Shown here: positions 1 to 37,364 of the stretch, piece after piece
Layout of the letters: each line of letters opens with the position of its first letter
Numbering within the stretch: the stretch's first letter is position 1
DNA from: Candidatus Odinarchaeia archaeon
GTDB taxonomy: Archaea > Asgardarchaeota > Odinarchaeia > Odinarchaeales > Odinarchaeaceae
DNA: 37,364 nt
Reading direction: 5' to 3'
Assembly (NCBI GenBank): GCA_029856525.1
Contig: JAHQXC010000004.1
Coordinates: 1 to 37,364 of the forward strand
Notes under the pieces: generated by a model
Seen by the model: the letters and a program-made list of their open reading frames with translations, nothing else
What the model was told of the DNA's origin: nothing
Databases searched by the model: none
Made by a program: the position numbers and the translations under genes

Positions 1-287
1 CTTATTATTTGGAAGAATTGTTTGAAATCATTTACACTAGTTTTCGCATCCGCTAATATAACGGCGATAACATCATCGTTAAGTTTTTTGAAGAATACTT
101 TTCGATCGGATATTAAAAGCTCACGCGGCTCTGATTTAAAGGCTTCTCTGAAAAACGAGCTGAAAGCGCTTAGAAAACCAGCTATAATCTCCGGGGAGAG
201 GCCCCCTCCGATGAAATCTTTACGATATAATAGTTTACCTCCATCGGTGATTATGTAAACCTGTTTTAACGAGTTTTTCTGATCCAT
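1..287 (-). CDS. Longin/roadblock-like small domain protein, C-terminus cut by window edge
   Basis: Reverse strand reads MDQKNSLKQVYIITDGGKLLYRKDFIGGGLSPEIIAGFLSAFSSFFREAFKSEPRELLISDRKVFFKKLNDDVIAVILADAKTSVNDFKQFFQII from an ATG at 287 and is open to the edge. The 'YIITDGGKLLYRKDF...IAGFLSAFSSF...V.FKK..DDVIAVILAD' pattern resembles longin/roadblock-type alpha-beta folds. Confidence 0.6.
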   Translation of the reverse strand, partial: MDQKNSLKQVYIITDGGKLLYRKDFIGGGLSPEIIAGFLSAFSSFFREAFKSEPRELLISDRKVFFKKLNDDVIAVILADAKTSVNDFKQFFQII

Positions 288-581
288 TCACACACCTTAT
301 CTCTCACCGGGTTTTATTATTAAATATGCGCTCTATTTTATTATAATATGAAATACACTTTTATTATAAAAATTGATTGTATAAATTAAACAGAGGAATT
401 GATTATTAAATTCTTTTTTGCTTTTAAATTTATTTTTAAGATTAAAGTTTAACGTTTTAAAAAATATAATCTAGATTTAATTAAAAATTATTGTTAGCTT
501 TCGCTAAGACTAAAATATTACCATAGCAAATAAATAGTATTAGGGAGCGTATTATTTTAGGTCATAGGCGGGATTTAAACC

Positions 582-3500
582 ATGGCTTTTAAGCTTGAAG
601 AGTTTATTAAAGATTCTGTTAAACTCAGCAATCATGTAAGCACCCAGGACACCGGGTTGAATAAAATGCCATCGCAATCTAGTAGTAATATAATTGCCGA
701 GTCTCCGCCGGATTTAAGCCGAAGTATTCTATTATCAGTTAACTATGACGGTGTTAAAGGCCTCGCCTATGCTAAACTATACTGTTTAGAAGATAATAGA
801 ATCTATTTCTGGTATGATAACACTCAGCATCATCCATATTGTTTAACCGATTTAAATGAGGAGGAGCTTAAAACTATAGAAGCCTTGATGAAACATCCCG
901 GGTTACTTGGATTTAAAAAAATTAGAAAGCATAGTCTACTATATGATAGAGATATTGAAATGGTTAAAATAGAGGCTAAGGATCCTTTAAGCATAGGCGG
1001 TAAAAAGAATTCGATAAGAGAGATTCCAGGTCTTAGAACATGGGAGAGTAATATTAGATACCATCACTCTTATATTATGGATAGACAGTTAACCCCAGGC
1101 TGTATATACTATATTAAAAACGGTGTTCTACGCGAAGAATCATATGAGATGACTCCTGAACAATTAGCTGAAATAAGGCATCTTTTCAAAGAGGATTTAA
1201 AAATATACGAGGATCTTATAAAACGCTATCTACCGAGGATAATGGATGCAATCCCTGAATTATACCGTGTCGCGCTTGATATAGAAGTATCCACTCCTGT
1301 AGAGGATTTCATACCTGAACCTGAGACTTCAGAGTATCCGATAATATCTGTAGCTTTAGTGGATAGTAAAGATAATAGTAGGGTTCTTCTCTTATCCAAC
1401 GGTCAGAGTAAAGGTGTCAGACCTGAAAGCTTCCCCCAGGATGTTAAACTAGAATATTTTGAAAACGAAGTAGATTTAATTCGAACCGTTTTCTCATATA
1501 TAAGCGAGGTGCCTATACTATTAACTTTTAACGGCGATAATTTTGATTTAAGATACCTATATTATCGAGCTAAAAAATTAGGTGTTAGCGAGGATCAGAT
1601 TCCTATAGTTTTAGGAGACTACGCTGAACTTAAGAAGGGTATTCACATAGATCTCTACCCGTTTTTCAACAATGTATCGATTAAAGGCTATGCTTTCAGT
1701 AACCGATATATCGAATCAACTCTTAACAGTATAGCTAAATCTCTTTTAAACGAGGAGAAAATTCAATGCGATAAATTTATCACAGACCTCTCTTTAATGG
1801 AGCTCGCTCACTACTGCTGGAATGACAGCAGGCTTACAATGAAATTGACGAAATTTAATAATGAACTTGTGATGAGACTGATAATATTATTGATGAGAAT
1901 CTCCCATCTCCCCATAGAGGATTTAACTAGAACAGCGGTTTCAGCTTGGATTCGAAACCTCATGTTCTATGAACACCGGTATAAAAACTATTTAATACCG
2001 AATCAAGAGGATATATTAAAAGAGAAAGGGGAAATCCACAGTCAATCAATAATTAAAGGTAAAAAGTTTAAAGGAGCTATAGTTATAGAGCCGGTTAGAG
2101 GGGTTCACTTTAATGTAGTTGTTTTAGACTTCGCATCTCTTTATCCATCTATAATAAAGAAATATAATCTCTCATATGAAACAGTTCAATGCCCTGACCC
2201 TGATTGTAAAAATAATATTCTCCCTGGAACCGATTACTGTGTATGCAAGAAAAGGATAGGATTATTCTCTTCAATAGTAGGTTTTCTAAGAGATCTGCGT
2301 GTAAACTGGTTTAAAGTGAAGGCTAAAGATAAAAGTATAATACAGGAAACCCGAGACTACTATAAAGTTATAGAGCAGGCTTTAAAAGTTTTCATAAACG
2401 CTTGCCTCCCAGCGGATGAAGAGATACTAGTTAGAAGAGAAGACGGCTTACTTGAGAAGATTAGTATAGGTGAACTTAAAAAAAGAGATTGGAAAAAATT
2501 AAACGTTCTCTCAGTTCACAACACGCGCATTGGATTCGGTGAACCCTTCTTTTCACCTATACTAGACTTTGAAAAAAAATATAGCGCTGAATTAATAACT
2601 ATTACCACGGAAGATGGGCGTGAAATAAAATGCTCGCCTAATCATATTATCCCTAAAATTTCAGGAGGCGTTATTCAGGAGGCGCAGGCCTGCGATTTAA
2701 CACCGGGCGTAGATATTTTAATATACGCGCCAGCTCTTCTACCTGAAAAAAATATTGATCGGCTATTCATCCCAGACGTGTTATCTAATAAAGTGAAAAT
2801 CATAGTTAAATACCCTGCTCTAAACTCCCGGCTACTCTCCGTTCATCACTCTCAAAAAATCGCCTATTCAGCTGACGGAGGCTCCACAACCGTTGATTGG
2901 AATTTAATACCAGACGAGGAGAAGAAGATTATTAGAGATGAGTCGAATAATCTGGAATTTAAAATAGGATGGAACTCAAGTAACTGGTATCCAGGTTATT
3001 TGAATATAAACGATGATTTCATAAAACTTTTAGGCTATTATCTTAAGATAGGTGAGGTTGAACGAAACTATATTATTTTCAACACTCAATGTTCAAACAA
3101 TGTAAACCATGTGCTCTACTGTTTAAAACGTTTAAACCCAGGGTTAGATTATAAGATAATCAGTGCTGGAGTAAACAGTGTTAAAGTGAAATCTAAAATT
3201 TTAGCTTTAATATTAAGGAGATTATGCGGTGTTAAAAATAATAAAACTATTCCATTATATTTATTGAATCATAGAACTGCGAAGTTAATTTTACAATCCT
3301 ACACTGAGCTCGATGAATGCAATGTTATTAAAGTGAAAGGGAGAAAACTGAAAAATGATCTTATATACATCTTTGACTGTCTGAGGGTTAAATTCCACTG
3401 TGAAAGTGTAGGTGAAGACGAATATACATTTAGAATCAGCGGATTCTCAGCCGCTGAACATGAATTTAACAAAAAACTTGGAGGTCTTATCTTAAAACGT

Positions 3501-4403
3501 GTAGCAGCCATTAAACCTGTAAAAGGTAAGCGATACGTTTACGACTTATCGACTGTAAACGGCTGGTTTGTTTCAACTAATAATATAATAGTCCATAACT
3601 CTTACGGTGTGATAGGCAGCGATGTCTTCCCATTATATACTCCGCCTGTAGCTGACAGTACTACCGCTATAGGCAGATACGCTATAACTAAAGTTATTGA
3701 AAAAGCTAAATCCCTAGGCGTTCAAGTATTATACGGTGACACTGACAGCGTCTTCTTAAAGAATCCTTCAAGAGACCAGGTTAACGCGCTTATCGAATGG
3801 AGTTCACGAGAACTTGGCATAGACTTAGATGTTGATAAAATATACCGTTACGTGGCTTTAAGCGATCGGAAGAAAAATTACTTAGGAGTTTATGAGAACG
3901 GTGATGTTGACATTAAAGGGTTAACTGGTAAAAAGAAGCATGTCCCAGTATTCCTCCAGAGAGCTTTCAACGAGATGATAAAGGTTTTAAGTAATGTTCA
4001 CAGTGAACAGGAGTTTAACGAGGCTAAAAATAAAATCAGAGAGATTGCAACATCGCTTTACAGGAAAATCGAGCGCAGGGAAATACCTTTAGAAGAATTA
4101 GCGTTTAAAGTTCAAATGAGTAAACCGATTGAATCCTACACTAAGACAACACCCCAGCATATTAAAGCCGCTAAGCTTTTAGAGGATAGAGGGAAAGAGG
4201 TTAAACCGGGCGGGATAATCGCATTCGTTAAGACACGTGACGAGCTCGGTGTTAAGCCTTTATCCATAGCATCCATCAACGACATAGACACTGAAAAATA
4301 CAAGGAGGCGATTGAATCTACATTCGATCAGGTACTTGACTCTCTGAACATCGATTTCAAAGAGGTTATGGGTATCCGTAAGCTCTCTGATTTCTTCAGC
4401 TAA
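582..4403 (+). CDS. polB: Family B DNA polymerase, interrupted by an intein
   Basis: Exo motifs ALDIEV, LLTFNGDNFDLRYL and YCWNDSRLTMKL; pol motif A DFASLYPSII; motif B KVFINA/SYG split by the intein; motif C YGDTDSVF. Confidence 0.97.
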   Translation: MAFKLEEFIKDSVKLSNHVSTQDTGLNKMPSQSSSNIIAESPPDLSRSILLSVNYDGVKGLAYAKLYCLEDNRIYFWYDNTQHHPYCLTDLNEEELKTIEALMKHPGLLGFKKIRKHSLLYDRDIEMVKIEAKDPLSIGGKKNSIREIPGLRTWESNIRYHHSYIMDRQLTPGCIYYIKNGVLREESYEMTPEQLAEIRHLFKEDLKIYEDLIKRYLPRIMDAIPELYRVALDIEVSTPVEDFIPEPETSEYPIISVALVDSKDNSRVLLLSNGQSKGVRPESFPQDVKLEYFENEVDLIRTVFSYISEVPILLTFNGDNFDLRYLYYRAKKLGVSEDQIPIVLGDYAELKKGIHIDLYPFFNNVSIKGYAFSNRYIESTLNSIAKSLLNEEKIQCDKFITDLSLMELAHYCWNDSRLTMKLTKFNNELVMRLIILLMRISHLPIEDLTRTAVSAWIRNLMFYEHRYKNYLIPNQEDILKEKGEIHSQSIIKGKKFKGAIVIEPVRGVHFNVVVLDFASLYPSIIKKYNLSYETVQCPDPDCKNNILPGTDYCVCKKRIGLFSSIVGFLRDLRVNWFKVKAKDKSIIQETRDYYKVIEQALKVFINACLPADEEILVRREDGLLEKISIGELKKRDWKKLNVLSVHNTRIGFGEPFFSPILDFEKKYSAELITITTEDGREIKCSPNHIIPKISGGVIQEAQACDLTPGVDILIYAPALLPEKNIDRLFIPDVLSNKVKIIVKYPALNSRLLSVHHSQKIAYSADGGSTTVDWNLIPDEEKKIIRDESNNLEFKIGWNSSNWYPGYLNINDDFIKLLGYYLKIGEVERNYIIFNTQCSNNVNHVLYCLKRLNPGLDYKIISAGVNSVKVKSKILALILRRLCGVKNNKTIPLYLLNHRTAKLILQSYTELDECNVIKVKGRKLKNDLIYIFDCLRVKFHCESVGEDEYTFRISGFSAAEHEFNKKLGGLILKRVAAIKPVKGKRYVYDLSTVNGWFVSTNNIIVHNSYGVIGSDVFPLYTPPVADSTTAIGRYAITKVIEKAKSLGVQVLYGDTDSVFLKNPSRDQVNALIEWSSRELGIDLDVDKIYRYVALSDRKKNYLGVYENGDVDIKGLTGKKKHVPVFLQRAFNEMIKVLSNVHSEQEFNEAKNKIREIATSLYRKIERREIPLEELAFKVQMSKPIESYTKTTPQHIKAAKLLEDRGKEVKPGGIIAFVKTRDELGVKPLSIASINDIDTEKYKEAIESTFDQVLDSLNIDFKEVMGIRKLSDFFS
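2403..3599 (+). other. In-frame intein (399 aa) inside DNA polymerase B motif B
   Basis: Starts with Cys (CLPADEEILVRREDGLLEKISIGEL), has TTEDGREIKCSPNHIIP (block B-like) and ends YVYDLSTVNGWFVSTNNIIVHN followed by extein Ser. Removing it restores KVFINASYGVIG. Confidence 0.95.
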
Positions 4404-4511
4404 ACTATTTATAATCTAAGCTTAAACTTCGTAGTGAAACTACAAAAATTATAGAAAGATTTTTAATATTTAAAATATATATTAAGTTTAATAAATATAA
4501 GAGGGTTTTAA

Positions 4512-5339
4512 ATGCCACTTCATGGAACAGCTAGCGACATAGTTAAAAAACTAGTGGAACTAGGATTCACCACATATGAGGCTAAAGTCTATTTAGTGTT
4601 ATCTACTGAAGGCCCATTAAACCCCACGGAAATAGCTGATAAATCAGGTGTCCCCAGACCAAACGTGTACAGGGTTCTCGAGAAGCTTGAAGCTGAAGGC
4701 TATGCTAGACGAGAGGCTGTTCCGAGAGGAGCCAGATATTTAGCGGTAACCCCTGAAGAGGTTATTTCAAAAATAGAGCAGCATCTTAGAAATAAAACAG
4801 CAGCCGTAGAAGAGCTTAAAGGGCTTATCAAGTCGCTTAAACCAGCCGAGATCGTAAGCGCAAGTGAAACCATGTGGCTTGTAAACGGCGTTGAAGAAAT
4901 AAAAAATTTAGTTCAGAAGTCGATTCTAAAATCAGAGAAAGAGCTTATCATTCTCTCACCCCCCTTGTTCGGGCAGGAAACATTAGAAGAGAAAAAAAAT
5001 GTTTTAGACCAGCTGATCAAAAAAGTGGAGGCTAAAGTGGAGTTAATAATAGGATGGCCTATAGGCAAGGAAGATGTAGATTTCGTTCAAGAATTATTAA
5101 AAAAGGCGACAGTCTACCACTGGAGTCTAGGAGAAGTACCTATGGGAATATACTGCTCTGATGGAAAAGAGTGTTTGATAACATTCATAGGTAAATGGGC
5201 GCCTATACTAACATATGATTTAGGTTTATGGATAAGAAATCCTATATACGTGAAACCTATAGAATATTTAGCTAGTAAATTATTGACTATTACAAAACCC
5301 GCCGAGGAACGTATTCGCGAATTAATGGAGGCGCATTAA
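4512..5339 (+). CDS. TrmB family transcriptional regulator
   Basis: N-terminal wHTH 'LVELGFTTYEAKVYLVLSTEGPLNPTEIADKSGVPRPNVYRVLEKLEAEGYARR' is characteristic of TrmB, with a C-terminal effector-like domain. Confidence 0.9.
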   Translation: MPLHGTASDIVKKLVELGFTTYEAKVYLVLSTEGPLNPTEIADKSGVPRPNVYRVLEKLEAEGYARREAVPRGARYLAVTPEEVISKIEQHLRNKTAAVEELKGLIKSLKPAEIVSASETMWLVNGVEEIKNLVQKSILKSEKELIILSPPLFGQETLEEKKNVLDQLIKKVEAKVELIIGWPIGKEDVDFVQELLKKATVYHWSLGEVPMGIYCSDGKECLITFIGKWAPILTYDLGLWIRNPIYVKPIEYLASKLLTITKPAEERIRELMEAH

Positions 5340-5861
5340 TTGAGTAAAAAATACGTGTTTAAACTGGTAGTTTTAGGAGATGAAAGAGTAGGTAAAACCT
5401 CTCTCATATTCAGATATACTGAAAGAAGATTTCTAGGAGACTATAAACCTACGATAGGAATCGATTTCTCAGCTAAACTTGTCGAGATAGGTAAATATAA
5501 TGTTGATCTTATCATCTGGGATTTAGGCGGACAGGAGAAGTACAGGATTTTGAGAAAACACTATTTAGAAGGCGCTAGGGGAGCTATACTAGTATTCGAT
5601 TTAACTAACAGCCAGTCTCTTGAACATATAAACAGCTGGTATACTGATCTTCAACAAAACTGCGGTGACGTCCCAGCCATACTCGTCGGTAATAAAGCTG
5701 ATTTAGTTCAAGAACGGAAAGTATCAGCTGAAGAAGCTAGAAGAAAAGCTGAACTGTTAGGGTTAAAATATATGGAATGCTCAGCTAAAGATGGAACAGC
5801 GGTTGATGAAGCGTTCAAGGATATAACCCAGCAGATGATAGAGAAATATGTATACGGCTGA
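5340..5861 (+). CDS. Ras/Rab-like small GTPase
   Basis: G1 GDERVGKTS, G2 PTIGIDF, G3 WDLGGQE, G4 NKAD, G5 ECSAKD. TTG start directly abuts the TrmB stop codon. Confidence 0.95.
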   Translation: MSKKYVFKLVVLGDERVGKTSLIFRYTERRFLGDYKPTIGIDFSAKLVEIGKYNVDLIIWDLGGQEKYRILRKHYLEGARGAILVFDLTNSQSLEHINSWYTDLQQNCGDVPAILVGNKADLVQERKVSAEEARRKAELLGLKYMECSAKDGTAVDEAFKDITQQMIEKYVYG

Positions 5862-5868
5862 ATTCGAT

Positions 5869-6024
5869 TCAACGTTTAACAGGAAACTCATAACCACACT
5901 CAGGGCATTTACAAAAACCACAGTCGCCTAAAGACCTACTAGGGCATGAACCGCACGCGAAAACTCGACCATAAGATATATTAAAGGTGAAACCGCATTT
6001 AGGGCATTTAACAAGATTACTCAT
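5869..6024 (-). CDS. Small Cys-rich zinc-ribbon protein (51 aa), absent from the ORF track
   Basis: Reverse strand MSNLVKCPKCGFTFNISYGRVFACGSCPSRSLGDCGFCKCPECGYEFPVKR*. Contains CPKC, CGSC, C..C and CPEC; ATG at 6024, TGA at 5869-5871. Confidence 0.75.
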   Translation of the reverse strand: MSNLVKCPKCGFTFNISYGRVFACGSCPSRSLGDCGFCKCPECGYEFPVKR

Positions 6025-6176
6025 ATCAACCATCTCTTTAAGCTAAAGAAACTTTAACCATACATTTTTTAAACTTAACTCTAAATTACAGCTATATAAG
6101 CTGAGAGGAAACAATAAATACCAGCGTTAGCAAATTAACTATAATAATTTTAATCCATGTTTAAGATTGATGGAAA

Positions 6177-6800
6177 ATGGAGATCAAAGGATATATATTG
6201 ATAAAAGGGAATGTATACCCGGCCTCTGAAGTGTTAAAGGCGATTGCTAAAAATCCTCATATAAGGTTATCTTTAACTGATAAAGGAGCTCTACTGATAG
6301 GGGACTCCAAGATCGATAAATTAAACGAGCCTCTACCGAACATAATCAAAAACATTCTCTGCTTTAAAGCGTTAGCATACTGCTGTCCACTAGACAGGCC
6401 TTGCTCCAACCGAGATTTAGCATTAGAATTATTGGGGATAAGTAAAACAGTGTATAAGAATCTTAAAGAAGAATTCGAGGGGAAACTGTTAAACTATATT
6501 AGTGAATCAGGAATTCAAGGTAAATCTATACCAGGTAAAGAAATATTTTACAGTGAGCAACCTGACCGTGATATTTTAGAAGAATGGGATTTCTCATCTC
6601 TATCGAAACCTGAGAATCCTTATAAAAATGTAGAGGAGAGTAAACATGGAGAGACTGACGCGTTAAACTTCTTTACAATTTTAAGCGGTGAAACAGAATC
6701 TGAAAGACGGAAAGAAATTTATTGTAAAAGATGCGGGCGAAGCGTCGAAGCTTCAGCCAGATACTGTCCTAATTGTGGTAGTTTAATCGAAAAAGTTTAA
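6177..6800 (+). CDS. Hypothetical protein with C-terminal zinc ribbon
   Basis: C-terminus YCKRCGRSVEASARYCPNCGSLIEKV is a typical zinc-ribbon; N-terminal domain not recognised. Confidence 0.75.
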   Translation: MEIKGYILIKGNVYPASEVLKAIAKNPHIRLSLTDKGALLIGDSKIDKLNEPLPNIIKNILCFKALAYCCPLDRPCSNRDLALELLGISKTVYKNLKEEFEGKLLNYISESGIQGKSIPGKEIFYSEQPDRDILEEWDFSSLSKPENPYKNVEESKHGETDALNFFTILSGETESERRKEIYCKRCGRSVEASARYCPNCGSLIEKV

Positions 6801-6814
6801 AATAATTACAGAAA

Positions 6815-6949
6815 TTAGTTTTATAAATTTCGCTGCTGGAAGAGCAATGGTTTTAAGTGGTTGATGCGAACCAGCCTAAAATCTCACAGTGTACTTGTTA
6901 ACAGCACGCTGCGCGAGGGGAGAACCCCGTCTTTAGATGTGGGTAGTTC
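6815..6949 (+). ncRNA. Putative ncRNA, repeat copy A; IS200/IS605 right-end/omegaRNA-like 3' end
   Basis: 6815-6905 matches 9758-9848 over 91 nt with one mismatch. TATA box TTTATAAA at 6820-6827. 3' end GAGGGGAGAACCCCGTCTTTAGATGTGGGTAGTTCA resembles IS605-family right ends. No ORF. Confidence 0.55.
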
Positions 6950-6953
6950 ACTT

Positions 6954-7886
6954 TCAAGTTATTAAAGGTTTAATTCTTCTCCCAACATTAAACATTCTAA
7001 ACCATTCACTGTCATTTAAAAATAATCCAGCGTAGGCTCCAGCATTACATCCTATACCACACCTTTCACATATAGGTTTAGCTCCATCACTATCTGTATT
7101 AGAAATCACGCATGATTGTTTTCTTCTACCTTTATTATCCAAATTTATAAAAAACCATTTCGGACAGTTTAAACTCCACCCTCCATCTCTAAATAAATTT
7201 AACTGCATTGAGGTGTTAGCGATAAAATCAGGGAGTTTCTCTTTTATTCTTATTATGTTATCTATAGTAGCATTCCGCTCTTTCCCGTAGGGTAACCACA
7301 ATTCGTCATCATAGGAAAACGGTGTGTGAAACTGAAATGTAATCGCTTGAGCTATAGGATACCACTCGCTAATAACTTTCGGAATTACTTTATAGTTTAA
7401 TCTGTTTATCGTCATATTAATTACACATTTTATATCTGGATGGTCAATTATATTCTGTTTTATTTTTTCGTATATTTTCGCGCCTCTAATCATATTATGT
7501 ATCGACTCTGTTCCATCTATCGAGGTGAAATAACCCACACCGAAATTAATTAAAGGGATTGTCCCATTTGTTACTATGGAGACATTCCTCCACTTCATCT
7601 CATCTAAAATAGCTTCAATAACATCAACTCTAAGAAGCGGTTCACCGCCAGTTAAACTAATAGCGCATACTCCTTTCTCTATAATTTCTTTCCTTACTAT
7701 ACTTCTCCATTCATCGGCGCTTAACTCCCTGCTTGAATCATTATTTCGCCACCAGTAGCAGTGAATACAATTTAAATTACAGGCAGAGGTAATATCTATA
7801 GAACCGAATATCGGAATTTTTTTACCAAACAACTTTATTTGAATTATCTTCGAAGCGATTTCAGCGATGGTAATTATTTTTTTCAA
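6954..7886 (-). CDS. Radical SAM protein
   Basis: CNLNCIHCYWW (CxxxCxxC) motif, SLTGGEPLL, and a C-terminal Cys cluster CERCGIGCNAG. Confidence 0.9.
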   Translation of the reverse strand: MKKIITIAEIASKIIQIKLFGKKIPIFGSIDITSACNLNCIHCYWWRNNDSSRELSADEWRSIVRKEIIEKGVCAISLTGGEPLLRVDVIEAILDEMKWRNVSIVTNGTIPLINFGVGYFTSIDGTESIHNMIRGAKIYEKIKQNIIDHPDIKCVINMTINRLNYKVIPKVISEWYPIAQAITFQFHTPFSYDDELWLPYGKERNATIDNIIRIKEKLPDFIANTSMQLNLFRDGGWSLNCPKWFFINLDNKGRRKQSCVISNTDSDGAKPICERCGIGCNAGAYAGLFLNDSEWFRMFNVGRRIKPLIT

Positions 7887-8049
7887 TTAAAAGCCTTCCT
7901 TAAATTATATGGATATGAAATTAATTTTATATTTTTTTTAAAAAATTTTTAGAATATAAATTACTCTAAAAAATAAATTAACCTATATCCAAATCTATGT
8001 ACTTTAACTAACACCAGCTTTTAAAGTTGTTTAAATTTTATTTTAACCC

Positions 8050-8205
8050 TGCTCGCTGGAAGCCATCTCCAAATAGATGAGGGCTCCCTGTTCCTATTTT
8101 GCTATGACTTATGACAAGGACACAGTTTATATTTACAGGTAATGTTTAGTTCATGCTACTAACCGGTCGGCGGTAAGGCAAGATGCGCCTTTATGTAATT
8201 TCACA
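8050..8205. other. Structured intergenic element, possible ncRNA
   Basis: Hairpin GGAAGCCATCT..AGATGAGGGCTCC (8058-8087) and hairpin AAGGC..GCCTT near 8175-8192 in a 340-bp non-coding gap; GC-richer than its flanks. Confidence 0.3.
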
Positions 8206-8226
8206 GTATAAATCTTCTAGATAACC

Positions 8227-9222
8227 TTATCTGCCTAAATGAAGTTCTCTAAGCTGATTGTATCCTGAAAGATAACAGTTATATGTGTATATTTCTTCAG
8301 CGGAAATCTTATCAGCTATTGATTTAATTATGTTCAATTCATCCTCGCCTGTTATATTCCAATAGAGGAGAGCTGGTTTAACATCTCTGTGTTTAAATGA
8401 TTCACTCTTAGATATCGATGACGTCAATCTATTATACTCTGTAGTGTTAACTTCAGGAAGTATAGGAGTCCACGGGTGAATGTTAAACACTATCTTAGTA
8501 GCGCGGCTTATTGACTCAACATTTTGCCCGTACTCTAATTCTAAGTTCTCTGTATAGTTTACAGCTGGTTCAAGATAAATTTCAGAGTAAACTTCAAGCT
8601 TCTCGTTAACTTTTCTTAAACGCTCTACAAGTGTTGTTATCATACTTGATAGTTTATCCGCCCTCCACATTAACCATTTAGACTGCAAGTCACGGTCTGC
8701 TTGTATTCTATTAAAGTCGAATGAGGCGGGTATACCCGCTATCTGACTGAACTCTGCTTTACAATTATCACAGAAACAGTAATTTCTATTTGTAAAAGTG
8801 TTTCCTGCAAGTATAACACCTTTAACAGGGTATTGGGCAACTTCTTCTAAGATTTTGGCAAGATAGTTGACAGTCATCTCAGAAGGGCATATATGGGTTG
8901 CACTAATCTGACCGCCAGATTTAACACTAGAGTATTTTGGATCCTCAGCCATATAATTATCTAAAAGCGTGTTGACAACAGCATAGACGTCGAAAATATC
9001 AGATGAAATTTTAATAAATTCATTTAGAAAGTTTCCGTGAACAGGATCCTTTGGGGCTGTTGAACTATCATAGAATACGCGGCCTGATGGAGGTTTAACA
9101 ACTAACCCTATTTTTGAGAGATTCCCCCCGTATTCAGCTATAAACTGAGATGGCTTCATATTAATAGCAGTCGGATCTAGTATCAGATTCAGATTATTAA
9201 CTAAAAGCTCTCTTAAATCCAT
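8227..9222 (-). CDS. Hypothetical protein, possible glycoside-hydrolase-like TIM barrel
   Basis: Pattern 'HICPSEMTVNYLAKILEEVAQYPVKGVILAGNTFTNRNYCFCDNCKAEF' resembles GHL-type TIM-barrel proteins with an FCxxC segment. Confidence 0.5.
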   Translation of the reverse strand: MDLRELLVNNLNLILDPTAINMKPSQFIAEYGGNLSKIGLVVKPPSGRVFYDSSTAPKDPVHGNFLNEFIKISSDIFDVYAVVNTLLDNYMAEDPKYSSVKSGGQISATHICPSEMTVNYLAKILEEVAQYPVKGVILAGNTFTNRNYCFCDNCKAEFSQIAGIPASFDFNRIQADRDLQSKWLMWRADKLSSMITTLVERLRKVNEKLEVYSEIYLEPAVNYTENLELEYGQNVESISRATKIVFNIHPWTPILPEVNTTEYNRLTSSISKSESFKHRDVKPALLYWNITGEDELNIIKSIADKISAEEIYTYNCYLSGYNQLRELHLGR

Positions 9223-9395
9223 GATACCACCCTAAAAAACATATTTTTCTAGTATTGAATATTTCAACAGATATTTATAAACTACTCTAAGATCTTAACT
9301 TCACCGGTATGGACTTTCAATTTAATATGAAGATTTGAAAACTAAAACACCTTATATTCCACGGCTCACTAGACGTGTCCTAGCTGACGGTACAC

Positions 9396-9458
9396 TCGCA
9401 GACACTGAAGCCTCAGCTTGAGCGTGGGAATTGAGCTTGATCGGGTAAGTGTCTGCGA
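9396..9458. other. Large intergenic stem-loop, possible structured RNA
   Basis: Perfect 11-bp inverted repeat TCGCAGACACT (9396-9406)/AGTGTCTGCGA (9448-9458) enclosing a second 7-bp stem AGCTTGA (9415-9421)/TTGAGCT (9431-9437). Confidence 0.5.
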
Positions 9459-9513
9459 AAACTGTAGTATTTTAACTCTCTAAAAACGAAACTTTAAATT
9501 TTAAATAAAAATT

Positions 9514-9657
9514 TTATCGGCACATTATTTTTTTCACTATTGGCGGTCTAACCTTATATAATACACGGTAACCGCAATATGGACATTTAACACCGGACAC
9601 CGTTTTAAGACTCTCTATTGTAATCTCTTTCTTGCAATTCCCGCAGATATAACTCAT
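9514..9657 (-). CDS. rpoP: DNA-directed RNA polymerase subunit P (Rpo12), absent from the ORF track
   Basis: Reverse strand MSYICGNCKKEITIESLKTVSGVKCPYCGYRVLYKVRPPIVKKIMCR* (47 aa); C..C...CPYCGYRVLYKVRPP is the Rpo12 signature. Confidence 0.92.
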   Translation of the reverse strand: MSYICGNCKKEITIESLKTVSGVKCPYCGYRVLYKVRPPIVKKIMCR

Positions 9658-9757
9658 CTTAAACCACTTCCCTGATCAATGAGGATTCCTTTAATATAAA
9701 AATTACGTTTATATTTAAAGTTAACTTGAATTATAGAATAAGCCGTCTAGATCATCC

Positions 9758-9892
9758 TTAGTTTTATAAATTTCGCTGCTAGAAGAGCAATGGTTTTAAG
9801 TGGTTGATGCGAACCAGCCTAAAATCTCACAGTGTACTTGTTAACAGCCCGCTGTGCGGGGGAAGCCACCGTCTTTATACTGTAGGAGTCTA
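9758..9892 (+). ncRNA. Putative ncRNA, repeat copy B; IS200/IS605 right-end/omegaRNA-like 3' end
   Basis: Near-identical to 6815-6905 over its first 91 nt, TATA box at 9763-9770, 3' end GCGGGGGAAGCCACCGTCTTTATACTGTAGGAG. Confidence 0.55.
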
Positions 9893-10025
9893 ATTTAAGA
9901 ATAATAAAGTATAAATATTAAGTAACATCTTTTTATTAGTCAGAGGCTCAGTTGTTAAGCAAAGTTTTATATTTATAATATTTCTAAATTCATTTAAAAA
10001 AATTGAAATTATGAGGAAAATTTGA

Positions 10026-10337
10026 ATGGGTTTAGAGATCTGTGCTAAGTGCGGTTTGCCTAAGGATTTATGTGTTTGCGAGCAGATTGTTAAAGAGGAG
10101 CAGCGTATAAAGATACGCACGGAGAAAAGGAAGTGGGGTCGTGAAGTCACGGTTATAAGCGGCTTAGATAAGAAAGAGGTTAATATCGATGAGTTAGCTA
10201 GTAAGCTGAAGGCTAGTTGTGCTTGCGGTGGAACATATAAAAACGATCAGATAGAGTTGCAGGGTGCTCATAAAGAGAAAGTCAAGGAGTTGCTGATCTC
10301 CTGGGGTTTCTCCGAGGATAAAATAGACGTTAGATAA
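10026..10337 (+). CDS. Translation initiation factor aIF1 (SUI1 family)
   Basis: 'GREVTVISGLDKKEVNIDELASKLKASCACGGTYKNDQIELQGAHKEKVKELLISWGF' matches the SUI1/eIF1 pattern. Confidence 0.95.
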   Translation: MGLEICAKCGLPKDLCVCEQIVKEEQRIKIRTEKRKWGREVTVISGLDKKEVNIDELASKLKASCACGGTYKNDQIELQGAHKEKVKELLISWGFSEDKIDVR

Positions 10338-10359
10338 AATTTTATAATGGACGATTGAA

Positions 10360-10602
10360 ATGAACTTTTTTAAAAGGCGTAGTCGACCTAAAGAAGGCTA
10401 TGTTTTAATAAGATTATGCCCTGTATGCGGTTCAAGTAAGCTTAGAGAATTCAACTTTCTATCTGGCTGGTATACTCAGCTTCAATATATTTGCGAGTCT
10501 TGCGGTTATTCAGGCCCATTATATTTAGAGGTTGAAGTTGAAAAAAACCAGGTGAACGACCAGAATACTAGTGGAGTTGTTAACCGTGAAGATACTTTAT
10601 GA
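10360..10602 (+). CDS. Small zinc-ribbon protein
   Basis: LCPVCGSSKLREF...YICESCGYSGPLYLEV, two CxxC pairs. Confidence 0.7.
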   Translation: MNFFKRRSRPKEGYVLIRLCPVCGSSKLREFNFLSGWYTQLQYICESCGYSGPLYLEVEVEKNQVNDQNTSGVVNREDTL

Positions 10603-11524
10603 ATCTTCTAATACCTTCAGCTATGGTTATTTTAGGCTGCCAGCCGAGTCTCTTTATTTTTCCAATATCTAGTAGCATTTTAGGAATATCGCCGGCCCAG
10701 CCTCCTCTCCCACCTGTGAACACGTATCTAACATTTTTTAACCCTAACATATCTACGATGATATCTGCGATTTCTCTGACGGTTATCCATTCTTCAGAAC
10801 CGATGTTAAAGAAATCGAAGCCTTTAATATTCTGTTCTTTCAGATAAAAGACAGCGTCGATGCAATCATCTATATATAAGTAAGATTTTTTTTGCTGCCC
10901 GTCTCCTAATATTTTTAATTCATCTGGTTTATTAATTAATTTATGATAGAAGTCGTATATCACTCCGTGAGTTGATCTAGGTCCGAAGATATTCGCAAAC
11001 CTGCAGGAGATTATGTTTAAACCATATGTCTGCGCGTAAGCTGAACAATACATTTCACAGCTCGCTTTTGAAGCACCGTAGCAGCTTACAGGTTTAAGAG
11101 GAGCTGTTTCAGGGGTTGGAAGAATGTCAGCTTCACCGTATAATGTTCCACCTGAACTGGCGAATATGATTTTATTCACATCCGTTTTTCTAGAAGCTTC
11201 GAGAATATTTAATGTTCCTAAAGTGTTTATCATAAAATTTTTAACAGGGTCAGCGGCGCTAGCGTCTACACGCGGATCAGCTGCGAAATGGAAGATTTCT
11301 CTAACATCTCTGCAAGCTTCTAAAACAGTTTCAGCGTCTCTTATATCCCCTTTTATGAATTTCACTTTTTTATTTTCGACGAGTTGTTTATAATAATCTC
11401 CTGCAGGGGATGAGAGATTATCTAGGATAACCACCTCCTCCCCCCTATTAATTAAGCGATCCACTATGTGACTGCCTATAAACCCTGCTCCCCCTGTTAC
11501 TAACACATAACTCATATAGTTCAC
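10580..11524 (-). CDS. NAD-dependent nucleotide-sugar epimerase/dehydratase (SDR)
   Basis: VTGGAGFIGSHIVDRL Rossmann motif and YGASKASCE catalytic YxxxK. Confidence 0.93.
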   Translation of the reverse strand: MNYMSYVLVTGGAGFIGSHIVDRLINRGEEVVILDNLSSPAGDYYKQLVENKKVKFIKGDIRDAETVLEACRDVREIFHFAADPRVDASAADPVKNFMINTLGTLNILEASRKTDVNKIIFASSGGTLYGEADILPTPETAPLKPVSCYGASKASCEMYCSAYAQTYGLNIISCRFANIFGPRSTHGVIYDFYHKLINKPDELKILGDGQQKKSYLYIDDCIDAVFYLKEQNIKGFDFFNIGSEEWITVREIADIIVDMLGLKNVRYVFTGGRGGWAGDIPKMLLDIGKIKRLGWQPKITIAEGIRRFIKYLHG

Positions 11525-12456
11525 CTTGTAGTGACTTCACAACCGTCATTTGTCACTATTAAAGTATGCTCCGCCTGAGATACGTAGCTTCCCTTCACGT
11601 CTGCTAAAACATGATATTGGTGGAGGACTCCACTGTTAACGAGTTCTCTGAAAGCTAGTTTAACTGAACCTAAACTCATATCTTTTAAAAGCCATCTTTG
11701 AGAGAATGGGAGTGTTTTAAACTCTTCCACTATCTTTTTTAAAACATTTCTAGCTAGCTGAGAGCGGAGGGGGGCTCTCACAGGGATAAAACTGTAAATA
11801 TAAACATAAGGGGTTTCATGAGCGTATCCTTGACCTGTCGTCGCGAAGGTTTCGACAGCGTAAACCTCTCCTTCGAGTACCTCTTTACCGAATGGCACTT
11901 TTATGTTAGGTATATTTTTAGCGCCGTGCAAGTTGTATTGGTCGAGTATATGACCTGAGAGATCTCTCACCGGTCTGTAACCGTATTTCTTAATAGTCTC
12001 CTCTATTATTCTCCCAACTTCATTTGTTTTAACTTTCGGTTTAATAGCCTCAATAGCCTTGTTTAAAGCCTCCTCTGACGCTTCAACTAATTTATTATAC
12101 TCTTCATTGAACGCTACAGTGAAGGCTCCATCCGCTATGTACCCGTCTACGTGAACTCCGAAATCTATTTTCACAACATCCTTATCCCCTATTACGGTTT
12201 CATCACCTGGAGGGGAGGAGTAATGAGCTGCAAGATTATTTATTGAAATATTAGTTGGAAAAGCGCATTTCCCTCCTAATTCAACTATTTTCCCTTCGAT
12301 CATCTCACATAAGTCGATTAGTTTAACACCTACTTTCACATGCGGTTTTATATACTCAGCCACCTGTCGGTGGATGCTACCAGCCTTCCTATATTTCTCT
12401 AATTCTTCTCCCTTACTTAATTTTTCACGCTGCTCGTTTTCGCTCACGTATTTCAC
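11521..12456 (-). CDS. map: Methionine aminopeptidase, type II
   Basis: KIDFGVHVDGYIADGAFTV, GHILDQYNLHGAKNIPN, ETFATTGQGYAHE, QAEHTLIVT. Confidence 0.95.
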   Translation of the reverse strand: MKYVSENEQREKLSKGEELEKYRKAGSIHRQVAEYIKPHVKVGVKLIDLCEMIEGKIVELGGKCAFPTNISINNLAAHYSSPPGDETVIGDKDVVKIDFGVHVDGYIADGAFTVAFNEEYNKLVEASEEALNKAIEAIKPKVKTNEVGRIIEETIKKYGYRPVRDLSGHILDQYNLHGAKNIPNIKVPFGKEVLEGEVYAVETFATTGQGYAHETPYVYIYSFIPVRAPLRSQLARNVLKKIVEEFKTLPFSQRWLLKDMSLGSVKLAFRELVNSGVLHQYHVLADVKGSYVSQAEHTLIVTNDGCEVTTR

Positions 12457-12572
12457 CTTTAAACGAGTTATAACTAAATAATTATTTATAGAAACCTAAA
12501 CTATAGCGCTTATAAATAATTTCATAGTAAATATTAAACATAACTGTTTAATATTATAAGTGTGGTGGGAGA

Positions 12573-12944
12573 TTGGCTGTTAACCGTGTCCCTCAAATAG
12601 AAGAGGTTCTAAGAGAATTAGAGCTTACAACTAGTCAAGTGGAAGCCAGCGCGGTTGTGAGCGTTGAAGGTCTTCCAATATGCTCGGCTATGCCGTTAGG
12701 GGTTGATGACGGTATTTTAGCAGCTATGACTGCGACTATTTTAAGCGTGGCTGAAAGAGCTGCAGGTGAACTGGCGCGGGGTAAATTGAACCGTGTTCTA
12801 GTTGAAGGAGGAGACGGATATTTTATAATCTCCTCCGCTGGTAGAGATGCGATTCTAGCTGTTCTAACAAAAAGTAAAGCGAATCTGGGAATGGTTTTCT
12901 TAGCTATGGATAGAGCGTGTGAAAAAATAAGTAAACTGATATAA
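12573..12944 (+). CDS. Roadblock/LC7 domain protein
   Basis: 'SAVVSVEGLPICSAMPLGVDDGILAAMTATILSVAERAAGELARGKLNRVLVEGGDGYFIISSAGRDAILAVLTKSKANLGMVF' is a classic roadblock domain. Confidence 0.95.
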   Translation: MAVNRVPQIEEVLRELELTTSQVEASAVVSVEGLPICSAMPLGVDDGILAAMTATILSVAERAAGELARGKLNRVLVEGGDGYFIISSAGRDAILAVLTKSKANLGMVFLAMDRACEKISKLI

Positions 12945-13106
12945 GCAGGCTCAGATCGCCCGTCGATGATCATCCATTTTTAATGTCAACTTTCAAGCTT
13001 TCTTCATTGCCTATAACTCTTTTACAGTTATTAATATTTAACATTTAACTTTTAACTTTAAATACTCGTATTTTAATAATCTGATTAAATTATTTCGGTG
13101 GGTTAA

Positions 13107-13709
13107 TTGCTAATAGACTTTGAAGGCATTGACGGTTCTGGGACTGAAACATGGTCTAAGTTTACTTTAAAATATATTCTCGAAAAAGGCGGTAAAGCTG
13201 TTATTTACCGTTTCCCTGATTATAACAGTCCGTGGGGTAGAATAATCAGATCCTTTCTAGACGGGGAGATAGAGCTTAACGTTGACATTCAATTTTTAAC
13301 TTATTCAACGGATATACTTAAAGACGCTGATAATATTAGACGGGATTTACAGGATAAAATAGTTTTAACAGACCGTTACATTCTTTCAACAATGGCTTAT
13401 CAATGTAGTAAAGGTTTCCCTGTTGAGAAAGCGTTATCCTTCTACAAGATTTTCAATTTCCCACTACCAGATTATGTTATTCTACTTTTAACTTCGAGTG
13501 AAATCAGTAAAAGCCGTAAGCTCTCAGAGAATAAGATTCTAGACCGTCATGAAAAAGACAGTGATCTTTTAAAAAAAGTTTCAGATAATTATATAAGATT
13601 TTCAAGAGAAAAATATATATGTGAGAGATGGTTTCTCGTTGACACAAGCAGGGAGTTAGAAGCTACTAAAAAAGATATGGAGAATATTCTAAATCTTATT
13701 TTAAAATAA
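13107..13709 (+). CDS. Thymidylate kinase-like protein with non-canonical P-loop
   Basis: FEGIDGSG start, DRYILSTMAYQ, and a LID-like 'KILDRHEKD'; TTG start. Confidence 0.85.
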   Translation: MLIDFEGIDGSGTETWSKFTLKYILEKGGKAVIYRFPDYNSPWGRIIRSFLDGEIELNVDIQFLTYSTDILKDADNIRRDLQDKIVLTDRYILSTMAYQCSKGFPVEKALSFYKIFNFPLPDYVILLLTSSEISKSRKLSENKILDRHEKDSDLLKKVSDNYIRFSREKYICERWFLVDTSRELEATKKDMENILNLILK

Positions 13710-13727
13710 AGCGTTGAAGTGGTTTAA

Positions 13728-14495
13728 ATGGGAGATTATTTTATTCAAAATTATAATAGTTTCGAAGGGTTTGGAAACCGTAAAATATGTATTCAGGGAA
13801 TGCCGGGTATCGCTTTAGCTGGAAAATATACTGTAGACTATATTATTAAAACTTTAAGCGCTAGGAAAATATTCGATTTATATTTCTATGATTTCCCGCC
13901 TCAAGTTTTAATAGACTTAGGTTTAATGAATCTTCCTTCCGTTTACCTTTTCCATTATTATAATGAGCTTAGCGGTGATGATCTTCTACTCCTCTCATCA
14001 GATTTCCAGCCTTTAACACATTACGGTGTAAACGCTCTCAGTTTAATTTTAGCTGAGCAACTTAGAAAGCTGGGTGTGAAACTTATTATCTCACTAGGAG
14101 CTTCAGCTGTTAACATAATTGTTAAAGATCCTAAGATATATGCTTCAGCCACTTCTCCGAGTATTTTAAACACTAGTTTTAATACCCCAGATTTTGAGCG
14201 ATTCGCAGACGGGGTTATAACAGGGATGAACGGTGTTCTACCAGCTATCATAGGACGGGAGGGAGATATACAAGGTGTCATTTTACTTGCTGAAGCGTGC
14301 CGTTATCTGACATGTGATTTCAGAGCGGCTAAAAAACTATTAGAAGTGTTGGAGAAAACTCTTAATTTGAAAATAGACTACACGGAGATTAACAATAAAA
14401 TTAGAGAATTAGATGAAAGCATCGAAAGACTAAAACTTGAAGAGCAGTCTCGCAGACAGCCAGTGAGAGATGAGAAAACTAATTATATAGGTTGA
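13728..14495 (+). CDS. Proteasome assembly chaperone (PAC2) family protein
   Basis: 'GMPGIALAGKYTVDYIIKTL...DLYFYDFPPQVLIDLGLMNLP...ITGMNGVLPAIIGREGDIQGVILLAEA' PAC2-like pattern. Confidence 0.88.
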   Translation: MGDYFIQNYNSFEGFGNRKICIQGMPGIALAGKYTVDYIIKTLSARKIFDLYFYDFPPQVLIDLGLMNLPSVYLFHYYNELSGDDLLLLSSDFQPLTHYGVNALSLILAEQLRKLGVKLIISLGASAVNIIVKDPKIYASATSPSILNTSFNTPDFERFADGVITGMNGVLPAIIGREGDIQGVILLAEACRYLTCDFRAAKKLLEVLEKTLNLKIDYTEINNKIRELDESIERLKLEEQSRRQPVRDEKTNYIG

Positions 14496-15254
14496 TCAAG
14501 TAGCTGATTTAACAGCTTTAATTATCTCTTTAAGAGACGCGCCGCCGTCTTTTAAAACAGTTTTTTCAATAAAAGTGCCTTGAACGATTACAGAGGCGCC
14601 TGCTTCAACAGCCTTCTTAGCGTCAGCCGCCGTGTTTATCCCTCCGCCTACTATCACCGGGATTTGAACTGAACGTGAAACAGCTTTTATAAACTCTGTT
14701 GGAATGCACATGTCAGCGCCTGAACCAGCTTCTAAGTATATAAGCTTGTATCCTATTAATTCAGCCGCCATCGCGTATGCAACCGCTATTTTAGGCTTCG
14801 AACGTGGGATTAAGTGAGCGTAACCCATGTAGCCGGCTGTAGCCCCAGGCTCTACAATAATATAAGCCATTGAGATAGGCTCAACCCCCATTTTTTTAAT
14901 GAGAGGAGCGGCTATCGCCTGAGCTCCTATAATCATATAAGGGTTTGTCGAGTTCAATAAACTCATGAAAAATATGGCGTCAGCATACTTGCTTATCCCT
15001 GCTAAGCTACCTGGAAATAAGATAACCGGTATCTTAACATTCTCTTTTATTTTTTTAACAGCTAAATCTATATCTAGAGCTGTTGATCCGCCTACCATTA
15101 TAGCATCGGTTCCAGCCTCATAGGCTAACCGGGCGATTCTACCCGCTTCCTCATAATCCTGTGTTAAAGGATCGGGATCGATTAAACTGAAATGTAACGC
15201 TTTCTCTCTTATAATTTTATCAGTGATATAACTCCACACACTTTTCCAAGTCAA
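14496..15254 (-). CDS. Geranylgeranylglyceryl phosphate synthase
   Basis: HFSLIDPDPL, GTDAIMVGGSTALD, ILFPGSLAGISKYADAIFFMSLLNS, YLEAGSGADM, VGGGINTAADA. Confidence 0.95.
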   Translation of the reverse strand: MTWKSVWSYITDKIIREKALHFSLIDPDPLTQDYEEAGRIARLAYEAGTDAIMVGGSTALDIDLAVKKIKENVKIPVILFPGSLAGISKYADAIFFMSLLNSTNPYMIIGAQAIAAPLIKKMGVEPISMAYIIVEPGATAGYMGYAHLIPRSKPKIAVAYAMAAELIGYKLIYLEAGSGADMCIPTEFIKAVSRSVQIPVIVGGGINTAADAKKAVEAGASVIVQGTFIEKTVLKDGGASLKEIIKAVKSAT

Positions 15255-15398
15255 TTCAATTACACCATCCTTTTAAAACATAATAGAAATCTCTGTAAAC
15301 TACTATTAAATATATTTTTTCTCTTTAGATGGTGGTCTTGACGCGGATGATATTTAAAGGGGTTTATTGTACTAAAATAATAGGAGGCTGGAGGGGAG

Positions 15399-18300
15399 TT
15401 GTCTTCTACTAGCCGGTTAAGCGCTCTACTCTTATTAGCTTTAATAATAGGTTCAAGCGTATACTTGTATCTGAATCGATCAGGCTTCCTCGGTTTTAAT
15501 ATATCTCAAATACCGTATGATGAGATTAAGACACAGGATTCTAGAATAATTTTTTCAGGTAATAATCCGGAAACAGGCTTCGACCCATCCGCTTGGGGTG
15601 AGATGGGGGATTTTCTAGCGAATCTAAGCTACGGGTTCTATGATCAGTTAAGTTATCCAAATAATCTACCGTTCACACCCCCACTTAACCCGCTTTTAGC
15701 CCCCCTCTACCTACCTTTAATGCAGACTATTCTATTCAATGTTACTCCAGCTAATCCAGCCAGATACTGGAAGATGACCGCTTACGACGAGTATAATGGT
15801 GAAAACTGGTTGAAAACCATTTCTACTAGTCAACCTCTCACACAGGTTACAGCCGGCCCGCTGATATATCAAGTATATATTAATATTACAAGTCAGCTTC
15901 AAGGTGAAATGTTACTTCCGATTATTTCACCTGAACCGTTAATAATAGAGGATTCGTTGAACGTTACCTCTGAGTCAAATTTACTCAGCCAGAATATTAG
16001 ATCCGACCTGTATGGAAGCGCTATTTTAAGTTTAACTTTCTCCGCCCCTTCCAATTCCCTAATCTCATATCAATTAACATTTCTCCCTGTTAATTTATCT
16101 TCCATGCAAGCTAACTCCCTTCCCCCCTCCTATACCGATGACAGGATAAGACAGGTCTACCTTCAACTCCCGTCCCCTAGAGTTGCCTATCTTGAATCTA
16201 ATCCTAGATTAGCCGCTCTCGTAGAAATGTTCGGCTCCTACGCTCAATCTCACAGCGTTTACGATACAGCGATTCAGGTTTTAGGTTATCTTTCAACAAA
16301 CTATGTTTTCGACCCGTTTGCTTCATATCCTGGAGGTTTAGATAGAGTTGAATGGTTTCTAGCCAACGGCCGCGGTACAAGCTTCGATTTCTCAACCGCT
16401 TACGCGATTATACTTAGATGCTTAAATATCTCGTCTAGACTCGTCTATGGTTTTCTACCAGGCGAGCAGATAGGCGATACACGCGTTATCAGAGGCTGGA
16501 ATGTTCACTTCTGGGTGGAGGTTTTCAATCCTACGAGTACATGTGAAGATAACTGGGTTCAATTCGATCCAACTCCTTTACCAGCAGATATAACAAGTGT
16601 AGTCGGCGGTGACTCTCAGATCGGTGACGTTGAATACAATCTTATTTTAACCGTTGAAAATCAATCCTCTTGGGTAACTACACGGGGAACTGTCTTCGAA
16701 TTAGAAGTGTTTTTAACAAACACCACCGGGCCTATGGCTGATACTAATATAGAATTATATGATCTAACAGAGAACAGGCTTATAACCACCGGTTTAACCG
16801 GTTCAAACGGTGTCTTCACATACCAATATTCGTATAATAATATGGATCGAATAGGTCCACATCTAATATACGCTCTTCCCACATCTCTCCCTTTAATCAG
16901 AAACTATACAGTTGTAGTGGTTGACGGGGCTACTCAACTCTCTTTAGATGTCTCTCCAACCCCGCCTGAAAATATTACTAGAGGTAGAGAAAGTTTAACT
17001 TTAACAGGTATATTAACCGATGAATTAACCAATCAGCCTATCCCAAACCAGTATGTGAATATACTGTTTGATAATATTCAAGTCGCTACTGCTTTAACAG
17101 ACGCTTCAGGCCGCTTTACATACTCTCTCACACCGCCTTTAACAAGTATAGGCGATATCCCTGTTCGCGCATATTTTAACGGTGTATTCTACTACTATTT
17201 TAGTGGTCAAATATTACAAGCCGTCGCCCCATCCGCTGAATCTTATAGCGATGAGAAAACGGTTATAGTAGTCGCGTCAACCACGCTAACAACCATGTTA
17301 AATAGAACAGCAGTGGCACCCGGAGACTGGATTAGAATATACGGTTATCTTACGTTTGATAACCGCTCAGGGTATGCGAATCAACCTGTAAGCGTTTACT
17401 GGTCTAACTCTTCAGGTACAATTCTGTTGACTTCGACTGTCACAGACTTCACCGGCTTCTACTCATACGATTACCGTGTGCCACCTGGAGTGTACGGTGA
17501 AGCTAAAATCTTCGCTGTATTCACTTCTAGTGACCCTTACGTGTTAAGCTCTTTCACAGATCCAACCATCTATATAGGAGAGGAGAAGATAACCATGCTA
17601 AACTGTTCTCCTAGCATTCTACACAGAGGTGAATACACTGAAATAACAGGGCTGCTCACGAACAGTTCAGGGAGCTCTCTCGCTGATCGAACAGTTATCG
17701 TTAACTTTTACTATATGGATACGATGAGCTTAGCGGCTTCAATATCATCTATTACTAATGAAACCGGCTGGTTCACAGTTAACTATCGTATTCCCTCCTT
17801 CTTTCAGCCTGGAACCTATATTATTAACTGTTCAACAACCTCCCTTGCAGTGATCGCTAGCGAACGTGTTTATCTTAATGTTAGCTCATCAACTATAATC
17901 AGATTCGAAGCGCACCCAGTATTTATAGCGCCTGGTGAAAACTTCTCTATAACAGGTTTAATATTAGATGATCAGGGTAGCGGGTTAACCGTAAACCTAT
18001 CCTTCTATTTAAACAGTATTCTACAATATAATATTACCGCGTTGAACGGTGGTTTCCAGATAATAAACTATACTCTTCCATTCGGTTTCTCATCTAGTAC
18101 TGTTAATTTAACAATTCAATTTATAGGGGATTCATTCTACGATTCTTCAAATCTCACACGCCAACTTATGGTTTTCACAAGTGTAAACGTTTACGTTAAC
18201 GTTGATCCTTCTATATGCTCACCTGGTCAGAGAGCGATATTTAATATAAGTGTGATTGATAATCATGGGAGAGGTGTCTACGATAGAAGCGTTAACTTAT

Positions 18301-18914
18301 TCTTGAATAACACGCTTCTAACAACTTTATATTTAGACACATCTATTAAATTATTAGAATGGGTTATACCTGAAAACACTCCAAACGGTCCTATAACAGT
18401 TTACGGTGTTCTAGTGGCGAGTGTTAACTCAAATTATTCACCCGCTACTTTAACAGTTCAGGTGGTTGGATTGCAATTAACAGGCGAGTATATTATTATA
18501 ATTATAGGGTTTGTAATAATTATCGGAGTGAGCTCTCTAATTTACTTTATAGTTAAGAGGAGGAGAAGCGTTTACAGGGGGCCTAGAGAATTAGATTTGA
18601 GCAGTCAGATAAATAGACTTCAACAATATATTAGAGATGGGAAATCGAGAGACGGATTACTGTTCATGTTTAACCTGCTTGAGCAACTAATCTTAAAGAA
18701 ATATAATCTTAAGCGGGGGAATTACCAGACTATGCGCGAATATGCTGGAGAGGTTACTAGTAAAACAGATATAAATTCGAAAGCGCTGTATGATATTCTC
18801 AACATGGTGGAGAAAGCTAAGTATAGTAGGCTTAATATAGGTGAAAACGATTTAGCCCAGGCGATGGCGGACTTCAAACTCCTCTACACTCAACTGACCG
18901 GAGCGGAATTTTAA
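15399..18914 (+). CDS. Large membrane-anchored transglutaminase-like protein with Ig-like repeats and DUF4129-like C-terminus
   Basis: N-terminal TM; transglutaminase core 'FLANGRGTSFDFSTAYAIILRCLNISSRLVYGF...NVHFWVEVF...WVQFDPTP'; repeated Ig-like domains; TM then DUF4129-like 'LLFMFNLLEQLILKKYNLKRGNYQTMREYAGEV'. Confidence 0.88.
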   Translation: MSSTSRLSALLLLALIIGSSVYLYLNRSGFLGFNISQIPYDEIKTQDSRIIFSGNNPETGFDPSAWGEMGDFLANLSYGFYDQLSYPNNLPFTPPLNPLLAPLYLPLMQTILFNVTPANPARYWKMTAYDEYNGENWLKTISTSQPLTQVTAGPLIYQVYINITSQLQGEMLLPIISPEPLIIEDSLNVTSESNLLSQNIRSDLYGSAILSLTFSAPSNSLISYQLTFLPVNLSSMQANSLPPSYTDDRIRQVYLQLPSPRVAYLESNPRLAALVEMFGSYAQSHSVYDTAIQVLGYLSTNYVFDPFASYPGGLDRVEWFLANGRGTSFDFSTAYAIILRCLNISSRLVYGFLPGEQIGDTRVIRGWNVHFWVEVFNPTSTCEDNWVQFDPTPLPADITSVVGGDSQIGDVEYNLILTVENQSSWVTTRGTVFELEVFLTNTTGPMADTNIELYDLTENRLITTGLTGSNGVFTYQYSYNNMDRIGPHLIYALPTSLPLIRNYTVVVVDGATQLSLDVSPTPPENITRGRESLTLTGILTDELTNQPIPNQYVNILFDNIQVATALTDASGRFTYSLTPPLTSIGDIPVRAYFNGVFYYYFSGQILQAVAPSAESYSDEKTVIVVASTTLTTMLNRTAVAPGDWIRIYGYLTFDNRSGYANQPVSVYWSNSSGTILLTSTVTDFTGFYSYDYRVPPGVYGEAKIFAVFTSSDPYVLSSFTDPTIYIGEEKITMLNCSPSILHRGEYTEITGLLTNSSGSSLADRTVIVNFYYMDTMSLAASISSITNETGWFTVNYRIPSFFQPGTYIINCSTTSLAVIASERVYLNVSSSTIIRFEAHPVFIAPGENFSITGLILDDQGSGLTVNLSFYLNSILQYNITALNGGFQIINYTLPFGFSSSTVNLTIQFIGDSFYDSSNLTRQLMVFTSVNVYVNVDPSICSPGQRAIFNISVIDNHGRGVYDRSVNLFLNNTLLTTLYLDTSIKLLEWVIPENTPNGPITVYGVLVASVNSNYSPATLTVQVVGLQLTGEYIIIIIGFVIIIGVSSLIYFIVKRRRSVYRGPRELDLSSQINRLQQYIRDGKSRDGLLFMFNLLEQLILKKYNLKRGNYQTMREYAGEVTSKTDINSKALYDILNMVEKAKYSRLNIGENDLAQAMADFKLLYTQLTGAEF

Positions 18915-20207
18915 TTGAATAAGCCGAGTTTGAAAATAATTCTTTTCACATTTATATTCTTTTTCAGCTTCACTCCTTTAATAATGCCTTTAATAGGAGT
19001 CGGCGGCGTGACAGTCGCAGACTACTCTATTTATAATACTAACTGGAACGGGCTCTCCACGTTTAAAAACATGATTGAACTTGAAGGATACCAGGTTAAA
19101 CCTCTCATCTCATCTTTAAGCTGTATTAATCGAATTAATAATAAATCTGTTTTATTTATAATCGGCCCCTCCACTTTCTATGACAGTCTTTCAGCGCTTG
19201 CTTTAGTTGATTACCTTAATAAAGGCGGTAAAGTGATTATCGCAGACGACTTCGGCTCCTCTTCCTCTCTACTATCGATATTAGCGTCTATTATACCAGG
19301 ATTAGGTTTATTTGAAGGAGATCTGCTTTTAGACGCAGGTTCATATGATAAAAATGTTTCTTTACCGGTGATAACCTCTCTCAGCGATCACCCGATTTTT
19401 AACGGTGTGAACGCTATAATGTTAAATTACGCTACGGTTATAAGCGGGGGGATGATTTTTCTAGCCTACACTTCAAGTTTATCCTGGCTTGATGCGAATG
19501 CTAACTATGCTTACGATACAGGTGAAATAGTCGGCCCGTTCCCTGTTATCGCTTCAGCTAGCTGCGGAAACGGAACTATCATCTTAATATCAGATCCATC
19601 TATATTCAACAATGACATGATTAACAGAGCTGATAATCTAAGATTCGCTGTCAACCTTGTTAACTGGGCTGCAGAGTATAATACTTCCACTCTTATAATA
19701 TTTGATGAAGGACATAGAATGGACGTCTCCACGTCAACATTCTTTTTCGGTGTTATATTAGGGGAGGTTAACTGGATTTCAAGCAACTGGCTTATAGCAC
19801 CATTATATCCGTTAATAGCTGTTTATCTTGTGAGATCATGGCTGCCTAAAAGAGAGAAGAAGAAAATCATCTATGAAGCTTCACCTCGCTTTAAAAGCGC
19901 GTTTTCACATAAAATAAGCTGGTATACTCTATCCCAGAACTATAATAAAGCCGTGGATGTTCTCTTCAAGAAATTGAAAAAGGATCTTTTAAAAACCTAC
20001 CACTTAAAAGACTATGATGTCTCTTTAATATCTGAGGCTGTGGCTGTTAATAAACCTGAGATTGAAAGAGTGGAAGTCGAAAACTTTCTTAAAAATCTTG
20101 AAAACATTATTAACAGCGGTAGAATAATAGTTGATAAAGACGTTTTCCTCAAAATTTTCATAGATATAAAAAAATTCAGGGAGAAGGTGGGTTTAAAATG
20201 GTGGTAG
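18915..20207 (+). CDS. DUF4350-type membrane protein
   Basis: N-terminal TM, 'LFIIGPSTFYDSLSALALVDYLNKGGKVIIADDFG', 'IIFDEGHRMD', second TM; follows the transglutaminase gene directly. Confidence 0.8.
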   Translation: MNKPSLKIILFTFIFFFSFTPLIMPLIGVGGVTVADYSIYNTNWNGLSTFKNMIELEGYQVKPLISSLSCINRINNKSVLFIIGPSTFYDSLSALALVDYLNKGGKVIIADDFGSSSSLLSILASIIPGLGLFEGDLLLDAGSYDKNVSLPVITSLSDHPIFNGVNAIMLNYATVISGGMIFLAYTSSLSWLDANANYAYDTGEIVGPFPVIASASCGNGTIILISDPSIFNNDMINRADNLRFAVNLVNWAAEYNTSTLIIFDEGHRMDVSTSTFFFGVILGEVNWISSNWLIAPLYPLIAVYLVRSWLPKREKKKIIYEASPRFKSAFSHKISWYTLSQNYNKAVDVLFKKLKKDLLKTYHLKDYDVSLISEAVAVNKPEIERVEVENFLKNLENIINSGRIIVDKDVFLKIFIDIKKFREKVGLKWW

Positions 20208-21166
20208 CTGATGAGAAAATAATTGAACAGATCACGGTTGAAAATATTAGAAACTTCAGTAACGCGGTTATAAGAGAGGTTGGTAAAGTTATAGTAGGTA
20301 AAAAAGACCTTATCAGAAATATTCTTATAGCTTTACTATGCCGCGGCCATGTTTTACTTGAAGGTGTGCCCGGTGTAGCTAAAACAGAGCTCGCTAAAGC
20401 TTTTGCGAAAACTTTAGGCTGCGATTTTAAGAGAATCCAGTTCACACCCGACCTTCTCCCCTCCGATATTCTAGGTTCAGTTATATTCGATCAGCAGAAA
20501 GCCCAGTTTTATCTAAGGAAAGGCCCGATATTCACGAACATCCTCTTAGCTGATGAGATTAATAGAGCTCCGCCTAAAACTCAAGCTGCGTTACTTGAAT
20601 CAATGCAAGAGTTCCAGGTTACTATTGAAGGTAAAGCAAATCCTTTAAACCATCCGTTCATGGTTCTAGCTACACAGAACCCGCTTGAACAGGAGGGCAC
20701 CTATCCGTTACCGGAGGCGCAGATCGATAGATTCATGTTCAGGTTAATAGTCGATTACCCTGATGATAAAGAAGAGGTTGAACTGCTTTTGAAAAGAAGC
20801 ATACAAGCATCAGTAGATGTGAAGTCTATCGCTTCACCTGACATCATAGTAGCGTTACAGGAGTATATTAACAAAATCTACGTTGACCCGGCTGTGATCG
20901 CTTACATTAAAGATTTGATTGTTAAGACTAGAAGTGATCCTCAAATCCTTCTAGGCGCGAGCCCCCGCGCTTCAATTGTTCTTTTAAACTCTGCTAGAGC
21001 TCTAGCAGCTATAAGTGGGCGTGAATACGTTATACCTGACGATGTGAAAAACTTAGCGTTTAACGTTTTAAACCATCGTTTAATTTTAAGACCTGAGATA
21101 GAATTAGAAGGCGTCTCTGTTAAAAGAATCATCGAAAGAATATTAGAGTCAACTCCGATTCCTTGA
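20198..21166 (+). CDS. MoxR-family AAA+ ATPase
   Basis: GHVLLEGVPGVAKTELAKAFA Walker A, ILLADEINRAPPKTQAALLESMQE Walker B, FMVLATQNPLEQEGTYPLPEAQIDRFM. Confidence 0.96.
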   Translation: MVVADEKIIEQITVENIRNFSNAVIREVGKVIVGKKDLIRNILIALLCRGHVLLEGVPGVAKTELAKAFAKTLGCDFKRIQFTPDLLPSDILGSVIFDQQKAQFYLRKGPIFTNILLADEINRAPPKTQAALLESMQEFQVTIEGKANPLNHPFMVLATQNPLEQEGTYPLPEAQIDRFMFRLIVDYPDDKEEVELLLKRSIQASVDVKSIASPDIIVALQEYINKIYVDPAVIAYIKDLIVKTRSDPQILLGASPRASIVLLNSARALAAISGREYVIPDDVKNLAFNVLNHRLILRPEIELEGVSVKRIIERILESTPIP

Positions 21167-21181
21167 AAACAGTGGTGTTTT

Positions 21182-22498
21182 ATGTTCACAGGTAGAGGGC
21201 AGGTTTTAGTTTTATCCGGTGTATTCTTTTTAACAGCAGGTTTCTCATTTATAAACTATTATCTGCTCGCAATCGGCGTTATGCTTATATTCGCAGCTGT
21301 CGTTAACCTCCCCTTCTTTAAATTAAAAAAATACAGGGAAAACATTAAAGTGGAGCGTAGTATTAGCAGTGAAAAAGTTTTCGCACTCGACTATCTGCAT
21401 GTAAACGTTAAAATCGTGAACACAGGGGGCGTGATAGATTACCTAGAGTTTTTAGACGAAATCCCTAAGACTTTTAAATTAGTTTTAGGAAGGAATAGTT
21501 TATCCACGTATCTTACAGCTGGTGGTAGAGTAGAATTCTCCTATATCGTTCAACCCCGGCTTAGAGGAGTCTACCGTTTAGGTCCTTCTAAAGTTAAAGT
21601 TCATGACCGCCTTCATTTAAACTCGGAGGAGGCTGTCTTCGAAAACTATTCTGAGATTATCGTCTACCCTCCCTACGATGACATACGCCGTTACGGACAG
21701 ATCGGTCAGAGAAGAATTCTAGGAGTTTTATTCGGAGCCCATAAATCTAAGGATAAAGGTGTTGGAATGGATTTCTTTGGAATTAGAAGATACGATCCTT
21801 CAGATGAACTCCGCTGGGTTGACTGGAAGGCTACAGCTAGAACAGGTAAACTTATGAGTCGAGAGTACGAGACTGAAAGAAATATTAAGATTATGATTCT
21901 CTTAGACTCTTCAGCCTCAATGTGTTCAGGTGACTTAGAGAATAATAAATTCGAGTATTCTATAAGAGCCGCTGTTCTACTCTCTCAAATCGCGTTAAGC
22001 CGGAGAGATGAAATAGGTTTAGTAGCTTATAGTTCGAAGATAGATGTTTTCATAGAGCCTAAAAATGGTAGAAGACAAATATTCCGGATTTTAGACGCTT
22101 TAGCGCGTTTATCACCTTCCGGTTTATCTCAAACATACGCTGCGGTTAAGTACACAGTTAACCGGCTTAGAAAGAACGCCTTCTATATTATGTTAACAGA
22201 TTTGGAGGGTTCTTCTAAACCATTATTAGAGGCTGTTAAGCTTATAAAAGCCCGCGGCTCAGAGTTGTTGATCATATCCCCTTTCACCCCATGGTTTGAA
22301 GCCGAATTATATAGTTCACCTGTCGAAAAAGCATTGTCTGTAGCTGTAGCCGAGGAGCTTTATGAAAATAGGGAGAAAGTGATCTTCGAGTTAAATAAAT
22401 ACCAGGTTCCAGTTTTAAACGTTGGACCTGAAGACTATATTCCCACTATTATGTCAGCTTATCTTAAAGCTAAGAGAAGAGGGGTCGGCTTAACTTAA
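21182..22498 (+). CDS. DUF58 / vWA-like protein
   Basis: 'DFFGIRRYDPSDELRWVDWKATARTGKLMSREYETERNIKIMILLDSSASM' is the DUF58 signature. Confidence 0.95.
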   Translation: MFTGRGQVLVLSGVFFLTAGFSFINYYLLAIGVMLIFAAVVNLPFFKLKKYRENIKVERSISSEKVFALDYLHVNVKIVNTGGVIDYLEFLDEIPKTFKLVLGRNSLSTYLTAGGRVEFSYIVQPRLRGVYRLGPSKVKVHDRLHLNSEEAVFENYSEIIVYPPYDDIRRYGQIGQRRILGVLFGAHKSKDKGVGMDFFGIRRYDPSDELRWVDWKATARTGKLMSREYETERNIKIMILLDSSASMCSGDLENNKFEYSIRAAVLLSQIALSRRDEIGLVAYSSKIDVFIEPKNGRRQIFRILDALARLSPSGLSQTYAAVKYTVNRLRKNAFYIMLTDLEGSSKPLLEAVKLIKARGSELLIISPFTPWFEAELYSSPVEKALSVAVAEELYENREKVIFELNKYQVPVLNVGPEDYIPTIMSAYLKAKRRGVGLT

Positions 22499-22507
22499 GG
22501 TGGGTTT

Positions 22508-23566
22508 ATGAGTAGAATAGTATATTTGTTCAAGATTCTAAGTATTCTAATCGCGGTGGTGCTACTCTCCCTTATAATCACGCATGTTAAAATAGATGTT
22601 TGGCGTGTTGAAGCCCTCCCAACAGTATTATACCAATTAAGCGCTTTAATTAGATACGGATTCGGTTTAGTAAATTATTATTCTACAATATCTTTTATCA
22701 GAATGTTCTCTCTTCTAACCTCCTCTTTTAACAGTGAGCTAAGCCAGGCTTTAACTCAACTATCCTCTCATTACTATGATATTATCTGGGGCGCGCACTC
22801 TCTAACCCCCCCTTCTATAATCTCTGTTTTAACGAATTTATACTATTTAAGCTTCCAGATAATATTAGCAGCCGTCAGTGTCTCACTGATATTATTTACT
22901 TTTAGAAACCGTTTAAAATACATATTCATCATATTTCTCGGGTTAAACAGTATCATTATCCTCGCAGCCTTACAGGGAAACGCATTAATCGGTTTAACAT
23001 CTTTAACCGGTAACCCTCTGATATTTCTCATAAACCCTGTATTCTCGTTAACAGTCCTATCATACTATTACTTGGAAGTCTCTTTCACATGCGTGCACGT
23101 CAACGAGCTTTTTAAAGAAAACATCAAGCTCAGCGAAGAAACTTTGAAGAAGCTTGCCAACGCTAAAAACGCTAACGTTGAAAACCAGTATACTACCAGT
23201 GAAATCAAGGGTGTAAAGAGCGGTAGAGTCGATTTATTCAAGCTATCCGCGTTCATAGAGAAATTGGAGCGTGATAACCCAGATTTCAGCAGGCTGATAA
23301 GCGGGGAATCCATTATTCCAAATGCGAGAAAACTGGTAAGCGACTTCATTGTTAAATCAATTCTACGGGTGAGTTTGATTATAACACTCACATTTATATG
23401 CGTTAACCCCGCGCCATTACTGGCTTTAATAGGGTCTAGAGCACTTGTTGAGAGCGTTGAATTTATAACACCTGAAATAGCGATTCTTCTACTACTGCCT
23501 TTAGCATTATTCTTCCCGATGATTTCACTGATAATCGACTACCGGAAGCGTAAACGTGAACAATGA
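22508..23566 (+). CDS. Multi-pass membrane protein of the MoxR/DUF58 cluster
   Basis: Several predicted TM helices and an internal cytoplasmic-like segment; 9 nt after the DUF58 gene. Confidence 0.75.
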   Translation: MSRIVYLFKILSILIAVVLLSLIITHVKIDVWRVEALPTVLYQLSALIRYGFGLVNYYSTISFIRMFSLLTSSFNSELSQALTQLSSHYYDIIWGAHSLTPPSIISVLTNLYYLSFQIILAAVSVSLILFTFRNRLKYIFIIFLGLNSIIILAALQGNALIGLTSLTGNPLIFLINPVFSLTVLSYYYLEVSFTCVHVNELFKENIKLSEETLKKLANAKNANVENQYTTSEIKGVKSGRVDLFKLSAFIEKLERDNPDFSRLISGESIIPNARKLVSDFIVKSILRVSLIITLTFICVNPAPLLALIGSRALVESVEFITPEIAILLLLPLALFFPMISLIIDYRKRKREQ

Positions 23567-23665
23567 TCTAACCGTCTTTAAATAATATTTATCAATATAT
23601 TCGCCTTAAACTAGCTTTAAATAACTGGACACCAATTATATTTTTGATTACTTTGAAAAATAGGG

Positions 23666-24406
23666 ATGTTGGAAATGGTTAAAATCTCATACTCTAAAAA
23701 AGTCTCTGTAGAGGACCTTACCAGATTGCTTAGAGAGCTTATCAGTGTCGCGGAAAAGAAAAACACATCTATAACAGTGGAGGGTATACCTGTACCTTTA
23801 TCGTTGAATAAAATCTTAGAGCTTGAATTAGAGCTTGAAATAGGCGAAGAGGAGAGTGAACTTGAACTATCCCTCACATGGTCTAAAAGCGAGGGTGTTG
23901 AAACAAGTAAAGAGATGGCTGAAGCTATAGAAAGATTCGAGGAGTCGCCTCACGTGGAGGTTGAGGCTCCTACTCTTAAAGTATCTGAAAATATCGGCAA
24001 GATTCCAGAACCCGTATTAGAGGAGAAGGATATAGCCGGTGAACGTATCGGATTAGAGGAAAAAGAAGATTTAGATGTTGAAAAAAAATTGGAGGAGGTT
24101 ATATCAACTTTAACCTCTGAAAGCATATCTGAGACAGGGCGAGAGGAGGATATAGATTTTAAACCTCAAGGTAATCTTTTAAAAATTTCAGAAGAGCAGG
24201 CTTCAGCAAGCGAATTAAAATTTGAGATCCCAGAGTATAAGCCAGTTGAAGAGTCCACTTCAACATTAGAGTTAGAGAAACCGGAGCGGGAAATTGAGAA
24301 AACCGAGGTTGAAGTGAAAGAGGATAATTCAACTGAAGAGCTTGAAAGAATTTTGAAAGCTTTAAAAGAGAGTCGGTTAACAGGAGAGGAAGGTAGAGAG
24401 CAGTAA
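23666..24406 (+). CDS. Protein with amphi-Trp-like N-terminal domain and long acidic tail
   Basis: N-terminus 'ISYSKKVSVEDLTRLLRELISVAEKKNTSITVEGIPVPLSLNKILELELELEIGEEESELELSLTWSK' resembles amphi-Trp domains; the rest is Glu-rich and low complexity. Confidence 0.7.
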   Translation: MLEMVKISYSKKVSVEDLTRLLRELISVAEKKNTSITVEGIPVPLSLNKILELELELEIGEEESELELSLTWSKSEGVETSKEMAEAIERFEESPHVEVEAPTLKVSENIGKIPEPVLEEKDIAGERIGLEEKEDLDVEKKLEEVISTLTSESISETGREEDIDFKPQGNLLKISEEQASASELKFEIPEYKPVEESTSTLELEKPEREIEKTEVEVKEDNSTEELERILKALKESRLTGEEGREQ

Positions 24407-24485
24407 ACCATTAAAAATATATTTTAGTTTTTCAACCTCTATCTTCGGGCCCGTAGCGAAGCCAGGACATCGCGCAGCCCTCCGG

Positions 24486-24497
24486 ATGATAGGGGGG
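24486..24497 (+). other. Canonical (37/38) tRNA intron, 12 nt
   Basis: BHB: central helix CTCC (24480-24483) with GGGG (24492-24495); bulges GGA and GGA cut as GG^A on both sides; outer helix CAGCC/GGCTG. Confidence 0.88.
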
Positions 24498-24519
24498 AGG
24501 CTGAATTCACCGGTTCGAA

Positions 24520-24535
24520 TTCTATGAGACGGAAA
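24520..24535 (+). other. Non-canonical tRNA intron in T-loop at 59/60, 16 nt
   Basis: BHB: outer helix ACCGG/CCGGT, bulges AAT and AAT cut as AA^T, central helix TTCG (24514-24517)/CGGA (24530-24533), inner helix TCT/AGA with loop ATG. Confidence 0.9.
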
Positions 24536-25064
24536 TCCGGTCGGGCCCGCCACGTTTAAAACCGCATGCTTTTATAAATTCATCGTTATCGACAGGTGTT
24601 ATAACAGCTGTGAGAGCACCCTCCTGGTATATTTCAAGTAGGTTTCTATCTCTTATTAATGCGGTTATTATCTTATCTCCGCTGCTTGCAAGCAGCGCTA
24701 GCTTCCTCTTAGAGGTTAATTCGTCTACCTTCTTGATCGCGGTAACTTTCTCTAAGGGTATTATTTTTTTCTCCAATCCGTTTTCTATTATAATCTGTTT
24801 CTCGGTTACAGCTAATCTTATAAACTTATATTTAATGTGAAAATAACCTCCTAAAGCTATTATAACGACGCCTATCGCTATAGAGAATAAAAGATTATAG
24901 AGTGATACTTCAGGAAACGGCATAAGAAAGTACACTACAGGGATAAGTGTGAAACCTATAATAATTAAAGGCAGAGATCTACGCCAGCTTGAAACTTTTA
25001 TTCTATCCTCATATATGAGATCTCTCTCGCATACTTCTCGATCACGTTTCAACGCATTTTCCAC
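24522..25064 (-). CDS. Membrane protein with bacterial PH-like domain
   Basis: Two TM helices followed by 'FIRLAVTEKQIIIENGLEKKIIPLEKVTAIKKV' PH-like pattern; GTG start; 3' end overlaps the tRNA. Confidence 0.75.
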   Translation of the reverse strand: MENALKRDREVCERDLIYEDRIKVSSWRRSLPLIIIGFTLIPVVYFLMPFPEVSLYNLLFSIAIGVVIIALGGYFHIKYKFIRLAVTEKQIIIENGLEKKIIPLEKVTAIKKVDELTSKRKLALLASSGDKIITALIRDRNLLEIYQEGALTAVITPVDNDEFIKACGFKRGGPDRISVS

Positions 25065-25083
25065 CTAGATCATTGTGAGAAGT

Positions 25084-25098
25084 CCTCCTTAAAGGAGG
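25084..25098. repeat. Palindrome CCTCCTTAAAGGAGG, IS200/IS605 end-like
   Basis: Perfect 7-bp arms around one A, in context AGAAGTCCTCCTTAAAGGAGGGGATGTATC. Confidence 0.5.
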
Positions 25099-25305
25099 GG
25101 ATGTATCGCAGTAAAACTAGTTTATAACAGTTATTATTTAAGTATTTATTTGTCTAATATATAATGACGTCATTGTACTTTAAGACTTCTTCTTTGAAAG
25201 GGAAAGGTAGTTGAGAAAATAATAAATATAATAGTGTGTTATTATTATCGCCGGACGGTTTTATATAACCGGTGAATAATTTTTACCTGTTAACGGTGTT
25301 ATGTT

Positions 25306-27105
25306 ATGGCGCGTATCGCTGTTTTAAAAAAATCTAGCTGTAAGTCTAGGGACTGCGGGAAACCTTGCATGACCTTCTGCCCAGGTGTTAGAATGGGTGA
25401 GGAGACTGTTAAATTCGAGGAAGGTTCAAAGTATCCTATTATATCAGAGGAGTTATGCAGCGGATGCGGTATATGCGTTAAGAAATGCCCTTTCAGAGCG
25501 ATCGCAATAGTTAATACCCCTGAAACGGTTGAAGAGGAGGCTTCTCATAGATATGGGGTTAATCAGTTTACGCTTTTCAGGCTTCCCATACCTAGACCTG
25601 GGAAGGTTCTAGGTATAATAGGTAGAAATGGAGCAGGTAAATCCACGGCTTTGAGAATACTCGCAGGTGAGATAAAACCTAACCTAGGTAATGTTCAAAA
25701 CCCCCCTGACTGGAATGAAATAATCCAGTTTTACAGGGGCTCCGAGCTTCAAGCGTATTTTGAAAAATTATCTAAAGGGGCTCTCAAAATAAGCTATAAA
25801 CCCCAGTATATTACGAATATACCTAAAGTTTACACTGGTATTGTAGGTGATTTAATAAGTAAGGTGGATGAACGTGGCGTTGCTGAAAAGTTGATGAAAG
25901 AGCTTTATTTAGAATCCATTTGGGGTAATCAGCTTTCAACTCTTTCAGGCGGTGAGCTTCAACGTGTAGCTATAGCTGCAACAATCGCTAAAGAAGCTGA
26001 AGTGTATCTTTTCGATGAACCTTCAAGTTATCTAGATATTTTTCAAAGAATTATAGCGGCTAAAATTATAAGAAGTTTAGCTGAAATCGGTAAAACTGTT
26101 ATCTGCGTGGAGCATGATTTAGCTGCCCTAGATTTTATAAGCGACTATACCTGTGTTATATTCGGTGAACCAGGCGTCTACGGTATTGTATCCCATCCCT
26201 ACGGTGTTAAAGAAGGGATAAACATTTTTTTAGACGGTTATCTTCCAGACGAGAATATCAGGTTTAGAGAGGAGAGTATCTCTTTCAGTAAAGCTCCTGC
26301 CATGCCTAAACTAGACTTGAAGACTACAGGTAGTTTACTAGAGTACAGCGGGTTTGAAATAAAATTAGACGGTTTTAAGCTTAAAGCTTCTAGCGGGGGT
26401 GTTAAAAAATCTGAGATTATAGGAATTTTAGGAGCTAACGGAATAGGTAAAACAACTTTCATAAAAGTTTTAGCCGGTTTACTTAAACCTGACACAGCTT
26501 TCACAGGAGTAGGCTCGCTGAAAATAAGCTATAAACCCCAGTATCTTGAAGGCGATTACACTGGTACTGTAAGAGAATTTCTTTTATCCGCTGCAGGCGC
26601 ATCTATCCTGGACTCTTCCGTTAAATCTAGTATAATCCATCCGTTGGAGCTTGAAGATTTAATGGATAAGTCTATTTCAATTTTAAGCGGCGGTGAACTT
26701 CAGAGAGTAGCTATAGCCGGGTGTCTTCTAAGAGACGCGGATATATATTTAATAGATGAGCCTAGCGCGTTTCTCGACGTTGAACAAAGGTTTGCAGCCG
26801 CTAAAACTATTAGGAGAATAGTGGAGTCTAAGAGTAAGGCTGCTTTTATAATAGAGCATGATCTTATCATGTGCGATTTAGTCTCGGATCGCTTAATAAT
26901 ATTTGAAGGCGAACCAGGCCGGCATGGACTAGCTAGTAGCCCTCAGGATATGCGTAGCGGAATGAACTCTTTCTTGAAAATGATGAATATAACGCTTAGA
27001 AGAGATGTTAAAACAGGTAGACCTAGAATAAATAAATTAGGGTCTAAACTCGACTCCGCGCAGAAATCGATAGGAGAATATTATTATGCGCCTGTAAAAA
27101 AATAA
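25306..27105 (+). CDS. Ribosome recycling factor ABCE1 (RNase L inhibitor homologue)
   Basis: N-terminal 4Fe-4S motifs (CKSRDCGKPCMTFCPG; CSGCGICVKKCPF), two ABC domains with GRNGAGKST, GANGIGKTT and two LSGGELQRVAIA signatures. Confidence 0.97.
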   Translation: MARIAVLKKSSCKSRDCGKPCMTFCPGVRMGEETVKFEEGSKYPIISEELCSGCGICVKKCPFRAIAIVNTPETVEEEASHRYGVNQFTLFRLPIPRPGKVLGIIGRNGAGKSTALRILAGEIKPNLGNVQNPPDWNEIIQFYRGSELQAYFEKLSKGALKISYKPQYITNIPKVYTGIVGDLISKVDERGVAEKLMKELYLESIWGNQLSTLSGGELQRVAIAATIAKEAEVYLFDEPSSYLDIFQRIIAAKIIRSLAEIGKTVICVEHDLAALDFISDYTCVIFGEPGVYGIVSHPYGVKEGINIFLDGYLPDENIRFREESISFSKAPAMPKLDLKTTGSLLEYSGFEIKLDGFKLKASSGGVKKSEIIGILGANGIGKTTFIKVLAGLLKPDTAFTGVGSLKISYKPQYLEGDYTGTVREFLLSAAGASILDSSVKSSIIHPLELEDLMDKSISILSGGELQRVAIAGCLLRDADIYLIDEPSAFLDVEQRFAAAKTIRRIVESKSKAAFIIEHDLIMCDLVSDRLIIFEGEPGRHGLASSPQDMRSGMNSFLKMMNITLRRDVKTGRPRINKLGSKLDSAQKSIGEYYYAPVKK

Positions 27106-27118
27106 AGGAGAGGAGGGT

Positions 27119-29089
27119 TTAGTCAGGTCCCTTATAGCCAACCGCGCTCTTTAACCCTTCAACACTCTCCGGGTTTTGAAGCGTCATAATGTTTCCTAAA
27201 GGCTCGTTTCTGACCAGCGCTCTGAGAACTCTTCTCATTATTTTACCACTTCTAGTCTTAGGCAGATCCTCTGCGAATATTATTTTCTCAGGTTTACCTG
27301 TCGGACCTATTCCTTTCACAACTTGATCGACAATCTCTTTCTCAAGTTGGGGGCTCGCTGTATAACCTGGTTTAAGTATTATGAAAGCTACAGGCGCTTC
27401 CCCTTTAATCTCGTGCGGCTGAGCTACCACCGCTGCTTCAGCTACAGCTGGATGCCCGCAGATAACACTTTCAAGCTCACCTGTTGAAAGCCTGTGGCCT
27501 GCAACCTTCATCACATCGTCGACTCTGCCTGTGATTCTAATATAACCGTCCTCCGTGTAGTATGCTCCGTCAGAGCTGAAATAGACTTTTCCACCGTACT
27601 CGCCGAAGTATGTTTTCTTATATTTCTCAGGGTCACCCCAAATAGTTCTTAGCATACCTGGTGCAAGTGGAGGTATCTGAACAAGGTAACCTGAATCTCC
27701 CTGAGCCGGTCTGTTACCTTTCTCATCATATATGTCGTGTTCAACACCTGGGAATGATCTGCAAGCCACGGTTGGAATAAACGGGCCGATACCTGGTATC
27801 GAGTTAATAATTGTACCACCTGTCTCCGTCTGCCACCATGTATCTGTTATCACGCAACGGCCGCCGCCGATTACATTAAAGTACCATAACCAAGCGTCTA
27901 AGTTTATCGGTTCACCTACAGAGCCTAGTACTCTAAGCGTGCTTAGATCATATTTCTTAACCCATTCATCACCCATTTTAATGAACATTCTAATCGCTGT
28001 CGGTGCTGTGTAGAAGATGTTAACCCCGTATTTCTCAATAATAGACCACCATCTACCCCAATCAGGTGTATCCGGCGCGCCTTCGTATATTACCTGGGTG
28101 CCACCGCATAGCAGGGGCCCATAGCAGGCGTATGTGTGACCTGTAACCCAGCCGATATCGGCGGTACACCAGTATATGTCTTCATCATGTAAGTCGAAAA
28201 CCCACTTAGTCGTTATATAAGCTTGGACAGCGTAGCCTCCTGTCGTGTGAACTACACCTTTAGGTTTCCCGGTTGTTCCACTAGTGTAGAGTATGAATAG
28301 AATATCTTCGCTATCCATCTGTTCAGGTTCACAGTAGTCGTCTGCTTCATTCATTAATTCATGATACCAGTAGTCTCTTCCATTCACCCAGTTGACTTCA
28401 TTACCAGCGCGTTTAACCACAACTACTTTTTCAATTGTAGTTCCAGCCACAGCTTCATCAGCGCTAGCTTTCAGATTTATCACTTTACCTCTTCTATAAT
28501 ATCCATCAGCTGTTATCAGAACCTTCGATTTAGCGTCTTCGATTCTATCTTTAAGCGATTGAGCGCTGAAAGCTGAGAAAACCACGCTGTGAGGGGCGCC
28601 TATTCTAGCACATGCCAGCATCGCTATGTGAACTTCAGGTATCATTGGAAGATAGATGCTTACCCTATCCCCTTTCTTCACACCTAGCTTTTTTAACGCG
28701 TTAGCGAATTTGTTAACTTCCCTGTAAAGATCATTGTATGTGAGTATTCTATTAGGTTCGTTTATAGGCTCAGGCTCCCATATGATCGCTGCTTTATTCC
28801 GCCTCCATGTTTCAACATGTCTGTCCACCGCATTATAGCAAACGTTTAGCTTACCCCCTATAAACCATTTGAAGAACGGTAGATTCTCCTCGTAGACTTT
28901 CTCGAATGGTTTAAACCATGTTATCACTTCTTTAGCTATATTCGCCCAGAAGCCTATTCTATCTTTTCTAGCTTTTTCATATATGGTTTCATCGCTCATA
29001 TTAGCGTATTTTTTAAGCTCTTCAGAAGGCCAGAAAACGTTTTCTCTCTTAGGATCTTTAACAACCCATTGAACACCCTTTCTAACCAT
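27119..29089 (-). CDS. acs: Acetyl-CoA synthetase
   Basis: ILYTSGTTGKPKGVVHTTGGY, WCTADIGWVTGHTYACYGPL, DTWWQTETGG, PKTRSGKIMRRVLR. Confidence 0.97.
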   Translation of the reverse strand: MVRKGVQWVVKDPKRENVFWPSEELKKYANMSDETIYEKARKDRIGFWANIAKEVITWFKPFEKVYEENLPFFKWFIGGKLNVCYNAVDRHVETWRRNKAAIIWEPEPINEPNRILTYNDLYREVNKFANALKKLGVKKGDRVSIYLPMIPEVHIAMLACARIGAPHSVVFSAFSAQSLKDRIEDAKSKVLITADGYYRRGKVINLKASADEAVAGTTIEKVVVVKRAGNEVNWVNGRDYWYHELMNEADDYCEPEQMDSEDILFILYTSGTTGKPKGVVHTTGGYAVQAYITTKWVFDLHDEDIYWCTADIGWVTGHTYACYGPLLCGGTQVIYEGAPDTPDWGRWWSIIEKYGVNIFYTAPTAIRMFIKMGDEWVKKYDLSTLRVLGSVGEPINLDAWLWYFNVIGGGRCVITDTWWQTETGGTIINSIPGIGPFIPTVACRSFPGVEHDIYDEKGNRPAQGDSGYLVQIPPLAPGMLRTIWGDPEKYKKTYFGEYGGKVYFSSDGAYYTEDGYIRITGRVDDVMKVAGHRLSTGELESVICGHPAVAEAAVVAQPHEIKGEAPVAFIILKPGYTASPQLEKEIVDQVVKGIGPTGKPEKIIFAEDLPKTRSGKIMRRVLRALVRNEPLGNIMTLQNPESVEGLKSAVGYKGPD

Positions 29090-29278
29090 TGAACCACCTC
29101 TAGTGAAAATGTTATTTCAGTTCAGTGTTAAAATATATTCCTATAAAAAGCTTTAGGGATTAAGTGAATGTACGATAGGGAACTTATTTTCCTATTAATG
29201 TTCCCGTATAAACGTAAAATTTATAATGTTAATATAGGTTAAAGTTTTGAGCTTAAGATAATCGATTCTGGTGTAGAC

Positions 29279-30415
29279 ATGAACAGCGACCAGGAGTCAT
29301 TTACCGCGATACTTGTATTAGAGGACGGCTCTATTTTCAGAGGCTTCAGTTTTGGTTGTAAAGGTGAATTCGAAGGCGAGGTTGTGTTTAATACAGGTAT
29401 GGTCGGCTACCCTGAGTCTCTTACAGATCCATCGTATCACGAACAGTTTTTATGTCTAACATATCCGCTGATAGGAAACTACGGAGTCCCCTCCTACGAT
29501 GTTTTCGAATATTCTCTTCCGAAATATTTTGAATCTGATAGAATCCAGGTTAAAGGATTAATAATAAGCGAGTTATGTTTTCAGCCAAGTCACTGGCTTT
29601 CTGTTAAAACTTTAAGTGAATGGTTGAGTGAGCAGGGTGTACCTGGAATATACGGGGTTGATACACGAGAGTTGACTAAAAAACTCCGTGAGAAAGGGGT
29701 TATGCTCGGTGTTCTTAAAACATTTAGTGAAGGGGATGAAGTGGACGAGTCGGAGTTGATTAAAAAAGCTGGGCGGATAAAGGATCCTAACGAGAGAAAT
29801 CTGGTAGCTGAGGTGAGTACTAAGAGAACTCTAATTTATAATAAAGGCGGTCGGCTGAGAGTGGTATTATACGACTGCGGTGTTAAATATAATATTATAA
29901 GATGCCTTGTGAAGAGGGGTGTTGAAGTTATACGTGTTCCATATGACACGCCATTCGATAAGGTTCTCGCGTATAAACCTCAAGGTGTATTACTGAGCAA
30001 CGGTCCGGGTGATCCTAAGAAAGTGTCTTCTCTAATTCTTAATGTTCGAAGACTTTTAGAAGCCGATATACCTATAATGGGTGTTTGTTTAGGAAATCAG
30101 ATTTTAGCTTTAAGCGGGGGAGCTGACACATATAAGTTAAAATACGGTCATAGGTCTCAGAATCAACCCTCCCTGAATGTTTTAAATAATAAATGTTATA
30201 TTACCAGTCAAAATCACGGCTACACTGTTTTAGAGAATACCTTGGATGAAACAGACTTTAAACCATGGTTTGTTAACGTTAACGACCATACTAATGAAGG
30301 TATAATAGATAAAACTGGCAGGGTTTTTGCAGCTCAATTCCACCCTGAGAATCATCCCGGTCCAGTTGACACTGAATTTATTTTCGACTTATTTGTAAAA
30401 AGAATGAGTGGTTAA
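29279..30415 (+). CDS. carA: Carbamoyl-phosphate synthase small subunit
   Basis: GEVVFNTGMVGYPESLTDPSY, LLSNGPGDP, PIMGVCLGNQILAL, QFHPENHPGP. Confidence 0.97.
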   Translation: MNSDQESFTAILVLEDGSIFRGFSFGCKGEFEGEVVFNTGMVGYPESLTDPSYHEQFLCLTYPLIGNYGVPSYDVFEYSLPKYFESDRIQVKGLIISELCFQPSHWLSVKTLSEWLSEQGVPGIYGVDTRELTKKLREKGVMLGVLKTFSEGDEVDESELIKKAGRIKDPNERNLVAEVSTKRTLIYNKGGRLRVVLYDCGVKYNIIRCLVKRGVEVIRVPYDTPFDKVLAYKPQGVLLSNGPGDPKKVSSLILNVRRLLEADIPIMGVCLGNQILALSGGADTYKLKYGHRSQNQPSLNVLNNKCYITSQNHGYTVLENTLDETDFKPWFVNVNDHTNEGIIDKTGRVFAAQFHPENHPGPVDTEFIFDLFVKRMSG

Positions 30416-30417
30416 CC

Positions 30418-33400
30418 ATGCCTAAAATGGATTGGATTCATAAAACTCTGATACTGGGGAGCGGAGCTATTAGAATAGGTCAGGCTGGTGAATTCGATTA
30501 CTCAGGAAGTCAAGCTTTAAAAGCGCTTTCCGAGGAGGGTGTTGAAACAGTTTTAGTTAACCCTAACATCGCTACTATTCAAACAGATCCTAAGCTTGCC
30601 GGTAAAGTCTATCTTCTACCTTTAACCGCGGATTTTATTGAGAAAGTGATTGAGAGAGAACGGCCTGACAGTATTCTTCTAAGCTTCGGAGGTCAGACTG
30701 CTTTAAATGTAGGCGTAGAACTCGCTGAGAAAGGTATCTTAGACAAATACGGTGTTAAAGTTATAGGAACCCCTATTGAAGCCATTCAAATCACAGAGGA
30801 CCGCGACCTGTTTAAAAAAGCTATGTTTGAAGCCGGCGTTAACGTTTTAAAAAGCCAGGCGGCTGTGACAGTTGAGGAAGCTGTTAGAATAGCGGATGAG
30901 ATAGGTTACCCTGTTATAGTGAGGGTTGCCTATACTCTAGGAGGTAAAGGATCAGGTGTAGCTTTTAATAAAGAGGAATTATTAGAGATCGCTCAACGCG
31001 GTTTAAAACAGAGTAGAATCAGCCAGATACTCGTAGAGGAATATGTGGGTGGATGGAAGGAGATAGAATATGAGGTGGTCCGTGATAGAGATGATAATTG
31101 TATAATCGTATGCAACATGGAGAATTTTGATCCGATGGGTATACATACAGGTGAGTCTATAGTAGTAGCCCCATCTCAAACCCTCAACAACAATGAATAC
31201 CATGCTTTAAGAGAGGCTTCTATTCGAGCTGTGAGAAAAGTTGGAGTTATAGGAGAGTGTAATATTCAATACGCGCTTGACCCTAAATCTGAGAGATTCT
31301 ATGCTATAGAGATTAACGCCCGTCTGTCAAGGTCTTCAGCACTAGCCTCTAAGGCTACAGGTTACCCTCTCGCTTATATCGCTGCTAAACTCGCGTTAGG
31401 GTATACTCTGCCTGAATTAATCAACAAGGTTACGCTTAAAACCACAGCCTGCTTTGAGCCGGCTTTAGACTATATAACCGTGAAAATACCTAGATGGGAC
31501 CTACGTAAATTTCAGAATGTCAGCCGTATACTAGGCCCTCAGATGAAAAGTGTCGGCGAGGTTATGTCTATAGGTAGAAGCTTCGAGGAGGCGCTTCAAA
31601 AAGCTGTTAGAATGCTAGATATAGGTAGAATAGGGTTAGTCGCAAATAAAAGTGAGCCTAAGCTTACACGCGATGAAATAAAATACCGTTTAACTCACCC
31701 TACTGATGAGCGGCTTTTCGATATAGTAACCGCTTTAAAATCCGGGTTCACCGTTGGCGAGGTCAGCGAGCTGACTGGAATAGATTCATGGTTTATAACT
31801 AAAATAAAAAATATTATTGACTTAGAGCGTAAACTATCTAATTATAAAGGCAGAGTCTCCGAGAGAGATTTTAAACTGATAAAACTTTTAAGAGAGGCTA
31901 AGAAATCAGGGTTCTCAGATCTTCAATTAGCTAGAATTCTCGGAGACAGTGAGAGAAATATAAGGAGAATTCGTATAGAGCATGGTATAATCCCGTACGT
32001 GAAGCAGATTGATACTTTAGCCGCTGAATGGCCTGCTAAAACTAATTATCTCTATATGACTTATAATTCAAGTGCAGATGACATTGAATTACCAGCGCAT
32101 ACATCTGATAAAATTATTGTTTTAGGATCCGGCACATACCGGATCGGTAGCAGTGTAGAATTTGATTGGTGCGCTGTAAACATGGTGTGGTCTCTGAAAA
32201 AAATGGGTGTTAAAGAAGTAATAATGGTTAACTGTAACCCTGAGACTGTTTCCACAGATTACGATATTTCAGATAAACTATATTTTGAAGAGTTAACTTT
32301 AGAGAGAGTTCTAGACATATACGAGAAGGAGAAGCCTAAAGGGATTGTGGTTTCAGTGGGAGGGCAGACCCCTAACAATTTAGCCTATCCTTTATACGAG
32401 TATAATATCCCGATTTTAGGCACCTCTCCAGTGGATATTGATAGAGCTGAAGACCGGGCTAAATTCAGTAAGCTGCTAGATGAGCTCGGTATACCTCAAC
32501 CGAAATGGGAGGCTTTAACCTCTCTGCAAGCCGCGAAAGCCTTTTGTAATTTAATCGGGTATCCTGTTCTCATCCGCCCATCATACGTGTTATCAGGGGC
32601 TGCGATGAGAGTTGCATATGATGAAAGCCAGTTAGAAGAGTTTTTGAAATTAGCAGCGGAGATTTCAGAGGATCACCCTGTCGTTATCAGTAAATTCGTA
32701 GAGAACGCTATGGAGATTGAAGTGGATGGAGTATGCGATGGGGAGGAAACCTTAATCGGCTCGCTCATCGAGCACGTTGAGTTAGCTGGGACACATAGCG
32801 GAGACGCTACTATGATTATACCGCCTCAGAGCATACCAGCCTCTGTTGAAGCTAAAATAATCCATTACACTCGTAAAATAGCTTCCGCTTTAAAAATAAA
32901 AGGTCCATTTAATATTCAATACCTTGTTAAAGGTCACGATGTATTCGTTATCGAGTGCAATCTGAGAGCTTCAAGATCTATGCCCTTCGTATCTAAGATA
33001 CGGGGTATGAATTTAATGACGATAGCCGCGTCTATTCTACTAGGAAATAAGATAAAAGACATCTGGTTTGAAGATTACACTTATCCGCGTTATCCGAAGT
33101 ATATAGGGGTTAAAGTCCCGCAGTTCTCTTTTATGAGGCTTCAAGGCGCGGATCCTGTTTTAGGCGTTGAAATGCTATCTACAGGTGAAGTTGCTTGTAT
33201 AGGGCGAACCTTTTCAGAGGCTTTTATAAAAGCACTCTTATCAGCGGAAAACGAGATACCTCTCCAAAACGGCCGCGCTCTTTTCTCAGTTGGTGGAGCT
33301 GAATTAAAAGAGAAGCTTATACCTATAGCTAGAGCATTCACTGAAATAGGTTATAAAATATATGCGACAGAGCACACCGCTGAAGCTTTAGTTAACGCAG

Positions 33401-33711
33401 GTATCCCGGTTCAAACAGTTTATAAGATTAGAGAGACACAGCGGAAACCGAATATAAAAGATTTACTCGTGAACAGGGAGATAGACTTAGTGGTAAACAT
33501 CCCTCAAACTACAACTATAGAGAAATACGTTGAGATCCTCCAAGACGAGTACGAGATAAGACGCAGCGCAGTGGAGTATAATATACCGGTGATAACTAAT
33601 ATAAAACTTGCTGAGGCTTTAGCGGAGGCGCTTCTAAAAATAAGAAATGAAGAATTCACAGTGATTTCATTAAACGAATATATTAACTCTCTTCCACTTA
33701 AATTATGGTGA
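30418..33711 (+). CDS. carB: Carbamoyl-phosphate synthase large subunit
   Basis: Two ATP-grasp halves; LILGSGAIRIGQAGEFDYSG, RVAYTLGGKGSG, IVLGSGTYRIGSSVEFDWC, RPSYVLSGAAM. Confidence 0.98.
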   Translation: MPKMDWIHKTLILGSGAIRIGQAGEFDYSGSQALKALSEEGVETVLVNPNIATIQTDPKLAGKVYLLPLTADFIEKVIERERPDSILLSFGGQTALNVGVELAEKGILDKYGVKVIGTPIEAIQITEDRDLFKKAMFEAGVNVLKSQAAVTVEEAVRIADEIGYPVIVRVAYTLGGKGSGVAFNKEELLEIAQRGLKQSRISQILVEEYVGGWKEIEYEVVRDRDDNCIIVCNMENFDPMGIHTGESIVVAPSQTLNNNEYHALREASIRAVRKVGVIGECNIQYALDPKSERFYAIEINARLSRSSALASKATGYPLAYIAAKLALGYTLPELINKVTLKTTACFEPALDYITVKIPRWDLRKFQNVSRILGPQMKSVGEVMSIGRSFEEALQKAVRMLDIGRIGLVANKSEPKLTRDEIKYRLTHPTDERLFDIVTALKSGFTVGEVSELTGIDSWFITKIKNIIDLERKLSNYKGRVSERDFKLIKLLREAKKSGFSDLQLARILGDSERNIRRIRIEHGIIPYVKQIDTLAAEWPAKTNYLYMTYNSSADDIELPAHTSDKIIVLGSGTYRIGSSVEFDWCAVNMVWSLKKMGVKEVIMVNCNPETVSTDYDISDKLYFEELTLERVLDIYEKEKPKGIVVSVGGQTPNNLAYPLYEYNIPILGTSPVDIDRAEDRAKFSKLLDELGIPQPKWEALTSLQAAKAFCNLIGYPVLIRPSYVLSGAAMRVAYDESQLEEFLKLAAEISEDHPVVISKFVENAMEIEVDGVCDGEETLIGSLIEHVELAGTHSGDATMIIPPQSIPASVEAKIIHYTRKIASALKIKGPFNIQYLVKGHDVFVIECNLRASRSMPFVSKIRGMNLMTIAASILLGNKIKDIWFEDYTYPRYPKYIGVKVPQFSFMRLQGADPVLGVEMLSTGEVACIGRTFSEAFIKALLSAENEIPLQNGRALFSVGGAELKEKLIPIARAFTEIGYKIYATEHTAEALVNAGIPVQTVYKIRETQRKPNIKDLLVNREIDLVVNIPQTTTIEKYVEILQDEYEIRRSAVEYNIPVITNIKLAEALAEALLKIRNEEFTVISLNEYINSLPLKLW

Positions 33712-35205
33712 GCTGATTATCTTATTAACCTCCTCTGAGAGTTTACCATATTTTTCTTTAAGAAAATTTTTAATTCCATTAGTTAGTTCTTCGAATTCTC
33801 TTATTTTATTCAATCTATCCTCTCTCATCCTAAAATTCTCAGAAGGAGCCGGTCCTCCTATATGATTTTTTCTTTTAACATTCTCTAACGGGTTTAAAAC
33901 AATGTTTAACTCTTCTTCACTTAAATCTAGTTTCACACCTGTCTCTGAGTAAACAAGTTCACTCAACTCATCCAACTTTAAATCTTTAAGCCGTCTACCT
34001 TGCTTTAAAAGCATGTTAACAAGCCGCCCGGTAACCTGGTAGGCTGTTCTGAAAGGGAGGCCTTTTCTAACAAGTAGATCTGAAATATCAACAGCGCCTG
34101 TGAAGCCTTCTTCAACGCTTCTCAGCATTCTCTCCTTGTTAATTTTAATTGAATTCAACATTTTAGATAGAATGTTAACAGAGGAGACCGCTATCCTAAC
34201 ACTTTCAAAGAGTATTCTTTTAGTTTCTTGAAGATCGCGATTATATCCTGTCGGTAACCCTTTGAGAATACTCATAGTACTACACAATCCACCTATAATC
34301 ACCGCAGCCCGACTTCTTACCAGTTCAGCTACGTCGGGATTTTTTTTCTGGGGCATAATGCTGCTGCCTGTTGCGAATTTATCGCTTAACTGAATGAAAT
34401 CGAATTCGCTAGTTGACCATAAAATAATGTCTTCCGCTATTCTCGAAATCTGAACCATTAATATGCATATAATTGATATAAGCTCTGCTTCGAATTCTCC
34501 TCTAGAAGAAACTACATCTAAAGTATTCTCTTGAACTCCTTCGAAACCTAGTAGTTCAGCTGTTAGATTACGGTTTACACTCCATGTGAAACCTGCTAAA
34601 GCCCCAGCTCCTAAAGGATTCTTATTCAGTCTCTTATATAATTGGTGTAGCCGCTCTAAATCTCTTATCAAAGCGTCTACATAGCTTAAACACCAGTGTG
34701 ATAGTGTAATCGGTTGAGCTTGCTGCATGTGCGTGTAGCCTGGCATTAAAGTCTCATAGTTTTCTTCAGCCAGTTTTAAAAGTGTTTTCGAAAAATTGAT
34801 TAACCCCTCTATTAAGGTGATTATAGCATCCCGCATATACATTCTAACGTCGAGTGCCACCTGGTCGTTTCTTGACCTGGCTAGATGAATTTTACCGCCT
34901 ATCTCTCTACCAACTCTCTCAGTTACCAACCGCTCTATATTTAAATGAACGTCTTCGAATTCTTTTCTAAGCTGGATTTTCCCTTCAAGGAACTCTTTTT
35001 TTAAATCTTCTAAAACCTTTAATATGCTTGTTATCTCATTCTTTTTTAGCAATCCTATTTTGAAAAGCATTATATTATGCGCCTGTGTGCCTATAATATC
35101 ATAGAATATGAGTTTTTCATCGATTTTAATATCTTCTCCAGCCGTATACTCTAATACTTCGTCAAGCGTATCTTCGTCGAAACGCGCCCGCCAGAAAAAG
35201 CTCAT
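33703..35205 (-). CDS. argH: Argininosuccinate lyase
   Basis: HLARSRNDQVALD, GYTHMQQAQPITLSHW, TGSSIMPQKKNPDVAELVR. Confidence 0.97.
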   Translation of the reverse strand: MSFFWRARFDEDTLDEVLEYTAGEDIKIDEKLIFYDIIGTQAHNIMLFKIGLLKKNEITSILKVLEDLKKEFLEGKIQLRKEFEDVHLNIERLVTERVGREIGGKIHLARSRNDQVALDVRMYMRDAIITLIEGLINFSKTLLKLAEENYETLMPGYTHMQQAQPITLSHWCLSYVDALIRDLERLHQLYKRLNKNPLGAGALAGFTWSVNRNLTAELLGFEGVQENTLDVVSSRGEFEAELISIICILMVQISRIAEDIILWSTSEFDFIQLSDKFATGSSIMPQKKNPDVAELVRSRAAVIIGGLCSTMSILKGLPTGYNRDLQETKRILFESVRIAVSSVNILSKMLNSIKINKERMLRSVEEGFTGAVDISDLLVRKGLPFRTAYQVTGRLVNMLLKQGRRLKDLKLDELSELVYSETGVKLDLSEEELNIVLNPLENVKRKNHIGGPAPSENFRMREDRLNKIREFEELTNGIKNFLKEKYGKLSEEVNKIISSP

Positions 35206-35244
35206 AGATCAGCCTCAGAGATTATATTAAAAATTAAAAATATT

Positions 35245-36456
35245 TTATTTACTTAAATGTTTTTTCAGTATTTTATAGGCTAGCTGCGACTGCTGTAAAA
35301 TAATGTTAATGTAACCTAAAGATGATTTCTGATCGAATATTGAAGTCTCCTCGTAAGTTGCGATGCTTTTATCATATAGCATCCAATCTGATTTACGGCC
35401 AACTACCTGGCAGCTTCCTTTATAAAGCTTCACGCGGACGACGCCGTTAACTTTTAAATTAACTTTATCTATGAAAGCCTCTAAAGCTTCTCTTAACGGA
35501 TCGAACCATAATCCCGCGTATGCTAGATAAGTCCAGCGCTCATCTACTAGCTGTTTAAACTGGAGTTCTTGAAATGTAGAAACAGCTTTCTCCAAGTCTC
35601 GGTGAGCTGTTATAATTGTCACAGCCGCCGGGCATTCATAGGTTTCCCTTGATTTAATACCTGTAACCCTGTCCTCCATGTGATCTATTCGCCCAACCCC
35701 ATGGCTTCCAGCAATTTTATTCAAGTATTTTATTAAATCAACTAAATTCATTTTTTCACCGTTAACCGCTGTTGGAACCCCTCTCTCAAACTCTATTTCA
35801 AGATACTCTGGTTTATTCGGAGCATCCACGGGGTTAACAGTCAGCTTCCAACCGTCTTCTTTAGGCTCAGCGTAAGGGTCTTCTAGGACACCGCATTCTA
35901 TGGATCTACCCCAGAGGTTTTCATCTATACTATACGGTGAGTTCACTGTGACAGGTATAGGTATTCCGTGTTTTTCAGCGTATTTAATAGATTCGCTTCT
36001 ACTCATACCCCATGTGATTACAGGTGTTAAAACCTCTATATTCGGGGCTAATGTTTTTATACCTACTCCAAGCCTAACGTTATCGTTTCCTTTACCTGTA
36101 CAACCGTGCGCTATAATATTGATTCCCTCTCTAATAGCGGTTTCCACAGCTATCTTAGCTATTAAAGGTCTCCCGATAGCTGTGCTAAGAGGGTAGGCTC
36201 CCTGGTATAGGGAGTTCGCTTTAATAGAATAGCTGACATATTTTTCAGCGAACTCCTGTTGAGCGTCAACTGTAAAATGTTTTTTAACCCCTAGTCTGAG
36301 AGCTCTACGTTCTATTTCACTCCAGTCTTTCTCCTCTTGGCCTAGATTAACCGTTAAAGTATAGACGTCGAATCCGTATTCGTCTTGAAGCCATTTCAGC
36401 ATACAAGAGGTGTCAAGTCCACCTGAATATAGGAGTAAACATTTTTTATCTGCCAA
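35245..36456 (-). CDS. argG: Argininosuccinate synthase
   Basis: LLYSGGLDTSCMLKWL, AHGCTGKGNDNVR, NLWGRSIECGVLEDP. Confidence 0.97.
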   Translation of the reverse strand: MADKKCLLLYSGGLDTSCMLKWLQDEYGFDVYTLTVNLGQEEKDWSEIERRALRLGVKKHFTVDAQQEFAEKYVSYSIKANSLYQGAYPLSTAIGRPLIAKIAVETAIREGINIIAHGCTGKGNDNVRLGVGIKTLAPNIEVLTPVITWGMSRSESIKYAEKHGIPIPVTVNSPYSIDENLWGRSIECGVLEDPYAEPKEDGWKLTVNPVDAPNKPEYLEIEFERGVPTAVNGEKMNLVDLIKYLNKIAGSHGVGRIDHMEDRVTGIKSRETYECPAAVTIITAHRDLEKAVSTFQELQFKQLVDERWTYLAYAGLWFDPLREALEAFIDKVNLKVNGVVRVKLYKGSCQVVGRKSDWMLYDKSIATYEETSIFDQKSSLGYINIILQQSQLAYKILKKHLSK

Positions 36457-36593
36457 AAATCATCACCGCTTAATTAAAACTGTATCTAAATCAGCGAATA
36501 CACTTTTATATGTTCCGTAATTTCTATAACAGAGCTGAACTCACCCGGTTCTAAAAACAACAATTAAAAAATGTTCACAACTAGCTTTTATAG

Positions 36594-37283
36594 TTAATAT
36601 AATAAACTGCGCATTGAAATAATCTTATCCTCTAGTAGACGATAAGCTGTAAGAGCGTCTCTTCTATCTATGAGAAAAACAGTGTCCGTGTGACATGAGA
36701 TAACCTGTGTGATGTTAATATTATTTCTCGCCAGTAATTCTAGTAGGTGGGATACTACGCCGGGTGTTTTAATAATTTCAGGCGGGCTTATAAGTATTAT
36801 AGCCGATTGATCCCTGTATACTTCAACGATTCCTTTAGAGTCTACAACTTTTTTCACAGCGTCGACGCTTCGCTCATCTATTATAAGATTGAACGTGTTT
36901 GTGCCCTGCGTCAGCTGGAGGAATCTGAAGTTTGGAATTGACTTAAACAATGCGTCTATCTTACCTGATAGCTCAGATTGTTTAACTGTTAAAAGAATTA
37001 AATCGTTTTTAAGTTCTAGAATACTTTCAGCTATAACTTTTTTCACACGATCCTGGATCATTGTAAAGTTTCTCTTAACATCCTCAGAATACCTCATAAG
37101 AGCCATTTTAATTGCTTCAACACCAGCTTTTCTCCCTATCATTTTTTCCACGCTGCCGGCTATTAGTTCAGCTAAAGATGAGTAATTGACGATATCTAGT
37201 TTAATCGCGTCGATTATTGAAGGCATATTTGAAATAATCCGCCTGCTCGCTTCAGCTATAGATATCTCCTGCATTAAATCCAC
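36594..37283 (-). CDS. ACT-domain-containing protein, aspartokinase-like C-terminus
   Basis: 'TNTFNLIIDERSVDAVKKVV' and 'IIKTPGVVSHLLELLARNNINITQVISCHTDTVFLIDRRDALTAYRLLEDKI' ACT-like repeats. Confidence 0.75.
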   Translation of the reverse strand: MDLMQEISIAEASRRIISNMPSIIDAIKLDIVNYSSLAELIAGSVEKMIGRKAGVEAIKMALMRYSEDVKRNFTMIQDRVKKVIAESILELKNDLILLTVKQSELSGKIDALFKSIPNFRFLQLTQGTNTFNLIIDERSVDAVKKVVDSKGIVEVYRDQSAIILISPPEIIKTPGVVSHLLELLARNNINITQVISCHTDTVFLIDRRDALTAYRLLEDKIISMRSLLY

Positions 37284-37364
37284 CTTTCTCTAAAAACCGT
37301 TAAATAATAGGTTTAAAATAGCTATACGCTTAAAATTATTTAAAGACTTTTAACCAGCATTGAG

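Follow-up and report, generated by a model that had tools for sequence, protein, structure and literature searches.

A two-intron tRNA-Arg(CCG) gene in the Asgard genus Odinarchaeum

Closest described systems and anatomy of the gene

In Thermoproteales (Pyrobaculum and its relatives), tRNA genes with several introns combine an intron at position 37/38 with non-canonical bulge-helix-bulge (BHB) introns in the same gene, and position 59/60 is among the listed non-canonical archaeal intron positions (PMC4090602). The tRNA-Arg(CCG) gene analyzed here has a comparable arrangement, but it belongs to an Asgard genus, Odinarchaeum, and thus to a different phylum, and its introns, at 12 and 16 nt, are very short. 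Among the Asgards, Atabeyarchaeia and Freyarchaeia have interruptions in 92-95% of their tRNA genes, often at non-canonical positions and with several introns in many genes; Odinarchaeia tRNAs are absent from the main text of that report (PMC11291895). Odinarchaeum resembles these two groups in being an Asgard with an intron-rich tRNA set, although the proportion of interrupted genes in a sister genome is about 80% versus their 92-95%. With regard to the splicing enzyme, the closest system is the (alpha-beta)2 endonuclease of Aeropyrum pernix, which shares with the Odinarchaeum proteins a separate beta subunit and a catalytic alpha subunit in which the 'Crenarchaea-specific' loop is accompanied by Lys44 and by a basic side chain at residue 46 (PMC6379350, PMC12397907). 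It differs in that the Odinarchaeum beta has both Pfam domains and in that the Odinarchaeum loop occurs outside the Crenarchaea, the group for which it is named. A literature search found no paper on Odinarchaeum tRNA introns.

The window, by which we mean the whole 37,364-nt stretch of DNA that was analyzed, comes from a genome assembly that is 93% complete. Tubulin from this assembly is identical at 386 of 423 positions (91%) to OdinTubulin, PDB entry 7evb, which we take to be the Odinarchaeota tubulin (its PDB label is 'tubulin-like protein'). This identity places the genome in Odinarchaeum, so the initial annotation had guessed correctly at an Asgard, and the genome represents a second species of the genus. 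The sister genome used for comparison is from the same genus and is a closed single contig of 1,418,269 bp, taken as Ca. Odinarchaeum yellowstonii LCB_4, for which a closed genome of 1.418 Mbp is described (PMC9246712).

The gene occupies 24447-24552, where the 106-nt precursor sequence reads GGGCCCGTAGCG...CGGGCCCGCCA. Its features are as follows.

24413..24426, + strand: candidate archaeal promoter, TATA-like and rich in A+T, AAAAATATATTTTA, beginning 34 nt and ending 21 nt before the tRNA gene (predicted from sequence)
24447..24485, + strand: exon 1, with the acceptor 5' strand, D arm and 5' half of the anticodon arm to position 37 (anticodon CCG); identical in the sister genome
24486..24497, + strand: intron 1, 12 nt, position 37/38, ATGATAGGGGGG; relaxed BHB; 14 nt at the same place in the sister
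24498..24519, + strand: exon 2, running from position 38 through position 59 in the T-loop; the sister differs at one base (T/C)
24520..24535, + strand: intron 2, 16 nt, T-loop position 59/60, TTCTATGAGACGGAAA; full BHB; 17 nt in the sister
24536..24552, + strand: exon 3, with T-loop position 60, the T stem 3' strand, the acceptor 3' strand, discriminator G and CCA (24550-24552); identical in the sister genome

In silico excision of both introns leaves a canonical 78-nt tRNA-Arg(CCG) with an encoded CCA, in which the acceptor (7-bp), D (4-bp), anticodon (5-bp) and T (5-bp) stems are all perfect, the anticodon loop is CTCCGGA and the T-loop is TTCGAAT. The coordinates and lengths that the initial annotation had assigned to the two introns proved exact. 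A split or permuted tRNA gene was ruled out, as the three exons are contiguous and in order. A TATA-like A+T-rich stretch likewise precedes the sister gene. The CGG codon occurs 38 times among the 10,538 codons of the window; it could also be read through wobble by a tRNA-Arg(TCG) present in the sister genome, and tRNA-Arg(CCG) may thus not be essential. On the opposite strand, an ORF at 24522-25064 with a bacterial PH-like domain ends within the tRNA gene and covers its last 31 nt. The corresponding frame in the sister genome also enters the tRNA gene, with a different C-terminus.

Splice motifs and detection by gene finders

At each junction two 3-nt bulges flank a 4-bp helix. Intron 2 forms a complete BHB in which the T stem is the outer helix, followed by the 4-bp helix TTCG/CGGA, AA^T bulges, an inner helix TCT/AGA and a 3-nt loop. 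At intron 1 the anticodon stem is followed by the 4-bp helix CTCC/GGGG with GG^A bulges on both sides, and no inner helix was found in either species, the loops being GGATGATA and GGATGATTAA. The initial annotation had drawn BHB motifs by hand at both junctions. This drawing stands in full for 59/60, while the 37/38 site, judged by its pairing, is a relaxed bulge-helix-loop form, leaving the T-loop site as the only full BHB. Because the flanking bases repeat, either junction could be shifted by a few bases with no effect on the mature tRNA, so the register given here rests on the BHB geometry.

Shuffling of the intron sequences gave different results for the two sites. Specifically, an identical combination of 4-bp helix and 3-bp inner helix arose in 0.26% of intron 2 shuffles, and the 4-bp helix of intron 1 arose in 12% of trials, which makes intron 1 weak when taken alone. 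In addition, a purpose-built scanner that looks for tRNAs interrupted by BHB introns was applied to the sister genome and to Markov surrogates. The tRNA-Arg(CCG) gene scored 64.5, versus a surrogate maximum of 45.8 in 2 x 1.4 Mb of sequence and a top non-tRNA score of 48.3 in the real sister genome, where 40 tRNA genes scored above 54 and two weaker real tRNA genes scored near 44. The scanner mislabels some tRNAs, such as those with variable-region introns (the tRNA-His at LCB_4 688303 was initially read as Cys), and exact positions of variable-region introns are therefore not claimed.

The contiguous sequence had been said to lack a normal tRNA fold, and indeed neither ARAGORN nor Rfam at its gathering score found anything in the intact window. 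ARAGORN was still silent at this locus when only the canonical intron was removed. When only the T-loop intron was removed, ARAGORN called the gene and reported the 12-nt intron itself, and when both were removed it named the product tRNA-Arg(ccg), the very tRNA proposed from the initial reading. It is thus the T-loop intron that makes this gene invisible to ARAGORN.

Comparison with the sister genome and occurrence across Asgards

A DNA search of 59 genomes returned one close full-length match to tRNA-Arg(CCG) beyond the genome it came from, and this match is in the sister genome, where the flanking genes are the same. The exons differ at 1 base over 78, and both introns are at the same positions in the sister with lengths of 14 and 17 nt and diverged sequences, while every pair of the 4-bp helices remains standard. 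In intron 2 of the sister the 4-bp helix is TTCG/CGAG (a T-A and a T-G pair are swapped), and the inner helix has gone from TCT/AGA to TTT/AAA, a two-sided compensatory change of C-G to T-A. Pairing is thus retained despite sequence change, as judged from two species, one compensatory pair and additional one-sided changes. We regard these diverged yet paired insertions as the strongest evidence that they are introns held under a pairing constraint.

These comparisons bear directly on the possibility that the locus is a decayed pseudogene with two random insertions and that tRNA-Arg(CCG) is supplied by another gene. That the intact sequence has no normal tRNA fold and is missed by ARAGORN and Rfam would fit such decay, but decay does not fit exons that are nearly invariant between two species, insertions that diverge and stay paired, or stems that are perfect throughout. 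Furthermore, a second intact copy, which the initial annotation had named as an observation that would count against its reading, was not found by DNA search in either the 93% complete assembly or the sister genome, nor by the scanner in the sister genome outside a 40-kb stretch that reads N. We consider a pseudogene very improbable. A different alternative accepts splicing at 37/38 alone and has the 16-nt T-loop insertion retained as an enlarged T-loop. In its favor, 37/38 is the commonest intron position and the extended T arm makes a stable hairpin. However, an insertion there in the mature tRNA would disrupt the contact between T-loop and D-loop, and the site carries a full splice motif, which is conserved with covariation and more complete than that of the 37/38 intron. 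The same position is moreover interrupted in five different sister tRNAs, and retention of the insertion is accordingly most unlikely. The gene of this hot-spring Asgard is real and functional-looking, and introns like the two it contains have been described in archaea before.

Analysis of the sister genome, of which 40 kb reads N in this census, revealed 42 tRNA genes by scanner. Introns are present in 35 of these (about 80%), and at least 21 have two or more. Introns at 59/60 were found by the scanner in five of them, namely Arg(CCG), Arg(GCG), Leu(CAA), Pro(CGG) and Pro(TGG). A census over about half of the genome that holds the window found that its Pro(TGG) and Pro(CGG) also have 59/60 introns with the same geometry. 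Multi-intron tRNA genes are the rule in this genus, and the two-intron tRNA-Arg(CCG) is ordinary within it. The locus had been called a notable case for an Asgard genome, a view that does not survive this census or the intron-bearing tRNA sets reported in other Asgards (PMC11291895). The single tRNA-Arg(CCG) gene in itself changes nothing known; what the census adds is an Asgard genus in which T-loop-intron tRNA genes are routine. Farther away, another Asgard family has a tRNA-Arg(CCT) with a 59/60 intron and a third has an intronless tRNA-Arg(CCG), so the position recurs in Asgards without being fixed.

The expectation that standard scans could miss such a gene was borne out well beyond this locus. 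In the sister genome, 32 tRNAs were recovered by the Rfam tRNA model, including two that the scanner had missed, but the model failed to find 12 of the 42 scanner tRNAs, all five 59/60 cases among them. This is an annotation gap: about one in four tRNAs of such a set escapes a general tRNA model.

Splicing endonuclease, ligase and proposed mechanism

The search for splicing endonuclease subunits proposed in the initial annotation yielded two EndA genes, alpha (contig C56, 188 aa) and beta (contig C61, 187 aa), each coding for a protein with both Pfam domains. Alpha matches the Aeropyrum pernix protein 3p1z (E 6e-44), keeps the Tyr/His/Lys triad together with Lys44 and Lys46, and carries the 'Crenarchaea-specific' loop in which Lys44 lies. 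Beta, coded by its own gene, retains Tyr and Lys and has the catalytic His replaced. The relaxed-specificity enzyme that the initial annotation had postulated agrees with this pair, in so far as the loop can be taken to indicate broad specificity. Joining of exons would fall to RtcB, the gene for which is present on contig C95 and runs off the contig end. This RtcB is interrupted by an intein-like insertion in which a LAGLIDADG domain is present.

Taken with the gene structure, these enzymes make it very probable that this is a functional Odinarchaeum tRNA-Arg(CCG) gene with two protein-spliced introns that are cut by a heteromeric endonuclease and joined by RtcB. In the scheme we propose, the precursor would be transcribed, and at each intron the tRNA stem and the 4-bp exon-intron helix would present two 3-nt bulges, both of which would be cut by an endonuclease, presumably an (alpha-beta)2 tetramer, with alpha catalytic and beta structural. 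RtcB would then join the exons into the 78-nt tRNA. The alpha loop with Lys44 would permit cutting at the relaxed 37/38 site as well as at the T-loop site. The gene anatomy, the conserved positions of the diverged but paired introns, and the enzymes with their key residues constitute the demonstrated part of this scheme.

It is also conceivable that both introns are spliced by an endonuclease of other stoichiometry, or by one with a further subunit whose gene lies outside the assembled sequence, given that sequence does not reveal stoichiometry and that the assembly is 93% complete. Against this, two EndA paralogues, one of which lacks the catalytic His, are present both in this genome and in the closed sister genome, and 50 of the 59 genomes searched have two or more EndA matches. 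We consider such an assembly improbable, and an (alpha-beta)2 enzyme is the reading that we retain.

The loop and Lys44 are present in 30 of 30 aligned Asgard EndA alpha sequences (this one and 29 others). In Asgards, the enzyme predicted to be able to remove T-loop introns therefore has the loop that is thought to mark Crenarchaea. A literature search found no paper on the loop in Asgards, and Kaneta et al. 2018 may already describe its distribution. We tentatively suggest, as a possibility about which we remain somewhat doubtful, that the 'Crenarchaea-specific' loop and lysine are Asgard-wide in a two-subunit endonuclease, that broad specificity is older than the divergence of Asgards from Thermoproteota and already existed in the archaeal source lineage of eukaryotes, and that intron-saturated tRNA sets such as that of Odinarchaeum are its consequence.

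Finally, in regards to other genes in the window, a family B DNA polymerase at 582-4403 is split by an intein, with a splicing domain matched within residues 627-1006. A Rab-like small GTPase (5340-5861) and a roadblock protein (12573-12944) are eukaryote-signature proteins of a type frequent in Asgards. The carA gene for the carbamoyl-phosphate synthase small subunit, at 29279-30412, has pattern-scan relatives that are all from planctomycetes (39-45% identity), and gene transfer is a possible explanation.
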